Shown here in pieces: positions 1-64,000 of a stretch of DNA of 64,000 bases (within the stretch, counting starts at the first letter, position 1; every line of letters starts with the position of its first letter). Made by a program: the position numbers and the translations under genes. Under the pieces are notes generated by a model, which searched no databases, was not told the DNA's origin, and saw nothing but the letters and a program-made list of their open reading frames with translations. Source of the DNA: Fibrella aestuarina BUZ 2 (GTDB lineage: Bacteria; Bacteroidota; Bacteroidia; Cytophagales; Spirosomataceae); assembly GCF_000331105.1 (NCBI RefSeq), contig NC_020054.1:1229698-1293697 (forward strand). The letters are read 5' to 3'.

Positions 1-149
1 ATGCTGTTGTCTTGGGCAAACGTCAACTGGCTGCTCAATGTCAGCAATAGTATGAGCATTGCCAGAGCGCCTGCTTTCAGAAAGACCAGGGCAGGCTGCA
101 TACGCCGGGTGGTTACGGCGCTACCTACTAAGTAGGAATTGTGCATCAT
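1..149 (-). CDS. N-terminus of an exported protein, cut by the window edge
   Basis: On the minus strand an open frame starts with ATG at 149 or 146 (alternative ATG at 101) and runs off the window. The visible part has basic residues (TTRR), then a long hydrophobic stretch (AMLILLLTLSSQ) and a probable signal peptidase site before QDNS. This is a signal peptide. The long N-terminal extension before the hydrophobic core is common in SusC/RagA-type TonB-linked outer-membrane proteins of Bacteroidota, so such a receptor is a reasonable guess, but no mature domain is visible to confirm it. Confidence 0.5.
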   Translation of the reverse strand, partial: MMHNSYLVGSAVTTRRMQPALVFLKAGALAMLILLLTLSSQLTFAQDNS

Positions 150-639
150 AGGTTTAAAAATGGTTAGCAATAGATTTTGGTAAACATTTATCACGATCAG
201 GGTTAAGCCTTATTTCTAAGTAAAAAGCAAGTAGTATTCTGGTTGTGGTTGCTATGCGCAGAATCGCTCTACACTGCATTTCTAGGAGAAATTATTGCCG
301 TAAGCCCTGAAATGAGTGGCGAATTACAATAAATAGTTAGTAAGATACAATAGAAAGATAATTAAAATTAGTCGTATTAATACGCATGTAATGTACTGTA
401 CTAATTGTAAATATTGACACATGTACTTAATGATTTACATTAATTGAGTATTTTTTCTATATAGGTAATGAGCTAATTATCAGTAAAACTTTTTGGCTCT
501 ATTGTCGAGGCTACCGCTGTATGTCGGCTTCTATGGGGTAAGATATGTGCGGGTCTCTAGTGTGCTTTTATCGTACCTTTATCCACCAGAAATAGTCCCA
601 CGGATGCCCGCCAGGGTTTCTGTTCATTGACCGTTACGA
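150..639. other. AT-rich divergent intergenic region
   Basis: This stretch is much richer in A+T than the flanking genes and has no convincing reading frame. It separates two divergent genes and must hold both promoters. A TACCTTTA sequence near 575, close to the TAnnTTTG consensus, is a weak candidate -7 element for the dehydrogenase at 640. Confidence 0.5.
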
Positions 640-3618
640 ATGATTGCTCACGACGAATCAATAGTCTTGCCCGCCGACTATACCGGCGACTTTTTCACTG
701 ACGATACGCTACGGACCCTTTACGCCACCGATGCATCGGCCTATCGCGAGATGCCCCGCGCCGTGGCCATTCCCCGTACGGTTGACGACCTGAAGGTTTT
801 AATTCGGCTGGCACAACAGCAGGGAATACCCCTTATTCCGCGTACCGCCGGTACGTCGTTGGCGGGTCAGGTTGTGGGCGCGGGTATTGTGGTAGATGTG
901 TCGAAACACTTCACGAAGATTCTGGAAATCAATCCCGACGAGCGCTGGGTACGTGTACAGCCAGGTGTTGTCCGGGATGAACTGAATCTGTTTCTGAAGC
1001 CCTACGGCCTTTATTTCGGGCCCGAAACCAGCACCGCCAACCGGGCCATGATTGGTGGTATGGTGGGTAACAATTCATGCGGCTCCAACTCAGTGGTGTA
1101 CCGGGCTACCCGTGAGCATACATTGGCCGTGAAGGCGCTGCTGGCTGACGGATCGGAAGTGGCGTTCAGTAGCCTATCGGGTTGGGACTACACCAAAGCC
1201 GTGGCCGAAGCGAGCCGTAAGGTCGGGCAAACCCCCGCCGACCAGCCCACGCTGGCCGATCAAATTCTGCTAAAAACCAATGCTATACTGGCCAATCCGA
1301 CGAACCAGGCCGAGATACGGGCGCAGTTCCCGAAACCCACGATTGAGCGCCGCAATACCGGTTACGCGCTTGACGAACTCCTTAACTGCGAGCCGTTTAC
1401 GCCGGGTGGTGAGCCGTTTAACTTTTGCAAGCTCATTGCCGGTTCGGAAGGGACACTGTGCTTTCTAACCGAAATCACGCTGAATCTGGTGCCGCTGCCG
1501 CCCAAAGAAGGGGGCCTGGTGTGCGTGCATTGCCACACCATCGACGAGTCGTTGCGCGCGACGCTGGTGGCGTTGAAGTATAAGCCGCAGGCCGTTGAAC
1601 TGATTGACGACATCATTCTGGAGCGGGCCGATTCCAACGCCGAGCAGCGTAAGAATAGCTTCTTCGTGCAAAAAACGCCCACGGGAGGCTTCCCAATTAT
1701 CCTGGTTGTCGACCTGTCGCGGGCCACGCGGGCGGAGGTGGAAGAAGCCGCCGTGCAGATGGAAGCCGAGATGCGGGCGGCGGGGCTGGGCTACCATTAC
1801 CCGCTACTGTTCGGCGACGATACCAAAAAGATCTGGATCTTACGGAAAGCCGGTCTGGGCCTGTTGGGCAATTTACCCGGCGACGAAAAGGCGGTGGCGG
1901 TTATTGAAGATACGGCTGTCGACGTCAACGACCTGCCCGACTACATCCGCGAGTTCAACGAGATTTTGAAAACCCACAACATGGCGTCGGTGCACTATGC
2001 CCACGCCGGTTCGGGCGAGTTGCACCTGCGGCCAATCATCAACCTGAAAACAGCCGAGGGCCATCGCCAATTCCGGCTGATTGCCGAGGAGATCGCCACG
2101 CTGGTGAAGAAATACAACGGCTCGCTGTCGGGTGAGCACGGCGACGGGCGGCTGCGGGGCGAATTTATTCCGCAGATGGTGGGGGCGCACAACTACGAAC
2201 TCATGCGGCAGGTGAAGCAGCTTTGGGACCCCAAGGGCATCTTCAACCCCGGCAAGATCGTCGACACGCCGCCGATGGATACGTACCTACGTTACGAGGC
2301 CAACCAGCAGACGCCCGATTTTCAGACGTACTTCCGGTATCACGACCAAACTGTGTTGCAACATGCCGAGCAGTGCAATGGCTCGGGTGATTGCCGCAAA
2401 ACAGAGCTATCGGGCGGAACGATGTGCCCGAGCTACATGGCGACCCGCAACGAAAAAGATACGACGCGGGCACGGGCCAATATCCTGCGCGAGATGCTGA
2501 CGCGTTCGCCCAAGGAAAACCGCTTCGACCACGACGAGATCAAGAAGGTGTATGACCTCTGCCTGTCGTGCAAGGCCTGTAAGTCAGAATGCCCCTCTAA
2601 TGTGGACGTGGCGAAACTGAAGGCGGAGTTCCTGCAACATTATTACGATGCCAACGGCGTGCCGATCCGGTCGCAGCTGGTTGCCAATTTTGCGCGGTTG
2701 TCGGGGCTGGCCAGTTACGTGCCCTGGGCCTGGAATGCTGTGCTGGGTACGTCGGCGCTACGCCGGATCGCCAACCGGCTCGTTGGTTTCCACCCCGACC
2801 GTACCATGCCGTTGCTACACAGCACAACGCTCTCGGCCTGGCTTAAACGTACTTGGCCAACGGCGCCCGAAAACAAACCCGTAGGCGGCAAGAAAGTGTA
2901 TCTGTTTGCCGACGAGTTCACCAACTTCAACGACGTATCGGTAGGCCAGAAAGCCGTTCGGTTGCTCGGTAAGCTGGGATATGAGGTGATCCTGCCCGAG
3001 CATGGCGAAAGTGGGCGGGCAGCCCTCTCGAAGGGGATGCTGAAATACGCGAAAAAGCTGGCCGAACGGAATATTCTGGCCCTGCGCGGACTGGTCACCG
3101 ACGACAGCCCACTCGTTGGCTTGGAGCCCTCGGCCATCCTGACCTTCCGCGACGAATACCCCGATCTGGTCGATGTGTCGCTGGCTGAGGATGCCCGGCA
3201 GATCGCCAAAAATGCGTTGACGTTCGAGGAGTTCATCGCCCGCGAGCTGGATAACAAACGCATCGATCCGCAGGTATTCACGGAGGCGAAGCGGCTGGTG
3301 AAAGTGCACGGCCACTGCCAGCAAAAAGCGGTGTCGAACATGGCCCACAGCAAGCGGATTCTGGCCTTACCAAAAAACTACACCGTGGAGCTGATCCCGT
3401 CGGGCTGTTGCGGAATGGCGGGCTCATTTGGCTACGAAAAAGAGCACTATGAGGTGTCGATGCAGGTGGGTGAGTTGGTGCTGTTGCCGACGGTACGCGA
3501 GCAACCGGCCGACGTAATCATCGCCGCCGCCGGTACGTCGTGTCGCCATCAGATTCACGATGGGGCGCACCGCACAGCCCTTCATCCGGCGGAGGTGCTG
3601 TATGAGGCCCTGCGGTAA
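640..3618 (+). CDS. FAD-binding and 4Fe-4S D-2-hydroxyacid dehydrogenase (YdiJ / D-2-hydroxyglutarate dehydrogenase type)
   Basis: A 992-residue fusion that would oxidise a D-2-hydroxyacid and pass electrons through FAD and iron-sulfur clusters to an acceptor. Residues about 35-260 form the PCMH-type FAD-binding domain (GTSLAGQ and [11 protein letters not shown] motifs). Residues about 280-560 are the FAD-oxidase C-terminal domain ([19 protein letters not shown]). Two cysteine clusters follow, one beginning near residue 578 (CNGSGDC...CP) and one near 641 ([12 protein letters not shown]), typical of two 4Fe-4S centres. A CCG domain near the end carries CCGMAGSFG. The length fits the YdiJ class. 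The substrate, whether D-2-hydroxyglutarate or D-lactate, cannot be read from sequence. It stands alone, divergent from the exported-protein gene. Confidence 0.9.
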
Positions 3619-3746
3619 GAAGTGGGCGGCAACGTACCCAGAACCGTCTATCCGATACTCGCCTCATAGTTCGGCGTATCCTGTTATTTTTACAAGTAAA
3701 TAGGTACGTTACCCTCGTTGGTGACGCTGCCGCAACGCTGTTTTCA

Positions 3747-5723
3747 ATGAAAAAACTACTTGTCGCTGCCGCCTGCCTCGTAAGCTGGCAGGGTTTGGCA
3801 CAGACATCTTCGTCAACTAGTAGCACCGCGGGCTACGACCAGAAAGCCCTTTTTCACCCGCTGTTCAACATGCAGCCGGGCAACGATTACCGGACGGGCA
3901 GCGGTGCGCCGGGGCCACGCTATTGGCAGAACCGCTCCGATTACAAAATCAACGTTAGCCTCGACGACGTGCAGAACGTGGTGACGGGCGAGGTGGAGAT
4001 CACCTATAAAAACAACTCACCCGAATCGCTCAATTACCTCTGGTTGCAACTCGATCAGAACGCGTTCAGCGATACGTCGCGGGCAGCCAAAACAACGCCC
4101 ATTCAGGGGGGGCGCTTCGGGAACAAAGACTTCAGCGGTGGCTTTGGCATCACGGCCGTGCAGGTGGAACAGGGCGCGAAAAAGTTTGCACCCGCCAACT
4201 ACGTGCTGACGGATAGCCGGATGCAGGTGAAACTGGGCGAGGCCATGAAGCCCGGTGGCGATGTGGTGAAAGTAAAAATCACGTACTCGTTCAAAGTGCC
4301 CGAATATGGCTCAGACCGGATGGGGCAGGTGAAGCGCCGCGACGGGATCATCTATGAGCTGGCGCAGTGGTATCCGCGTATGTGCGTATACGACGACATT
4401 CAGGGCTGGAACACGCTGCCGTACCTCGGTGCGGGTGAGTTTTACCTCGACTATGGCGACATCGAGTACGCCGTCAACGTACCCTGGAACCACATCGTCG
4501 TGGGGTCGGGCGAGTTGCTGAACCCGACGGAAGTGCTGACGGCCGAGCAGATCAAGCGGCTGGCGCAGGCGCGGCAAAGCGACAAAACAGTCATTATCCG
4601 TAGCAAAGACGAGGTAAATAACGCCAACACGCGGCCCAAACAATCGGGGCGGCTGACGTGGCGGTTCCGGATCAACAACACCCGCGATGCCGCCTGGGCT
4701 TCGTCGAAGGCGTTTGTGTGGGATGCCGCCAAAATCAACCTGCCCAGTGGTAAAACAGCACTGGCCCAGTCGGTCTACCCGGCCGAAAGCGCGACCAACG
4801 ATTCGTGGAACCGCTCGACAGAATACGTCAAGCACAGCATTGAGTTTTATTCTGGGTACGTCTACGAATACACGTACCCGGTGGCTACCAACGTAGCTGG
4901 TATCGTGGGTGGTATGGAGTATCCCGGCATCGTTTTCTGCGATCACCGCGACAAAAACGACGGGCTTTTCGGCGTAACCGACCACGAATTTGGGCATAAC
5001 TGGTTCCCGATGATCGTGGGTAACAACGAGCGGAAATACGCCTGGATGGACGAAGGTTTCAACACCTTCATCAACTTCCTGTCGCTGGCCGCCTTCAACA
5101 AAGGCGAGTACAACCGGGAGCGCGGCACCATGCACGATGTGGCCCCGGCCCTTTATCAGCCTAAAGAACCCATCCTGACGATCCCAGACGTGCAACCGGC
5201 GCAGGCGCTGGGTATTCTGGCGTATTACAAACCCGGCATGGGGTTGCGCATTCTGCGCGAAAGTATCCTCGGCCCCGAGCGGTTCGACTACGCGTTCCGG
5301 CAATACGTAAACCGGTGGGCGTTTAAACACCCTACACCGCACGACTTCTTCCGGAGCATGGAAAATGGCGCGGGTGAAGACCTGGGCTGGTTCTGGCGGG
5401 GTTGGTTCTTCGAGACCTGGAAACTCGATCAGGCTGTGAAGAACGTACAGTACCCCGAATCGCCGGAGAAAGGCAGTGTGATCACGATCGAGAATCTGGA
5501 CAAGCTGGCGATGCCGGCGGTCATCGAGATCCAGGAGAGCAACGGGAAGAAGAGCCGGGTAAACCTGCCCGTCGAAGTATGGCAACGCGGCGGTACGTGG
5601 AGCTTCCGGGCCAACACAACGACGCCCATCAGCCGGGTTACCATTGACCCCGACAAGAAACTGCCTGACTATAACCCCCGCAACAACGTCTGGAAAGGGG
5701 AAACCACCAGTCAGGGGAATTAA
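3747..5723 (+). CDS. M1 family zinc metallopeptidase (aminopeptidase N-like), exported
   Basis: A 658-residue protein with a signal peptide ending near SWQGLAQ. The zinc site is HEFGH starting at His413, followed 18 residues later by the third ligand Glu in AWMDEG, the HExxH-x18-E pattern of family M1. A GGMEYPG segment upstream matches the substrate-binding GAMEN element in a variant form. The N-terminal beta-sandwich precedes the catalytic domain. The protein is shorter than classical PepN and lacks the large ERAP1-like C-terminal domain, as in many secreted Bacteroidota M1 peptidases. Likely role: periplasmic or surface peptide trimming. The start is fixed by the signal peptide. It is followed by a 15-bp hairpin and a terminator. 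Confidence 0.93.
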
Positions 5724-5738
5724 GTTGCCAAACCTATC

Positions 5739-5771
5739 AAACCTATAAGGTCTCCAAGACCTTATAGGTTT
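5739..5771. repeat. Intergenic hairpin, ACCTATAAGG family
   Basis: A perfect 15-bp inverted repeat (5739-5753 with 5757-5771, loop CCA). Its core, ACCT-purine-TAAGG, recurs in a second hairpin at 9828-9856, so the two look like copies of one dispersed palindromic element. Confidence 0.75.
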
Positions 5772-5786
5772 AGATTTTTACACGGA

Positions 5787-5820
5787 AGCGGCCATTACCA
5801 GTCTGGTAATGGCCGCTTTT
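5787..5820 (+). terminator. Rho-independent terminator after the M1 peptidase
   Basis: A 14-bp stem (5787-5800 with 5804-5817) with a three-base loop, followed by TTT and downstream of the peptidase stop. Confidence 0.75.
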
Positions 5821-5857
5821 GCTGTAGTCAGACTTTCACGATCCCTCTTTATTTTGT

Positions 5858-5865
5858 TAATTTTG
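5858..5865 (+). promoter_or_regulatory. -7 element of the haloperoxidase gene
   Basis: TAATTTTG matches the Bacteroidota -7 consensus TAnnTTTG and lies 47 nt before the ATG at 5913. No clear -33 TTG is seen at the usual spacing. Confidence 0.5.
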
Positions 5866-5912
5866 TAAGATCGGTTCGCCGGTGCGTTACTCTTGTTTAA
5901 CCAATTACAGAG

Positions 5913-7268
5913 ATGAAGAAATCACGGCTCCTTGGCGGGTTGTTTGCCTTGTGCCTGTTGGTGTTGGCTGGTTGCCGGAAATCGGCGTCACCGGCCGAAT
6001 ACATGCCCAAAGCCAGCAATCCCGAGCGATACAATGCCTGCCTGGATAAGCTGACACAGGTGGTCATCCACGACATTTTCTCGCCGCCGGTTGCCAGCCG
6101 TATTTATGGGTATGCTACGCTGGCTGGCTACGAAGCCATGGCGCCCTTCAACGCTAATTACGAGTCGTTGAGTGGTAAGATGAAAGGCTTTAGCAATGCC
6201 GCCAAGCCCGAAGCCGGTCAGGAATATTGCTACCCGATCGCTGGTGCCAAGGCATTTCTGACGGTAGCCCGGGCGCTGACATTCTCGGCCAACTTCTACG
6301 ACGAATTCGAGCCAGAGTTCTACAAGCAGTTCGAAACCGATGGCGTCCCCGAGGAGGTTCGTGAACGGTCGATGGCCTACGGCGAAGCTGTGGCCAAAAA
6401 TGTGCTCGAATTTGCCGCGAAAGATCATTACAAACAGACGCGGGGCTTCAAACACACCGTCACCAATGAAGATGGCACCTGGGTGCCCACCCCGCCGGCC
6501 TACATGGATGCTGCCGAGCCCAAGTGGAATAACATCCGCTGCTGGACAATGGATACCTGTAACCAGTTTATGCCACCCCGCCCCTATACCTACAGCATGG
6601 CTAAAGGTAGCCCCTATGAAAAAGAGGTTATGGAGGTGTATGAAACTGGCAAAAAGCTAACCAAAGAGCAAAACGACATTGCCTATTTCTGGGATGACAA
6701 CGCCTTTGTGATGAACGTAGCCGGGCACGTGATGTATGCGTCTAAGAAAATGACACCGGGCGGCCACTGGCTGGGAATTGCCCAAACAGTGGGGCGGCAG
6801 CAGAAGCTGGATCTGATGCGGATGGCCGAGGCCTATGTGCTGACCTCTTTTGCGCTGGCCGATGGCTTCATTGCCTGCTGGGATGAAAAGTACCGCAGCA
6901 AGACCGTTCGGCCCGAAACAGTCATTAATAAATCGATTGATCCGAAGTGGGCGCCCTTCCTGCAAACCCCGCCCTTCCCGGAGTATCCGAGCGGACACAG
7001 TACCATTTCTGCGGCCGCGGCTACCGTATTGACCCAGTTGATGGGCGACAGCATTGCCTTCACCGATTCAACGGAATACAAATACGGCCACGGGGTACGT
7101 GCGTTCAAATCTTTCAACGATGCGGCCAATGAAGCGTCAGTTAGTCGCCTGTACGGCGGTATCCACTATCGGTCAGCGCTGGATAACGGGGCTGCCATGG
7201 GTATGAAAGTTGGGCAACACGTGCTCGAACGAGCTAAAACCCGTAAGGAAGGGGTAGCGTCGAAGTAG
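5913..7268 (+). CDS. Vanadium-dependent haloperoxidase / PAP2-type lipoprotein
   Basis: A 451-residue lipoprotein: the signal sequence ends in LVLAGC, so Cys20 would be lipidated. The C-terminal half carries the full vanadate/phosphate-binding signature: a Lys six residues before Arg-Pro (KYRSKTVRP), then PSGH, then SRLYGGIH (SR-x5-H). This is the motif set shared by vanadium haloperoxidases and PAP2 phosphatases, and the overall length and N-terminal helical part fit the bacterial haloperoxidase-like family. Whether it halogenates or dephosphorylates is not decided by these residues. It is a single gene with its own -7 element, ending at a 30-bp convergent hairpin. Confidence 0.88.
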   Translation: MKKSRLLGGLFALCLLVLAGCRKSASPAEYMPKASNPERYNACLDKLTQVVIHDIFSPPVASRIYGYATLAGYEAMAPFNANYESLSGKMKGFSNAAKPEAGQEYCYPIAGAKAFLTVARALTFSANFYDEFEPEFYKQFETDGVPEEVRERSMAYGEAVAKNVLEFAAKDHYKQTRGFKHTVTNEDGTWVPTPPAYMDAAEPKWNNIRCWTMDTCNQFMPPRPYTYSMAKGSPYEKEVMEVYETGKKLTKEQNDIAYFWDDNAFVMNVAGHVMYASKKMTPGGHWLGIAQTVGRQQKLDLMRMAEAYVLTSFALADGFIACWDEKYRSKTVRPETVINKSIDPKWAPFLQTPPFPEYPSGHSTISAAAATVLTQLMGDSIAFTDSTEYKYGHGVRAFKSFNDAANEASVSRLYGGIHYRSALDNGAAMGMKVGQHVLERAKTRKEGVASK

Positions 7269-7342
7269 GTTTACTAAGAAAGGGTCAACGTAACTGGTAG
7301 ATGCCAATCGGCACCAGTTGCGTTGACCCTTTCTTAGTAAAC
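7269..7342. terminator. Long bidirectional hairpin between convergent genes
   Basis: A 30-bp stem (7269-7298 with 7313-7342, one wobble pair) with a 14-nt loop. It begins one base after the stop codon of the upstream gene and ends 6 nt before the end of the convergent ABC gene, so it can stop both transcripts. Confidence 0.85.
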
Positions 7343-7348
7343 TTAACC

Positions 7349-8098
7349 CTATTTCCCTTCCATCTCGCGCAACAGCTTGTTGGCGTAGATGAATTCGTTC
7401 AGCTCTTTTACGTCGGAGTGGGGGAGGGTTTCGCTGTTACCTTCCCACAGTTTTTTGCCCTGGTAAAGAAACATGATTTTCTCGCCGATCTCCATCATCG
7501 AGTTCATGTCGTGCGTAATCACGACGGTCGTGATCTTGTATTCGTCGGTGATCTCCTTGATGAGTTGGTCAATCTTGATCGACGTAAGCGGGTCGAGGCC
7601 TGAGTTGGGTTCGTCGCAAAACAGGTATTTGGGGTTCATCACGATGGCCCGGGCAATACCAACCCGCTTTTTCATCCCACCCGAAATCTCCGACGGCATC
7701 CGCTGCTCGGCGTTTTCCAGCCCAACCCGTTGCAGGGCGGCGTGAGCGCGGTCGAGCTTCTCGTCTTCCTTCATTTCGGTGAGCATATCGAGCGGAAAGC
7801 GGACGTTATCAAGCACGTTTTTCGAATCGAACAGCGCCGAGCCTTGGAAGAGAACGCCCATCTCGCGGCGGATGGCCTTGATATCATCTTCGTGGCTCGT
7901 CAGAAAGTTACGGCCATCGTAAAGGACTTCCCCTTCGTCGGGCTTCACCAGGCCAATCATACATTTCAGCAATACGCTTTTACCCGTACCTGATCCGCCA
8001 ATCACCAGACTGGTCTCGCCCTGCTGAAACTGCCCACTGATGCCCGCCAGCACTTGCCGGTCGCCAAACGTTTTCTGAATATTCTTAATCTCGATCAT
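7349..8098 (-). CDS. ABC transporter ATPase, MlaF-like
   Basis: A 249-residue ATP-binding subunit with Walker A GGSGTGKS, ABC signature SGGMKKR, Walker B YLFCDEP and the H-loop VVITHDMNS. The SGGMKKRVGIARA variant and the PNSGLDP segment are typical of the MlaF/MCE-associated ATPases that move phospholipids between outer and inner membranes. It lies 34 nt downstream of the permease on the same strand, so the two form an operon. No MCE (MlaD) gene is in view. In Bacteroidota the substrate-binding partner is often encoded nearby or elsewhere. Confidence 0.9.
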   Translation of the reverse strand: MIEIKNIQKTFGDRQVLAGISGQFQQGETSLVIGGSGTGKSVLLKCMIGLVKPDEGEVLYDGRNFLTSHEDDIKAIRREMGVLFQGSALFDSKNVLDNVRFPLDMLTEMKEDEKLDRAHAALQRVGLENAEQRMPSEISGGMKKRVGIARAIVMNPKYLFCDEPNSGLDPLTSIKIDQLIKEITDEYKITTVVITHDMNSMMEIGEKIMFLYQGKKLWEGNSETLPHSDVKELNEFIYANKLLREMEGK

Positions 8099-8132
8099 GA
8101 GTCAAAGACCGTCTCTTTAGAGCGGGGATAGG

Positions 8133-8864
8133 CTAGGCCAGTAGCAATTGCGTAAGCACGAAGTCGGCGATGATGATCGATATACAACTCGCCGTTACGG
8201 CGTTGGTCGATGCATTACCGACTTCAAGGGCGCCACCGCTCACGTTGAAGCCCTGATAGGCTGAAATCGTAGCGATCAGAAACGCAAAGACTTCCGTCTT
8301 GATCAAGGCGAATTTTATGCCGAACGGATTGTAATCGAGACGAAGGCCCGCCAGAAAATCTTCGTTTGAAATCACATTCGTGAGCATACCGGCGATGTAG
8401 CCACCCACTATGCCCAGAAACGCGGCCATAATGGTGAGTAACGGAAACATGAACATGGCACCGATTACCTTGGGCAACACCAGATACGAGCTCGAATTGA
8501 TACCCATCACCTCAAGCGCGTCGATCTGCTCCGTCACGCGCATTGTGCCCAATTGCCCCGCAATGTTTGACCCTACCTTACCGGCCAGTACGATGGCGCT
8601 GATGGTGGGGGCAAATTCGAGGATCGTACTGTCGCGCACAATGAAGGCAATGATGTTGCGCGGCACAAACGGGTTATCCAGGTTATAGGCCGTCTGAACG
8701 CAGGTAACGGCGCCGATAAAGGAAGCGACGATCGAGACGATGAAGATCGAATTGACGCCGATGCTGACGCATTCGTCGAGAATCAGGCGCATGTAGACGG
8801 ACAGACGTTCGCGGTTGCGAAACAACGTACCGAGAAAGATAAAGTACCGACCAAGGGTAACCAT
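8133..8864 (-). CDS. ABC transporter permease, MlaE-like
   Basis: A 243-residue integral membrane protein of the MlaE/YrbE family. It has about five to six hydrophobic segments and the family-typical stretch AGKVGSNIAGQLGTMRV followed by EQIDALEVMGI. It would form the transmembrane part of a phospholipid transporter with the downstream ATPase. The gene is the first of a two-gene operon, divergent from panB across 133 nt. Confidence 0.9.
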   Translation of the reverse strand: MVTLGRYFIFLGTLFRNRERLSVYMRLILDECVSIGVNSIFIVSIVASFIGAVTCVQTAYNLDNPFVPRNIIAFIVRDSTILEFAPTISAIVLAGKVGSNIAGQLGTMRVTEQIDALEVMGINSSSYLVLPKVIGAMFMFPLLTIMAAFLGIVGGYIAGMLTNVISNEDFLAGLRLDYNPFGIKFALIKTEVFAFLIATISAYQGFNVSGGALEVGNASTNAVTASCISIIIADFVLTQLLLA

Positions 8865-8972
8865 ATAGAAACAAACAAAGGGCCGTTGGCCACAACGGCG
8901 CAGCAGGGCCCTACGGCACTCAACGACCAGCGGGTGGGAATGGTTTCTGGGCCATTGCGTTCTTCCCCACTC

Positions 8973-8980
8973 TATCTTTG
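8973..8980 (+). promoter_or_regulatory. -7 element of panB
   Basis: TATCTTTG matches TAnnTTTG and lies 17 nt before the ATG at 8998, predicting a leader of about ten nucleotides. The nearest TTG upstream (8955-8957) is only 15 nt away, short for this promoter class. Confidence 0.5.
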
Positions 8981-8997
8981 CGAAAAGTCATTCCCAC

Positions 8998-9816
8998 ATG
9001 TCTGTACATAACCCCGACATTAAGCGCGTTACCACGCACACACTCCAGGAGCTGAAAAGCCGGGGTGAAAAAATTTCAGCGCTAACTGCCTACGATTTTT
9101 CAATGGCGCGCGTGGTCGATGCCGCTGGCGTTGAGCTGATCCTGGTGGGCGATTCGGCGTCCAATGTCATGGCGGGGCACGAAACCACGCTGCCCATCAC
9201 GCTCGATCAGATGATCTACCACGCCACCTCGGTGGTTCGGGCGGTAAAACGGGCGTTGGTGGTCGTCGACCTGCCGTTTGGTTCGTATCAGGGCAATTCA
9301 TCCGAAGCCCTGCGGTCGGCCATCCGGATCATGAAAGAGTCGGGCGCCCATGCCGTGAAAATGGAAGGCGGGCAGGAGATCCGGGAGTCGATTACGCGCA
9401 TTCTGAGCGCCGGGGTGCCTGTGATGGGCCACCTGGGCCTTACGCCCCAATCGATCTACAAATTTGGCACCTACGCCGTGCGGGCCAAGGAGCAGGATGA
9501 AGCCAAGAAACTAATCGACGACGCCCACATGCTCGAAGACATTGGCTGCTTTGGGCTGGTGCTCGAAAAAATCCCGGCGGCGCTCACCAAACAGGTGTCG
9601 CAGGAGTTGGCCATTCCCACCATCGGGATTGGTGCCGGACCCGACGCCGACGGGCAAATTCTGGTTATCCACGATATGCTGGGAATAAACAAAGAGTTTA
9701 AACCCCGCTTTCTGCGCCGTTACGCCGATCTGCACACCGCCATGCTGGAAGCCATCAGCCACTACGTAGATGACGTGAAAACCAACGACTTCCCGAACGA
9801 ATCGGAAGCGTACTAA
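8998..9816 (+). CDS. panB: 3-methyl-2-oxobutanoate hydroxymethyltransferase
   Basis: The first committed enzyme of pantothenate synthesis, adding a hydroxymethyl group from 5,10-methylene-tetrahydrofolate to alpha-ketoisovalerate to give ketopantoate. The 272 residues cover the whole TIM-barrel family. Diagnostic stretches include [28 protein letters not shown] (metal-binding Asp), [25 protein letters not shown] and [13 protein letters not shown]. The start is the only ATG close to the promoter. panD, for another step of the same pathway, is 4.7 kb downstream on the same strand but is not cotranscribed. panC is not in the window. Confidence 0.96.
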
Positions 9817-9827
9817 GTTGACTTTAA

Positions 9828-9856
9828 ACCTGTAAGGTTTCCGAAACCTTGCAGGT
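9828..9856. repeat. Intergenic hairpin, ACCTRTAAGG family (second copy)
   Basis: A 13-bp stem with one wobble pair (9828-9840 with 9844-9856, loop CCG). It resembles the hairpin at 5739-5771 in arm sequence and loop size. It ends eight nucleotides before the ATG of the next gene. Confidence 0.7.
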
Positions 9857-9863
9857 GTGTTTT

Positions 9864-10595
9864 ATGAAGAAGCGTTTGCCTTACTCGGTGGTTTATGAAG
9901 ACAACCACCTGTTGATCGTGAATAAAGAGCCGGGGGTACTTGTCCAAAGCGACCGCACCGGCGACCCGTCACTGACGGAACTCCTGAAAGAATACGTCAA
10001 GGAGAAGTATAACAAGCCCGGCGACGTATTTCTGAACCCCATTCACCGGTTAGACCGGCCTGTCAGCGGGTTGGTAGTGTTTGGACGTACCTCAAAAGCC
10101 ACCGAGCGGATGGCCGAGATTTTCCGGAAACGGCAGGTTCAGAAAACCTATTGGGCCGTTGTGCGGCAACATCCGGCCGAAAAGAAAGGGAAACTGGTCC
10201 ATTACCTGGTGAAAGACGAGGCCAAAAACCAGGTAACCACCTACGATTACGAAGTGCCGGGCTCGCAACGGGCCGAACTGAGCTACCGTCTGCTGGGCAA
10301 GATCAACGAGCATTACCTGCTGGAAGTGGAGCCGCTGACGGGGCGACCGCATCAGATTCGGGCGCAGTTGGCAGCTATGGGGTGCCCGATTCGGGGCGAC
10401 GTCAAGTATGGCTATGACCGCCCCGTACCCGAAAAGAAAATTTACCTGCACGCTCGCCGTCTGTATTTTATTCACCCCGTGAAAAAAGAGCCGTTGATTC
10501 TGCGGGCGGGCCTCCCCGACGACGGGTTCTGGGAGGAATTCCTTGAACTGGATAACGAGGAATTCAAGGACAAGAATTTAGATTTTATTTTTTAA
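9864..10595 (+). CDS. RluA family 23S rRNA/tRNA pseudouridine synthase
   Basis: It converts specific uridines to pseudouridine in structured RNA. The catalytic motif HRLDRPVSGLVVFGRTSKA contains the essential Asp, and LTGRPHQIRAQLA is the second conserved RluA block. There is no N-terminal S4 domain, as in the RluA/RluC-short subclass, so the exact target uridine is unknown. I chose the ATG at 9864 (MKKRLPYS) over an upstream TTG at 9849 because the latter lies inside the hairpin at 9828-9856. The gene follows panB with the same orientation. Confidence 0.92.
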   Translation: MKKRLPYSVVYEDNHLLIVNKEPGVLVQSDRTGDPSLTELLKEYVKEKYNKPGDVFLNPIHRLDRPVSGLVVFGRTSKATERMAEIFRKRQVQKTYWAVVRQHPAEKKGKLVHYLVKDEAKNQVTTYDYEVPGSQRAELSYRLLGKINEHYLLEVEPLTGRPHQIRAQLAAMGCPIRGDVKYGYDRPVPEKKIYLHARRLYFIHPVKKEPLILRAGLPDDGFWEEFLELDNEEFKDKNLDFIF

Positions 10596-10599
10596 CGCG

Positions 10600-10642
10600 A
10601 CGGGGCGGGGGCATAAACCAATCGGTTACGCCCTCGCCCCGT
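10600..10642. terminator. Convergent GC-rich terminator hairpin
   Basis: Arms at 10600-10612 and 10630-10642 (eight perfect GC-rich pairs plus inner pairs), between the stop codons of the converging RluA gene and the small membrane-protein gene. Confidence 0.7.
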
Positions 10643-10663
10643 TTGCATCTAGGCTGCGTTCGA

Positions 10664-10915
10664 TCAGGCTTCGGAATGCACCGAAGAATCTGCCGATTTA
10701 TAGCTAACGTCGATACTCATTTGCTCGATAACACGCTCGGCCATCAATACCGCACCGCGCAACGCACCGAACACCATGCACAAAGGCAAAATGATGGGCA
10801 GGAAGAGAATCCACTGCAGCATCATGTACAACCGGATCGTTTTCATCTCTGTAGGCTTTTGAGGGTTTGGCACTGAAAAAGAGTTCATTAAACTTCTTTT
10901 CAAATGCCGTGCCAA
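10664..10915 (-). CDS. Small single-span membrane protein of unknown function
   Basis: 83 residues (or 74 from an internal ATG at 10888) with one strongly hydrophobic segment, MLQWILFLPIILPLCMVFGA, flanked by a basic N-terminal part and an acidic/serine-rich tail. I do not recognise the family. The gene is supported by a well-placed promoter (TAACTTTG with TTG 20 nt upstream) and by the terminator after its stop. It is likely an inner-membrane protein. Confidence 0.6.
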   Translation of the reverse strand: MARHLKRSLMNSFSVPNPQKPTEMKTIRLYMMLQWILFLPIILPLCMVFGALRGAVLMAERVIEQMSIDVSYKSADSSVHSEA

Positions 10916-10945
10916 TTGTGTTACGGTATAACTAATTTATTACGT

Positions 10946-10976
10946 CAAAGTTAATCTTGGCATAGTGCAAATGCAA
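10946..10976 (-). promoter_or_regulatory. Promoter of the small membrane-protein gene
   Basis: On the minus strand the -7 element TAACTTTG (10946-10953) is preceded by TTG (10974-10976) at a 20-nt spacing, close to the Bacteroidota TTTG-N19-TAnnTTTG consensus. The predicted start lies about 20-25 nt before the first ATG. Confidence 0.65.
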
Positions 10977-11112
10977 GCCTCGAACAATCAAATTATGCTA
11001 TTTTCTTTCTTGTTAACTACCCCACAAACAAAAAAAGTTTTACTAGCATTAAGGTATAAGTAAAAACATTTATGTAAAAACATCAGGTTTTTCGTAAACT
11101 ATTAAAATGGAC

Positions 11113-11141
11113 TTGCGTCAAGGCCGGTTGCACTATATTTG
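11113..11141 (+). promoter_or_regulatory. Promoter of the small His-motif gene, nearly leaderless
   Basis: TTG (11113-11115), 18-nt spacer, TATATTTG (11134-11141). The ATG at 11152 follows only 10 nt after the -7 element, so the mRNA leader would be a few nucleotides at most. Confidence 0.65.
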
Positions 11142-11151
11142 ACCGATAACT

Positions 11152-11517
11152 ATGCGCAACCGACGTTTATATCGTTCCACGGTGGCCCGGCTCCTGTTGC
11201 TGGTTCAGCTGTTCATGCTGACCAACACAGTGGTCTTCCGCCATGCACACCGTTTACCCGACGGGACGATTGTCGTTCACGCTCACCCCTTTCTGCCTAA
11301 GGCCAACGGGCCTGTTCAGCCCAACGACCATACCCGGCAGCAACTGGTCTGGCTCGATGCGATGACCGACGCGTGTTATCCGTTTACGGAGCCGACTTTT
11401 TTCGTCTTCCAGGCTCCGATCTCGCCGTTATTCCCGGCCCCGGCTACGACCCTGGCTGAGTCGGCACATTCCGTTGCCTTTACCTGCTTCTCGCATCGGG
11501 GTCCCCCGTTGGTATAG
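11152..11517 (+). CDS. Small exported protein with HAH motifs, next to a TonB receptor
   Basis: 121 residues. An N-terminal signal/anchor (LLLLVQLFMLTNTVVF) is followed by two histidine clusters, HAHRLPDG and VHAHPF, then a proline-rich tail. I have no firm family name. The His-x-His clusters could bind a metal ion or haem, and the TonB receptor starting 97 nt downstream on the same strand suggests an accessory role in uptake of such a ligand. That role is inferred from context only. The ATG is set by the promoter immediately upstream; the next Met would remove part of the signal sequence. Confidence 0.6.
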   Translation: MRNRRLYRSTVARLLLLVQLFMLTNTVVFRHAHRLPDGTIVVHAHPFLPKANGPVQPNDHTRQQLVWLDAMTDACYPFTEPTFFVFQAPISPLFPAPATTLAESAHSVAFTCFSHRGPPLV

Positions 11518-11614
11518 TTCCTTCTAGTATGGCTCAGTGGTACAGGTCCCATCGGCATGATTGGGTTGATCTGCGCCCTTGCCTATTGACTATCAACCAA
11601 GACATCCCGAATGC

Positions 11615-14038
11615 ATGAAACTGTTACTCCTCCTGGTAGCCTTTATTGGGCTGCCTGTCTCTATATGTAGTGCCCAGAATACCCTGACTGGAAAAGTCAC
11701 GCACGGCGAACGCGTTGGCGAGGCCGTAATCGGCGCCGCGATCTACCTGCCTGACCTGCGCTTGGGTGCCACCACCGATGTGAACGGCAGCTATCGCCTT
11801 ACCAACCTGCCCGCGGGTACGTTTACGGTGCAGGTAAGCTACATTTCCCACAAAACCCTGGTGCAGACCGTTACCATACAGGGCGAGACGGCTAAGGATT
11901 TTGTGATGGAAAACAGCTCGCAGATGCTCGAAGAAGTGATCGTGTCGGGCGCGGCTACCAAAACCATTATCCGCGAAAGCCCTGTGCCTATTACGGCGCT
12001 ATCCCAACTGCGGATGCTGCAGCAAAGCTCAACCAACCTGATCGACGCGGTGGCCAAACTGCCGGGCATGTCGCAGGTGACGACGGGCGCGGGTCTCAGT
12101 AAGCCCATCATCCGGGGGCTGGGTTTCAACCGGGTCATCACCATGCACGATGGCATCCGGCAGGAAGACAACCAATGGGGCGAAGAACACAGCATTCAAC
12201 TGGACGAATACGCCATCGACCGGTACGAGATTATCCGGGGGGCGGGTAGCCTGATGTACGGCTCGGATGGGCTGGGTGGTGTGGTCACGGCGCTCTCGGC
12301 CCGGCCCGTTGAAGAGGGTAAAGTGCGCGGGCGGTTGCTCACCAACTACCAAACCAACCACAACCTGCTGGGTGCCTCGGTGCAGGCGGCTGGCAACCAG
12401 AATGGCTTCGTCTGGCAGGGAGTCGTGTCCACCAAATCGTCGGCCAATTACCGCAACCGGGCCGACGGGCGGGTGTTCGCCTCGAACTACGCCGACGTGA
12501 TTGATATCAGTGGATTTATCGGCCTGAACAAGAAGTGGGGTTACTCGCGGCTCTATTTCCTGCGCACCGATCAGCGATTTAACATCATCAACGGCACGCG
12601 CGATTCGCTGACGGGGCGCTTCACCACCACGTCTGTGCGGGTAGACGGTACACAGGCCGACCGTCCCGTTACGGATAGCGAGCTGAACAGCCGTGACTTT
12701 TTGCCCTACAATTCGCAGCATCTGATCAACGGCAAAGTCTCCCTCAACAACCTCTTTCAGTTTCGCAACGGCGGCGCGCTGACCCTCAACCTGAGCCATG
12801 CCCGCAACAGCCGCGACGAGTTTGCCGACATCGTTCGGCCCAATCAGGCTCAGTTGGGGCTGCGGTTATTCACGAATTACGTTGACCTGCGGTATAACCT
12901 GCCGACGCGCCACAACTGGGAGATCACGCTCGGCAGCAACGGCATGCAGCAGGCGCTGGACAATCAGGGCTACCAGGCGCTGTACCCAAACTACGATCTG
13001 TTTGATCTGGGCGGGTTTGTGTTTTTCAAGAAGAACATCGACAAGCTGAAAATCAGCGGCGGGGTACGTTACGATGGACGCTCGCTGCGCATTGGGGCGC
13101 TCTATGCCGATGCCGACGGGGCTTTCCAGGTACGTTCGCAGGGGCCGGGTAGTCAGCGGTTTGCGGGCGCCGATAAATCGTACAGCAACGTGTCGGCGAG
13201 TTTGGGGGCGGTTTACTCGCTCACGGATCGGCTGAACATCCGCGCCAACGTGTCGCGCGGGTTTCGGGCGCCAACCGTGCCCGAGCTGTCGTCAAATGGC
13301 GTACACGCAGGTACGTTCCGGTATGAGATCGGCAAGCTCGACGCCGTACCGGAGGTGGCCTATCAGGGCGATTTAGGCTTTACCTACGAAAGCCCCAACT
13401 GGTATGTCGACTTTAGCCTGTTTCAGAATAGCATTCAGAATTACGTGTATTCGGAGCGGGTGCAGACGACGGCGGGCATCGATTCATTGTTTCAGGGGAA
13501 CGTACCTGTGTATCGCTATGCGCAGGGTAACGCCCGCTTGCAGGGGATGGAGGGTACCGTGACGTTCAACCCGGCGGCAGCCCGGTGGTTCTCGCTGACG
13601 CAAACCTATTCGGCGGTATTTGGCCGAAACCTGTCGGCGGTGGCGGAGAATGCGCAATACCTACCCTTTATGCCCGCTCCCCGCTGGGTGAGTCAGCTTC
13701 GCCTGACGCGCGACCGGATCAAATCGCGGTTCCGTAACCTGTATGCGACCCTTGACGTAGAAGTGACGCAGCGGCAGGACCGGTTTCTGGCGGCCTACAA
13801 CACCGAAACGGCCACGCCCGGCTACACGCTCGTGCACGTCGGGGCGGGCGCTGACGTCACGGGAAACCAGAAGCAGACGCTGTTTTCGGTGTTTCTATCA
13901 GCCAACAACCTGTTCGACGTGATCTATCAAGCTCACCAGAGCCGCCTTAAGTACCTCGACGTCAACAACGCGACGGGCCGGGTAGGCGTGTTCAACATGG
14001 GTCGTAACGTGAGCCTGAAAGTGGTGGTGCCCTTCTAA
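11615..14038 (+). CDS. TonB-dependent outer-membrane receptor with carboxypeptidase-regulatory-like N-terminus
   Basis: A 807-residue receptor. The start used is the ATG at 11615 (MKLLLLLVAFIG), which gives a clean signal peptide ending at CSAQ; an upstream TTG frame only adds a hydrophilic leader. After the signal come a CarboxypepD_reg-like domain (about residues 20-105), the plug (GAATKTIIRESPVPIT, KPIIRGLGFNRV, IIRGAGSLMYGSDGLGGVV) and a beta-barrel ending in Phe (LKVVVPF), as needed for BAM insertion. No SusD partner follows, so it is a stand-alone transporter (metal chelate, haem or similar) and not a polysaccharide system. The preceding HAH-motif gene is the likely partner. Confidence 0.92.
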   Translation: MKLLLLLVAFIGLPVSICSAQNTLTGKVTHGERVGEAVIGAAIYLPDLRLGATTDVNGSYRLTNLPAGTFTVQVSYISHKTLVQTVTIQGETAKDFVMENSSQMLEEVIVSGAATKTIIRESPVPITALSQLRMLQQSSTNLIDAVAKLPGMSQVTTGAGLSKPIIRGLGFNRVITMHDGIRQEDNQWGEEHSIQLDEYAIDRYEIIRGAGSLMYGSDGLGGVVTALSARPVEEGKVRGRLLTNYQTNHNLLGASVQAAGNQNGFVWQGVVSTKSSANYRNRADGRVFASNYADVIDISGFIGLNKKWGYSRLYFLRTDQRFNIINGTRDSLTGRFTTTSVRVDGTQADRPVTDSELNSRDFLPYNSQHLINGKVSLNNLFQFRNGGALTLNLSHARNSRDEFADIVRPNQAQLGLRLFTNYVDLRYNLPTRHNWEITLGSNGMQQALDNQGYQALYPNYDLFDLGGFVFFKKNIDKLKISGGVRYDGRSLRIGALYADADGAFQVRSQGPGSQRFAGADKSYSNVSASLGAVYSLTDRLNIRANVSRGFRAPTVPELSSNGVHAGTFRYEIGKLDAVPEVAYQGDLGFTYESPNWYVDFSLFQNSIQNYVYSERVQTTAGIDSLFQGNVPVYRYAQGNARLQGMEGTVTFNPAAARWFSLTQTYSAVFGRNLSAVAENAQYLPFMPAPRWVSQLRLTRDRIKSRFRNLYATLDVEVTQRQDRFLAAYNTETATPGYTLVHVGAGADVTGNQKQTLFSVFLSANNLFDVIYQAHQSRLKYLDVNNATGRVGVFNMGRNVSLKVVVPF

Positions 14039-14097
14039 GATTAACGTTTGCGCGCGGGCTGGTGTTGAGTAACTTACGGGCATAAACCGTGCAGATC

Positions 14098-14437
14098 ATG
14101 ACCGTAGCTGATAAACTTCCTGCATGAAGAGCATTTGGCCTAGCTACTTGATGCTGTACAGGCTACACTTTTCGGCGAGCCGATGTACCCTTCCGTCGCT
14201 GACAAAGCAGCCGTCTATTGCTATACTATCATCTGCAATCACGTCTTCTCTGACGGAAATAAACGAACTGGCCTTGGGTCGGCGCTCAACTTTCTGTTGG
14301 TGTTGGCTAACGGCTGGCAAATAAAGTTGTCCGTGCAACCCGATACCGTCACCAGCTATATACTGGACCTGGCGTCGGGACAATCGAGTTTGGAGGCGTG
14401 CTGGGCGTGGTTTGCGGCGAATGCGGTACCCTTGTAG
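14098..14437 (+). pseudogene. Degenerate Doc/Fic-type toxin gene
   Basis: The intact 3' part (from 14183) encodes a Doc C-terminal half with the family motif in variant form, NHVFSDGNKRTG (usually NHPF-x-DGNKRT), and a tail ending WFAANAVPL. The 5' part is broken. An ATG at 14098 gives MTVAD, then a one-base frame shift is needed to read FLHEEHLA. That frame meets a TAG at 14142-14144 before LLDAVQATLFGEPMYPS. The GG-x-GIRD block expected between the two parts in Doc proteins is missing. No Phd-like antitoxin is seen next to it. The locus is best read as a dead toxin with frameshift, nonsense and deletion. Confidence 0.75.
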
Positions 14438-14468
14438 CCGCCCGAACGTTACGGGGCGCTGCCTTGTT

Positions 14469-14498
14469 TTGTGGGGTAGCGGGTTGTCTCTACTTTTG
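14469..14498 (+). promoter_or_regulatory. panD: Promoter of panD
   Basis: TTG (14469-14471), exact 19-nt spacer, TACTTTTG (14491-14498), a full match to the Bacteroidota promoter pattern. The ATG follows 32 nt after the -7 element. Confidence 0.7.
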
Positions 14499-14530
14499 CC
14501 GGGCTGAAGACGGCCCATCAACAACGAACC

Positions 14531-14902
14531 ATGTTGCTTACCTTAATGAAATCGAAGTTGCACCGCGTAAAGGTCACTCAGGCTGAGTTGAACTACGTGG
14601 GCAGCATCACCATCGACGAAGATCTGATGGACGCCGCAGGGCTGCTCGAAAACGAGCAGGTACACATTGTGAACAACAATAACGGCGAGCGGCTGATTAC
14701 GTACGTCATTAAAGGCGAACGCGGCACGGGCATCATCTGCCTTAACGGGGCCGCGGCCCGCCGTGCGCAACCGGGCGATGTCATCATCATTATCGCCTAT
14801 TGCACCCTGACGGCCGACGAGGCGAAAACGCACAAGCCATTGGTTGTTTTCCCCGACGAAAACAATCGGCTCGTCACGGGCGGTCAGGCAGCGAGGGGAT
14901 AA
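14531..14902 (+). CDS. panD: Aspartate 1-decarboxylase proenzyme
   Basis: It makes beta-alanine for pantothenate from L-aspartate. The 123-residue proenzyme contains the self-cleavage site GSITID (Gly-Ser bond near residue 29), from which the pyruvoyl cofactor forms. The beta-barrel landmarks [36 protein letters not shown] and GDVIIIIAY are present. The first five residues (MLLTL) precede the usual Met of other PanD proteins (MKSKLHRV), so the ATG at 14546 is an alternative start. It has its own promoter. Confidence 0.96.
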
Positions 14903-14982
14903 ACTAGCGCGGGGCAGGAAGCAGGGTTTGCAGGGTGAGCTTTCGCACTTACCCCCAGCTCCGTGCTCCCTGCCTCAGGCTA

Positions 14983-15192
14983 TTAATGGTTCGGGCAGCC
15001 GCAGTCTTTCTTGCGGAACAGGCCCCAGAGGAAACCGCGCTTCCGACGGTAGCCTTTTCGTTTGCGTTTAAAAATGGCTTCTTCTTTTGCCTTGACGGTC
15101 AGCTCGGAAGGAGCAGAAGCATAGGCTAGGGCCGGCGCCTCGACCATGGTCAGCAGAGCCGTAAGCAGGAGTACCAGAGCGGTCAATTTCAT
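14983..15192 (-). CDS. Small very basic exported protein
   Basis: 69 residues from the ATG at 15192. A signal peptide (MKLTALVLLLTALLTMVEAP...AYA) is followed by a short mature part dense in Lys/Arg (FKRKRKGYRRKR) and ending in KKDCGCPNH. A longer frame begins further upstream, but only this start yields a signal peptide. I recognise no named family. The paired cysteines and extreme basicity are the notable points. It lies 85 nt downstream of the SRA-domain gene on the same strand. Confidence 0.6.
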   Translation of the reverse strand: MKLTALVLLLTALLTMVEAPALAYASAPSELTVKAKEEAIFKRKRKGYRRKRGFLWGLFRKKDCGCPNH

Positions 15193-15277
15193 GTTGATTG
15201 CGATTACGAAGCCGTACCTAACTAACGCAAAAAGCAGGCCGACCGTTACGCTGTTGGTGCGCTTTTCTAGGGTACGA

Positions 15278-15757
15278 TCAACCGGCCCGGTCAGGTACGA
15301 GTCGTTCCAGGTAAAATAGCCAGATCCAGAAGCCCGCCTTCCCCCGAACGCGCTCGTAAGAACGTACCTGAAAAAGGCCCTCGTAGCGGTATCCCTCGGT
15401 GGGAGCATGTTCATTGCGAAGCGTTGCCCCGCGGATCAGCCGTACGGGGTGCCCCAACGCCACGTTCCGAAGCAGCGCCATATTGTAAGCGTCGAGCGTT
15501 TGGTCGGCAATCTGCTTTCCAGTTTTCTGGTCGCGGCCTCCATGACCGGCATACCAGATACGATCGCCGGCGTCGATGTCGTCTTCATACATCCCGGCCA
15601 GAATAATCGAATCGGCTCCGTGTGCTGACGTACCGCTGATGCCCGCCCGGCGCGGACGATGCAGACCGCTGAGCGACAACGCAATGCGGTTGGCGAAGGT
15701 GTCGCCGGGCCTGAAGTCGTTGAGCGGAATAGGGGGCTGTCGGTTGTCCTGTGGCAT
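15278..15757 (-). CDS. Stand-alone YDG/SRA-domain protein
   Basis: About 160 residues occupied almost wholly by one YDG/SRA domain: PGDTFANRIALSLSGLHRP, then GISGTSAHGADSIILAGMYED, YAGHGGRDQKTGKQIADQ, and a Leu-Asn-Val-Ala pattern before GHPVRLIRG. In eukaryotic UHRF1 and in bacterial SRA-nucleases this fold flips and reads modified cytosine. Bacterial relatives are often fused to an HNH nuclease. Here no nuclease domain or adjacent restriction gene is seen. The start is taken at ATG 15757; ATG 15763 adds two residues. Likely function is recognition of modified DNA; its partner is unknown. Confidence 0.85.
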   Translation of the reverse strand: MPQDNRQPPIPLNDFRPGDTFANRIALSLSGLHRPRRAGISGTSAHGADSIILAGMYEDDIDAGDRIWYAGHGGRDQKTGKQIADQTLDAYNMALLRNVALGHPVRLIRGATLRNEHAPTEGYRYEGLFQVRSYERVRGKAGFWIWLFYLERLVPDRAG

Positions 15758-15771
15758 AAGCAATCAACAAA

Positions 15772-15797
15772 AAATCCCGGCTAATAGACCGGGATTC
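15772..15797 (-). terminator. Terminator of the Tyr-rich lipoprotein gene
   Basis: An 8-bp stem AATCCCGG/CCGGGATT (15773-15780 with 15789-15796), followed on the minus strand by a run of six T. It separates the lipoprotein gene from the SRA gene. Confidence 0.75.
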
Positions 15798-15818
15798 TGT
15801 GCTTAGTGTGCCTGAAGG

Positions 15819-16094
15819 CTAGCGCCAACCGCGCCGCCCGCCATTGCCGTAGCGTGGCGCGTTATAATAGCGAGGCGCATTGTATCGGTAACTGTAATAA
15901 GGTCGACGATAATAGGCCCGCGGCGGTGGGGCTACATAAACCCGTGGCCGGTAATAGGGACGAGCGCCGTAGTAACCATACGCAGGTCCATAGGGTGGGC
16001 CGCTGCGAACGCCTACGTAAGACGGGCCACAACTCCAGAGTGTCGCAGCGAGCAGCAGAGTCAGCGCCGCATAGAGCATTGGTCTGTTTTTCAT
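15819..16094 (-). CDS. Tyr/Arg/Pro-rich small lipoprotein
   Basis: 91 residues from the ATG at 16094. The lipobox LWSC makes it a lipoprotein. The mature part is low complexity, made of repeated Tyr, Arg, Pro, Gly and Asn (RPYYRPRVYVAPPPRAYY, YNAPRYYNAPRYGNGGRR). No fold is predicted by eye. Comparable short Tyr/Arg-rich surface lipoproteins are common in Bacteroidota but have no assigned function. It is a single-gene unit with its own terminator. Confidence 0.75.
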   Translation of the reverse strand: MKNRPMLYAALTLLLAATLWSCGPSYVGVRSGPPYGPAYGYYGARPYYRPRVYVAPPPRAYYRRPYYSYRYNAPRYYNAPRYGNGGRRGWR

Positions 16095-16322
16095 AGCCAC
16101 AGCCCAGCCGGGAGAATGTGGAACTTACCAGTCGGGCTACTCCATATAACACACGGCCGCTAAAAATGATTTTCGATGGATCCATTCTAATAAAGTTATA
16201 ATTCGGGGGGAGCCGGGCCTCCAACCTTTCCCACAACCTCATACTCCTAGTTACGTAAACCCACCTGTGCCAACTAAACGTTGAGCCCTCAACGTTGTCT
16301 TAACCACGTAACCGTACGTCAA

Positions 16323-19300
16323 ATGTCTGTTCATCTCACCTTCCTGCGCGTGTTTTTAGTGGGCCCCTGGCTGTGGCTGTTGTCGTTGCCCGGCCCGGTC
16401 CGGCACGCCCATGCCCCCATGATCGATTACCCAACCGAGTGGCGTAAAGCCGACTCGCTGATGGCCAAAGGGCTCCCTAAATCGGCCCTGGAAATTGCCG
16501 ATCGCCTGTATGCGGAGGCGAAAAAAACCAATAACCAGCCCCAACTGCTAAAAGCGGCAATGCGGCGCGTGGTCTTCCGAACGCAGGCGGCCAAAGACGA
16601 AGAAACGTACGTTACGCTGACGCGTGAACTGACCACCGATATTGCCGAAACCAACGGTGCGACCCGTGCCGTACTCCAATCGGTGCTGGCCGACGTATAC
16701 TGGCAATTCTACCAGAACAACCGCTACCGGTTCTTCAACCGCACCAGCACCGCGCCCGGCGCCGACGTGGCCGGCCCCGACTCGACCGACGTCAGCACCG
16801 ACCCACGTACCTGGGATACGCGCCGCCTGATGCAAACCATCACGACACTCTACAAAGCGTCTGTGCAGCCCGCGGTGTTGCAAAAAACGCCCCTCACCGC
16901 CTATGACGCCATCCTGACGCCGGGCAACAACGCGGGTCGGCAATTGCGCCCTACGCTCTATGATGTGCTGGCGCAACGGGCCATCAGCTTCTTTGCCAAC
17001 TCGGAAAACGACCTGACTAAGCCAATCAACGCGTTCGGTCTGAACGATCCCACGTACCTGAGCGATCCCGAAACGTTCGCTGGTAAAGCGCTACCCACTA
17101 CCGATACGCTGTCGGGGAAATACCAGGCGCTGGCCCTCTATCAGCAATTGATACGAATTCACCAGGCCGACAAAGACCCGCTGGCACTGGCTGTGACCGA
17201 CGTCGATCGACTGCTGTTTGTGAGCCAGTCAGGTACGTTGCCCAACGAGCGCGACCTGATGGGTCAAACGCTCCGGCGGCAGATGGCGCGGTATAAAAAC
17301 CAACCGGCCGAGGCCGAATACGGACTGGCGCTGGTGCAACTGCTGGCTCAACCCGACGGCATCATCCGCAACTACATACGGGGGCGGACCAACGTACCCA
17401 ACACCGGCAATGCGCCCGATTCGGCCCGTCGCTGGGATCGGAAAACCGCCGCCGAACTCGCTCGCGACCTGATTGCCCGCTTCCCCAAAAGCTACCCGGC
17501 GCAACAGGCACAACCGTTGCTCAACAACCTGTATCAGCCCACGCTGTCGGTACAAACCGAAGACGTGAACGAACCCAACAAACCCTTCCGGGCTCGGGTC
17601 GATTTCCAGAACGTAAAAACGCTCTTTTACAAAATACTGCGCCTTACGCCCGACGAACTGCTGAGGCTGGACAACGCGGGTTCCGACGACGATAGCCAGG
17701 ACCGGTGGTTCGCCGCTCTGCAAAAGCACCCAGTTGTCACACAGGGCCAACTTTCCCTACCCGACGACGGCGACCTGCGCGCGCACAGCACCGAAGTGCC
17801 GATGAATGCGCTGCCGCTGGGTCACTATGTGCTGCTAGTTTCCAACGAAGGCCGGTTTGCTAAACCCAGCGACGACCGGGCCGAGATTGTGAGCATTGGC
17901 AAGGTCGTGGTGTCCAATCTGGCGTACGTGCAGGCGGGGGCCAACCAGACGGGTGGACTAACGCTGTATGCAACCAACCGGCAAACGGGCGCGCCAGTAG
18001 CCAATGTGACCGGCACGGTGATGGTGGCGCAGGATCGCTTGGGCCGGTCGAACTACGTAGCGGAAACAACCCGCAAGACCGACGCCCAGGGCCGCTGGGT
18101 ACTGGAACCGGCTCAGGCACCCACTCAGAAAGCCTTTCTGGTCCGGTTTACGAATGGCACCGACGTGCTGGATACACAGGTGTTCTATCGATACGGTCGC
18201 CCTGATCAGCCCGACGCGCCGCAGGATGTGAACCGGGCAGTGATCTTCACGGATCGGGCTATTTACCGGCCGGGGCAATCGATCTTTTTCAAAACGCTCC
18301 TTTATCAGGGCAAAGACAACAACTTTACGGTTCGGGCCAATCAGTCGGTAACGGTTCGGTTCAACGATGCTAACGGCGAAGAGGTCGCTAAAGCTGAACT
18401 GAAAACCAATGAGTTCGGGACGGCCTCAGGTACGTTCACCGCGCCGGTGGGCCGCCTGACGGGGCAGATGACGCTGGTTGTCGACAATGCCGAAGGGGGT
18501 GGGCAGGCGCTGGTCCGGGTCGAAGAATACAAACGCCCCACCTTCGCCGTGGTGGCCGAACCCATGAAGCAGGCGCCTGTGCTGGGGCAGGCGGTCACGG
18601 TGCAGGCCACGGCCAAAACGCTGGCGGGCGCGGTGGTTGACGGGGCCAACGTGACGTATCGCGTAACGCGCACCTACATCCAGCCCTACTGGTACTGGTG
18701 GCGCTCCTACCGGCCCAACGCGGGGCAGGAGCAGGAAATCGCCAACGGCACCGCCACGACCAACGCCGACGGCACCGTGAGCCTGACCTTCACGGCCGTG
18801 CCCGACATGGGCATAGCGAACACCGATAAACCGCGCTTCACCTATACCGTCAGTATCGACGTGACGGACCGGAGCGGCGAAACCCGCAGCACCACGCAAA
18901 CCCTGTCGATTGGCTACACGGCCCTCACGGCGAGCCTGCCGCTGCCCAATCCGGTGCTGACGACCGACAAAAAAGCATACAACGTCGGCCTCACCAATGC
19001 CAGCGGCACATCGGTGACGTTGAAAAGTGGCACGGTTCGCCTCGCCCGGCTGGAACCGCCACGCAACGGCGCCTTACTGCGTAATCGCCTTTGGGAGAAA
19101 CCTGACCGCCCCACGCTGACCCGCGCCGACTTTGAAAAGCAGTTTCCGCTCGATCTGTACGCCGATGAAGACAACCCGGCTACCTGGGCGAAAACGCCCG
19201 TTCGTACCGAACCGGCCAAAGCGGTGTCGCTGGCGGGCCTGACGCCCGGCTTGTATGAAGCAGCCATCGACGCGATCGATTCGACCGGCAAATCGGCGAC

Positions 19301-22300
19301 CGAAGCTGTTTTCTTCACCGTTATAGACCCGCAGCAACCTACGGCACCGGTGCGGGCGGGCGAGTTTGTGCAGGTGCAGAAAGCGACGGCCCAACCCGGC
19401 GACGAAGTCGTATTCTGGGTCGGAACACGGCAACCGGGCCACGTCCTGATGGCTGTTGAGGAGAAAGGCAAGATCGTGCGGCAGGAGTGGATCAATACCA
19501 CTGGTAAACCCGTTCGGATAGCATTGCCCGTTGGCGAAAAGCACCGGGGTGGCTTTGCCGTACACTTCGCGATGGTGCAAAATGGTCGTTTACTGATGAA
19601 GAACGAAACCATTGCCGTGCCGTTCACCAACAAGCAGCTAACGATCGAAACCGAGACGTTTCGGGATAAGCTGCAACCCGGTCAGGCCGAGCAGTGGACA
19701 TTGCGCGTCAGTGGTCCGAACCAGGATAAGGTGCTGGGTGAACTGGTCGCCACGCTTTACGATGCCTCGCTCGATCAGTTCGTCGCGCACACCTGGCCAA
19801 CGACGTTCTACCAGCCCACTGCGGGCCTGTACGACTATTGGGTGAGTAGTACGTTTGGCGCCGCGACCACCCGGCAATATTGGTATCCGACTCCGCCCGA
19901 AAATGAGAGCAACTTGCAGCGCGACTTCCCCGAGCTGAGTTGGGGGCCTTACCAATACATCCCCTACACTGGCCGGTTTGCTATCCTTGTCCAACCCGAC
20001 CCCATCCGCATCGAGCTGGACTACGCTAAAAACGTCGTTAAAGGGCGTGTCACAGCCGATAACGGACGCACGCCCGTGCTCGATGTCAATGTGCTGCTAA
20101 AGGGAACAAGGCAGGGCGTGACAACCGATGCTGATGGCCGGTTTACCCTGGCCATACCAGACACCCAAAAGAACCCGGTACTGCTATTCAGCTACGTAGG
20201 TTACGGGCAAACCGAAGTGGCGCTGGGTAGTAAGCGAAAAATAGTGGTCCTGATGCCTGCACAAAGTACACTCTCACAGGAGCGTATCTCAGCTGGTTTC
20301 GGTGGTCAGGCAGCGCCAGGCATGAAGATGTCGGTACGGGGCCGCGCTTCAGCGGATATGGCCATGGCTGCTTCGGCGCCGATGGCTGAACGCAAAGAAA
20401 ACGCCGACGGCGCCGGGCAGGCTGCCCCGGCCCCGAATCAACCCGCGTCGGCCGACGTGGCTCAGCCGGTGATTCGGAGCAATTTCAACGAAACGGCCTT
20501 CTTCTTCCCGCAACTACAAACCGACGCGCAGGGGCGGGTGGTGCTCAAATTCACTATGCCCGATGCCCTCACGAGCTGGCGGTTGTTGGCGTTCGCGCAT
20601 ACGAAAACCATGCAGACGGGCAGCCTCGAGGCCACCGTGCAAACGCAGAAAGAGCTGATGGTAACAACCAACGTACCCCGCTTCCTGCGCGAAAACGATA
20701 CGTTGCGTCTCACCGCTCGCATCGACAACCTGAGCGGGAAAGCCCTGGCCGGTACCGCCACGCTGACCCTCACGGATGCCCTCACCGGCGAGTCATTGAC
20801 AGCCAAGATGGGCCTGCGCGTAGCGGACGTTTCTTTTTCGGCCAAAGCCGGGCAGAACAGCGTGGCGACCTGGAACCTCGTAGTACCGCAGGAGCTGCCG
20901 CCCGTGGCGGTACGTGTCACGGCGCGTGCCGGTACGTTCACCGATGGCGAAGAGCGCGTGGTGCCGGTGCTGCCCAACCGTGTGCTGGTGACCGACGTGC
21001 AACCGTTCTGGATCGATGGGGGCACGCCTGGTGGCGGCAAGAGCAAAACGTTCCGGCTGAAAGCGCTCGCCGACCATAACTCCGAATTGCCCCTGCAAAC
21101 CGAACGTTATACGGTTGAGGTAACCAGCAATCCGGCCTGGTACGCGCTGCAAACGCTGCCTTACCTGATGGAGTATCAATACGACTGCGCCGAGCAACTG
21201 TTCAGCAAGCTCTACGCCAACGCATTGGGCGCCCACATTCTCAACAGCCGTCCGGCCTTCCGGCAAGTGGTCGATGGCTGGAAACAGACGCCGCCCAAAA
21301 GTCCGCTGGCCAAAAACGACGAATTAAAAGCGGTGGTGCTGGAAAACACGCCCTGGCTGGCCGATGCCAAATCGGAAACCGAACGCACGGCCAAACTGGG
21401 CCAGTTTTTCGACCAGAACAATCTGGCGGCGCAACAGCGGCGGGCAATTGCCAAACTGCGGCAGTTGCAGACTGCCGACGGTGGCCTGATGTGGTTTTCG
21501 GGTATGCGCCCCAACTTCTGGATGACGATGCACGTGCTGGCCGGTTTAGGTCACCTGCAAAAACTCGGCGTGCGTTTCGATGCCGACGTACAGGCCGAGG
21601 TAAAAGACTTGCAGGCAAGCGCCATTCGTTATGTGGACACCGAGGCACAACGCCTGATGACCGACGAGAAACGGCTCGCCAAAACAAAGGTGAGCACGGG
21701 TAGCTATTGGGCGGCAACGTACCTGTATGCCCGGAGTTTCTACCTTAATACCAATCCCGTCGACAAAGGGCTGCAAGCGTACCTGTTACCGGCTATTCAG
21801 AAAGGCTGGCAGCAAAGCAACCTGCAAGGGCAGGCGCTGGCGGCTGTCACGCTACACCGCTATAATCTCAACGCCGATGCACTGGCCATTTTGCAATCCC
21901 TGACCGAACGTAGCAAGCTCTCCGACGAACTGGGTCTTTACTGGCCCGACAACGTCAGTGGGCCATACTGGTACCAGGCTCCGGTCGAGACGCAGGCGTA
22001 TTTGATTGAGGCCTATCTGGAAGCGGGTACTGCCGGTGATGGCTTTGCCTGGTATCGCAAACAGCCCGCTTTTGCCAAAATGTCGGGCAATCAGGTGTTT
22101 ATCGACAAGATGCGGCAGTGGCTCATCCAGCAGAAACGTACCCAGGCATGGCCTTCGACCAAAGCCACTACCGAAGCCGTTTACGCACTCCTGCTGACGG
22201 GTACCGATTGGCTCGACACGAAAAACACCGTTACCGTGCGCGTGGGCAACCAGGAAATCGCCAAACGGGCGCAGGGGAGCGAAGCCCTGACGGGCTATCA

Positions 22301-22865
22301 GAAAGTAACGTTTGCGCCAGCCGAAGTAACACCCCAACTCGGCGTGATCGAGGTAAGCAAGTCCGGAAAAACAGGTATCAGCTGGGGGGCGGCTTATTGG
22401 CAGCACTTTGAGCCGATGGATGCCGTGGGTCGGTCGGGGCCGGGCAGCCTCAACGTGAAGAAAACGCTCTTCCGCCAGCGAAACACGGCAGCGGGCCCTG
22501 TACTGGAACCCATTACGGCCCAATCGCCGCTTAAACCGGGTGATCTACTGAGCGTTCGGGTGGTACTGACGACCGATCGGGTGATGGAATACGTGCACCT
22601 GAAAGACGGGCGGGCGTCGGGGTTTGAACCGGTTGCGGCCCTATCGGGTACCAAATACCAGAATGGTCTTTCGTATTACGAAGCCCCGCGCGATGCCAGC
22701 ACCGACTTTTTCATCGAGTACCTGCCCACCGGCACCCACGTGTTTGAGTACAAACTACGGGTCGTACACGCGGGCGACTTCGGGATGGGCGTTGCTACGG
22801 TGCAGTGCTTTTATGCGCCCGAATTTGCCGCCCATTCCAACGGCGGACGCGTGCAGGTTAATTAA
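16323..22865 (+). CDS. Giant alpha-2-macroglobulin family protein with an inserted CarboxypepD_reg domain
   Basis: A 2180-residue exported protein, starting at ATG 16323 (MSVHLTFLRVFL signal peptide); an upstream TTG frame is ignored. Order: N-terminal helical part; MG2-type domain near residue 640 (DRAIYRPGQSIFFKTLLYQG); a carboxypeptidase-regulatory-like domain at about 1237-1310 (VVKGRVTADNGRTPVLDVNV); a low-complexity linker; the A2M core (ETAFFFPQLQTDAQGRVVL, TMPDALTSWRLLAFAH); and the thioester region with CAEQ, Cys1622. The intact Cys-x-Glu-Gln suggests a reactive thioester that could trap proteases covalently. There is no lipobox, unlike many bacterial A2Ms that pair with PBP1C. No pbpC is adjacent; the zinc protease gene follows after 516 nt. 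Confidence 0.92.
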   Translation: MSVHLTFLRVFLVGPWLWLLSLPGPVRHAHAPMIDYPTEWRKADSLMAKGLPKSALEIADRLYAEAKKTNNQPQLLKAAMRRVVFRTQAAKDEETYVTLTRELTTDIAETNGATRAVLQSVLADVYWQFYQNNRYRFFNRTSTAPGADVAGPDSTDVSTDPRTWDTRRLMQTITTLYKASVQPAVLQKTPLTAYDAILTPGNNAGRQLRPTLYDVLAQRAISFFANSENDLTKPINAFGLNDPTYLSDPETFAGKALPTTDTLSGKYQALALYQQLIRIHQADKDPLALAVTDVDRLLFVSQSGTLPNERDLMGQTLRRQMARYKNQPAEAEYGLALVQLLAQPDGIIRNYIRGRTNVPNTGNAPDSARRWDRKTAAELARDLIARFPKSYPAQQAQPLLNNLYQPTLSVQTEDVNEPNKPFRARVDFQNVKTLFYKILRLTPDELLRLDNAGSDDDSQDRWFAALQKHPVVTQGQLSLPDDGDLRAHSTEVPMNALPLGHYVLLVSNEGRFAKPSDDRAEIVSIGKVVVSNLAYVQAGANQTGGLTLYATNRQTGAPVANVTGTVMVAQDRLGRSNYVAETTRKTDAQGRWVLEPAQAPTQKAFLVRFTNGTDVLDTQVFYRYGRPDQPDAPQDVNRAVIFTDRAIYRPGQSIFFKTLLYQGKDNNFTVRANQSVTVRFNDANGEEVAKAELKTNEFGTASGTFTAPVGRLTGQMTLVVDNAEGGGQALVRVEEYKRPTFAVVAEPMKQAPVLGQAVTVQATAKTLAGAVVDGANVTYRVTRTYIQPYWYWWRSYRPNAGQEQEIANGTATTNADGTVSLTFTAVPDMGIANTDKPRFTYTVSIDVTDRSGETRSTTQTLSIGYTALTASLPLPNPVLTTDKKAYNVGLTNASGTSVTLKSGTVRLARLEPPRNGALLRNRLWEKPDRPTLTRADFEKQFPLDLYADEDNPATWAKTPVRTEPAKAVSLAGLTPGLYEAAIDAIDSTGKSATEAVFFTVIDPQQPTAPVRAGEFVQVQKATAQPGDEVVFWVGTRQPGHVLMAVEEKGKIVRQEWINTTGKPVRIALPVGEKHRGGFAVHFAMVQNGRLLMKNETIAVPFTNKQLTIETETFRDKLQPGQAEQWTLRVSGPNQDKVLGELVATLYDASLDQFVAHTWPTTFYQPTAGLYDYWVSSTFGAATTRQYWYPTPPENESNLQRDFPELSWGPYQYIPYTGRFAILVQPDPIRIELDYAKNVVKGRVTADNGRTPVLDVNVLLKGTRQGVTTDADGRFTLAIPDTQKNPVLLFSYVGYGQTEVALGSKRKIVVLMPAQSTLSQERISAGFGGQAAPGMKMSVRGRASADMAMAASAPMAERKENADGAGQAAPAPNQPASADVAQPVIRSNFNETAFFFPQLQTDAQGRVVLKFTMPDALTSWRLLAFAHTKTMQTGSLEATVQTQKELMVTTNVPRFLRENDTLRLTARIDNLSGKALAGTATLTLTDALTGESLTAKMGLRVADVSFSAKAGQNSVATWNLVVPQELPPVAVRVTARAGTFTDGEERVVPVLPNRVLVTDVQPFWIDGGTPGGGKSKTFRLKALADHNSELPLQTERYTVEVTSNPAWYALQTLPYLMEYQYDCAEQLFSKLYANALGAHILNSRPAFRQVVDGWKQTPPKSPLAKNDELKAVVLENTPWLADAKSETERTAKLGQFFDQNNLAAQQRRAIAKLRQLQTADGGLMWFSGMRPNFWMTMHVLAGLGHLQKLGVRFDADVQAEVKDLQASAIRYVDTEAQRLMTDEKRLAKTKVSTGSYWAATYLYARSFYLNTNPVDKGLQAYLLPAIQKGWQQSNLQGQALAAVTLHRYNLNADALAILQSLTERSKLSDELGLYWPDNVSGPYWYQAPVETQAYLIEAYLEAGTAGDGFAWYRKQPAFAKMSGNQVFIDKMRQWLIQQKRTQAWPSTKATTEAVYALLLTGTDWLDTKNTVTVRVGNQEIAKRAQGSEALTGYQKVTFAPAEVTPQLGVIEVSKSGKTGISWGAAYWQHFEPMDAVGRSGPGSLNVKKTLFRQRNTAAGPVLEPITAQSPLKPGDLLSVRVVLTTDRVMEYVHLKDGRASGFEPVAALSGTKYQNGLSYYEAPRDASTDFFIEYLPTGTHVFEYKLRVVHAGDFGMGVATVQCFYAPEFAAHSNGGRVQVN

Positions 22866-23381
22866 CTGAGGGCCTATACTTTCGCACATGATGAGGATAT
22901 TGATGAAATAAGCTAACTAACGGGTTGGCAGTGATAGCCCAGATAATGTACTACTGCCAACATGGCGAAAGGGCATGGTTTGTCTAAGATGAAGCGCCCC
23001 ACTTTGTCGATGAACCATGCCCTACGCCGGGGTCCCGAAAAATGGTTGCCTGAACCAGCCGAATCGCATCAGCCGATCGTACCTTGGGGAAGTCGCAAAC
23101 GCTGGCCTGAGCTAAACCCGGCTTGATTCGTGCCGATTCGATGTATGCGTATTGGTGCCGTAACATACCTGTTAGTAAGCTCGTTAGGCTGGGTACGTTG
23201 TCAGGTAGCCAGGTTAGGGTTTTTCCTAAGCGGTCGATCTGGTAACGGTGAATTAGAGGGCTAAACTTGTCTAAAACAGGGATATTTCGACCGGGAAAGC
23301 GGGTTTGTCGGCTGTCCTTTGTAGTTTGGTATGTTTCGCTAGAACGGCGCTAACCCCAAACATCCAAGACAAACGTAGTTA
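22866..23381. other. Long non-coding spacer with two inverted repeats
   Basis: No convincing gene. Two stem-forming repeats are present: a 9-bp stem (22924-22932 with 22953-22961) that may terminate the upstream gene, and a 10-bp stem with a 32-nt loop (22971-22980 with 23013-23022). The octamer GGTACGTT occurs at 23192. The last 60 nt before the protease gene hold TTTG/TAGTTTG-like sequences that may be its promoter. Confidence 0.5.
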
Positions 23382-25994
23382 ATGCATTCTCTACCCCGCA
23401 ATGCAATTCGCAATGCGCTTGGCAGCCTGTTGCTACTAGGCCTTGCCGTACCCATGCTGGCCCAACGGCGGCCCAGCGCGCCCACCTCTTCATCAACGGC
23501 TTCGGTCACGACCACCCCGGCGTCAAGCACCGCCTCACCAACCGCCGCCGGCCCGCCCCGTACGCCCATCAAACCCTACCGGGAAGTGATCACCAAAGCG
23601 GCCAAAACCAGCCGTGGCCTGTTCACGGCCCACCAGATCGACGATAAATACTACCTCGAAATCGCGGATTCGCTGCTGGGTCGTGAGTTTATGGCCATCA
23701 CCCGTATCGCCAAAGCGCCCACCGGCGCGGGCTACGGCGGCGAACTGGCCAACCGGCAGGTGCTTCGCTGGGAGCGCGGCCCCGACCGTCGGCTGTTGCT
23801 GCGCGTAGTAAGCTACATCAACGTCGGCACGGCCGGGGGCGATACGTTGCCTATTTCGCAGGCCGTACGCAACTCCAACGTGGAGCCGATTGCCGCTGCC
23901 TTCGACATCCGGGCGATCCGCAAAGATTCGTCGTCGGTCATTGACGTGACTGATTTTTTCCGGAATGACAATCAGATCGTATCGCTGACCCCCGCGACCA
24001 AATTCCGCTACCGGATTACCGCCGCCGCCACCGACCGCTCGTTTATCCAGACGATCCGGTCGTTTCCGATCAATACGGAAGTGCGCGTAACCCGCACGTT
24101 CAGTGTGAATACCGCCCCCACGCCGCCTTCGCCCACGCCTTCGCCGCTACCCACGGTTAGCCTGCCGGGCGGAAGCGACGCCGGTGCCGTCACGATGGAA
24201 CTGAACGTATCGATGATTCTGCTCCCGAGAGATCCCATGCGCAAACGCCTGTTCGACTCGCGCGTCGGCTTCTTTGCGTCGAACTACACCGTTTACGACG
24301 ATAATTCGCAACGCACCGAAGACGAGACGTTTGCCGTACGGTGGCGCCTCGAAGCCAAGTCGGACGCCGACGCCGAGCGCCAGAAGCGTGGCGAACTGAT
24401 CGAGCCCAAGAAGCCGATCGTGTATTATATCGACCCGGCTACGCCCTACAAATGGCGCTCATTCCTGAAAGCAGGTGTGGCCGACTGGCAGAAGGCCTTC
24501 GAGAAAGCTGGCTGGAAAAACGCGATCATGGCCAAAGATTGGGATCTGCGCGATACTACGATGAGCCTCGAAGACGCCCGGTATTCAGTCATCCGGTACT
24601 TCGCGTCAGACATTGAAAATGCCTACGGCCCCAACGTTCACGACCCGCGCTCGGGTGAGATTATCGAAAGCCATATTGGCTGGTACCACAACGTCATGAA
24701 CCTGCTGCGGAAGTGGTATGTGGTGCAGGGAGCGGCCGTTGATGCCCGCGCCCGCAAGCCCAAGTTCGATGATGAATTGATGGGACAACTCGTTCGGTTT
24801 GTGTCGAGCCATGAGGTTGGTCACACACTAGGCCTGCGCCATAACTTCGGTTCAAGCCACGCGACACCGGTCGAGAAGCTGCGCGATAAGGCCTTCATCG
24901 CCCAGAATGGGCATACAGCGTCGATCATGGACTACGCCCGGTTCAACTACGTAGCCCAGCCCGAAGACGGCATCACCGACCTATTCCCGCGCATCGGCAC
25001 TTACGACATCTGGGCCATCGAGTGGGGCTATAAGCCGGTTTATGACACCAAAGACGCTACGGCTGACAAACTGGTGCTGAACAAGATGGTGCAGAGCCAC
25101 GCCAATGACCCACGTTACTGGTTCGGGACCGAAATCAACCCGATGGACCCCCGTTCGCAGAGCGAAGACCTGGGCGACAATGCCATGAAGGCGAGTGAAT
25201 ATGGCATCAAAAACCTGAAGCGTATTCTGCCCAACCTCCCCGAGTGGACGCGTGAAGAGGCCGAAGACTACGATAAGCTGCGGGAGATGTACGGTGAAAT
25301 TGTTGGCCAATTCCGGCGGTACATGGGCCACGTAACGAAGTATGTGGGCGGCATTTACGAGACACCACGTACCTACGATCAGGCGGGCATTGTCTACGAA
25401 CCAACCCCGCGTGCGCTTCAAAAGGAAGCGATGACGTTCCTGAATACGCAGCTATTCCAGACGCCGACGTGGCTACTCAACGCCAAGATTATGCCGCTGG
25501 TACGCGCCGATCAGGGTGTCGACTACGTACGAACATTGCAGGAAACAACGCTGAACAGTCTCATGGACGTGGGCCGGTTGTCGCGTCTGATCGAAACGGG
25601 TTCGGGCAGCCTCGGCAAAGGCGGCTACACGCTGATCGAGTTTATGGCTGACTTGCAAAACGGCATCTACAGCGAGTTGGGCTCGGGTAAGGCAATCGAC
25701 ATTTACCGGCGCAATCTGCAAAAAGCCTACGCCGAGAAGCTGATTGCGGTATTGAACACGCCCGCCTCATCGGGTGCCGGAGCGGCGCCGTCCAGTGGCG
25801 CGGGGTTCCGGTTCAACCCCGGCCCCGTGACCGATATCCGCAAATCGGATATCATGTCGGTGGTTCGTGGTCAACTGGTTAGCCTGCAACGAAGCATCGC
25901 TTCGGCGCTACCTCGGCAGACCGACACCATGAGCAAGTATCACCTAGCCGACGTGCAGGCCCGTATCCAGAATGCGCTGGATCCGAAGAAGTAA
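23382..25994 (+). CDS. Secreted zinc metalloprotease, DUF5117/DUF5118/DUF4953 type
   Basis: 870 residues with a signal peptide ending near VPMLAQ, then a Ser/Thr/Pro/Ala-rich linker of about 35 residues. The mature protein follows the DUF5118-DUF5117-DUF4953 order of this Bacteroidota metalloprotease family. The zinc motif HEVGHTLGLRH begins at His477, a metzincin-like HExxHxxGxxH with the third His ligand, followed by HNFGSSHA and a SIMDYARFNY Met-turn-like segment. It is presumably periplasmic or secreted. The natural substrate is unknown. It sits after the A2M gene, a class of protease trap, but no cotranscription is evident. Confidence 0.92.
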   Translation: MHSLPRNAIRNALGSLLLLGLAVPMLAQRRPSAPTSSSTASVTTTPASSTASPTAAGPPRTPIKPYREVITKAAKTSRGLFTAHQIDDKYYLEIADSLLGREFMAITRIAKAPTGAGYGGELANRQVLRWERGPDRRLLLRVVSYINVGTAGGDTLPISQAVRNSNVEPIAAAFDIRAIRKDSSSVIDVTDFFRNDNQIVSLTPATKFRYRITAAATDRSFIQTIRSFPINTEVRVTRTFSVNTAPTPPSPTPSPLPTVSLPGGSDAGAVTMELNVSMILLPRDPMRKRLFDSRVGFFASNYTVYDDNSQRTEDETFAVRWRLEAKSDADAERQKRGELIEPKKPIVYYIDPATPYKWRSFLKAGVADWQKAFEKAGWKNAIMAKDWDLRDTTMSLEDARYSVIRYFASDIENAYGPNVHDPRSGEIIESHIGWYHNVMNLLRKWYVVQGAAVDARARKPKFDDELMGQLVRFVSSHEVGHTLGLRHNFGSSHATPVEKLRDKAFIAQNGHTASIMDYARFNYVAQPEDGITDLFPRIGTYDIWAIEWGYKPVYDTKDATADKLVLNKMVQSHANDPRYWFGTEINPMDPRSQSEDLGDNAMKASEYGIKNLKRILPNLPEWTREEAEDYDKLREMYGEIVGQFRRYMGHVTKYVGGIYETPRTYDQAGIVYEPTPRALQKEAMTFLNTQLFQTPTWLLNAKIMPLVRADQGVDYVRTLQETTLNSLMDVGRLSRLIETGSGSLGKGGYTLIEFMADLQNGIYSELGSGKAIDIYRRNLQKAYAEKLIAVLNTPASSGAGAAPSSGAGFRFNPGPVTDIRKSDIMSVVRGQLVSLQRSIASALPRQTDTMSKYHLADVQARIQNALDPKK

Positions 25995-25999
25995 GTTTG

Positions 26000-26096
26000 A
26001 ATGCACAATGTATGATGTACAATGCACAATGGTCGCCTACCCGAAAAAATCTTGCCTAGGCGACCATTGTGCATTGTACATCATACATTGTGCATT
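26000..26096. repeat. Perfect 40-bp inverted repeat
   Basis: Arms 26000-26039 and 26057-26096 are exact reverse complements, with a 17-nt loop. The arm contains the internal direct repeat ATGCACAATG. It starts 6 nt after the protease stop, so it can act as a terminator. Its right arm also supplies the -33 region of the next promoter. Confidence 0.9.
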
Positions 26097-26103
26097 ATAT
26101 TTG
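26074..26103 (+). promoter_or_regulatory. Promoter of the split tRNA-Pro / GIY-YIG locus
   Basis: TTG (26074-26076), 19-nt spacer, TATATTTG (26096-26103), a textbook Bacteroidota promoter. The predicted start is about 5 nt before the first copy of the tRNA 5' half, the position expected of the original tRNA-Pro promoter. Confidence 0.75.
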
Positions 26104-26110
26104 CACTCCC

Positions 26111-26140
26111 ATTCGGGATGTAGCGCAGTCCGGTAGCGTG
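26111..26140 (+). repeat. Duplicated 5' half of tRNA-Pro (30-bp direct repeat, copy 1)
   Basis: These 30 bases are identical to 26415-26444, which covers three bases before the complete tRNA-Pro and its first 27 bases. Copy 1 stops after the D-arm and is followed by TCCCGCCA, which can pair with the CGGGA at the 5' end, so a tRNA-like acceptor stem may still form. Confidence 0.9.
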
Positions 26141-26164
26141 TCCCGCCATAGCGGGAAGGTCGGT

Positions 26165-26413
26165 ATGAGTTATGTTGTTTACATAGTTTATAGCGACTCG
26201 CTCCAGAAGTTCTACATTGGCCAAACTGTTCATCTGGGTCTTCGACTAGAGGAACATAATCGGGGAAAAGGCAATTTTACTGCTAAAGGCCACCCTTGGC
26301 GGCTGATTGCCAGCTTTAACTGTGAAACTAGAACTGAAGCCGTTCAACTTGAGTTGAAAATAAAAGGCAGAGGTGCTAAAAGATACTTGCAGGACATCGG
26401 CTTGCAGGAATAG
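26165..26413 (+). CDS. Minimal GIY-YIG nuclease-domain protein inserted in tRNA-Pro
   Basis: 82 residues consisting only of a GIY-YIG domain: YVVYIVYSD and FYIGQT form the two halves of the signature, LRLEEHNRG carries the conserved Arg, and a Glu follows in TRTEAVQLELKIKGR. Such small proteins relate to the UvrC N-terminal nuclease and to homing endonucleases; this one has no DNA-binding domain. The gene lies exactly between two copies of a 30-bp tRNA-Pro sequence, with its stop one base before copy 2. The 274-nt insert begins with a short hairpin (TCCCGC/GCGGGA). A self-mobilising or tRNA-targeting role is inference. Confidence 0.85.
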   Translation: MSYVVYIVYSDSLQKFYIGQTVHLGLRLEEHNRGKGNFTAKGHPWRLIASFNCETRTEAVQLELKIKGRGAKRYLQDIGLQE

Positions 26414-26417
26414 TATT

Positions 26418-26491
26418 CGGGATGTAGCGCAGTCCGGTAGCGTGCTTGCATGGGGTGCAAGAGGTCGTGGGTTCGAATCCCGCCTTCCCGA
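26418..26491 (+). tRNA. tRNA-Pro (anticodon GGG)
   Basis: A complete cloverleaf. The acceptor CGGGATG pairs with CTTCCCG (one U-U mismatch at pair 6-67). The anticodon stem CTTGC/GCAAG encloses ATGGGGT with anticodon GGG, and the T-arm is GTGGG-TTCGAAT-CCCGC. No CCA is encoded. Its only visible promoter lies 315 nt upstream, before the duplicated half and the GIY-YIG gene, so it is probably cut out of a joint transcript. Confidence 0.92.
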
Positions 26492-26492
26492 C

Positions 26493-26522
26493 AAAGCCAG
26501 TCAGCAATGACTGGCTTTTTTG
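26493..26522 (+). terminator. Terminator of tRNA-Pro
   Basis: An 11-bp stem (26493-26503 with 26508-26518), GCAA loop, then a T run. Confidence 0.85.
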
Positions 26523-26561
26523 TTGTTCGCATTTTAGCGATGCGCTCACAACGTACGGTGT

Positions 26562-27509
26562 CTATTGAGTTGACATAGGCTGTTCAGGTACGTTGATCGT
26601 ATCGGGTTGGCCGACGACCGAGAGTTGGAAAACATCGTGGCGGGCATAATGCCCCACGCAGTCGAAATCCAGTTTGCTTTTGACGAGTTCAGCAAAGTCC
26701 AGTTCGGCGGTCAATAAGCCTTCCTGATCCCAGAGTGGGCCGGCCAACACGTCACCCATCGGCGAAATAATGACGCTGCCACCCCGGCTCATGATGTCGG
26801 GTTCGTCGCGGATGGCTTCCTGATAGCGGTTGGGGTAATCGGCTTTGGTCACGAACTGATTGCTCGACAGCACGAAGCAGCGGCCTTCCAGGGCGATGTG
26901 CTGCATGGTCGCCTGCCAACTGGGGCGGGCGTCGGCGGTGGGGGCGAGGTAGATTTCTATGCCTTTCTGGTACAGAGCCGTTCGGGCGAGGGGCATGTAA
27001 TTTTCCCAACAGATCAGCCCGCCGATCTTACCCAGTCCAGTATTGAAACTAACGAGCGAACTACCATCGCTTTCACCCCAGATATACCGTTCGAGGCCTG
27101 TTGGTTTCAGCTTCCTGTGTTTGCCCAGCAGTCGGCCGTCGGGGCCGAAGTACAGCAGGCTACAATGGAGTGAGCCGCCCACCGGCTCACGCTCGGTAAC
27201 GCCCAGCGCGACGAACATACCCGAATGCCGCACGGCCTCGCCTATCCGGGTGACCTCGGGTGAATCAACCTCGACGCAGTTGGCCCAGAAATCCAGCCAC
27301 ATCGCCCGACTGGCCTCGGAACGTCGGCCAATGACCGCATCGAAACGCAGCCCGCGTGGATAGCAGGGAAGGAATGTTTCGGGAAATAGCAGCAATTGAC
27401 AGCCGGCGGCGGCTCCTTTTTCCAGCCACGCCAGCACTACCTCGACACTCTTCTCCAGATCAAACAGAACAGGGGTGGCCTGAACAACCCCTACTTTAAC
27501 GCGCTTCAT
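26562..27509 (-). CDS. Nitrilase (carbon-nitrogen hydrolase, branch 1)
   Basis: 315 residues from the ATG at 27509 (MKRVKVGVVQATPVLFD); the frame is open further upstream but those residues do not resemble the family. The catalytic triad is visible: Glu in LLFPETFLPCYPRG, Lys in GKHRKLKPTGLE and Cys in GGLICWENYMP. The Cys-Trp-Glu-Asn form is typical of true nitrilases, which turn nitriles into carboxylic acid and ammonia; amidase branches differ here. It is cytoplasmic, with no signal peptide. The substrate range cannot be told. It is transcribed toward the tRNA-Pro terminator. Confidence 0.9.
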   Translation of the reverse strand: MKRVKVGVVQATPVLFDLEKSVEVVLAWLEKGAAAGCQLLLFPETFLPCYPRGLRFDAVIGRRSEASRAMWLDFWANCVEVDSPEVTRIGEAVRHSGMFVALGVTEREPVGGSLHCSLLYFGPDGRLLGKHRKLKPTGLERYIWGESDGSSLVSFNTGLGKIGGLICWENYMPLARTALYQKGIEIYLAPTADARPSWQATMQHIALEGRCFVLSSNQFVTKADYPNRYQEAIRDEPDIMSRGGSVIISPMGDVLAGPLWDQEGLLTAELDFAELVKSKLDFDCVGHYARHDVFQLSVVGQPDTINVPEQPMSTQ

Positions 27510-27632
27510 GCTGCTCTTCGTTAGTTGATCGTTGAAGTAACACGCTTTAGGGCAGAACAGAAAACAGCGTTCATCGATTGGGTAGAGGGCGGCCTTGCTG
27601 CTTGCTTGAATTAAGGTAACTCGAATGATGAG

Positions 27633-27704
27633 ATGGCAGGCGCGGAATCGAACCGCGATGACCAGATCCAAATTCTGGTATAATGACCGTTATATGACCC
27701 ACCA
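27633..27704 (-). tRNA. tRNA-Gln (anticodon TTG)
   Basis: Minus strand. The acceptor TGGTGGG pairs with CCTGCCA using two wobble pairs. The anticodon stem CCAGA/TCTGG has loop ATTTGGA (anticodon TTG), and the T-arm is CGCGG-TTCGATT-CCGCG. The D-stem is weak and A/T-only. CCA is not encoded. Confidence 0.85.
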
Positions 27705-27932
27705 AGGTATTTTAATTAATACGTAATTGTGAAATAAATGAGCTAATTTCTATTTTTTGAAGATGGTCAATTTGAAAAAATAGACAAAGAGTATGAGCCA
27801 CTAATACAGAATATTAGCGCTACAAATCGGCTGATTGGTAAGAATTATTGTTCGGTTAGTTCTTGTTTACGGTCGCCTGCTTATATGAGAGTGATTACTG
27901 AATGGAGTATTGTGTATTGGGTGAAAAAGTCG

Positions 27933-28012
27933 TCGGGGCAGCAAGACTCGAACTTGCGAAGCCGAAGCGCCGGAGTTACAGTCCGGTGTAATTGCCACTA
28001 TACGATACCCCG
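27933..28012 (-). tRNA. tRNA-Tyr (anticodon GTA)
   Basis: Minus strand. The acceptor CGGGGTA pairs with TGCCCCG, the discriminator is A, and the anticodon stem CCGGA/TCCGG has loop CTGTAAC (anticodon GTA). It has the long variable arm (CGCTTCGGCTTCG) of class II tRNAs and T-arm stem GCAAG/CTTGC. Confidence 0.93.
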
Positions 28013-28040
28013 TTGCTTGATAATGAGCTGATTAAACGAA

Positions 28041-28076
28041 AAAATCCCCTGCCAGTTGATGCCGACAGGGGATTTT
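28041..28076 (-). terminator. Strong terminator upstream of tRNA-Tyr
   Basis: An 11-bp stem (28041-28051 with 28066-28076) followed on the minus strand by six T. It has no upstream protein gene on that strand, so it implies a short RNA gene ending here. Confidence 0.75.
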
Positions 28077-28182
28077 AGTATGACTCTAGTTCAGTGTAGT
28101 CAATACGAGCTTTCCCGCTGCCTGTGGCAGTGTTGGTAATAACCCTGGTATTGATTCCGCGTGAACATGATTTCGCTTTGTT
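28041..28182 (-). ncRNA. Candidate structured small RNA (unassigned; 6S-like shape possible)
   Basis: A minus-strand interval of about 140 nt bounded by a promoter-like sequence and a strong terminator, with no reading frame. Inside, nested complementary segments build one long interrupted hairpin: 28162-28166 with 28089-28093 (outer, 5 bp), 28148-28154 with 28100-28106 (7 bp), and the apical stem 28126-28130 with 28118-28122 (5 bp, 3-nt loop), separated by internal loops of unequal size. A rod with a large internal bubble recalls 6S RNA, but I cannot assign a family. It lies 29 nt upstream of tRNA-Tyr on the same strand. Confidence 0.45.
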
Positions 28183-28187
28183 TGATA

Positions 28188-28219
28188 CAAAGGTGGTAAA
28201 AAAAGAAAGTAATTGTCAA
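28188..28219 (-). promoter_or_regulatory. Promoter-like sequence of the candidate small RNA
   Basis: Minus strand: TTGACA (28214-28219), 21-nt spacing counted from the TTG, then CACCTTTG (28188-28195), one base off the TAnnTTTG consensus. Confidence 0.5.
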
Positions 28220-28357
28220 GTTATTTCGAATTTATTTTTCTGAATGTGCTTTCTCTGCCTAATAAAGCAGCTAATGCTATTTCGAGATGATGCTTTGAAT
28301 TGATATTGAGATTGGTAAAAAGTATCATCGACGTTCCCGCTGTTATTTATCAAACAC

Positions 28358-28407
28358 AAACGTACCTGCGTATTGACCGTTAATCTGGTCAATACGCAGG
28401 TACGTTT
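28358..28407. terminator. Perfect 21-bp hairpin after the GlsB-like gene
   Basis: Arms 28358-28378 and 28387-28407 match perfectly with an 8-nt loop. Each outer end carries the octamer AACGTACC/GGTACGTT. It lies downstream of the minus-strand gene at 28427. Confidence 0.8.
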
Positions 28408-28426
28408 AGGAAGTCAGGAAGGAGTA

Positions 28427-28666
28427 CTAGGTGAACAACCTACCCACAAAAATGAGAATGACTGCCCCAATGAAAGCAATCAGCAGATTCATAACAAGAC
28501 CGTCGTTGTCGGGGTCGTTGCCCAGGCGCTTGGCTACAAAACCGCCGACGAAGCCGCCGACGATCCCCAGAATGATATTGATCAGTGCCGAATTGTGGCT
28601 GCCCATGAAACGGCTAGCCAGATAACCGGCAATACCGCCGACGATAATTGAATACAAAAAGCCCAT
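28427..28666 (-). CDS. GlsB/YeaQ/YmgE family stress-response membrane protein
   Basis: 79 residues with three hydrophobic, glycine-rich spans (GFLYSIIVGGIAGYLASRFM, NIILGIVGGFVGGFVA, LVMNLLIAFIGAVILIFVG). The glycine spacing and length match the transglycosylase-associated/YeaQ family of small inner-membrane proteins, often induced by envelope or general stress. The molecular function is unknown. It is a single-gene unit with its own hairpin terminator. Confidence 0.88.
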   Translation of the reverse strand: MGFLYSIIVGGIAGYLASRFMGSHNSALINIILGIVGGFVGGFVAKRLGNDPDNDGLVMNLLIAFIGAVILIFVGRLFT

Positions 28667-28789
28667 GAGAATAGGAGTGTTATGTGATGCCGATATGGCT
28701 GGGTACTATTACTTATGGCTAACTAACTAGGCGGTATTTGGTTTGGAGCAATCGTGGTTAAAGTGATTTAAAGGGATAAGCTCACCGGC

Positions 28790-30580
28790 CTATAAGGCCT
28801 TCAAAAACGCAACCAGGGCCCTTTTTTCGGAGACGGTAAGATTGAGCTTGTTGGCCGAAAGCGTTTGGTTGGGTAAGTCGAAGCCGAGGCCAACACCGCC
28901 GCCTTTGTCATAGAAGTCGACCACTTCGTCGAGGGTTTGGTAGACGCCATTGTGCATGTAGGGGGCCGTTTGGGCGATGTGTCGGAGGGTCGGTGTTTTG
29001 AAGGCGTAGTGCAGCGGATCGAGTTTGGTATGTACATACCGGCCCGCATCGGTGTCGAGCTGCCGGTTGTCGGGCTGGGCCGGTACACCGATGACCTCGG
29101 ATTCGATCGTCGTAAAATCGGGCGGGACCGTGCCGTTGAAAAGTGGCATGAAGTGACAGGTGCCGCACTGTCCTTTGCCCATGAATACGTTGAAACCATG
29201 CACCTCGTCGGTGTTGAGAGCAGCCGTTTGCCCCCGCATATACCGGTCGAATCGGCTGTTGAGCGATACGAGCGAGCGCTCGTAGCTAGCCAGCGCATTC
29301 TGAATCTGATCGGCGCTGATTGGGCGCTGGTCGGCCGGAAAGGCTTTTTTGAACGCCGCTACATAGGCCGGACTGACGCACAGTCGCCGGGCCGCTTCGT
29401 CGAGCGAGCCCGCCATTTCGGCTTGATTATGCACCACGTCGAACGCCTGACTTTCGAGGGTGTTGGTGCGCAGGTCGTAGAAATAACCGGCCTGCAACGC
29501 GGCGTTGAGCAAGGTGGGCGTGTTGCGCAGCGGGGTGCTGGGGCTACCCACCGGAAACGCCCGAGCCAGCCCATCGGTGAACGCCCGATCGGGTTGATGG
29601 CAGGTAGCGCAGGAGCGCTGCCCACTGCCCGAGAGGATGGGGTCGCTGAAGAGCCGACGGCCCAAGGCAGCGCGGGCAGGTGTGGGGCGTTGGTCGGCGG
29701 TGGGGGCGTAGAAGGCCGCGTTGAACGCATTGGGCGAAAACAGGGTGGGGGCGGTAGCGTTCAGCGGGCGTTGATCGGTCAACGGTGCGATGCTCAGAGA
29801 CCGTTGATAGTCGAGCAAGCCAGCCGAAATTGGGTTCAGGTACGTCCGCAGAAACGTTGCCCGGTCGAAGCGATTGAAATCGGGCTGGCGCTGGCAAAAA
29901 GCAATGGCCCCATCGAGGCGGCTGTTGAGCTGACGATAGGCGTCGTTGTTGCGCTTGTACACTGATAGCAATTGCTGAATGGCCCGGAGCGATTCGGCGG
30001 TTTCGGGAATGGCCGTGCGGCAGGCGGGCGTATCGAACCCACTGATGCCCATCGCGGCGATTCGGAACGTACCCAGCCGGAGCAGGTCAAACAGGTGGCT
30101 GTCGGTGAGGGTGGTTGCGTACCAGAGGTAGCGGGCCGAGTTGAGTTCGCGGCGGAATTTGGCTACCTCCCGAAGCAGATCGGCCCGGCGCGTGGTATCG
30201 AAAGCGGGGTACAGCATCGTTTCGATCACCTGCAACCCACCTGGATCGAAGGTTTTGTGCTCCTCGACTTCGATTTCGGGCAGGGGCGGGCCGTTGAGCT
30301 GCCGGTTGGTGTGGGGCATGTAATAGGCCGTAACCGGTTCGATGCGCTTGTACCGAAGCCGAAACGCCCGAAACGCCGCCTGCAACGAATCGGTCGACTG
30401 GGTACGTTGAGCCAATGGCTGAAACGTAGCGTCAACGAAGGTTTGTAACGCTTCGAGCTGCGCTACTACCTGCGCTTTTGCCCGTTGGGTTGCCTGTTCC
30501 CGCGCCGACCGCGCTTCGATAAACCCAAACAGCCTAACGAACAGCGCCGCCATGCCGAAGAAGGAAAGAAGGAGCTTCAT
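28790..30580 (-). CDS. Diheme cytochrome c peroxidase (MauG/CcpA type) with a helical N-terminal domain
   Basis: 596 residues. The C-terminal half is a diheme peroxidase: first haem motif CATCH near residue 325, in SGSGQRSCATCHQPDRAFTD, and second haem motif CGTCH near 470, plus LRNTPTLLNAA and PYMHNGVYQTLDEVVDFYD. The N-terminal 280 residues are helical and include the segment DPGGLQVIETMLYP, which resembles imelysin/EfeO-type domains; I call this tentative. An N-terminal hydrophobic anchor or signal is present. It probably reduces peroxide in the periplasm or modifies a partner protein. It follows the PhoX-like gene on the same strand after an 80-nt gap with a hairpin. Confidence 0.88.
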   Translation of the reverse strand: MKLLLSFFGMAALFVRLFGFIEARSAREQATQRAKAQVVAQLEALQTFVDATFQPLAQRTQSTDSLQAAFRAFRLRYKRIEPVTAYYMPHTNRQLNGPPLPEIEVEEHKTFDPGGLQVIETMLYPAFDTTRRADLLREVAKFRRELNSARYLWYATTLTDSHLFDLLRLGTFRIAAMGISGFDTPACRTAIPETAESLRAIQQLLSVYKRNNDAYRQLNSRLDGAIAFCQRQPDFNRFDRATFLRTYLNPISAGLLDYQRSLSIAPLTDQRPLNATAPTLFSPNAFNAAFYAPTADQRPTPARAALGRRLFSDPILSGSGQRSCATCHQPDRAFTDGLARAFPVGSPSTPLRNTPTLLNAALQAGYFYDLRTNTLESQAFDVVHNQAEMAGSLDEAARRLCVSPAYVAAFKKAFPADQRPISADQIQNALASYERSLVSLNSRFDRYMRGQTAALNTDEVHGFNVFMGKGQCGTCHFMPLFNGTVPPDFTTIESEVIGVPAQPDNRQLDTDAGRYVHTKLDPLHYAFKTPTLRHIAQTAPYMHNGVYQTLDEVVDFYDKGGGVGLGFDLPNQTLSANKLNLTVSEKRALVAFLKAL

Positions 30581-30604
30581 GCTTGTTAAAGATACTATAT
30601 AAAA

Positions 30605-30638
30605 TGGGCTGGCGCAGCCTGAGTAGCCCGCCAGCCCA
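30605..30638 (-). terminator. Hairpin between the PhoX-like and peroxidase genes
   Basis: A 10-bp GC-rich stem (30605-30614 with 30629-30638), followed on the minus strand by TTTTA. It may attenuate rather than fully stop transcription into the peroxidase gene. Confidence 0.6.
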
Positions 30639-30660
30639 TGCCGAAAGGTATCTATCCGGG

Positions 30661-32142
30661 TTATTTCTGAACGCCCCGGATCAGCACAACCTGTCCGCCT
30701 TCGGTGAAGGAGCCGTTCGAAGCGGTAATGCTGGCCGCTTTCGAGCCCGCGCTACCGTCAGCATTGTTGTATTTCATGTCGCGCCATGTGTGCGGGTGCA
30801 GGTTCACGATAAACGAGTTCGGCACGCCGATAATGTCCGATACGTCGTACATGGCCCCGTATTCCCACGAGCTGAGCAGTGACGACGCCGCTGAGTTATA
30901 CTTGGCGTTGAAAGTGGCATCGTCGCGGCGGTGGTTCATTTCCAGCATTGGCTTCAACTGACCGGTTGCCAGCGAATACTGCCAGATGCGCCCATCGTGT
31001 TTGTTGTTGATGTAGAACGAGTCGCCATCTTCCTGAATATAGACGTAGTCTTTCGTGACGCAGAGGTTGTCGGGGTTCACGATGTTATTGCCGGGATCAA
31101 CGCCGCCGTCGGCAATGATCGACAGTTTGCCTTTGAGTGGATCGGCGGCGTCCATTTGCAGTCGGTAGACCCGACCCCACATGGTTTTACCCGCAATGGG
31201 CGTCAGCCGGTCACCCTGCGACTGACCCGTAGCCGTAAAGAACACATCGCGCCCTTGCCCGTCTTTCCGGTAATCGATGTCTTCGACGCGGGCAAACTGA
31301 ATGGCTTTTTTCTCGACGGATTGAGCGGCTATCTGCGCGCCCGTCTGCGTTTTAGCGTCGGTCACCTCCACAAATTCTACGTCGTAGGTCTGCCCCTGCA
31401 CCATGCTGGTTTCGACCGCGTCCTGGTTAGTGCGGCGCAGGAAATAGAGTTTGCCGTTTTGCAGGTCGCCCACCGTGTTCGACACGTAGGCCAACAACTG
31501 CCCGTCGCCATTGTCTTCGCCCAGAATGACCACGGTTTTGCCACCATAGGCCGTTTTGGGTAGCGGCACGGCGTTTTCCATACTCGCTTTCCCCAGGGCG
31601 GGCAGCACCCGGTCTTTGTTTTTCTTGTCGGCCGTGCCCAACGGGTTTATGGCGTGTACCATTGATTCAGCCCCGCTTTCACCCGCCGTCAGGAATAGCG
31701 GCCCAAACCCGTGTTCGGCTGGTGTGGCCATCGACGCTGAGCAAAGCCGCCACGCACCGCCTTCATAGTCGACGATGTATTCCCCTTTGACGGGTTTAAA
31801 GGTCTTGTCGAGGTATACCCGCGACACCGATTGCATGTATTCGTGGTTGTTGATGAGCACGTACCCACCGCCGTTGGGGTCTTTCAACAACCCGGCCCCA
31901 TCGGGTTGACCGCCAAACACAAAATCGGGCGACTGAGCCAGTTTGTCGTCGCTGCTGATGAGCGTGGTAATCTGCAGGTTATCGAAGCCAGAGAGCGCCT
32001 TGACCAACGCCGGGTTGACCGATTGGTTGGTGAGGTTGATGGCTGAGTTGACCGCTTCAGTAGTGGGGCCTTCATTCTGATGACAACCGACCGTCGACAA
32101 CGCAGCGGCAGCTACCATAATCTGTAAAGCAGCTAATTTCAT
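30661..32142 (-). CDS. PhoX-like (DUF839) lipoprotein
   Basis: 493 residues. The N-terminus ends in a lipobox, STVGC, so it is anchored as a lipoprotein. The body reads as the DUF839/PhoX beta-propeller: YVLINNHEYMQSVSR (the INNHE element), HGFGPLFLTAGESG, ILGEDNGDGQLLAYVS, NPDNLCVTKDYVYIQEDG. Alkaline phosphatases of the PhoX class use calcium and iron. Whether this member keeps all metal ligands I cannot check. It is the upstream neighbour of the diheme peroxidase, a possible shared role in the cell envelope. Confidence 0.82.
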   Translation of the reverse strand: MKLAALQIMVAAAALSTVGCHQNEGPTTEAVNSAINLTNQSVNPALVKALSGFDNLQITTLISSDDKLAQSPDFVFGGQPDGAGLLKDPNGGGYVLINNHEYMQSVSRVYLDKTFKPVKGEYIVDYEGGAWRLCSASMATPAEHGFGPLFLTAGESGAESMVHAINPLGTADKKNKDRVLPALGKASMENAVPLPKTAYGGKTVVILGEDNGDGQLLAYVSNTVGDLQNGKLYFLRRTNQDAVETSMVQGQTYDVEFVEVTDAKTQTGAQIAAQSVEKKAIQFARVEDIDYRKDGQGRDVFFTATGQSQGDRLTPIAGKTMWGRVYRLQMDAADPLKGKLSIIADGGVDPGNNIVNPDNLCVTKDYVYIQEDGDSFYINNKHDGRIWQYSLATGQLKPMLEMNHRRDDATFNAKYNSAASSLLSSWEYGAMYDVSDIIGVPNSFIVNLHPHTWRDMKYNNADGSAGSKAASITASNGSFTEGGQVVLIRGVQK

Positions 32143-32186
32143 AAAGGGAAGTGTTGGGTGTTACGCAATACTTCCGCAAAGCAAGA

Positions 32187-32250
32187 AACCAGCTATTACC
32201 TGATGGTTACGGGCCCGTTACGGCTTCGTAAAATCAGGGAATAGCTGGTT
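32187..32250 (-). terminator. Hairpin after the fasciclin gene
   Basis: A 17-bp stem with one mismatch (32187-32203 with 32234-32250), downstream of the minus-strand fasciclin gene and upstream of the PhoX-like gene. Confidence 0.65.
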
Positions 32251-32301
32251 AATGGGAATTTAATATTGACCCGCTCAATGAATAGCAGCTCAAACTACTG
32301 G

Positions 32302-32913
32302 TTAGTTGGCAGGCATCAGCACCGAATCGATGGCGTGAACGGTACCATTGGTCGCCTGGATGTCGGCGGTAGTTACCATGGCTGAGCCACCACTGCCGTC
32401 GGTGAGCATAACCGAGTTACCCTGTTTCCGTACGGTCAGGGTGCCACCCGCTACCGTCTTGATTTTCTGGCCGTCTTTCAGGTCGCTTGCCATAACGTTG
32501 CCGGATACCACGTGGTAGGCTAGCAGGCGTTGCAGCTTCGCTTTGTTGGCGGGCTGAGTCAGGCTTTGCAGTGCGCCTGCCGGTAGTTTGGCAAAGGCGG
32601 CGTTAGATGGCGCAAACACCGTGTAAGGCCCCGGCTCTTTCGCGTTCTGGTCGAGACCAGCCGCTTGCAGAGCTGTTTGCAGGGTCGAGAAATCAGCAGC
32701 AGCGGCCAGGCTACCGGCCAGATCGGTCGTCAGCGCTTTCGAACTCATCCCCGATGAAGACGGCATATTGACCGACTCTGACATGGGTGTGCTGGGTACG
32801 CTACCCGTCGAGGAAGGGCGTTGGGGCATCGTATTTGTCGTTTGCGCATAGGTGGCCGTGCCAACCAGTGTCGCGATGGCCAAAAGGGCCACATGCGTCA
32901 ATTGCTTTTTCAT
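32302..32913 (-). CDS. Fasciclin (FAS1) domain exported protein
   Basis: 203 residues. The signal peptide ends at TATYAQ; a Ser/Thr/Met-rich linker follows, then a single FAS1 domain at about residues 60-200 with the H1 and H2 blocks (YTVFAPSNAAFAKLPAGAL and IQATNGTVHAIDSVLMP). FAS1 domains act in cell adhesion. Single-domain bacterial forms are surface or periplasmic proteins of unclear ligand. It is divergent from dprA. Confidence 0.92.
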   Translation of the reverse strand: MKKQLTHVALLAIATLVGTATYAQTTNTMPQRPSSTGSVPSTPMSESVNMPSSSGMSSKALTTDLAGSLAAAADFSTLQTALQAAGLDQNAKEPGPYTVFAPSNAAFAKLPAGALQSLTQPANKAKLQRLLAYHVVSGNVMASDLKDGQKIKTVAGGTLTVRKQGNSVMLTDGSGGSAMVTTADIQATNGTVHAIDSVLMPAN

Positions 32914-33048
32914 GGAGTGATTACTCTTTTTTGTCTAGTAAGATTATATGCTATGAATAAACGACTCATAACCAATAATGTTTACGTGAAAGTCAGAATA
33001 GAAAACATCGATTGTCGATTTGGCTAGTCAGCCAAAAAAGGAAAGTGG

Positions 33049-33076
33049 TTGCGTTGGTAAGTCGACCATATTTTTG
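33049..33076 (+). promoter_or_regulatory. dprA: Promoter of dprA
   Basis: TATTTTTG (33069-33076) matches TAnnTTTG; TTG at 33049-33051 is 17 nt upstream. The predicted transcript starts about 30 nt before the GTG start codon. Confidence 0.55.
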
Positions 33077-33112
33077 GTATGATTGCGCTTGCCGTAATGC
33101 TGCCGCCTGTGG

Positions 33113-34300
33113 GTGGCTACTACTCGTCTCACCGTGCCTGCTACCGAATCGTCTCAAGCTTCTCTCTACCAAATCGCGCTGGCGCTGGTGCCGGGCGTGG
33201 GCGGCGTCATGATCCGCCAGCTTATCAGCTACTGCGGGTCGGCCGAGGCTGTCTTTTCGACGCCACCGGCCAGGCTGCTCAAAATTCCGGGTGTCGGCGA
33301 CGTAACAGTGCGGGCAATCCGGCAAGCCGCTGGTACGCCCTTGCTGGGTACGTCCGGGTCAGGTACGTTGGCCGAGGCCGAAAAAGCGCTCAATCGGCTT
33401 CAGAAGATGGGCGCCCGGTCGCTGTTTTATACCGATGCCGATTACCCCGCTCGGCTTAAGGCGCTGTATGATGCTCCCGCGCTGCTGTTTTGCCTGGGCA
33501 AGGCCGATCTGAACGCCTCTCGCACCATTGCGCTGGTCGGCACCCGGCAGGCAACGGAGTATGGCCGCCGTATGACGGAAGAACTGGTACAGGCGATGCA
33601 GCCATATGGCGCGAGTATCATCAGTGGGTTGGCCTATGGTATCGACATTGCGGCGCACCGGTCCAGCCTGACGGCGGGCCTGCCGACGGTGGGCGTCATG
33701 GCCAGTGGGCTCGACATTATTTATCCGGCGGTGCACAGCCGTACGGCGCAGGATATGCAGCAACAGGGCGGGCTGCTCACCGAACACCTGCCGGGTACCA
33801 AGCCCGATCCGCGCTATTTCCCGGCCCGAAACCGCATCATTGCGGGGCTGAGTGATGCCGTTGTGGTGGTTGAGGCTGCCGCCAAAGGAGGCGCATTGAT
33901 TACGGCCGAATATGCCAACAACTACAACCGGGAGGTGTTTGCGGTGCCGGGGCAGGTGTCGCAGGCGTTTTCAGCGGGCTGCAACAAACTGATTCGCGAA
34001 AACAAGGCGCAGATATACACCAGTCCGAAAGACCTGATCGAAGCCCTGAACTGGGATCAGGATCCCACTCTACTGGCGGCGGGGAAGTCATCGGCGGCTA
34101 CGCCGCTACCGCTCGATTTCACGGCGCAGGAAAGCCAACTGGTCGCCTTGTTGCGCCAGAAACCGGGCCTGCACATTGATGAACTAAGCTGGCAATCGCA
34201 GATTCCGATGGGCGCGCTAGCTTCGCTGCTACTCAGCCTGGAATTTCGTGGGTACGTTCGGAGCCTGCCCGGCAAACGCTACGAAGTCGTGTATGTATGA
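33113..34300 (+). CDS. dprA: DNA-processing protein DprA
   Basis: 395 residues, starting with GTG at 33113; the next Met would remove the N-terminal helical domain. DprA loads RecA on incoming single-stranded DNA in natural transformation. Seen in order: an N-terminal HhH/SAM-like part (LLKIPGVGDVTVRAI), the Rossmann-like core with GTRQATEYGRRM, SGLAYGIDIAAHRSSL, FPARNRIIAGLSDAVVVVEA and GALITAEYA, and a C-terminal winged-helix (DML1-like) domain (PGLHIDELSWQSQIPMGAL). This is a full-length three-domain DprA. No com genes are in view. Confidence 0.95.
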   Translation: MATTRLTVPATESSQASLYQIALALVPGVGGVMIRQLISYCGSAEAVFSTPPARLLKIPGVGDVTVRAIRQAAGTPLLGTSGSGTLAEAEKALNRLQKMGARSLFYTDADYPARLKALYDAPALLFCLGKADLNASRTIALVGTRQATEYGRRMTEELVQAMQPYGASIISGLAYGIDIAAHRSSLTAGLPTVGVMASGLDIIYPAVHSRTAQDMQQQGGLLTEHLPGTKPDPRYFPARNRIIAGLSDAVVVVEAAAKGGALITAEYANNYNREVFAVPGQVSQAFSAGCNKLIRENKAQIYTSPKDLIEALNWDQDPTLLAAGKSSAATPLPLDFTAQESQLVALLRQKPGLHIDELSWQSQIPMGALASLLLSLEFRGYVRSLPGKRYEVVYV

Positions 34301-34316
34301 AAAGGCGTAGGCCTGG

Positions 34317-34371
34317 GGGCATAGGGCTCGGGGTATCCCATAATAAATTCACTACCCCGAGCCCCATGCCC
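34317..34371. terminator. Convergent hairpin between dprA and the transglutaminase-like gene
   Basis: A 19-bp stem with one mismatch (34317-34335 with 34353-34371), GC-rich, in the gap between two converging stop codons. Confidence 0.75.
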
Positions 34372-34381
34372 TACGTTCGGC

Positions 34382-35257
34382 TCACCGTTGTGTGAAATCG
34401 GAGAGAGGGAGCGAATCGGCGGGGTCGGTGAGGGCCTCCAGCATGCGCTCGACCTCTTGGGTACGTACTTTATCCCCGTTCCGGTCGAATGACAGCATCA
34501 GGTTGCGAAGCATCCGCCGGATGATGTCGATGTTGGTGCAGGGCTGGTAGAAAATCGGGGCGGGTTTCAGATTCAACTGCGCTATGTAGTGGTCGATGTC
34601 TTTTGTCGAGAAAATCAGACCACGGTTGAACACGTTGATGTAGAATTGCACCCCGTTGGGCGCTTTGTAGGTCAGCACAAACAGGTTGGGCAGGTTGACG
34701 CCGTAAATGGGCAACCCCAGTTTCTGCGCCACCATCATATAGATCAGGCAGAGCGAGATGGTGTTACCCCGGCGGGTTTCCAGCACCTGATTGATCATCG
34801 AATTGGCAGGCGAATGAAAGTTTTTGGTATTGGGCGCAAACTTCATTTCGTTATAAAAAACGCCGTTCATTCCCTTCACCTGATCGGCCGGATGCACGTC
34901 GGTGCGCACCTTCAGCCAGGCATCGTAATAGAGCTGCTCCAGATCCTGCCGAAGTTTGTCGAGCGAGAGATCAGGGTATTGGTAGGTGGCGATAATCCAC
35001 AGTCCCTCCAGCAGGTCCATGCCGCCGCCGTCTTTCCAGCCAACGAGTCGGTCGAGCACCGTGGTGTATTGTAAATCATGGATTAACTCTTCAATCCGTT
35101 TCTGCAAATGGGGGTTGAAGCTGCCTTCCCATTCCGATTCCAGAAACGGGATGACTGCGCTGCCAATTTGCCGGATTCGCCCTTCTACGTGCTCAATCAC
35201 TTCGGTATCGTCATCATCGAGCAGCGAGATCAGGGCTTTGATTTCATTGTCGTTCAT
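34382..35257 (-). CDS. Transglutaminase-like (SirB1/Transglut_core2) protein
   Basis: 291 residues, cytoplasmic. The N-terminal 90 residues are helical and HEAT-like (ALISLLDDDDTEVIEHVEGR). The rest matches the SirB1-type transglutaminase-like fold with NEMKFAPNTKNFHSPANSMI and RRGNTISLCLIYMMVAQKLGLPIYGVNLPNLFVL. The usual Cys nucleophile region reads NTISLCLIY, and a clear catalytic triad is not obvious, so peptidase activity is uncertain. In many genomes this family carries C-terminal tetratricopeptide repeats; here it ends in a short helical tail. Confidence 0.83.
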   Translation of the reverse strand: MNDNEIKALISLLDDDDTEVIEHVEGRIRQIGSAVIPFLESEWEGSFNPHLQKRIEELIHDLQYTTVLDRLVGWKDGGGMDLLEGLWIIATYQYPDLSLDKLRQDLEQLYYDAWLKVRTDVHPADQVKGMNGVFYNEMKFAPNTKNFHSPANSMINQVLETRRGNTISLCLIYMMVAQKLGLPIYGVNLPNLFVLTYKAPNGVQFYINVFNRGLIFSTKDIDHYIAQLNLKPAPIFYQPCTNIDIIRRMLRNLMLSFDRNGDKVRTQEVERMLEALTDPADSLPLSDFTQR

Positions 35258-35311
35258 AGTCGTTGCGTAGAGGTCGCCCCTTTATTGGGCGTACCTCAGC
35301 GTAAATAAGAT

Positions 35312-35343
35312 TTGTCCAATTCGCGGGCTTATGGTTAGCTTTG
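35312..35343 (+). promoter_or_regulatory. galE: Promoter of galE
   Basis: TTTG (35311-35314) and TAGCTTTG (35336-35343), spacing 21 nt from the TTG. The TTG start codon of galE lies 58 nt after the -7 element. Confidence 0.6.
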
Positions 35344-35401
35344 CCCGGTTTTTTGGCGGGGCACTCTCTGCAAGTAACAACAGAAAATTACAAAAAACGA
35401 T

Positions 35402-36436
35402 TTGGAACTCAGCGCAGCAACACCCCAAAAAATAGTGGTTACCGGCGGGGCCGGTTTTATTGGCTCACATACGGTTGTCGCTTTGATCGAAGCCGGTTTT
35501 GAGCCAATCATTGTCGACGATTATTCCAATTCGGAGCCTCGTGTGCTCGAGGGCCTGAAGACGATCCTCGGTCGGGACGTAACCTCGTTTACGATCGATT
35601 GCAACGACCGCGCCGCCATGGCTGAGGTGTTTGCCAGCGGACCTATTGCGGGCGTCATCCATTTTGCGGCGTTCAAAGCCGTGGGCGAGTCGGTTGAACA
35701 ACCCCTTAAGTATTACCGGAACAACCTCGATTCACTGCTGCTGCTGCTCGAACTGATGCCGCAGTTTGGGGTGAAGAACCTCGTTTTCTCGTCGTCGTGT
35801 ACGGTATACGGCCAACCCGAGCAGTTACCCGTTACCGAGAGCACGCCCCGGCTACCTGCTCAGTCGCCCTACGGTAACACCAAGGCGATCTGTGAGGATA
35901 TCATTCGGGATACGGTCACGGCCAAAACGCCGGTGCGGGCCATTTCGCTGCGGTACTTCAACCCGATTGGGGCGCATCCGTCGGCGCTGATCGGCGAATT
36001 GCCGCGTGGTGTACCGGCTAACCTAGTGCCCTATCTGCTACAGGTGGCCGCTGGCAAGCGCGCGAGCCTGACCGTGCACGGTAACGATTACAACACACCA
36101 GACGGTACGGCTATTCGCGACTACATCCACGTGATGGATTTGGCCGAAGCGCACGTGAGCGCTCTGAAAGTACTGGCCGACGCGGATACCGACTCGTTCT
36201 ACGATGTGTACAACATCGGCACGGGGCGAGGTGCCTCGGTGCTGGAGCTGATCAATACTTTTAAAGAGGTAACTGGCATTGACCTGCCTTATGCGCTTGG
36301 CCCACGTCGCCCCGGCGATGTTGAACAAATTTATGCCGATGTAACAAAGTCGGCACAAGGCTTGCACTTCCAAACCAAACGCTCACTTGCCGACGCCTTG
36401 GCCGATGCCTGGCGCTGGCAGCAAACGTTAAGTTAG
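35402..36436 (+). CDS. galE: UDP-glucose 4-epimerase
   Basis: 344 residues; interconverts UDP-glucose and UDP-galactose. The NAD-binding GGAGFIGSH motif, the catalytic SSSCTVYG block and the YxxxK pair (SPYGNTKAICED) are present, as are RYFNPIGAHPS and DGTAIRDYIHVMDLAEAH. No ATG exists upstream of the Rossmann motif. The TTG at 35402 gives a ten-residue leader and is the best start, although a GTG at the Val pair just before TGG is conceivable. It heads a sugar-nucleotide cluster with rfbB and rfbA for cell-surface polysaccharide. Confidence 0.93.
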   Translation: MELSAATPQKIVVTGGAGFIGSHTVVALIEAGFEPIIVDDYSNSEPRVLEGLKTILGRDVTSFTIDCNDRAAMAEVFASGPIAGVIHFAAFKAVGESVEQPLKYYRNNLDSLLLLLELMPQFGVKNLVFSSSCTVYGQPEQLPVTESTPRLPAQSPYGNTKAICEDIIRDTVTAKTPVRAISLRYFNPIGAHPSALIGELPRGVPANLVPYLLQVAAGKRASLTVHGNDYNTPDGTAIRDYIHVMDLAEAHVSALKVLADADTDSFYDVYNIGTGRGASVLELINTFKEVTGIDLPYALGPRRPGDVEQIYADVTKSAQGLHFQTKRSLADALADAWRWQQTLS

Positions 36437-36540
36437 TTTAAGGGGCAACGGCCAACGCCCAGAGTTGCCTGGCCGGATTACTACCATGAATAATAGCAGA
36501 GCACACTGGACTTTGGACCTTGGGCTTTGAACTTCTGTCT

Positions 36541-37620
36541 ATGAAAACGATAGTCATTACCGGCGGGGCCGGATTTATTGGGTCGCATGTGGTGCGGCTA
36601 TTCGTTACCAAGTACCCAGAGTACCGCATCGTCAACCTCGATGCGCTGACCTACGCGGGTAACCTCGCCAACCTGCGCGACATCGAAAACGCGCCGAACT
36701 ATACGTTTGTGCGGGGCGACATTACCGATGCTTCGTTTCTGGAAGGCATGTTCACCGAACTGCAACCCGAGGGCGTCATTCACCTCGCCGCCGAGTCGCA
36801 CGTGGATCGCTCGATCACCGACCCGATGTCGTTCGTGATGACTAACGTGGTGGGTACAGTAAACCTGCTCAACGCTGCCAAAAACTGCTGGAAGGCTTCT
36901 GAATCGGCCGGGGGCGCGTCCGCCTTTGACGGGAAACGATTCTACCACGTCTCGACCGACGAGGTGTATGGCTCGCTGCATAACCCCGACGAATTTTTCC
37001 TAGAAACTACCCCCTACGATCCCCAATCGCCCTATTCGGCGTCGAAAGCGGCGTCGGACCACTTTGTGCGGGCCTACGGCAATACGTATAAGATGCCCGT
37101 GGTGCTGAGCAACTGCTCGAATAACTACGGCCCGAATCACTTTCCCGAGAAGCTGATTCCGCTGATGATCCACAACATTCAGCAGAATAAGCCACTGCCT
37201 GTATACGGCAAAGGTGAGAACGTGCGCGACTGGCTCTTCGTGGTCGATCACGCCCGCGCTATCGATACCATCTACCATACAGGTACGTTGGGTGAGACCT
37301 ACAACATCGGTGGTTTCAACGAGTGGAAGAACATTGATCTGGTGCATTTGCTGTGCAGCATCATGGACCGCAAGCTGGGCCGTGAGCCGGGTACGTCAGC
37401 GCAATTGATCACCTACGTGACCGACCGCGCCGGACATGACCTGCGCTACGCCATCGATGCTAGCAAGATCATGAACGAATTGGGCTGGAAACCCTCGCTC
37501 CAGTTTGAAGAAGGCCTCGAAAAAACCGTTGATTGGTTCCTGGCTAACCAGGACTGGCTCGACAACGTCACGTCGGGTGCTTATCAGGGCTATTACCAGG
37601 ACATGTACGCAAACCGGTAA
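36541..37620 (+). CDS. rfbB: dTDP-glucose 4,6-dehydratase
   Basis: 359 residues from ATG 36541; an upstream TTG frame is ignored. Converts dTDP-glucose to dTDP-4-keto-6-deoxyglucose. Evidence: GGAGFIGSHVV for NAD, STDEVYGSL with the catalytic Asp-Glu pair, SPYSASKAASDHFVRAY with the YxxxK motif, and SNCSNNYGPNHFPEKLIPL. rfbA, the enzyme making the substrate, follows 60 nt downstream, so they form one unit. rfbC and rfbD are not here, so the end product (L-rhamnose or another deoxysugar) is open. Confidence 0.96.
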   Translation: MKTIVITGGAGFIGSHVVRLFVTKYPEYRIVNLDALTYAGNLANLRDIENAPNYTFVRGDITDASFLEGMFTELQPEGVIHLAAESHVDRSITDPMSFVMTNVVGTVNLLNAAKNCWKASESAGGASAFDGKRFYHVSTDEVYGSLHNPDEFFLETTPYDPQSPYSASKAASDHFVRAYGNTYKMPVVLSNCSNNYGPNHFPEKLIPLMIHNIQQNKPLPVYGKGENVRDWLFVVDHARAIDTIYHTGTLGETYNIGGFNEWKNIDLVHLLCSIMDRKLGREPGTSAQLITYVTDRAGHDLRYAIDASKIMNELGWKPSLQFEEGLEKTVDWFLANQDWLDNVTSGAYQGYYQDMYANR

Positions 37621-37680
37621 AGAGAGAACGAGTGAAGGCACTGTTCACTCACTCATTGATTCATTCACTCGTCAAGAAAG

Positions 37681-38535
37681 ATGAAAGGAATTATCCTCGC
37701 GGGGGGCTCAGGCACCCGGCTCCACCCACTCACACTGGCCGTTTCAAAACAGTTGATGCCCATCTACGACAAGCCGATGATTTATTATCCGCTGTCGATT
37801 CTGATGCTGGCGGGCATCAAAGATATTCTCATCATCTCCACCCCGCACGACCTGCCTCATTTCGAGAAATTGCTCGGGGATGGCTCACGCATCGGGTGTT
37901 CGTTCAGCTACGCCGTGCAGCCCAGCCCCGACGGGCTGGCGCAGGCCTTCATTATTGGTGCCGATTTCATCGGTAACGATAAGGTAGCGCTGGTACTGGG
38001 CGACAATATCTTTTACGGTTCAGGATTGTCGAAGTTGCTGCAAGCCAACAACGACCCGGATGGCGGCGTGGTGTATGCCTATCAGGTGCACGACCCCGAG
38101 CGCTACGGCGTGGTTGAGTTCGACGAGGCGTTCAACGTACTGTCAATTGAAGAGAAACCGGAGCAGCCTAAATCAAACTACGCGGTGCCGGGCCTATACT
38201 TTTATGACAACGACGTAGTCGAGATTGCCCGCAACATCAAGCCGTCGCCACGCGGTGAACTAGAGATCACCGACATCAACCGGGTTTACCTGGAGCGTGG
38301 CAAGCTGAAAGTAGGTGTACTGGACCGGGGAACTGCCTGGCTCGATACGGGTACGTTCATGTCGCTGATGCAGGCCGGGCAATTTGTGCAGGTCATCGAA
38401 GAGCGGCAGGGCTTGAAAATCGGCTGTATCGAAGAGATCGCCTACCGGATGAAGTTTATCAACAAAGAACAACTGGTCGAGATTGCTAAGCCACTGGTTA
38501 AGAGCGGCTATGGCCAGTATCTGCTATCGATATAG
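37681..38535 (+). CDS. rfbA: Glucose-1-phosphate thymidylyltransferase
   Basis: 284 residues. Makes dTDP-glucose from glucose-1-phosphate and dTTP. The nucleotide-binding [11 protein letters not shown] and [17 protein letters not shown] blocks and the metal-binding [11 protein letters not shown] are intact, and the C-terminal RmlA landmarks ([18 protein letters not shown]) are present. The 60-nt gap after rfbB contains short CACTC repeats able to form a weak hairpin (37629-37672). It ends at a clear terminator. Confidence 0.97.
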
Positions 38536-38557
38536 GAGGCTGAACTTCCAGATGGGC

Positions 38558-38594
38558 ATAAAAAAAGCCGGGGCAGAGCTCCGGCTTTTTTTTA
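38558..38594. terminator. Bidirectional terminator after rfbA
   Basis: The stem AAAAAAGCCGG/CCGGCTTTTTT (38561-38571 with 38581-38591) is followed by a T run on both strands. Confidence 0.85.
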
Positions 38595-38902
38595 CCTAAC
38601 CTATGAGATGAGAAAACTTATACAATTAGAAAATAATGTTGGTATGGACGCGGTCGGAAAGATAACTGCCGCTTGATGTACACAAAGGTAGGTGGGTTGG
38701 CTACGGCCTGTAAGCGCATTATTACCCTTTTTTTTGCAATTGAAAACAACAAGCAAAAACCCGTATTCGAATGCGTAGTTCTACGTAACCGGGTGGTTCA
38801 TCCGCAATAAAACTGCCGCTAGCTCAATACGAAATCTGGACACGTGGATAGCTGAATGCGTTTTGGTAGCTTGCTTACGGAATCTCAAAACAACCAGACT
38901 CA
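38595..38902. other. Non-coding spacer before the unknown two-gene module
   Basis: No gene is seen. A minus-strand TACCTTTG (38683-38690) matches the -7 consensus and points at the terminator at 38558-38594, so a short antisense-direction RNA of about 115 nt is possible but unsupported by a -33 element. No convincing -7 element is seen for the plus-strand module. Confidence 0.35.
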
Positions 38903-39301
38903 ATGCCCAAACGTGACAAATTTCACGGCGATGTAGGTCAGTTTCTAACTGGCAAAGACGCTGTAGACCGTACTATCCGCTACAAGAAACACAAAGAAGT
39001 CGACCAGAAATGTGCCCCTGATACCTATATCCGTGGGGAGTTTTTTGGCATCAACCGGATCAACAGCCTACTGGGCCGCAAGGACTGCGTGGGGATCCGC
39101 ATTTACTACGGTAAGCGGTATGAAGACAAAGATGAGAACCCCGTCGACGAAGGGAGGGGCGAACTGAAGTCCCGCCTCGTCATTGTTGGGGTTCGCGCTG
39201 ATGGTACGGATATTTTCGATGACAAAACCGGCTTAAAAGGCGACGGCGATGGTGATGCACTGGGCGACGGTTATACATGTCCACGGCATTGTGCCCCTTA
39301 A
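38903..39301 (+). CDS. Unrecognised soluble protein with C-terminal Cys pair (module gene 1)
   Basis: 132 residues, no signal peptide and no membrane span. The N-terminal third is very polar. The middle has a beta-type pattern (CVGIRIYYGKRY, then SRLVIVGVRADGTDIFD). A Gly/Asp-rich stretch (KGDGDGDALGDG) and the closing TCPRHCAP follow. I recall unnamed Bacteroidota proteins with the same plan (IRIYYG, VGV-x-x-x-G-x-D, final C-P-x-x-C) but know no function. It ends 6 nt before the start of a membrane-protein gene, so the two are cotranscribed and probably act together. Confidence 0.75.
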   Translation: MPKRDKFHGDVGQFLTGKDAVDRTIRYKKHKEVDQKCAPDTYIRGEFFGINRINSLLGRKDCVGIRIYYGKRYEDKDENPVDEGRGELKSRLVIVGVRADGTDIFDDKTGLKGDGDGDALGDGYTCPRHCAP

Positions 39302-39307
39302 GCCGGT

Positions 39308-39994
39308 ATGGTTGAACGTTTCGTTGAGTTTTTTCAACACTATCCGCTAGATGTAATAAGCCACCTTTTTTTGTTCTCGCCTGTATGTGTTTTTATATAC
39401 AGGCGAGCTTTTTTTGACAAGGCACTGCTTTGCGTTTGCCTCTATTTTCTAGTGCATTTTCTTGAGGAAACTGTATTGCTATATTATGTTTTACATAAGC
39501 AAAGCACGATTAGTATTCAGAAAGGGCTAATTGCAATTGACACGTTGGTCATTGCCGAATTATACTATCTTGCTCTCAAAGAAAATGAAATATCGCGTCA
39601 GATTGGATTAGCCTTGTCGCTAGTTACTTTATTCGTGACGATTGTTACCTACGTTTATAGTCAATATAGTTTTATAGGCGCTTCTCTTTTTCGTTTGCTA
39701 TTGATTCTTTTCGCGATTGTGTATTTTAATAAAATATTAGCGGAAAATCGGATTTTAAAAATTATCCATCATCCTATGTTCTGGATAAGCTCCGCTTTTC
39801 TGGTCTTTGGCATGGGTACGTTTATGACATCGTTATTTATTGATTACCTATTAGATCCCGCTATTACGTCCGACAAAACGTTTGACTTATTTTGGAATAT
39901 GGGGCAACTGTTAAGTGTTTTTCAATGTGTTCTGGTCTCAATTGGCTTCTGGGTCAGTAAGTTTGACCGGGGGAATTACATTCAACCACTTTAA
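39308..39994 (+). CDS. Unrecognised multi-span membrane protein (module gene 2)
   Basis: 228 residues with about seven hydrophobic segments and no soluble output domain. The layout, with HPMFWISSAFLVFGMGTFM near the fifth or sixth span, resembles the 7TM sensor halves found before some Bacteroidota histidine kinases, but no kinase follows. The coding sequence is clearly richer in A+T and uses different codons (TTT, TTA, ATT) from its neighbours, a sign of transfer or accessory origin. It starts 6 nt after gene 1. The function is unknown; a membrane anchor or sensor for the Cys-pair protein is a guess. Confidence 0.75.
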   Translation: MVERFVEFFQHYPLDVISHLFLFSPVCVFIYRRAFFDKALLCVCLYFLVHFLEETVLLYYVLHKQSTISIQKGLIAIDTLVIAELYYLALKENEISRQIGLALSLVTLFVTIVTYVYSQYSFIGASLFRLLLILFAIVYFNKILAENRILKIIHHPMFWISSAFLVFGMGTFMTSLFIDYLLDPAITSDKTFDLFWNMGQLLSVFQCVLVSIGFWVSKFDRGNYIQPL

Positions 39995-40046
39995 CATCGG
40001 CTAGGTACGTTCTGCTGATTAATCCAAAACGTACCGGCCCCTGCAA

Positions 40047-41084
40047 TTAGAGCAGGCCCAATTCCTGCCGCACCAACTTTGCGCCCGCCACCATATTGGT
40101 TAGTTTTTGCTTGGTAGCCCAACGGGCGGTTTGGCTCATGCCACAATCAGGGGCGATGGCTAGCTTTTCGGCGGCTACGTAAGGGAGGCACTTATGAATA
40201 CGCTCGGCGACATCCTGCGGGGTCTCGATGTAATAGCTTTTTACGTCGATAACACCGACGGCTACATCGAATTTTTCGGCAAATCGCGCCAATAATTGTA
40301 CTTCCGAAAAATTCAGAATCGTCATTTCAGTATGCAATTCGTCAACGGTCATATCCAGGAAGTCAGGGAGCATGGGTGCGATGGTTTTTTTGCCCACGGA
40401 CCGCCCTTTGTAATTGCCAAAACAGAGGTGCATAGATAGGCGTGTTTTACCCACCCCCGGCGCTACCGTCCGGTTGAAAATATCGACAAAGCGTTTGGTG
40501 TCTTCGCGGTAGGCATAGCAACTCATCGAGGGCTCGTCGACGCAGATTTCATCGACGCCCAGCGCAATCAGATCGTCAATTTCTTTGCGTACGATGGGCA
40601 GTAGTGCTTCGGTAATTTCCCAACGGTCTTTGTATCGTTCGTCGGGCAGCAACCGACCGCTCAGCGTGTAGGGTCCCGGAATCGACATCTTCAGACGCTG
40701 CCCGGCGGGGGCGAGCCGTTTGAGCCGACGGTACTCGTCTACGACGCCAAGGCCACGTGGCGCCGTTAGTGGTTCGGTGATGGTGTGCTTGCCGCGCTGA
40801 TCGTGAGCAGGTGGGCCAAACCGGCGCAACTCTTCGTCGTTATTCTGGATGCCCTTGATGTAGCCGTAGAACGACAGATTGAAGTCGAAGCGGGTTTGTT
40901 CTCCGTCGGTGATAACGTCGAGCCCGGCCGTGGTTTGATCGTGAATGGCCGTGATGACGGCGTCTTCGATGAGTTCGTTGATATCGGCGGGGCCAAACGC
41001 GTTGAGGTTCTGCGAAGCATGCTCAAGCCAGCCCGGAAACGGCAGCGAGCCAACGACAGTGGTTTTGATGGGTACGGGTTGCAT
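40047..41084 (-). CDS. Cobalamin-independent methionine synthase-like protein (MetE C-terminal domain only)
   Basis: 345 residues from the ATG at 41084; a GTG four codons upstream is the alternative. It corresponds to the C-terminal catalytic barrel of MetE without the N-terminal half. Expected zinc ligands are visible: His and Cys in LSMHLCFGNYKG, a Glu in NFSEVQLLARF, and Cys in IAPDCGMSQTARW. DVITDGEQTRFDF and VDEPSMSCYA are also family landmarks. Such short core-MetE proteins may use a methyl donor other than folate. Its acceptor is not known from sequence. Confidence 0.88.
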   Translation of the reverse strand: MQPVPIKTTVVGSLPFPGWLEHASQNLNAFGPADINELIEDAVITAIHDQTTAGLDVITDGEQTRFDFNLSFYGYIKGIQNNDEELRRFGPPAHDQRGKHTITEPLTAPRGLGVVDEYRRLKRLAPAGQRLKMSIPGPYTLSGRLLPDERYKDRWEITEALLPIVRKEIDDLIALGVDEICVDEPSMSCYAYREDTKRFVDIFNRTVAPGVGKTRLSMHLCFGNYKGRSVGKKTIAPMLPDFLDMTVDELHTEMTILNFSEVQLLARFAEKFDVAVGVIDVKSYYIETPQDVAERIHKCLPYVAAEKLAIAPDCGMSQTARWATKQKLTNMVAGAKLVRQELGLL

Positions 41085-41180
41085 GGTGTGTTGCACTGAC
41101 TTTCAATGCTTTATCCGATTGGGTGCCTTGTTCACAAGCAGAAAAAACAGGGAGCGGCAGGTTTTACCCATTTTTGCAGC

Positions 41181-41756
41181 ATGAACACTGTTGTTGCCCG
41201 CCCCGTGAGTTACTCACGCACGACACTCACTGAATTGATGATTCCGGCCTACGCCAACTTTGGCGGTAAGATCCACGGTGGTACGCTGCTGTCGCTGATG
41301 GACAAAGTAGCCTACGCCTGCGCGGCCAAACATGCTGGTGAATACTGCGTCACGGTATCGGTCGACGGGGTCAATTTTCGGCAGCCGGTCGACGTGGGGG
41401 AACTGGTCTCGCTGATGGCCTCGGTCAATTACGTGGGGCGCACGTCGCTGGTTATCGGGATTAAAGTCATTGCCGAGAATGTCAAGACGGGGGTGGTAAA
41501 GCACACGAATACGTCGTATTTCACGATGGTGGCGAAAGATGAAACCGGCAAGCCAACCGAAGTGCCGCCGCTGCTACTAGAAACGCCCGACGATGTGCGC
41601 CGGTTTTTAGAAGCGATGAAACGCAAAGAACTGCGGGCCACTTACAGCGAGCATTTCGACAATGCCCGTACCCGTATGTTGCTGGCCGAAAACCTAAGCC
41701 AGTTGACGACTGAGCGGTGCACGTTGAGCGAAGCACTGGCCAACGAGTTAAGCTAG
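41181..41756 (+). CDS. Hotdog-fold acyl-CoA thioesterase
   Basis: 191 residues from ATG 41181. The acyl-CoA thioesterase signature is seen in MIPAYANFGGKIHGGTLLSL and MDKVAYACAAKHAG, followed by VSVDGVNFRQPVDVGELVSL (the YciA/BACH type). It hydrolyses acyl-CoA to acid and CoA in the cytoplasm; chain length is unknown. The C-terminal 50 residues are an extra helical tail. A CATTTTTG element (41169-41176) sits four bases before the ATG, suggesting an almost leaderless mRNA. Confidence 0.9.
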   Translation: MNTVVARPVSYSRTTLTELMIPAYANFGGKIHGGTLLSLMDKVAYACAAKHAGEYCVTVSVDGVNFRQPVDVGELVSLMASVNYVGRTSLVIGIKVIAENVKTGVVKHTNTSYFTMVAKDETGKPTEVPPLLLETPDDVRRFLEAMKRKELRATYSEHFDNARTRMLLAENLSQLTTERCTLSEALANELS

Positions 41757-41958
41757 TTTACCTGTCCAGACTACTTTATCCGACATCGGGTTAACTACCT
41801 GGGCTGGGTACGTTGCCTGCTTCAGGTACGTTACCTGATCCCGTTCCGGCTGCGCCGTGAAGCGGGAAAACTGAACAATACGGGTCAAATAATGACTTTT
41901 GATGAAAAGGGGGCCGTAACGCTCACCGCTTCTCCAAGTCATTCGTCATTGTATAGAC

Positions 41959-42198
41959 ATGTGGTACTTTATTCTGAAACAGGACGACCTGAAACCGGAA
42001 CCTTATCGGGCTTTACAAAAACAGGCCACGCTCACGGAGGTAGAGCCTTTCAACGAACCCCATTACAATCTCTGCCTGTTTACGGTAGATGACTACGCCG
42101 CTTTTGTGGACGCGCTCGATCTGATGGGGCTGCGCTATGATGTAGTAAGGCAGCGCCCTACCCGCGAACAGCTGCTGGAACGGCTTCGAAGTGAGTGA
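41959..42198 (+). CDS. Short conserved-looking protein of unknown function
   Basis: 79 residues, acidic, without signal or membrane span: MWYFILKQDD at the start, a patterned beta/alpha arrangement (YNLCLFTVDDYAAFVDAL) and a helical Arg/Glu-rich end. Codon use matches the host genes, which supports a real gene. I recognise no family. Two copies of GGTACGTT 18 bp apart lie in the upstream spacer (41807, 41825). Confidence 0.55.
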   Translation: MWYFILKQDDLKPEPYRALQKQATLTEVEPFNEPHYNLCLFTVDDYAAFVDALDLMGLRYDVVRQRPTREQLLERLRSE

Positions 42199-42227
42199 AC
42201 GGCCGCGGCGGTGAGCAGTTGGCTGGA

Positions 42228-43583
42228 TTAATCGGCCAATCGGAAAAAGCGGGAGGTGAGCAGCATCGCCGCTACGCTAAGACCAACCAGCAAGCCCACC
42301 CAGACGCCGAGCACGTCGTAGCCAAGCGTAAACCCCAGCACATAGCTGGTGGGCAAGGCAACGAGCCAATACGAAAAAAGCGTGATCACTGTGGGTACGT
42401 TCACGTCGGAGAGGCCGCGTAACATGCCGACACCGACAACCTGAAAACCATCGGCTAGTTGAAAGAAGCCCGCCATGAAGACCAGCATGGCGGCCATACG
42501 GGTTACGTCGGGGGCGTCGGTCAGGTAAATGCTAACCAACGTTTCGTTGAACAGCATGAAGATGAGCGCCGTAGTACCCATCAATAATCCGGTAAGGATA
42601 AACGCCGCCAGCCCCGCCTGCCGGATACCATCCCGATCGCCGCGGCCATAGGCATTGCCCACGCGAATGGCAACGGCCGACGAGATACCCATCGACATCA
42701 TGTAGGTACTCGACACCAGGTTGATGGCAATCTGATGCGCCGCCAGTTGGTTGGTGCCCAGCCAGCCCACGAGGATAATGGCAACGCTGAACAGGGCAAT
42801 TTTGAAGAAGAACGTAAGCCCGCTGGGTAACCCCAGGCGAATAATCTGACGCATACTGGCCAGAATCGGTTGCTGGTTGAACGCCAGCTCAAAGTAGGGC
42901 CGAAACTGCCGTGACCGGTGGATGTACAGCAGCATCGCCACGGCCATGAACACCCGTGACAGCAGCGTGGCCATCGCCGAGCCCTGTACACCCATCGTCG
43001 GAAAAGGGCCGATTCCCAGAATGAGCAGGTAATTGAACAACGCGTTTACGACCAGCGCGGCCACCGTGATGACCATGGCGATGCGGGGGTAGCTCAGGCC
43101 GTCAGACAATTGCCGGGCGGCGATGAAGACGAATAGCGGTAGGTTAGAGGCGCTCATAATGAGCATAAACGGGCGAGCCAGAGCGTTTACGGCGGTTGTT
43201 TGGCCAAACCACTCGATGCCGAGCGCCGCTATGGCTACCACCCCCCCAAACACAATGCCCAGCAGCAGGGCCACCCGGAGCCCGGCCCGGTACTGTCGGT
43301 TAATGTCAGCGGCATCGGCGCGACCATGGGCCTGGGAGACCAGCGCACTCACCACCGATAGGGCCCCAATACCGATACTCGACAACAGCAGCGAGAGTGA
43401 GGCCGACAAACCCGCCGCGCCCAGCGGCACGGGCCCCAGCAACCGGCCGATGAACAGGTTGTCGGTGACGCTCATCAACATATTGCTCAGTTGAGCAATG
43501 ATGATGGGGATGCTTAACCGAAGCGTGTCGATCAGGTCAGTACGGAGTGACGGCGGCCTCAAAAGTGGGCTTTCGGTTTGCAT
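42228..43583 (-). CDS. MATE family efflux transporter (copy A)
   Basis: 451 residues with twelve hydrophobic spans, starting at ATG 43583; a TTG seven codons upstream is the alternative. MATE proteins export cationic drugs and metabolites using Na+ or H+ gradients. Landmarks: PIIIAQLSNMLMSVTDNLFI in span 1, SQAHGRADAADINRQYRAGL, and the second-half repeat IRLGLPSGLTFFFKIALFS. It is closely similar along its whole length to the next gene upstream, and the two are a tandem duplication. The substrate is unknown. Confidence 0.93.
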   Translation of the reverse strand: MQTESPLLRPPSLRTDLIDTLRLSIPIIIAQLSNMLMSVTDNLFIGRLLGPVPLGAAGLSASLSLLLSSIGIGALSVVSALVSQAHGRADAADINRQYRAGLRVALLLGIVFGGVVAIAALGIEWFGQTTAVNALARPFMLIMSASNLPLFVFIAARQLSDGLSYPRIAMVITVAALVVNALFNYLLILGIGPFPTMGVQGSAMATLLSRVFMAVAMLLYIHRSRQFRPYFELAFNQQPILASMRQIIRLGLPSGLTFFFKIALFSVAIILVGWLGTNQLAAHQIAINLVSSTYMMSMGISSAVAIRVGNAYGRGDRDGIRQAGLAAFILTGLLMGTTALIFMLFNETLVSIYLTDAPDVTRMAAMLVFMAGFFQLADGFQVVGVGMLRGLSDVNVPTVITLFSYWLVALPTSYVLGFTLGYDVLGVWVGLLVGLSVAAMLLTSRFFRLAD

Positions 43584-43654
43584 GGCAGGTCTACTCAAAG
43601 ACAATTAGTTGAGTATTTTTTTGTAAAAGTACTAAAGGAATGGTTACAGACCTG

Positions 43655-45013
43655 TTAGTTGACCGCCGCGGGCGCCAGCCGAAAGAACCGGACGGTGAGC
43701 AATACGGCGGCTACAGTGAGGCCCACCAGTAGCCCCGCCCATACGCCCTGAGCATCGTAGCCGAGCGTAAACCCCAGCACGTAACTGGTGGGCAAAGCCA
43801 CAAGCCAGTACGAAAAAAGCGTGATCAAGGTGGGTACGTTCACGTCGGAGAGACCGCGTAATACGCCAATACCCACGACCTGAAGGCCGTCGGAAAGCTG
43901 AAAAACGGCGGCCATCAGCACCAGCGATGCTGCAATCTGCGCCACGCCTGCCGTAGGCTGCCCCGGCGCATCGCTGAGGTACAGACTGACGAGCGTATCG
44001 TTGAAAAACCAGAAAACCAGCCCCGAGGCGCCCATGAGCACTGCCGACAGGGCAAAGGCCGCCAACCCCGCCCGACGAATGCCCGGCTGATCGCCGCGCC
44101 CCAATGCACTGCCCACGCGAATGGCACCGGCCGACGAGATGCCCGTCGCCATCATGTAGGTGCTCGACGCCATGCTGATGGCGATCTGATGCGCCGCCAG
44201 CCGGTCGGCACCCAGCCAGCCCACGATGATCATCGCCACGCTGAACAGGGCGATCTCGAAGAAAAAGGTTAGGCCACTGGGAAGCCCAAGGCGCAGTATC
44301 TGGCGAACCGAATCGGTCACGGGTCGACTCACAACGGCTGGGCTGAAATAGGGCCGAAACTGCCGCGACCGGTGAATGTAAAGCAACATCGCCCCGGCCA
44401 TAAATACCCGCGACAGCAGCGTGGCCGTGGCCGAACCTTGCACGCCCATGGCAGGCAACGGGCCAACGCCCAGAATCAGCACATAGTTGAGCAGGGCGTT
44501 GAGGCCCAGCGCCACGACCGTAATGGTCATGGCCACGCGCGGATACCGCAGACCGTCGCAAAGCTGCCGGGCGGCAATGAAGACAAACAGGGGGAGCGTC
44601 GAGGCGCTGATGATGAGCATGAACGGTTGCGCCAGTGCATTGACTTCAGCCGTTTGGCCAAACCACTCGATCCGCCAGGCAGCCAGCGCGACCAGCAGGC
44701 CCAACCCGAGGCTCAGCAAGACCGCCACCTGCAACCCCGCCCGGTAGTGCCGGTTCACCTCGGCGGCGTCGGCCCGGCCGTTGGCCTGCGAGATGAGCGC
44801 GCCAATGACGGTCAGGCCGCCGATGCCAACACTCGATAGCAGGAATGATAGCGACATCGATAACCCAGCGGCACCCAGTGGCACCGCGCCCAGCAATCGG
44901 CCCACAAACAGGTTGTCGGTCAGGCCCATCAGCGTGGTGCTGAGTTGCGCAATGATGATCGGTATGCTTAAGCGAAGGGTATCAGACAGGTCGGCACGTA
45001 ACGGGGAAGGCAT
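43655..45013 (-). CDS. MATE family efflux transporter (copy B)
   Basis: 452 residues, same architecture as copy A and collinear with it: LRADLSDTLRLSIPIIIAQL against LRTDLIDTLRLSIPIIIAQL at the start, and the same VNVPTLITLFSYWLVALPTS near the end. A small insertion (DAPGQPTAGVAQIAAS) marks it from copy A. The 71-nt gap and same strand suggest cotranscription, copy B first. Divergence at the protein level without decay suggests both are functional. Confidence 0.93.
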   Translation of the reverse strand: MPSPLRADLSDTLRLSIPIIIAQLSTTLMGLTDNLFVGRLLGAVPLGAAGLSMSLSFLLSSVGIGGLTVIGALISQANGRADAAEVNRHYRAGLQVAVLLSLGLGLLVALAAWRIEWFGQTAEVNALAQPFMLIISASTLPLFVFIAARQLCDGLRYPRVAMTITVVALGLNALLNYVLILGVGPLPAMGVQGSATATLLSRVFMAGAMLLYIHRSRQFRPYFSPAVVSRPVTDSVRQILRLGLPSGLTFFFEIALFSVAMIIVGWLGADRLAAHQIAISMASSTYMMATGISSAGAIRVGSALGRGDQPGIRRAGLAAFALSAVLMGASGLVFWFFNDTLVSLYLSDAPGQPTAGVAQIAASLVLMAAVFQLSDGLQVVGIGVLRGLSDVNVPTLITLFSYWLVALPTSYVLGFTLGYDAQGVWAGLLVGLTVAAVLLTVRFFRLAPAAVN

Positions 45014-45149
45014 GACAGATGGGGGTAATGACTACTTAAACAATGACCCTTCACGAACAATCGTTCATCCGGCCGAAAAGCCCTTGCCGATCGACTAACC
45101 CTTTCGGCAGATTCGTGGTTATCAGGAAAATTAAACCACCCGTCTGTGT

Positions 45150-46544
45150 ATGGTCACCCTTACCGACCTGCGTGCCTTCCCGCCTTTTGAACACGTACCT
45201 GATGACCAGCTCAACTGGTTGATCGACCATGCCGAAGAGGCAACATACCCCGCCAACCACACGCTCAACAAGGCGGGTGAACCCATCAATTACCTGCGGT
45301 TATTGCTCGACGGCACTATTACCATCGTGGAAGCCGGGGGGGAACCACTGCTCGAATACCGCGCCCCGGCCATACTGGGTGTGTTGCCGTATTCGCGCAT
45401 GACTGAAGCCAACCTGCCATTGATCACCGATACGCCCGTGCGCACGCTGGACCTGCACCGCGATCGGCTTCGGGACATGACCACCAGCTGCTACGAACTC
45501 ACGGCCGCGTTGGTGCAGCAGATGACCGACCGGGTGCGCAACTTCACGCAGCAGGCGCAGCAGGAAGAGAAGATGGCGTCGCTGGGGCGACTGTCGGCGG
45601 GGTTGGCCCACGAGCTGAACAACCCGGTGTCGGCCATTGTGCGGAACGCCGATGCCCTGAAGCAGCAGATGCGCGCTACGCCGGAGCACTTCAAGGCGAT
45701 CATGCACCTGAACCTGACCGACGAGCAAACCGACACGGTCAACGAGTGGCTTTTTGATAAGCTCGATCACAAGACCGCCCCGCTCAGCTTGCTGGAGCGA
45801 AGCAGCCTCGAAGACGACCTGACCGACTGGCTCGACGACCAAAAGGTTGTTGCCGATGGAGCCGAAACGGCGGATCTGGCCGTGTCGCTGGCGGAGTTCC
45901 GGTTTAGCGAAGCTGATCTGGATTTTATTCTCGACCGCATTGGCAAGCAAAATCTGGCGGGGGTGCTGCTGTGGGTCAACAATAACCTGATCATCGAAAA
46001 ATTGGTCGTCGATATTGGCGAGGCGTCGAAGCGCATGGCGGCGCTGGTGTCGTCGATCAAATCGTATACGCACATGGATCGGGGCGGGGGCAAAGAGGCC
46101 GTACACGTTGGCGAGGGCATCCAAAGCACGCTGACGTTGCTGGGGCATAAACTTCGGGCGAAAAACATCGCCGTTACGCTCAACTTCCCGCCCGAAATGC
46201 CGACCGTGCAGGCTTGGCCCGGCGAGTTGAATCAGGTCTGGACCAACCTCATCGACAATGCCATCGATGCGCTGCCCGAGAAAGGCGGTACCCTCACGAT
46301 CGGCAGTCATCTGGAGCGGGGACAGTTTCTGTACACGACCTTTACCGACAATGGCAGCGGCATCCCGGAGGCAATTCAACGGAAAATCTTCGACCCCTTT
46401 TTTACGACAAAAAGCGTTGGCAAAGGTACCGGCCTTGGTCTCGACATCGTGCAGGGCGTCATTCGCCACCACAACGGCAGCATTACCGTTCACTCCAAGC
46501 CGGGCGAAACGACCTTCACGGTATGTTTACCCATTAACGCGTAG
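45150..46544 (+). CDS. Soluble histidine kinase with N-terminal cyclic-nucleotide-binding-like domain
   Basis: 464 residues with no membrane span. Residues about 5-120 have the cNMP-binding fold (PFEHVPDDQLNWLIDHAEE, LLLDGTITIVEAGG) but without the clear Gly-Glu/Arg phosphate cassette, so ligand binding is uncertain. The phosphoacceptor is His154 in GLAHELNNPVSAI. The ATPase part has an N-box (WTNLIDNAIDALP), G1 DNGSGIP and G2 GKGTGLGLD. The next gene, 91 nt downstream on the same strand, encodes a receiver-TrxR fusion, the likely phosphorylation partner. Confidence 0.92.
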   Translation: MVTLTDLRAFPPFEHVPDDQLNWLIDHAEEATYPANHTLNKAGEPINYLRLLLDGTITIVEAGGEPLLEYRAPAILGVLPYSRMTEANLPLITDTPVRTLDLHRDRLRDMTTSCYELTAALVQQMTDRVRNFTQQAQQEEKMASLGRLSAGLAHELNNPVSAIVRNADALKQQMRATPEHFKAIMHLNLTDEQTDTVNEWLFDKLDHKTAPLSLLERSSLEDDLTDWLDDQKVVADGAETADLAVSLAEFRFSEADLDFILDRIGKQNLAGVLLWVNNNLIIEKLVVDIGEASKRMAALVSSIKSYTHMDRGGGKEAVHVGEGIQSTLTLLGHKLRAKNIAVTLNFPPEMPTVQAWPGELNQVWTNLIDNAIDALPEKGGTLTIGSHLERGQFLYTTFTDNGSGIPEAIQRKIFDPFFTTKSVGKGTGLGLDIVQGVIRHHNGSITVHSKPGETTFTVCLPINA

Positions 46545-46635
46545 CGCCGCGGGCATCTTAGCCGCAGTCTGTGCCTGCCTGTAGCGAGTCTGTGTTAAAT
46601 GCAGCATCTTGCGGCTCAACCTGAAAAACGCACCC

Positions 46636-48297
46636 ATGAAACAGCCCATCATTCTTGCCATCGACGACGACGAACAGGTGCTTGAAGCCCTGCGGCGCGA
46701 CCTGCGGGCCCGATACCGTAAAGAGTACCGGATTCTGACCACTTCGTCGGCCCGTGAGGCGCTGGCGTCGCTAACCGAGTTGAAGAAAAAAGGAGAAACG
46801 GTGGCGCTGTTGCTGTCGGATCAGAAAATGCCCGAAATGCTCGGGGTCGAGTTTCTGAAGGAAGCCCGCACCATTTTTCCCGGCGCCAAAAAGGCGCTCT
46901 TGACGGCCTATTCAGATACCGAAGCGGCCATTCGGGCCATCAACGAGGTACAACTCGATTACTACATCAATAAACCCTGGGACCCGCCCGAAGAGAAACT
47001 GTTTCCGACCCTCGACGGGCTCCTGGCTGACTGGCGGGTCAACTACGTACCTGACTACGAAGGCCTGCGGCTAGTGGGCTACCAGTTTTCGCCCCGTTCG
47101 CACGAGCTGAAAGATTTTCTGGCGGGCAACCTGTTTCCGTATCAATGGCTCAACATCGAAGCCGATGAGCAGGCCAAACAACTACTAGACACGCACGGGC
47201 TGACCACCGCCGATTTGCCGCTGGTGCTGCTCGAAGACGGTGAAGTACTGGCGCGACCCACGCTTCAGGAAGTCGGCGAGAAGCTGGGGTTGACGCCCAA
47301 AGCGGCTGGCGAACTGTATGACTTGGCCATCATCGGCGCTGGACCGGCCGGGCTGGCGGCGGCGGTGTACGGTGGGTCGGAAGGGCTGCGCACAATCCTG
47401 GTCGATAAACGGGCGCCGGGTGGGCAGGCCGGTACATCGTCGCGCATCGAAAACTACCTCGGTTTCCCCAATGGGCTCAGCGGCTCCGAACTGACGCAGC
47501 GGGCCATCACGCAGGCCAAGCGCTTCGGGGTAGAGTTTCTGGCCCCGCAGGAAGTCAACGAGATTCAGTCGGAGGGTCAATATAAACGCATCAAGATGGT
47601 CGACGGGAGTGAGATCGTGACGCGGGCCATCCTGCTGAGCACGGGGGTTTCGTACCGAAAACTGGAAAACGATACCCTCGACAAGTTTACCGGCGCGGGG
47701 GTGTATTACGGAGCCGCCACCACCGAAGCCTACGCCTTTAAGGGGCAGCCCGTTTACGTAGTAGGGGGCGGTAATTCGGCGGGGCAGGGGGCGATGTACC
47801 TGTCGCGGACGGCGTCTGACGTGTATATCTGCATCCGCCGCCCGAGCCTGTCCGAAACGATGTCGCAATACCTGATTGATCAGATCGAGCGCACGCCCAA
47901 CATCCACCTGCTGCCCTGCACCGAGATTGTGGCGGGCCGAGGGGATGACAAGCTCGAAACCGTAACGATCCGCGACTTGAACACCAATGAGGAACGCGAC
48001 GAAAAAGCGGGAGCGGTGTTCATTTTCATCGGCGCTAAACCGCTTACCGACTGGATCGAGATGGACATCATCCGGGACGACAAAGGCTTTATCCAGACGG
48101 GCCGCGACCTGATCAACAACCCGCGCTACAAAGAAATCTGGAAGCAGAAACGCGAACCCTACTCGCTGGAAACATGCAGCGCCGGCATCTTCGCGGCGGG
48201 CGACGTGCGGTCGGGCGCCATGAACCGGGTCGCCTCGGCCGTGGGTGAAGGGGCCATGGCTGTCAGCTTCGTGCACAAGTATCTGGCTGAGAATTAG
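46636..48297 (+). CDS. Response regulator fused to a thioredoxin-reductase-like FAD oxidoreductase
   Basis: 553 residues from ATG 46636. Receiver domain at about 1-125, with acidic pocket (IDDDEQV), phosphoacceptor Asp in LLLSDQKMPEM and Lys in YINKPWDPP. A linker/thioredoxin-like segment follows (about 130-225), then a pyridine nucleotide-disulfide oxidoreductase module with FAD motif IIGAGPAGLAAAVYG, NADPH motif VGGGNSAGQGAMYLS and GIFAAGDVRSGAMNRVA. Where thioredoxin reductase has Cys-x-x-Cys, this protein reads YYGAATTEA, so classical disulfide chemistry is lost. With the upstream kinase it forms a two-component pair whose output is an enzyme, not DNA binding. Confidence 0.9.
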   Translation: MKQPIILAIDDDEQVLEALRRDLRARYRKEYRILTTSSAREALASLTELKKKGETVALLLSDQKMPEMLGVEFLKEARTIFPGAKKALLTAYSDTEAAIRAINEVQLDYYINKPWDPPEEKLFPTLDGLLADWRVNYVPDYEGLRLVGYQFSPRSHELKDFLAGNLFPYQWLNIEADEQAKQLLDTHGLTTADLPLVLLEDGEVLARPTLQEVGEKLGLTPKAAGELYDLAIIGAGPAGLAAAVYGGSEGLRTILVDKRAPGGQAGTSSRIENYLGFPNGLSGSELTQRAITQAKRFGVEFLAPQEVNEIQSEGQYKRIKMVDGSEIVTRAILLSTGVSYRKLENDTLDKFTGAGVYYGAATTEAYAFKGQPVYVVGGGNSAGQGAMYLSRTASDVYICIRRPSLSETMSQYLIDQIERTPNIHLLPCTEIVAGRGDDKLETVTIRDLNTNEERDEKAGAVFIFIGAKPLTDWIEMDIIRDDKGFIQTGRDLINNPRYKEIWKQKREPYSLETCSAGIFAAGDVRSGAMNRVASAVGEGAMAVSFVHKYLAEN

Positions 48298-48299
48298 CG

Positions 48300-48307
48300 T
48301 ACCTTTG
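48300..48307 (+). promoter_or_regulatory. proA: -7 element of proA
   Basis: TACCTTTG, an exact TAnnTTTG match, lies 8 nt before the ATG at 48316, so transcription would begin at or just before the start codon. It overlaps the end of the upstream gene. No -33 TTG is seen. Confidence 0.55.
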
Positions 48308-48315
48308 CGGCCATT

Positions 48316-49566
48316 ATGACACCGATAACGCCCCTCCTTCAGGCTGCTCAGCAGGCAGCGGCTGCCGTGCGCCGGCTCAGTAGCGACCAGAAAACGACTC
48401 TGCTCAATCGGCTGGCCGACGTGCTGCTGACTGCCACACCACAGATCCTGGCTCAAAACCAGCTTGATCTGGATGCCATGCCCGACACCGACCCGAAGAA
48501 GGATCGGTTGCGCCTTACCGAAGGGCGCGTGGCCGATCTGGCCGACAGCCTGCGGCAGGTGGCGGTGTTGCCCGACCCGTCGGGCGTGGTGGTGCTGGAG
48601 CGCGAAATCGAGCAGGGGTTGCGGCTGAAGAAATTGGCTGTGCCGCTGGGCGTGGTGGGTGTGATCTACGAATCGCGCCCCAACGTGACGGTCGATGTGG
48701 CGTCGCTCTGCCTGCGATCGGGCAATGCGTGTGTATTGAAAGGTGGCAAAGAAGCCGATCATACCAACCGGGTGCTGGTGAGCCTTATTCATCAGGTGCT
48801 TGGCGAAGCCAACGTACCCAGCGCCGCCGTAACACTCCTCCCGCCCGATCGTGCGGTAGTCAATGAACTGCTCACGGCCGTCAGGTACGTCGATATCATC
48901 ATTCCCCGAGGCTCGGAATCGCTGATTCAGTACGTGCGGAAAAATTCGCTTATCCCAACCATCGAAACGGGCGCGGGCGTTTGCCATACGTACGTGGACG
49001 CCTCAGCCGATCTGGACAAGGCGGCGCGCATTGTGGTCAACGCGAAGGTATCGCGCCCGTCGGTGTGCAACTCGCTCGACTGCGTGCTGGTCGACCGGGG
49101 GGTAGCGGCCGATCTGTTGCCCCGGCTGCTCCCCGATTTTAAGCGGTACAACGTCGAAGTGTTTGCCGACGAAACCGCATTCGGCATATTGCAGGCGGCT
49201 GGGTACGTTGCCCTGCAAGCCGCCCAGCCCGCCGATTTTGGGCGTGAATTTCTTGATTACAAATGCGCCGTGAAGGTGGTCGATGGGCTCGATGAGGCCC
49301 TATCGCATATTCAGGCGTATTCCTCAAAACACTCCGAGGCTATTGTTTCAACGGATCAGGCCCGTATCGACCGGTTCCTGAGCGAGGTTGATGCTGCCGC
49401 CGTATACGTCAACGCCTCGACGCGGTTTACGGACGGTGGTTGCTTTGGGCTGGGCGCCGAGATCGGCATCTCGACCCAGAAGCTCCACGCCCGAGGCCCC
49501 TTCGCCCTCGAAAAGCTGGTTACCGAAAAATGGGTTGTTACCGGCGACGGGCAGGTAAGAGAGTGA
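48316..49566 (+). CDS. proA: Gamma-glutamyl phosphate reductase
   Basis: 416 residues; second enzyme of proline synthesis, reducing gamma-glutamyl phosphate to the semialdehyde with NADPH. Landmarks: VPLGVVGVIYESRPNVTVD, LRSGNACVLKGGKEA, the catalytic Cys region SRPSVCNSLDCVLV and ASTRFTDGGCFGLGAEIGI. proB is not adjacent in this window. The stop codon lies inside a 15-bp hairpin shared with the converging gene. Confidence 0.97.
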   Translation: MTPITPLLQAAQQAAAAVRRLSSDQKTTLLNRLADVLLTATPQILAQNQLDLDAMPDTDPKKDRLRLTEGRVADLADSLRQVAVLPDPSGVVVLEREIEQGLRLKKLAVPLGVVGVIYESRPNVTVDVASLCLRSGNACVLKGGKEADHTNRVLVSLIHQVLGEANVPSAAVTLLPPDRAVVNELLTAVRYVDIIIPRGSESLIQYVRKNSLIPTIETGAGVCHTYVDASADLDKAARIVVNAKVSRPSVCNSLDCVLVDRGVAADLLPRLLPDFKRYNVEVFADETAFGILQAAGYVALQAAQPADFGREFLDYKCAVKVVDGLDEALSHIQAYSSKHSEAIVSTDQARIDRFLSEVDAAAVYVNASTRFTDGGCFGLGAEIGISTQKLHARGPFALEKLVTEKWVVTGDGQVRE

Positions 49567-49593
49567 AGTAAGTTTGTCAAACTTACTTCACTC
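49561..49593. terminator. Convergent hairpin overlapping two stop codons
   Basis: A perfect 15-bp stem (49561-49575 with 49579-49593), three-base loop. It includes the proA stop and the last bases of the converging gene. Confidence 0.8.
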
Positions 49594-52500
49594 TACCAGC
49601 ACGCGGCCGACTACGGCGCCTTGCGGGGTGATGATCTGGTAGACGTGAATGCCTTTGCCCAAATTCCGAACGGCAACCTCGGTGTTGCGTTGAAACGGTT
49701 TGCGGAGTTGTTCGCGTCCGGCTACGTCAAACAGCACCAACTCGTGGGGGCCGCTAAGGTTGCTTTCGACCCGCACCAGTTCCGAAGCTGGATTGGGCCG
49801 CAGCGTCACTAATGGCGGGGCGTTAGGCTCGACTGCCAGCAACGGAATGACCGTAATCCGGGCCTGTCCCGATACCGTGCCGACGCCGCACCCGTTCGAC
49901 ACACCACTGACTCGGTAGACGGCCGTCTGATCGGGTTTAATCACAACCTCGGTCGTAGTTGTAGCCGAATTGCCGGTGGTTCCGTTGGAGAGCGTATACT
50001 GGAAAGGCGCCGTCCCGGTGAACGTTAGCCGGAGGCGGGTTTCGTAGGTCTGCAAAACGCTTGAATCGCCCGCTGCTACAATACTAGCCGTGGGTTTCAC
50101 ATTGATCGCAAAGGTCGGGCTGGGCGTGAGTTCCAGTTTTTCGGCCACATTACCCACCACGCGCAGCCGGTAACCACTTCCCATTGCCTGGCTGGTTCCA
50201 ATCGTAAAGGGTAACGGCGACTGTGTACCTGCGCCTACGTTGACGGGCGTTGTAAAACTGCCTGCTGCATCGGAGAGCTGTACCACGTAGCTGGTTGAGG
50301 CGTTGAATTTGCCGCCCTGCACAAACGTCAGCGAACTGCTCTGGCCCGCGCATAGTTCGGTCGCACCAACAGTCTGTACTGCCAGCGTCGGAATGACCGT
50401 GACGCGCGTTGCCCCGCTGACGGTACCCGCGCCGCAGACATTGCTGAGGCTCGTTAGCTGGTAGGTGGTGCCTTCCGTGAGGGTTACCGCCTGCACCACC
50501 GGGCTGCTGGTCGTGGTGCGGGGGCCATCGCCTGTAAGCTGATACGACCAGGGGCCAGACCCGTCGAAACTGAGCGTGAGGCTGGCGGGACTGCCGTAGA
50601 CAACCTCCGCCGGGCCATTGAGTGTGGCTTTGGGCAAGGTCAACACCGAAAAGGCATCGGAGGTATCGGCGGTGGCGATGTTGTTGTTGCGCAACACCCG
50701 AATCTGATAACCCGCGCCCCGCGCCAACGTACCTGGAATCGTCACATCGGCCGTCGTGGCGGTGGTGCTGGCGAGTAGCGTTGGGCTGGCAAAGGACCCG
50801 CTGGCATCCGAAAGTTGAATCGCGTACGTGTTGGGGCCTGTGGCGCCTTTCGTGACCTGGTACGTAACGCCCATCGACGTACCGGCGCATACGTCCCGCT
50901 TGGCCGTGATGAGCGACGTGACCTGCCCAACGGGGACCGCCAGTGGTACTTCCCAAACACCCCGACCGTGGGTAGCGGCTTTCAGCTTACTCCCTGTATA
51001 ATCGACGCGCATATCATACACAGGCGAGTTGGGTAGTCCCGTTCCGTAGCGCGTCCACTGGCTCATGGTATTGTCTTTATAATAAACGCCCTGATCCATC
51101 GCGACGTAAACACCCTCATCGGTGCCTTCCTGCACGGTAATCGCGTTGCCCGACACCTTGGGCAGATTGCCCGTGATGTCGGTCCAGGTACGTCCGTAAT
51201 CGCTCGATTTCATGACGAAATAGCCTGCGGGCGATACCGTCCGGTAGCGCGAGGCGTAGATGGTTTTGGCGTCCTGCGGGTGAATCGTCAGCGCCGTGAT
51301 GTAGGCGTCAAAGCCATCGCCCAGTACTTTATCCCAGGTTTGGCCAGCGTCGGTAGTTACGTAGAGACGGTAGCTGGTGGTGGCGCTGTAGGTGCGGACG
51401 TAGATCGTTTTAACATCCGACGGGGCCACAAACACATCCTGAATCATCTCTTTGCTGTCAAAATCCTTCACCCGCTCCCAGGCTGAGCTGAAGTTGTTTT
51501 CGTTTTTGCGCCAGAGTGTATTCGAGCCGATAAATAGGGTTTTGGTGGCCTGATGGTAATCGATGGGGGTATAGAAACTAGTGTTTTCGTCGGTGACGCC
51601 CGTAGGCGTGATGTACGACGAACTGGCCGGGCCCGTAAACCGAAGCAGATAGCCATTCTGCGAGGTGACGTAATACACTGAGGGGTTGGCGTCGTCGATG
51701 AGGCAACTGATCCCATCGCCGCCACCTACCTGCTTCCAGAGGCCGTTTTCATACATCTTGGTGCCGTTGTCCTGCAAGCCGATAATCATCCGGTCGGAGA
51801 GGCTGGCCGGTTGGGCCAGGAAATAGATCTGCGACACGGCGATGTTATCGTAGAACCGAAACGCCGCCCCCCGTTTGCCCGTGGCCGCATTGAGCCCCCC
51901 ATCGGAGGTGACGAATAGCCGGTTGGTGCCCGGCTGAAAATCGAGGCTACTGATGTCGGAGTGCACGTCGCCCGCCCGGCTGGTTGCCCAGCTGTGCCGG
52001 TATTCCCAGGTACGTCCCCCGTCGAATGTCGACATCAGCGGTACCATGCCTACATGGATCTCGCCGGTATCAGTAGGGGAAACGGCCAACGAGAGGCAAT
52101 AATACAGTTGGGTGTCGTCGCGGGTTTGCTGTTGGGTGGCAAAACTTTTGCCCCGCGCCACAATGGTCCGCAGGTCACCCGTGGCGGTGTTGAGGCGATA
52201 GAGGCCCCCGTGGCGCTCGGTGCCCATCGTCGTGAGCAGATACAAAAAATCGGGTTGGGCCGCCGATACCGCCAGTTCGACCCGGCCTACCGTGCCCACT
52301 TCCACGGCTTCCGGCAGCGGTAGTTGGGTGAATGTCTTGCCGCCATCGGTGGAGCGCAGTACCTGCTCTTTACCGGCGCCACTAACGTAGACGGTTTGCG
52401 GGTCGCCCGGCTTGAACGCGATGTCGACGTAATCGGCGAGGCGATCGGCCACGGGTGTGGTCGCTTTCTGCCAGAGAAGGCCGCCGTTGGTCGAGTACAA

Positions 52501-53400
52501 AATAGCCCGCTGGGTAGTGGCAATCAGGTGCTGATCGTCGGCGGGGTCTATGTCGATCGACAGGGCCCGGCCCACGTAGGCTTTGCTGCCGTTGGTGTTT
52601 GTCTCATACTGCACCAGAAAGGGAATGTGCTGCCAATTGGCGCCCCCGTCGGTCGATTTTTCGATGCCGTAGCCTGCCGTGCCGCCGCCCACCGTGGCAA
52701 CCGCAAAATGATTGCCGGTGGCATACACAGTCTGCGGGTTTTTGGCCGACACGGCCACGTCGGTCACGATCATGTTGGGGTATTGGTCGAAAAGCGGCGT
52801 CCAGCTTGTGCCGCCGTTGGTGGTTTTCCAAATACCCCCGCTGTTGATGCTGTTGCGGCCCGGCGCGGCCGTGTAAATTGTATTGGCGTCGGTGGGGTGG
52901 AACGCAACCGCGCCCAGCCGCCCCACGTTGTAGCCGTAGAGGTAATGGGCTGCGTTGTTGTAAGCGGCCGTCGTTTGTGTCTGAAACGGGCCCAACTCGC
53001 GCCAGGCCGGTGTCGCCCCCTGACGGGCACGTTTCGACCCCGAACGGACAGCGGCTACCTGCTGCCGATCAAACCGGGTAAACTCCTGCGCCGGGCTGGC
53101 TACGTCTTCGGTACCGTCGGGCGCCAGGTGCCGCAGTCGCCAGCGTTCCCAGCGATAGAACTTGGCTTCTTCTTCATTTTCCTCAAAAACCGGATCGGGG
53201 AGGCCTTTGCGGCGGGCTTGACGCACCGCCTTTTTCTTGGCCCGTTCGTCGAGTTCGCGGGCTTTTTCGAAGGCTTTTTTTACGTCGCTGTAGCGGACTT
53301 TTTCGTCCTGCATCAGCAGCTGATACGGCTTTTGCTGCGCCTGAACCAGCAGGGTTGACCAAAAATACAGCAGGCCAAGTAAGCGTAAACGAGTTGGCAT
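49588..53400 (-). CDS. Giant secreted BNR/sialidase-like beta-propeller protein with T9SS sorting domain
   Basis: 1270 residues from ATG 53400 (MPTRLRLLGLLYFW signal peptide). A highly charged helical segment follows (about residues 25-95, rich in Lys/Glu/Arg). Next are many BNR/VPS10-type repeats with the Asp-box-like pattern (KTTNGGTSW, KSTDGGANW, RSTDGGKTF, SSDYGRTW) up to about residue 800. Then come three to four Ig-like repeats with alternating ISVIP/TVIPTL borders. It ends with a type A T9SS sorting domain (LRPNPASELVRVE...GKGIHVYQIITPQGAVVGRVLV). It is therefore exported by the type IX system and attached to or released from the surface. The ligand is unknown. Confidence 0.92.
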   Translation of the reverse strand: MPTRLRLLGLLYFWSTLLVQAQQKPYQLLMQDEKVRYSDVKKAFEKARELDERAKKKAVRQARRKGLPDPVFEENEEEAKFYRWERWRLRHLAPDGTEDVASPAQEFTRFDRQQVAAVRSGSKRARQGATPAWRELGPFQTQTTAAYNNAAHYLYGYNVGRLGAVAFHPTDANTIYTAAPGRNSINSGGIWKTTNGGTSWTPLFDQYPNMIVTDVAVSAKNPQTVYATGNHFAVATVGGGTAGYGIEKSTDGGANWQHIPFLVQYETNTNGSKAYVGRALSIDIDPADDQHLIATTQRAILYSTNGGLLWQKATTPVADRLADYVDIAFKPGDPQTVYVSGAGKEQVLRSTDGGKTFTQLPLPEAVEVGTVGRVELAVSAAQPDFLYLLTTMGTERHGGLYRLNTATGDLRTIVARGKSFATQQQTRDDTQLYYCLSLAVSPTDTGEIHVGMVPLMSTFDGGRTWEYRHSWATSRAGDVHSDISSLDFQPGTNRLFVTSDGGLNAATGKRGAAFRFYDNIAVSQIYFLAQPASLSDRMIIGLQDNGTKMYENGLWKQVGGGDGISCLIDDANPSVYYVTSQNGYLLRFTGPASSSYITPTGVTDENTSFYTPIDYHQATKTLFIGSNTLWRKNENNFSSAWERVKDFDSKEMIQDVFVAPSDVKTIYVRTYSATTSYRLYVTTDAGQTWDKVLGDGFDAYITALTIHPQDAKTIYASRYRTVSPAGYFVMKSSDYGRTWTDITGNLPKVSGNAITVQEGTDEGVYVAMDQGVYYKDNTMSQWTRYGTGLPNSPVYDMRVDYTGSKLKAATHGRGVWEVPLAVPVGQVTSLITAKRDVCAGTSMGVTYQVTKGATGPNTYAIQLSDASGSFASPTLLASTTATTADVTIPGTLARGAGYQIRVLRNNNIATADTSDAFSVLTLPKATLNGPAEVVYGSPASLTLSFDGSGPWSYQLTGDGPRTTTSSPVVQAVTLTEGTTYQLTSLSNVCGAGTVSGATRVTVIPTLAVQTVGATELCAGQSSSLTFVQGGKFNASTSYVVQLSDAAGSFTTPVNVGAGTQSPLPFTIGTSQAMGSGYRLRVVGNVAEKLELTPSPTFAINVKPTASIVAAGDSSVLQTYETRLRLTFTGTAPFQYTLSNGTTGNSATTTTEVVIKPDQTAVYRVSGVSNGCGVGTVSGQARITVIPLLAVEPNAPPLVTLRPNPASELVRVESNLSGPHELVLFDVAGREQLRKPFQRNTEVAVRNLGKGIHVYQIITPQGAVVGRVLVE

Positions 53401-53510
53401 AGTAAACAGGGGGATAGAAATCGGGCAACCCAAGTTACCTGCTTACCTATACCTACCGTAGCCGCTACCTGAGTTACTGTCGGTCTAATTTACTAAGTGG
53501 TAGCGCCTAA

Positions 53511-53581
53511 AAACGGACCGTGGTTCGTTGTCATCGATTGCCCGTTTCGGCAACCCAATGACAACGAACCACGGTCCGTTT
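53511..53581. terminator. Perfect 24-bp hairpin downstream of the sigma-54 activator gene
   Basis: Arms 53511-53534 and 53558-53581 are exact reverse complements with a 23-nt loop, 11 nt after the minus-strand stop codon and upstream of the T9SS gene. Confidence 0.8.
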
Positions 53582-53591
53582 GTTAAGCTTC

Positions 53592-54743
53592 TTAGGCGTA
53601 CATTTTTACGTCGTCGAGCGTGATGACATCACCACACATGATGACCAGCCGTTCGATGACGTTGCGCAGTTCGCGAACGTTACCTGTCCAGGGCATCGTC
53701 TGTAGGTAGACCATCGCGTCGTCGGCGATTTCCTTCGGGGCCGAATTGTATTCGTTGCCAATGTCGTGCAGGAATTTGTCGGCCAGGAGCGGAATGTCTT
53801 CGCGGCGTTCGGCCAGGGGCGGCACGTGGATCACGATGACGCTGAGGCGGTGGAACAAATCTTCGCGGAAATTACCGTCGGCAATCTCTTTGCGCAGGTC
53901 TTTGTTGGTGGCCGCAATCACGCGCACGTTCACCTTGATTTCCTTATCGCCACCCACCCGGGTGATTTTGCTTTCCTGCAAGGCCCGCAGCACTTTCGCC
54001 TGCGCCGAGAGGCTCATGTCGCCAATTTCGTCCAGAAACAACGTACCTCCGTCGGCCTGTTCAAACTTGCCGATACGCCGGGCGGCGGCGCCCGTAAAGG
54101 CCCCCTTCTCGTGACCGAACAACTCGCTCTCGATCAGTTCGCCGGGAATGGCCGCACAGTTGACCTCCACCAGCGACATGCTGGCGCGGTTGCCTTTTTC
54201 GTGAATGCCCTTGGCCACCATCTCTTTACCCGACCCGTTGGGGCCCGTTACAAGTACGCGGGCCTCCGTGGCGGCCACCCGGTTGATGGTTTCCTTAACT
54301 TTCCGAATCGGGTCTGATTCGCCCACGATCTCGTTGATCTTGTAGATCCGCTTTTTAAGCGTTTTGGTTTCGGCCACCAGCTTCGATTTCTCGATGGCAT
54401 TGCGCACCGTTACGAGCAGGCGGTTGAGATCGGGTGGCTTCGTGATGAAGTCGAACGCCCCCCGTTTGGTGGCCTCAACGGCATTTTCCACGTTGCCGAA
54501 AGCCGAAATCATAATGAACTGCGTTCCGCGTTCGGCTTCGGTGGCTTTCAGAAGCATTTCCAGCCCGTCCATTTTGGGCATCTTGATGTCGCAGAGGGCT
54601 ACGTCGTACCGGTGTTTGAGCACCATGTCCAGGCCTTCTTCACCATCTCTGGCTTCGTCAACCTCATAGCCTTCATACTCTAAGATGTCGCGGAGAGCGG
54701 ACCGAATGCTCTTTTCGTCATCAATGATGATGAGTTTGGCCAT
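53592..54743 (-). CDS. NtrC-type response regulator without a DNA-binding domain
   Basis: 383 residues. Receiver at 1-120 (IIDDEKSIRSAL, phosphoacceptor in VALCDIKMPKMDG, Lys in ITKPPDL). The sigma-54-activating AAA+ domain follows, with Walker A TGPNGSGKE, GAFTGA in the L1 loop, Walker B GTLFLDEIGD and the arginine-bearing GNVRELRNVIERL. The protein stops at DDVKMYA, where family members usually continue with a Fis-type helix-turn-helix. It may therefore activate sigma-54 holoenzyme from solution or bind DNA through a partner. No kinase is adjacent; the histidine kinase at 59325 is the nearest. Confidence 0.93.
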   Translation of the reverse strand: MAKLIIIDDEKSIRSALRDILEYEGYEVDEARDGEEGLDMVLKHRYDVALCDIKMPKMDGLEMLLKATEAERGTQFIMISAFGNVENAVEATKRGAFDFITKPPDLNRLLVTVRNAIEKSKLVAETKTLKKRIYKINEIVGESDPIRKVKETINRVAATEARVLVTGPNGSGKEMVAKGIHEKGNRASMSLVEVNCAAIPGELIESELFGHEKGAFTGAAARRIGKFEQADGGTLFLDEIGDMSLSAQAKVLRALQESKITRVGGDKEIKVNVRVIAATNKDLRKEIADGNFREDLFHRLSVIVIHVPPLAERREDIPLLADKFLHDIGNEYNSAPKEIADDAMVYLQTMPWTGNVRELRNVIERLVIMCGDVITLDDVKMYA

Positions 54744-55116
54744 AAATTGTAAAACTGTATTCGATGTAACGATTAGTTAGTTGGCGAGGGCACTTGTTTA
54801 CTAACCTGTTGCGCGCTTCCCTCTTTTTTCAGGCAATCGAAATACGGGGTTTACTGACAAGGAAACAACTGCCTACCTAATCTTTTTGCTGAAACTACAT
54901 AGGTACGTGGCTGCTAGCCAATCCCTTCCAGCCAAACGGGCCACAGTAAACCGACATTGTGTCCCTGAATCGGGGCCAAAAAGAGTTCGCGCTGATGCTG
55001 TTGACGGGTAATAAATGGTTACTACCCTCAGGCCTATACGCTGACTAAATACAAGAAAATGGTTGCGGTTACGACGTAACTGTAGCTGTTTTGCGGTACG
55101 CCCAACTTTATCGCTG
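54744..55116. other. Divergent non-coding region
   Basis: No credible gene. It must carry the promoters of the sigma-54 activator (minus) and the WYL regulator (plus). No TAnnTTTG exact match is placed well for either; a TGTTTTG sequence near 55086-55092 is the nearest for the plus-strand gene. Confidence 0.4.
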
Positions 55117-56058
55117 ATGCCCCGCCTCGACCGCCTGACTGCCATTCTGATTCACCTTCAAACCAAGCGGGTGGTGAAGGCGCAGGAACTCGCCGACCGC
55201 TTTGGGGTCAGCCTGCGTACCATTTACCGGGACGTGCGTTCGCTGGAAGAAGCTGGCGTACCCGTTGGGGCCGAGGCCGGCGTGGGTTATTTTCTGGAAG
55301 ACTACCACCTGCCGCCGGTCATGTTCAGCAAAAACGAAGCAAGCGCTTTGCTGTTTGGAGCTAAGTTGGTAGATCAGTACACAGACGGCTCGGTGCGGGA
55401 GGGCTTCGAATCGGCGCTATACAAGATCAAATCGGTGCTGAAGCGTGGCGAGAAAGACCATATTGATGACCTCTCAGACCAGATTGCCGTGCAACGGTCG
55501 GCGGCAAGCGCAGTGTCGGGCAGCGGTACGGTGCTGTCGACGATTCAGGCGGCGATTGTGGCCCGGCACCGGTTGCGTATGGTGTATCAGCGGCAATACG
55601 GCACCGATACCGAGCGTGAGATCGAGCCCATTGGCCTGCTGCACTATGGCGTGGGCTGGCACCTCATTGCCTGGTGCCACCTCCGGCAGGCGTACCGCGA
55701 TTTTCGTACCGACCGGATTGTGCGCCTTGCCGATACGGGGCAGCCGTTTCCGGCTCGTGATCGGCTATCGCTCAGCGATTACCTGGGTACGTTGCAGTTC
55801 ACGGCGCAGCTCACCGAAGTATGGGTTCGTTTCGACGAAGCGATGGCGCGCCACGCACAGGTGCAGCGCTATAATTTTGGGTACGTGGATGAAGAAGTAC
55901 TCGATGGCCAGGTGCGGATGCGCTTCCTGACCATGTCGACGGAAGGGCTCTGCCGATGGCTACTGATGTTCGGCAATGGCATCCACCTCGAATCGCCGGT
56001 GGAACTGCGCGACAATCTTCGGGCGTATGCGCAGGAGTTAATGGCCCACTGGGGCTAG
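55117..56058 (+). CDS. YafY-type HTH/WYL transcriptional regulator
   Basis: 313 residues from ATG 55117 (MPRLDRLTAILIHLQ). The N-terminal HTH_11 domain has the recognition region ELADRFGVSLRTIYRDVRSL. The WYL domain spans about residues 140-210, with RLRMVYQRQYGTDTEREIEP and WHLIAWCHLRQAYRDFRTDRI, followed by a WCX-like C-terminal part. WYL regulators bind small ligands or nucleic acid and control neighbouring genes. The GyrI-like gene 118 nt downstream is the likely target or partner. Confidence 0.92.
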   Translation: MPRLDRLTAILIHLQTKRVVKAQELADRFGVSLRTIYRDVRSLEEAGVPVGAEAGVGYFLEDYHLPPVMFSKNEASALLFGAKLVDQYTDGSVREGFESALYKIKSVLKRGEKDHIDDLSDQIAVQRSAASAVSGSGTVLSTIQAAIVARHRLRMVYQRQYGTDTEREIEPIGLLHYGVGWHLIAWCHLRQAYRDFRTDRIVRLADTGQPFPARDRLSLSDYLGTLQFTAQLTEVWVRFDEAMARHAQVQRYNFGYVDEEVLDGQVRMRFLTMSTEGLCRWLLMFGNGIHLESPVELRDNLRAYAQELMAHWG

Positions 56059-56175
56059 CGGCGACCTCGCGCTACGAAAATCGCATGGAGAGCCGGGTTT
56101 GCAAAAAGGCTCCTGACATACTGTTGTCACAAGCGCCGCTCACCTTTGTTACGCTCGTTTAAACCAAGCGCAACC

Positions 56176-56667
56176 ATGACAACAGATACCCAACAACTCA
56201 CAATTCCGTCGCTGAGCATCATTGACGTACCTGCCTTTCAGGCACTGTGTTTTACAACAGTCGCCACACTGCCACAGGTACCGCAACTTGGGGACGTGCC
56301 GGCCCAGTTGTATGACGACGCCACGCGCCTCGGCCTGACCATCGCCGGTCCCGTTCAATACAGCTACGAAGGCGTCAGTGGCGACGTCACCAACGAGTTT
56401 ACGCTTACCATTGCCCTGCCGGTTCGGGAACCCGAGCCAGGTACGTTGTCGGATGGGTTCGTATTCGCGTCCGTACCAGCTTTTCGGGCCGTGACCTTCA
56501 CTTACACCGGCGCCTGGGATACGTTTATGCCCATGTACGACGCGCTATTCGCGGCTTTCTACGAACAGGGCTACGCCTACTCGGGTAACCTGCGCGAAGT
56601 CTATACGGTGGTTGACCTGGGCCAGCCCGAGCGCTGTGTAACGGAGATCCTGATTGGTATTCGCTGA
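56176..56667 (+). CDS. GyrI-like small-molecule-binding domain protein
   Basis: 163 residues from ATG 56176. A stand-alone GyrI-like/AraC effector-binding fold: two repeats of a beta-alpha-beta pattern (FQALCFTTVATLPQV and FRAVTFTYTGAWDTF) with the closing EILIGIR typical of these domains. There is no DNA-binding part. Such proteins bind hydrophobic cations or act as antitoxin-like gyrase modulators. It follows the WYL regulator in the same direction. Confidence 0.82.
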   Translation: MTTDTQQLTIPSLSIIDVPAFQALCFTTVATLPQVPQLGDVPAQLYDDATRLGLTIAGPVQYSYEGVSGDVTNEFTLTIALPVREPEPGTLSDGFVFASVPAFRAVTFTYTGAWDTFMPMYDALFAAFYEQGYAYSGNLREVYTVVDLGQPERCVTEILIGIR

Positions 56668-56694
56668 AACGTCTAGTGGCGCTGACCTAAGCAG

Positions 56695-56727
56695 AAAGCC
56701 CCTTCAACGTCGTGTTGGAGGGGCTTT
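56695..56727. terminator. Convergent terminator
   Basis: A 14-bp stem with one wobble pair (56695-56708 with 56714-56727), five-base loop, between the converging GyrI-like and DUF4142 genes. Confidence 0.8.
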
Positions 56728-56760
56728 CATTGTTACTCTACTGGCTGTTGGTAAAGCGCG

Positions 56761-57396
56761 TTACCGTGACCCGGCGTTGCTGCTCATCAGTTTGCTCTGC
56801 ATGTCGCGGGCGACTTTCAGGTGCGTTTTCACCAGCGGGTGCGCCGCTTTCTCAATAGCACTCAGGTTGCTATCTTTCGCCTGGCTACGTACCGTCGACA
56901 TCACCTGATCGAGCTTTTCGTGACCTTTGATGGCGTGCTGCTGTACGTAATGCTTATCCAGCTCAGCACCCGACATGTTCTGCATTTTCGAGAGCATGTC
57001 CTGCAACTCGGCATCCGGGGTCGAGGGGAGCGTGACGCCTTTGGCGGCGGCAATTTCTTTTAGCTTATCAGACAGACCCGTTTGCTCGTCGACTTCCGCC
57101 TGGGCAAACTCGCGCACTTCCTGGCTTGCCGCTTTCTGAACGGCGATCTTGCTGGTTTCGAGCTGCATCATGCCGCCCTTGGCAACCTGCATCATCAGAT
57201 CCTGATCGGCCGAGGAGAGCTTGGTGCTGGTAGGGGTAATGCTCGACACGGTGGCGGCGCCTTCCTTGTTTTTCTGATCGAAAGCAGTCTTGCTCATTTT
57301 GCCGACCATGTTGTTGTCCATGCGGTTTTGGGCCTGCGTCACTCCCGACACACATAGAGCCGTCATCAGGCTCATACCCATTACTAGTTTTTTCAT
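56761..57396 (-). CDS. DUF4142 exported protein
   Basis: 211 residues from ATG 57396 (MKKLVMGMSLMTALCVS signal peptide ending TQAQ). The mature protein is helical, with the DUF4142 pattern SADQDLMMQVAKGGMMQLET, AVQKAASQEVREFAQAEVDE and DKHYVQQHAIKGHEKLDQVM, a ferritin-like four-helix arrangement. In Bacteroidota this family is periplasmic and often stress-linked; the biochemical role is unknown. Confidence 0.9.
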   Translation of the reverse strand: MKKLVMGMSLMTALCVSGVTQAQNRMDNNMVGKMSKTAFDQKNKEGAATVSSITPTSTKLSSADQDLMMQVAKGGMMQLETSKIAVQKAASQEVREFAQAEVDEQTGLSDKLKEIAAAKGVTLPSTPDAELQDMLSKMQNMSGAELDKHYVQQHAIKGHEKLDQVMSTVRSQAKDSNLSAIEKAAHPLVKTHLKVARDMQSKLMSSNAGSR

Positions 57397-57537
57397 GACG
57401 TTATGTTGATTACAAGTCAAACAACGCCGATTCGGAAGGAGTGTTTGCCGTTAGCTATCAAATAATCTATTTATCTATAGATTAAAAGGAAAAGTGCCTT
57501 TTAACGCCCATATCTTCCCTGTGGGTAAGTGAAAGTC

Positions 57538-58617
57538 TCACAAAACCAACAGGTTACAACCTCGGACGTCGCTGTTGTCGAAACGGCCCATAATCCGGAA
57601 AGAGCCATCGGTGCCTACGTATTGCCCCAGATCCTGTGTCTCGATAAACGCGCAGGAATCCAGATTAGCCAGGTCGATGACATTGACGCCTCCAGTCTGT
57701 CGGGTACGTTCGGGGTGGTTGGCAGCTGGGTTAATGACCGGGTACAGGTGAAAGGGATCGTTGAGGTCGCGTAGTCGGATACGCAGCGTGGCGCTGGGCT
57801 GGAATACCCCGGCTCCCGAGGAATATGCCTGCGAGAATAACTCGGTCATACCGTATTCGGAGTGGATGGCGGGTACGCCCATGGCGTCGGTCAGGATGGC
57901 GTGTACTTCGTCGCGCAGGAGCTCGCGGCGGCGGCCTTTCATGCCTCCCGTTTCCATAACGACGAGGCCTGGCAAGTCGGCTAGAAAACGCAGGTCGGGC
58001 GTGGCGTCGACCCAATCGAGCAGGCCAAACGTAACGCCGATCAGCAACACCCGGCGGCTAGGTACGTTGCTCCGGGTGGCGGCGTCGGTCAGGTGCCGTA
58101 GGTGATTGGTTAAGGCGGCGGTATCGTGCAGGTAAAAACCCGATAAATCGGAGCCCGATCGCTCCATAAACCGCTGAACCATATACACCAGCGACGAGTT
58201 ATTTCGTTCAAGGTACGACGGCAGCAACGCCAGAATATGGTAGTTGGTGAGCGGGCCGTAACGGGCCTCAAACAGTCGGATCGACACGTCGTCGTAGAGC
58301 GCCAGATCGGGTGCCCAATGACGGCTGGTAGTCGCGCCGGTGGTGCCACTGCTGGCAAAGACGGTGGTCTGGCTGTCGGCGTCGCCAATTAATACGCGTT
58401 GCGTCTTGAAAAAACTGATCGGCAGAAACGGAACATCGGCCAACGACTGTACATTGGCCGGGTCTCGGCGAAGGTGATGCAGATAAGCGTTATAAACCGG
58501 GTTGTGGCGAGCCTGATACTGAAACAGATCAAGGGCTACCGCCTCAAAATCGGTATCAGTAACTTGCCGGATACGGTCGCGTAAGTGGGTACGTTCGCCA
58601 GATAAAGAAGAAAACAC
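57538..58617 (-). CDS. LuxE-like acyl-protein synthetase / PaaK-family adenylating enzyme
   Basis: 359 residues. It shows the adenylate-forming motif ASSGTTGATTSR, the PISFFKTQRV region and EYGMTELFSQAYSSG, as in LuxE acyl-protein synthetase and short PaaK relatives. In Bacteroidota these stand-alone genes are not part of a lux operon; no luxC or luxD is present. The enzyme would activate a carboxylic acid as acyl-AMP; the substrate and acceptor are unknown. It is divergent from a lipoprotein gene. Confidence 0.86.
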   Translation of the reverse strand: MFSSLSGERTHLRDRIRQVTDTDFEAVALDLFQYQARHNPVYNAYLHHLRRDPANVQSLADVPFLPISFFKTQRVLIGDADSQTTVFASSGTTGATTSRHWAPDLALYDDVSIRLFEARYGPLTNYHILALLPSYLERNNSSLVYMVQRFMERSGSDLSGFYLHDTAALTNHLRHLTDAATRSNVPSRRVLLIGVTFGLLDWVDATPDLRFLADLPGLVVMETGGMKGRRRELLRDEVHAILTDAMGVPAIHSEYGMTELFSQAYSSGAGVFQPSATLRIRLRDLNDPFHLYPVINPAANHPERTRQTGGVNVIDLANLDSCAFIETQDLGQYVGTDGSFRIMGRFDNSDVRGCNLLVL

Positions 58618-58748
58618 GAGACAAAAGTTTTTTAGTTTTCAGTGTTGATCAGGCGTGGTGCAACGCAAGGAGCGCCGCGAGGGTCTACACGCAGCCGAGA
58701 ACAGAAAACGATTAACCTGAAAACTATAAGCGGTACGTTTAGAACACG

Positions 58749-59294
58749 ATGCGTAAACAACTAATTCAGCAACTTGCCCTGGTGTGCACCCTTGGGGTGG
58801 CCGTAGCTGCCTGCTACGTGGAGCCCGATTATAGCGATACACCCGAAATCAGCGTCGTTGGTCCGCCTATCCGGTATGAATTGGAGGCCGGTACAGGCGT
58901 TGGCGCTTCTAAGCGGGATTCGATCGTTCTGTCGATCCGGTTTCAGGATGGGACGGGCGATCTGGGCGAGAATACGCTCGATACGGCCCGCATACGGTCA
59001 CTTTTCGGCAAAGAAACCTGGGGGAACTACGAATTGCGCACGTTCTACCTGCTCGACGGTAAATTCGTGGAGCAGCCCGCATCAGTAAACCAGAAGCTAT
59101 ACTTCCCCCGCATGACGCGCGACGGGCAGCGGGGGGCTATCGAAGGCAATCTGGATTTTAGTCAGAACTTTCCTTACGTGCGGCCTTTCCGAATGGTGCC
59201 CGCCAAGTTCCAGATCCGGATTCGGGATCGGGGCCTGCGCGCCAGCAACGTCGTCGAAACCGATACCATCAACGTGCCGGTCAGTGCACGATAA
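58749..59294 (+). CDS. Lipoprotein of unknown function
   Basis: 181 residues. The signal sequence MRKQLIQQLALVCTL ends in a lipobox, VAAC (Cys22). The mature part is predicted all-beta, with RDSIVLSIRFQDGTGDLGENT resembling a calcium-binding-like turn and a closing VETDTINVPV. Many Cytophagales have such single-domain lipoproteins upstream of unrelated genes. No named family is recognised. Confidence 0.8.
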   Translation: MRKQLIQQLALVCTLGVAVAACYVEPDYSDTPEISVVGPPIRYELEAGTGVGASKRDSIVLSIRFQDGTGDLGENTLDTARIRSLFGKETWGNYELRTFYLLDGKFVEQPASVNQKLYFPRMTRDGQRGAIEGNLDFSQNFPYVRPFRMVPAKFQIRIRDRGLRASNVVETDTINVPVSAR

Positions 59295-59324
59295 ACGAGC
59301 TAGGCCTCAGTCATTAAACTAGGC

Positions 59325-60602
59325 TTATGCCGCCTTTTTCGGCCCTCGCAGCGTAAGCAGTGAGGGCCTTTTTTTGCGCGGTACGGCTACTTCGGGCAGC
59401 ATTCCCGGTTCGCGCTTGAGTACGATGCGGAACGTGGTGCCCTTGCCCAGTTCAGAGCTTTTCACGAACAATCGCCCGTTGTGGTATTCTTCCACAATGC
59501 GTTTGGCGAGCGTAAGGCCCAACCCCCAACCGCGTTTTTTGGTGCTGAAGCCCGCCGTAAACACTTTGGCCATGTTGGCTTTGCTCATGCCTTTGCCCGT
59601 ATCGGTAATGTCGATAGCGACTTCGTCGTGGGGGAGGGGCAACATCCGCAACCGTAGCTCGCCTACACCAGCCATCGCATCGACGGCGTTTTTGCAGATG
59701 TTCTCGATCACCCATTCAAACAGCAACCGGTTGATGCGTACCGTCAGCGTGGCGGGTAGGTTGCTTTCGACGCTCATCTTCACCTTGGTCGAAATCCGGC
59801 GGGCGAGGTAATCGGTAAACTGCGTAACCACCTCGTCGAGGTTTTCGTCTTTGAGCGTTGGTATTGACCCGATGCTGGAGAAACGCGCCGTGATGGTCTC
59901 GAGCCGTTTGATGTCTTTCTCGATCTCGTCGGTTACTTCGGGCTCGTAATGATCGGGGTCGGTGCGCATGTAATCGACCCAGGCCAGCAGCGAGGAGAGC
60001 GGCGTGCCCAACTGATGCGCCGTCTCTTTGGCCAGCCCCACCCAAACCCGGTTTTGCTCGGCCCGCCGCGACGAACTGAACGACAGGTAAGCCAGGATGC
60101 TCAACGCGCCCAGAATGGCTAGCAGCGCGTAGGGGAAGTAATTCAACTGGCGAAGGAGCTGCGAGTTGCTGTAATAAATCAGGCCCAGTTTCCCATTTTC
60201 CATATTGACCGGAATCGGGTAGTGGTCGGCCCGCATCAGCTTTACCTGATCTTTCAGAAAGTCGTGTTTTTCGGTGTCGGTAAGGTTCGCCGGGAAGTCG
60301 ATGTTTCGATGCTGGGCGGGCTCGTTGTGCTCATCGACATAGATCGTCGGCACCGCGTTGGCCCCGTTAGTCTGGATAATGTCCGTGACCACAAAATTGA
60401 CATCTTCCAGCTTGTCGGCTTGCTGAATCACATAACCCAGCGCTTTGGCGTACAGCTGGACGTACTGCATCTCGCGCTGCTCCAGCTTGTTGATGATCCG
60501 GTTCGTGAAAAGCAACGACGCCGTACCGACCAGCAGCAGGTTGACGGCCACGATGATTTTCAGGATATTATTCTGATTATATATATCGAACGATTTGAGC
60601 AT
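59325..60602 (-). CDS. Membrane sensor histidine kinase
   Basis: 425 residues with two membrane spans (KIIVAVNLLLVGTASLLFTN and YFPYALLAILGALSILAYLS) bracketing a periplasmic sensor domain of about 110 residues. The phosphoacceptor His lies in KETAHQLGTPLSSLLAW, a variant H-box common in Bacteroidota. The ATPase part has the N-box NICKNAVDAMAG, G1 DTGKGMS and the later KRGWGLGLTLAKRI. No response regulator is adjacent; the DNA-binding-less NtrC homologue at 53592 is a candidate partner by proximity only. Confidence 0.92.
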   Translation of the reverse strand: MLKSFDIYNQNNILKIIVAVNLLLVGTASLLFTNRIINKLEQREMQYVQLYAKALGYVIQQADKLEDVNFVVTDIIQTNGANAVPTIYVDEHNEPAQHRNIDFPANLTDTEKHDFLKDQVKLMRADHYPIPVNMENGKLGLIYYSNSQLLRQLNYFPYALLAILGALSILAYLSFSSSRRAEQNRVWVGLAKETAHQLGTPLSSLLAWVDYMRTDPDHYEPEVTDEIEKDIKRLETITARFSSIGSIPTLKDENLDEVVTQFTDYLARRISTKVKMSVESNLPATLTVRINRLLFEWVIENICKNAVDAMAGVGELRLRMLPLPHDEVAIDITDTGKGMSKANMAKVFTAGFSTKKRGWGLGLTLAKRIVEEYHNGRLFVKSSELGKGTTFRIVLKREPGMLPEVAVPRKKRPSLLTLRGPKKAA

Positions 60603-60845
60603 GAAGGCGGACGGTAGACACCAATTGTCGCTTCATTGGCAGGAATTGACGGTTCAATGGCTACGAATTACAATTTACTCGTTCTGTCGCTATCTAAGCA
60701 ACGAAACTCAGAACTGATCCGTATAGCCAGGTGTTTTGGGGTTAAGGAAACAAGTTGGATTTAGCCAAGAATAGCAGCTTAGTTTGTACTTATTCTAAAT
60801 AGGCTCGATCTACTAATTCTGGTTTACTCTACTCGTTCTGTACCG

Positions 60846-60853
60846 TAATTTTG
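60846..60853 (+). promoter_or_regulatory. hemA: -7 element of hemA
   Basis: TAATTTTG matches TAnnTTTG and lies 35 nt before the ATG at 60889. The -33 region reads TTTA rather than TTTG. Confidence 0.55.
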
Positions 60854-60888
60854 CACCCGCGTTTGGTTGTTGGCTAAGCGTTTAGGCT

Positions 60889-62169
60889 ATGTTTGACATT
60901 TTCAAAGCTATTAGTTTATCTCACAAAACGGCCCCACTGGCTGTGCGTGAGCTAATTGCACTCAGCGAAGATGAAGCCAAGCGGCTAATGCACCGCCTGC
61001 GCGACTTCTTTGGGCTGTCAGAATTGCTGGTTGTGTCTACCTGCAACCGGACCGAAGTATACTACACCAGTGCTCAGGATCAGAACGAAGCCATTGCCCG
61101 TTTGTTACTGATCGAAAAAGGACTCACTGATACCGATACGTACCTGCCTTATTTCCAGCAGATGCCCGAGCATGCTCAGGCCGTTCGGCATTTGTTTGAA
61201 GTGTGCGTGGGGCTGCATTCGCAGGTTATTGGCGACATGCAGATTCCCAATCAGGTGAAGCAGTCGTACCAATGGTCGGCTGATCTGGACCTGGCTGGTC
61301 CGTTCATTCACCGGCTGATGCACACGATTTTCTTTACCAACAAACGGGTAGCGCAGGAAACGTCGTTCCGCGACGGAGCCGCCTCTGTATCCTATGCCGC
61401 CGTTGAACTAATCGACGAACTGGTTGGCGAGCACGCTAACCCGGCCGTGTTGGTGGTTGGTCTCGGCGAGATCGGGGCCGATGTATGCCGGAATCTGGTG
61501 AATCGGGGCATCAAGAACGTGGTGCTTTGCAACCGCACCCGCTCGAAAGCTGAAGAACTGGCGCAGGAGCTTAACTTAGGTTTTGCCGATTTCGATCAGC
61601 TTGCTGCCGAAGTGCAGAAAGCCGACGTAATCATCTCGGCCGTGCAGCGCGACGAACCCCTGTTTACCCCAACGCTGCTGCGCGACATTACCGTACTGAC
61701 CTACAAATACTTCATCGACCTCTCGGTGCCGCGCAGCATCGACGCCGCCGTGGAGCAGATTCCGGGCGTGTTGGTGTACAACATCGACCACATCCGCAAC
61801 CGGGCCGACGAAGCCCTCAACCGCCGTCTTGCGTCTATTCCGCAGGTCGAAATGATCATTGGCCAATCGGTGGCCGAGTTTGGCGACTGGTCGAAGGAGA
61901 TGATGGTGTCGCCGACGATCAACAAGCTGAAGAACGCCCTGGAGCAAATCCGCAAAGAGGAAATTGCCCGGCACATGAAGCACCTCTCGACCGACGAGTC
62001 GGAGAAAGTCGACAAGATCACCCGGGGCATCATGCAGAAAGTGCTGAAACTGCCCGTACTGCAATTGAAAGCCGCCTGCAAGCGGGGCGAAGCCGAAACG
62101 CTGATCGACGTGCTGAACGACCTGTTCAACCTCGAAGGCCAATCCGCCGACGTACCCACGACGCACTAA
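60889..62169 (+). CDS. hemA: Glutamyl-tRNA reductase
   Basis: 426 residues; reduces glutamyl-tRNA to glutamate-1-semialdehyde, the first step of C5-pathway haem synthesis. SLSHKTAPLAVREL is the N-terminal signature, the catalytic Cys lies in STCNRTEVYY, and QVIGDMQIPNQVK and the NADPH domain VVGLGEIGADVCRNL followed by CNRTRSKAEELA are present. The C-terminal dimerisation helix is intact. It is a single gene with a hairpin terminator. Confidence 0.97.
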   Translation: MFDIFKAISLSHKTAPLAVRELIALSEDEAKRLMHRLRDFFGLSELLVVSTCNRTEVYYTSAQDQNEAIARLLLIEKGLTDTDTYLPYFQQMPEHAQAVRHLFEVCVGLHSQVIGDMQIPNQVKQSYQWSADLDLAGPFIHRLMHTIFFTNKRVAQETSFRDGAASVSYAAVELIDELVGEHANPAVLVVGLGEIGADVCRNLVNRGIKNVVLCNRTRSKAEELAQELNLGFADFDQLAAEVQKADVIISAVQRDEPLFTPTLLRDITVLTYKYFIDLSVPRSIDAAVEQIPGVLVYNIDHIRNRADEALNRRLASIPQVEMIIGQSVAEFGDWSKEMMVSPTINKLKNALEQIRKEEIARHMKHLSTDESEKVDKITRGIMQKVLKLPVLQLKAACKRGEAETLIDVLNDLFNLEGQSADVPTTH

Positions 62170-62184
62170 GCCGTACATACACAA

Positions 62185-62222
62185 CAGAGAAGCCCCGAAC
62201 CGTACGGTTCGGGGCTTCTCTG
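62185..62222. terminator. Bidirectional terminator between hemA and the barrel gene
   Basis: A near-perfect palindrome (62185-62202 with 62205-62222 around the centre GTAC), GC-rich, followed by TTT on the plus strand. Confidence 0.85.
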
Positions 62223-62240
62223 TTTAAGGGCAACGTGGGA

Positions 62241-63062
62241 TTAAAACTTGAACCCCAACTCAACGGCGACCGTGTTGTTGCGGGCGTCGAGGTTGGCGTC
62301 GCGCATGACGCTGGTGAGACCGCGCTGGTAGCTCAGGCCGAAGTTCAGGGCGTTAACCGTGTTGAGTTTGTACTGAACCCCGGCGCTGAGCAGTACGCCC
62401 AGGTCAAGCAGGGTGTATTGGCGTTCGTAGGTGCCGCTGGCCATCGCGTATTTGTACAGAGCGTTGGTTGTCCTGTCGAGCGCCTTCTCGGCAAGTTTAA
62501 TATCCATCAGCCCGCCGCACTGAACGTACCCACGCAGGTTGGGGCCGATGTTGTTGGCGTACATCTTCACCGTCAGCGGAATTTGCAGGTATTGCAGGTT
62601 ATACACCGACTCACCCGTGGGGCGGTTTGGTACAAAGCGTTCCTGACCAAACGAACCCGGAACTGTAAACGCCGACCGCTTGACGGTGTACCACAGCCCC
62701 GTACCGAAGGCGTAGCGATCTTTGAAGAAGAAATAATCGAGCGAGGGACCGATACTCATGCGGGCGCCCATACCGTTGGCGTCGAACTGGCTATAGGCGC
62801 CTGAGCCTTCGACGGTGTTGAACGAAATGCTCGGCGCAACCCGGAAGGTCATTTCAATCAGGCGGGCGGGGTTCTGGTAATCAGGGTTGCCGTTGCGTGC
62901 CTGCCGTTCGCGCAGGTATTCGGCGTTGGCCCGGTCGACATCCGACTGCGACGAGAATTTCGGTTTGACTATTTTTCGCCGAACCTGCGCTTCAGCCGGT
63001 AACAACGTACCCAGGCTTAGCACACAACCCAGCATCAGGCCCGCTACTGCAACTTTTTGCAT
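62241..63062 (-). CDS. Outer-membrane beta-barrel protein (PorT-type family)
   Basis: 273 residues from ATG 63062 (MQKVAVAGLMLGCVLSL), a cleaner signal peptide than the upstream TTG start. After AEAQ, a Lys/Arg-rich linker leads to an eight-stranded barrel pattern with alternating hydrophobic residues (MSIGPSLDYFFFKDRYAFGT, NLQYLQIPLTVKMYANN) and a C-terminal Phe (VAVELGFKF). It fits the OMP_b-brl_2/PorT group. A link to the T9SS or gliding is possible because gldB is divergent next to it, but this is inference. Confidence 0.88.
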   Translation of the reverse strand: MQKVAVAGLMLGCVLSLGTLLPAEAQVRRKIVKPKFSSQSDVDRANAEYLRERQARNGNPDYQNPARLIEMTFRVAPSISFNTVEGSGAYSQFDANGMGARMSIGPSLDYFFFKDRYAFGTGLWYTVKRSAFTVPGSFGQERFVPNRPTGESVYNLQYLQIPLTVKMYANNIGPNLRGYVQCGGLMDIKLAEKALDRTTNALYKYAMASGTYERQYTLLDLGVLLSAGVQYKLNTVNALNFGLSYQRGLTSVMRDANLDARNNTVAVELGFKF

Positions 63063-63101
63063 AATTTTGTACGTTTTCAAGATAGCTAAAGCGCCATCCG
63101 T

Positions 63102-64000
63102 ATGGGAGTTAGGGTCAGCTCAGTCAGACGTACCTATGGGTTGATAGGCTGTCTGAGCCTTATTTATTTTTTCTGCTTCAATTCCTGTACCAAACGTGAA
63201 CCGGTTACGATTGACCGGCTCGATCAGGCCTTGTTCTCGGCAAAATCGCCCGCAGCGGTGCAGGCGTTTTTAACCAAAAACCGGACAGTCGCCGAATTGT
63301 ACTTTAACGTGGGTGAGTCGGCTCAAGGCCCCGCTGGCGATACCGCCCTCGTAGCCGAACTGACAACCCGTATCAATAATCCCGAACTGAACCTGCTGTA
63401 TCAGCAGACACAGGCCGAGTTTGGCGACGATGCCGCCCTGCTGCGCGACCGCCTCACCGAAGCGTTCACTAACATCCGCCGCGACTTCCCCGACTTCAAA
63501 TCGCCCCGCGTTGCCACGATGATCACCGGCTTTATGGGCCCCGACCTGCTCGTGACCGACAGCCTCATCGTGATTGGCCTCGACTACTTTGCTGGCCCGA
63601 AGGCCAAATACCGGCCCGTCGGCGAAGAGTTTCCGCAATACGTGTTGCGCCGTTACCAGCAGGCCTATATCGTCCCGACAATCGTCCGGTTGATTGCCGA
63701 TCGATACAACGCCTCGGACCGGGCCGATCAGACGTTACTGGCCGACATGGTCTATAACGGTAAAAGTCTGGTTTTTACGCGGACCATGCTGCCCGAAACC
63801 CCAGATAGTTTACTCATTGGTTACTCAGACCGTCAACTGACCGAAACGTTTAACATGCAGGATGTGGTTTGGGCACATTTTATCGACAATCAGCTGTTGT
63901 ACAATACAAACGGCGAGATCAAAAAGCGGTACATGGGCGAGCGCCCGTTTACGGCCGAGATCGGTAGTCGCTGCCCCGGCCGCATTGGCGACTGGCTTGG
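63102..64000 (+). CDS. gldB: Gliding-motility lipoprotein GldB, 3' end outside the window
   Basis: At least 299 residues, starting with ATG at 63102; no stop occurs before the window end. The lipobox is FNSC (Cys29), so it is a lipoprotein. Family landmarks: the conserved DYFAGPKAKYRP region, the QYVLRRYQQAYIVPTIV segment, DMVYNGKSLVFTRTMLPETP and VVWAHFIDNQLLYNT. GldB is required for gliding and T9SS function in flavobacteria, so this supports an active type IX system with the T9SS cargo gene in this window. Confidence 0.9.
   Translation, partial: MGVRVSSVRRTYGLIGCLSLIYFFCFNSCTKREPVTIDRLDQALFSAKSPAAVQAFLTKNRTVAELYFNVGESAQGPAGDTALVAELTTRINNPELNLLYQQTQAEFGDDAALLRDRLTEAFTNIRRDFPDFKSPRVATMITGFMGPDLLVTDSLIVIGLDYFAGPKAKYRPVGEEFPQYVLRRYQQAYIVPTIVRLIADRYNASDRADQTLLADMVYNGKSLVFTRTMLPETPDSLLIGYSDRQLTETFNMQDVVWAHFIDNQLLYNTNGEIKKRYMGERPFTAEIGSRCPGRIGDWL

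Follow-up and report, generated by a model that had tools for sequence, protein, structure and literature searches.

A unit of about 304 bp at a tRNA-Pro gene in the stretch of DNA analysed here (64,000 nucleotides; hereafter the window) probably represents a minimal mobile element of the homing type, found in Bacteroidota, which inserts into tRNA genes and restores them. Comparison with relatives shows an inserted unit by which the tRNA gene's promoter-bearing 5' part is cut off from the remainder; the unit contains a GC hairpin, the gene of a predicted nuclease consisting of a GIY-YIG domain only, and a terminal copy of the 5' part by which a complete tRNA is restored. A mirror form lies downstream of an intact tRNA and carries the displaced 3' part after the nuclease gene. 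If this reading is true, the cassette is among the smallest self-spreading bacterial elements (about 300 bp, with one protein of 82 aa), is widespread in a major phylum where it is lodged in essential tRNA genes without harm, and could account for many truncated tRNAs and small GIY-YIG genes. It would also be a bacterial counterpart of the mobile ORFs (mORFs) of fungal mitochondria and of phage SegB, and would make it testable how a catalytic domain without a separate DNA-binding domain finds one tRNA type.

Organization of the tRNA-Pro locus

Repeat comparison showed that positions 26111-26140 and 26415-26444 of the window are identical in 30 of 30 bp, and 30 identical bases at a spacing of 304 bp are far beyond chance. 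The preliminary description of this DNA, which placed an 82-residue GIY-YIG gene between two 30-bp copies of the tRNA-Pro 5' end, proved exact on this point. ARAGORN recognised the tRNA-Pro(ggg) at 26418-26492 as intact and made no tRNA call for the first copy (26111-26140). The locus is composed as follows:

26096..26103, + strand: TATATTTG, a motif of the presumed Bacteroidota-type -7 promoter form TAnnTTTG, found by eye
26111..26140, + strand: displaced 5' part of tRNA-Pro(GGG), comprising 3 leader bases and tRNA positions 1-27, from its 30/30 identity with 26415-26444
26141..26156, + strand: GC hairpin TCCCGC-CATA-GCGGGA at the expected start of the anticodon arm, from folding
26157..26162, + strand: AGGTCG, a remnant matching the tRNA variable region, read from the sequence
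26165..26413, + strand: gene of the 82-aa GIY-YIG nuclease, catalytic domain only (ATG at 26165; PF01541)
26415..26444, + strand: second copy of the 5' part, forming the start of the intact tRNA, from repeat identity
26418..26492, + strand: intact tRNA-Pro(GGG), with the same sequence as in the empty-site relatives compared (ARAGORN, sequence comparison)
26493..26518, + strand: terminator-like hairpin and T run 3' of the tRNA, from a sequence scan

The first copy follows the tRNA to position 27 and continues with the hairpin and then with AGGTCG, which in the intact tRNA likewise stands 3' of the anticodon arm; an anticodonless hairpin therefore sits exactly at the place of the anticodon arm. 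The motif TAnnTTTG, which we take to be the Bacteroidota-type -7 promoter consensus, was seen by eye before the first copy and not before the second, and the same motif precedes the tRNA at empty sites, in agreement with the earlier claim that the sole promoter of the tRNA lies upstream of the first copy. A sigma-70 promoter scan of the region was negative. Besides the GIY-YIG gene, the 304-bp unit offers no space for another gene, and no integrase was found inside it; a search for a group I intron core gave no intron family match at E ≤ 1 in 25990-26600.

Positions 26000-26096 of the window hold a perfect 40-bp inverted repeat of short words (AATGTACAATG-like), located 3' of the upstream gene, and similar palindromes of different sequence occur at the same place in two relatives (loci L002 and L005). 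Rfam microRNA matches at 25990-26118 were rejected, being due to a long palindrome and scoring below gathering.

Empty and filled sites in close relatives

The preliminary description had proposed the tRNA-Pro(GGG) locus of relatives as the place to look for an empty site and had held that relatives without any empty site would speak against a mobile cassette. The syntenic site is empty in all four other genomes of the window's genus, each of which has the same upstream gene (78-80% identical DNA), the TAnnTTTG motif and an identical tRNA-Pro(GGG). No relative of the window protein was found in these four genomes at E ≤ 1e-3, while the profile described below gave a weak match elsewhere in one of them (G004, free of the cassette; 1.8e-12). 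Next to its intact tRNA, on the 3' side, one of the four (L002) has a nuclease-free truncated tRNA with the hairpin TCCCGCTTTGGGCGGGA, which looks like a scar.

In the sister genus, two of 31 genomes (G139 and G550) carry the cassette at the same tRNA, 28 have the tRNA without the cassette, and for the incomplete genome G541 the tRNA search produced no good match. The window's upstream gene recurs in G139 at 80%, and the nuclease there shares 63% identity with the window's. The gap from the upstream gene to the tRNA is 72 bp in three cassette-free loci of this genus as against 378 bp in the filled locus of G139; since the stretch fetched for the other 25 of the 28 cassette-free loci did not show the upstream gene, the strictly syntenic empty sites of the sister genus number three. 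At the empty sites L002-L005, L260, L267 and L277, TAnnTTTG stands 11-12 bp before the tRNA.

The insert is one unit of 304, 306 or 305 bp that leaves the tRNA intact. At filled sites the promoter side remains with the displaced 5' part, and the rebuilt tRNA matches that of the empty sites exactly, the difference being confined to the flanks. Patchy presence with empty cognate sites, as expected of a free-standing homing endonuclease, is thereby found for this cassette.

Distribution of the arrangement across Bacteroidota

A profile built from 18 sequences, the window's included, was searched against 392 Bacteroidota genomes and matched 254 of them at E ≤ 1e-6, a figure that overstates the cassette because it includes weak matches unlinked to tRNA (1 of 28 linked). 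Loci with a tRNA no more than 300 bp away were confirmed for 72 genomes, which belong to 51 genera and 17 families. The loci studied further comprise 30 from the profile search (L084 being the window) and 80 from the best-scoring matches listed, and these 110 are not a random sample. A tRNA was present in the fetched stretch of 99 of these 110 high-scoring loci, within 300 bp of the nuclease in 98 and within 100 bp in 80, and the nearest tRNA was on the strand of the nuclease in all 99. The combination of a half tRNA and a GIY-YIG gene, for which the preliminary description had proposed a search at other tRNA genes, recurs at many tRNAs, which span 15 amino-acid types.

The tRNA lies downstream of the nuclease in 27 loci (the window's form) and upstream in 72 (the mirror form). 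A partial copy of the same tRNA was detected in 93 of the 99 loci, some of which may involve neighbouring tRNA genes (e.g., L126); in the loci read by eye, the copy is usually the 5' part in the window's form and the 3' part in the mirror form. On one strand, 28 of the 110 loci have at least two near-full nuclease matches (at least 180 nt each), and 36 have at least two same-strand matches when fragments are counted. Among the 11 loci without a called tRNA, four (L092, L116, L136, L193) show tRNA fragments on reading, two (L153, L154) lie in rnpB, and five (L093, L094, L152, L155, L165) abut contig ends.

Three comparisons indicate that the full arrangement belongs to one nuclease subfamily: (i) UvrC genes, sampled as 30 loci in 30 of these genomes, have a tRNA no farther than 300 bp away in 2 of 30 cases when distances are taken from the open frame, which is the fair figure, and in 0 of 30 when taken from the matched domain (the two distances are 225 and 42 bp, with L227 on the opposite and L243 on the same strand), and have any tRNA in their 1.5-kb flanks in 3 of 30; (ii) weak GIY-YIG profile matches, taken from 17 genomes chosen for their weak best matches, lie near a tRNA in 1 of 28 cases; (iii) partial tRNA copies are found in 0 of 18 loci of a side group that adjoins tRNA-Ala(GGC). 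This side group (L034-L053 without L037 and L040) is on the strand opposite to the tRNA in 15 of 18 loci and looks like a domesticated gene.

Some further arrangements were seen at these loci. In L115, L128 and L259, truncated tRNAs (Ile; Pro) that bear a hairpin stand in tandem with no intervening nuclease gene, the units measuring 102 bp in L259; they are possibly non-autonomous derivatives. In L031, an Rfam group I intron (2288-2541) follows two hairpin-bearing 5' parts of tRNA-Met at a distance of a few hundred bases and perhaps interrupts tRNA-Met itself. Partial tRNA-Pro ends away from the intact gene occur in L006 (about 1500; G003) and L019 (about 1520; G002), and resemble the attachment sites of ordinary integrated elements.

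A hairpin replaces one arm of the truncated tRNA

The sequence TCCCGCC after the first copy had been thought to re-form an acceptor-like stem. Folding instead gave a perfect local hairpin at the place of the anticodon arm (26141-26156), with a predicted local pair probability of 0.92-1.00 as against about 0.003 for the acceptor-like alternative, and no pairing with the acceptor strand. The cassette as originally conceived is retained in its tRNA-associated discrete unit, its tRNA rebuilt at the insertion end and its empty sites, and loses the acceptor-like stem.

A GC-rich hairpin instead of one tRNA arm is frequent in the truncated copies. By eye, it replaces the anticodon arm in Pro, Ala, Val, Lys, Gln and Met copies, stands in the D arm of some Ser copies, and in the T arm of Asp, Phe and one Ser copy. 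For the anticodon arm, 82 replaced segments were collected from 66 loci in which both flanks of the arm are recognisable in the truncated copy; this search was loose (two mismatches on each side), includes chance matches, and contains a few comparisons against an ARAGORN-called pseudo-tRNA (L054, L129). A stem of at least 5 bp was present in 64 of the 82 segments (58 loci), compared with a mean of 6.6 and a maximum of 14 in shuffles, and was missing in the other 18. Terminal stems of at least 6 were formed by 39 of 76 distinct segments with their own arms vs 4.5% with arms swapped between segments. The hairpins were of the types TCCCG..CGGGA (42 of 82), TGGCG.. (9) and [CT]T[CA]CGA.. (7), while 23 fitted none of these. 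No segment (0/82) had the anticodon at its proper place; the presence of the anticodon triplet anywhere in 35 of 82 segments was discarded as uninformative, because GGG and CGG belong to the hairpins themselves.

The nuclease consists of a GIY-YIG domain and tracks the tRNA type

The 82-aa protein has a single Pfam match, PF01541 (GIY-YIG; residues 3-72, E 8.5e-13, 48.8 bits vs a cut-off of 22.6), which places the predicted protein in the GIY-YIG nuclease superfamily, and no separate DNA-binding domain. Y6, Y17, G19, R27, H31 and E63, presumably including the catalytic residues, are invariant among 18 aligned sequences (the window's included). Among solved structures, the profile best matched UPF0213 (1zg2, E 7.9e-14), which we take to be COG2827, followed by SLX1 chains (3.8e-6 to 3e-5) and, weakly, I-TevI and UvrC. 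SLX1, I-TevI and UvrC are DNA-acting enzymes, SLX1 being structure-specific for branched DNA. To our knowledge, neither UPF0213/COG2827 nor SLX1 is known from tRNA cassettes; SLX1 has further domains and a partner, whereas the window protein has the GIY-YIG domain only. For a catalytic domain with no DNA-binding domain beside it, it is plausible that DNA structure is what the protein recognises.

The branching of a tree of 115 nucleases (from 98 of the 110 loci and 17 chosen by hand) agrees better with tRNA type than with host family: the tRNA type switches 33 times as against a shuffled mean of 73 (minimum 67 in 200 shuffles), and host family 58 times as against 84 (minimum 77). When each nuclease is paired with its nearest relative in a different host family, the two agree in tRNA type in 72 of 115 cases, compared with 17 by chance (maximum 34) and a maximum of 41 under permutation within families; for this test L129, whose tRNA-Cys call is a pseudo-tRNA-Pro, was relabelled Pro. 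The relatives show purifying selection, with dN/dS of 0.03-0.17 in seven pairs with dS up to 1.2; these seven, which do not include the window's own pair, come from 11 hand-picked, non-independent pairs, of which nine yielded a value and two of these had dS above 2. The low dN/dS and the isotype-tracking tree together imply that the lineages tested maintain the protein and that it is matched to its tRNA type. Broken copies of the nuclease also exist, e.g., with a frameshift in L066. No relative of the window protein was found in the phage collection at E ≤ 1e-3, and no phage or plasmid carriage in the phage and plasmid collections searched.

RNase P RNA as a second site

Of eight genomes of one genus, three (G203, G312 and G214) have a relative of the nuclease inside the RNase P RNA gene (L153, L154 and L318, respectively); it scores 89 bits with the profile in G203 and G312, and the G214 copy is 78% identical. 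The open reading frame fills the loop of a hairpin just 5' of the conserved GAGGAAAGTCCGG, which by position and on reading is P3. In L153 the arms flanking it form 19 pairs (predicted duplex -31.1 kcal/mol), and in L318 arms of different sequence are, on reading, again complementary. All three RNase P RNAs exceed the Rfam gathering cut-off, and the two loci checked for a duplicated part of this RNA showed none. This suggests that the niche is hairpins of structured RNA genes and not tRNAs alone. In all three loci, a coding gene resides within the RNA of an essential ribozyme.

Proposed mechanism and alternative explanations

A homing-type cycle could have produced these arrangements. The nuclease would open an arm in the gene of one tRNA type, and repair from a cassette-bearing copy would import the nuclease together with the missing tRNA part, so that the essential tRNA would survive. 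The hairpin that replaces the arm would stop the displaced copy from acting as a tRNA or as a target, and in the window the original tRNA promoter would drive a single transcript that includes both nuclease and tRNA. Tandem arrays and nuclease-free remnants would then arise by recombination between the repeated tRNA parts. We infer DNA cutting and mobility of the cassette, its repair-driven copying, and a self-immunity that would come through changed flanks or the swapped arm. However, the rebuilt tRNA is identical to the empty-site tRNA, which suggests that the presumed target is not destroyed and leaves self-immunity unexplained; it also counts against homing that there is no separate DNA-binding domain, although the lineages track tRNA type, and that no phage or plasmid carrier was found in the collections searched. 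The adherence of nuclease lineages to one tRNA type could instead reflect long vertical descent. Quite possible, if on the doubtful side, is a wider class of structure-guided elements, in which a GIY-YIG-only nuclease recognises hairpin arms (those of tRNAs, or P3 of RNase P RNA) and inserts next to or within them; the RNA gene would then be rebuilt, or else the insert would occupy a loop without doing harm, with the arm-swapped pseudo-RNA as a marker and each lineage attached to one RNA.

It is unlikely that the system acts on RNA, with the nuclease cleaving its cognate tRNA or the hairpin RNA as a toxin or as a stress or anti-phage switch, and the armless pseudo-tRNA on the same transcript serving as decoy, antidote or regulatory site. 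Nuclease lineages specific for a tRNA type would fit such a function, as would a pseudo-tRNA that keeps the flanking tRNA parts while its native arm is replaced (no anticodon in place in 82 segments) and a hairpin whose pairing is kept while its sequence changes (39/76 vs 4.5% with arms swapped). Nevertheless, the named profile relatives in solved structures, SLX1 and more weakly I-TevI and UvrC, act on DNA, we know of no RNA-cleaving GIY-YIG enzyme, and the patchy presence, discrete inserts and tandem arrays resemble mobility. Passive hitch-hiking, by which a vertically inherited nuclease stays beside tRNA genes and the repeats arise from ordinary recombination or slippage, is improbable and already disfavoured: while the tRNA-Ala side group (18 loci without a partial copy, 15 of them on the opposite strand) behaves as a domesticated gene would, partial tRNA copies accompany 93 of 99 main-group loci at 15 tRNA types, and close relatives have empty sites. 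We regard as very improbable that the nuclease is a gene-dosage device useful to the host, driving tandem amplification of its tRNA locus like SegB in phage T6, a precedent described in the accessible part of PMC13096335. Tandem arrays do reach five units (L032, L108), yet the arrays read (L032, L055, L108, L145 and L147) multiply the nuclease and truncated tRNAs, with one intact tRNA recognised in each.

Relation to known systems

The mORFs of fungal mitochondria, e.g., in Allomyces atp6 and in Glomus atp6, atp9, cox2 and nad3, are described in the accessible part of PMC3630166 as endonuclease genes that insert with a copy of the host gene's missing part and displace the native part, the atp9 mORF being of the GIY-YIG type. 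The cassette likewise carries part of its host gene, rebuilds the gene and displaces the native part. However, the host gene of the mORFs is protein-coding and mitochondrial, whereas that of the cassette is a tRNA gene in bacterial chromosomes. As far as the available text of that paper extends, the cassette further differs in its 82-aa nuclease, in the arm-replacing hairpin of the displaced part and in having both 5'-part and 3'-part forms. A foreign (divergent) carried part, a criterion of the fungal mORF type, is not seen in the window, whose two 30-bp copies are identical.

SegB of phages T4 and T6, a GIY-YIG homing endonuclease encoded beside tRNA genes, cuts inside them and drives tandem amplification of tRNA and nuclease (PMC13096335, accessible part). 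It resembles the cassette in that a GIY-YIG nuclease gene adjoins tRNA genes. In contrast to the cassette nuclease, which has no phage relative at E ≤ 1e-3 in the phage collection, SegB is phage-borne; the accessible part of the source reports no favoured isotype for it and does not mention truncated hairpin-bearing tRNAs, which the cassette has. A literature search that covered few subscription papers found no published description of tRNA-linked GIY-YIG cassettes in bacterial chromosomes. There is a real chance that the cassette forms a distinct class.

TCCCG palindromes elsewhere in the genomes

The window's hairpin was rejected as a genome-wide repeat of its genus: TCCCGC..GCGGGA was counted 4, 3, 1, 1 and 4 times vs 3, 1, 6, 3 and 0 times for backwards controls, the counts including the window's own hairpin and the L002 scar. 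TCCCG..CGGGA palindromes exceeded the backwards control in many of the Bacteroidota genomes tried. The form TCCCGA..TCGGGA is strong in several other families (e.g., G441, 32 vs 0; G413, 47 vs 2; G168, 37 vs 0), while in the window's family four of the five genomes tried showed no excess and G034 had 14 vs 3. That such palindromes are general products of the nuclease is unsupported, as the excess also occurs in some genomes without a profile match at E ≤ 1e-6 (43 vs 4 in G461, 23 vs 1 and 21 vs 2).

REP-type palindromes, as presented in the accessible part of PMC3733652, offer a comparison system. The likeness lies in the excess of TCCCG..CGGGA in many of the Bacteroidota genomes tried. Since the TCCCGC form seen in the window shows no excess within its genus, the TCCCGA form none in four of five genomes tried of its family, and palindromes are also frequent where the profile has no match, they are not simply this cassette. 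The rnpB gene of G441 contains a TCCCG palindrome (L257, about 1501), and in L119 and L037 some TCCCGA..TCGGGA palindromes are nested in one another.
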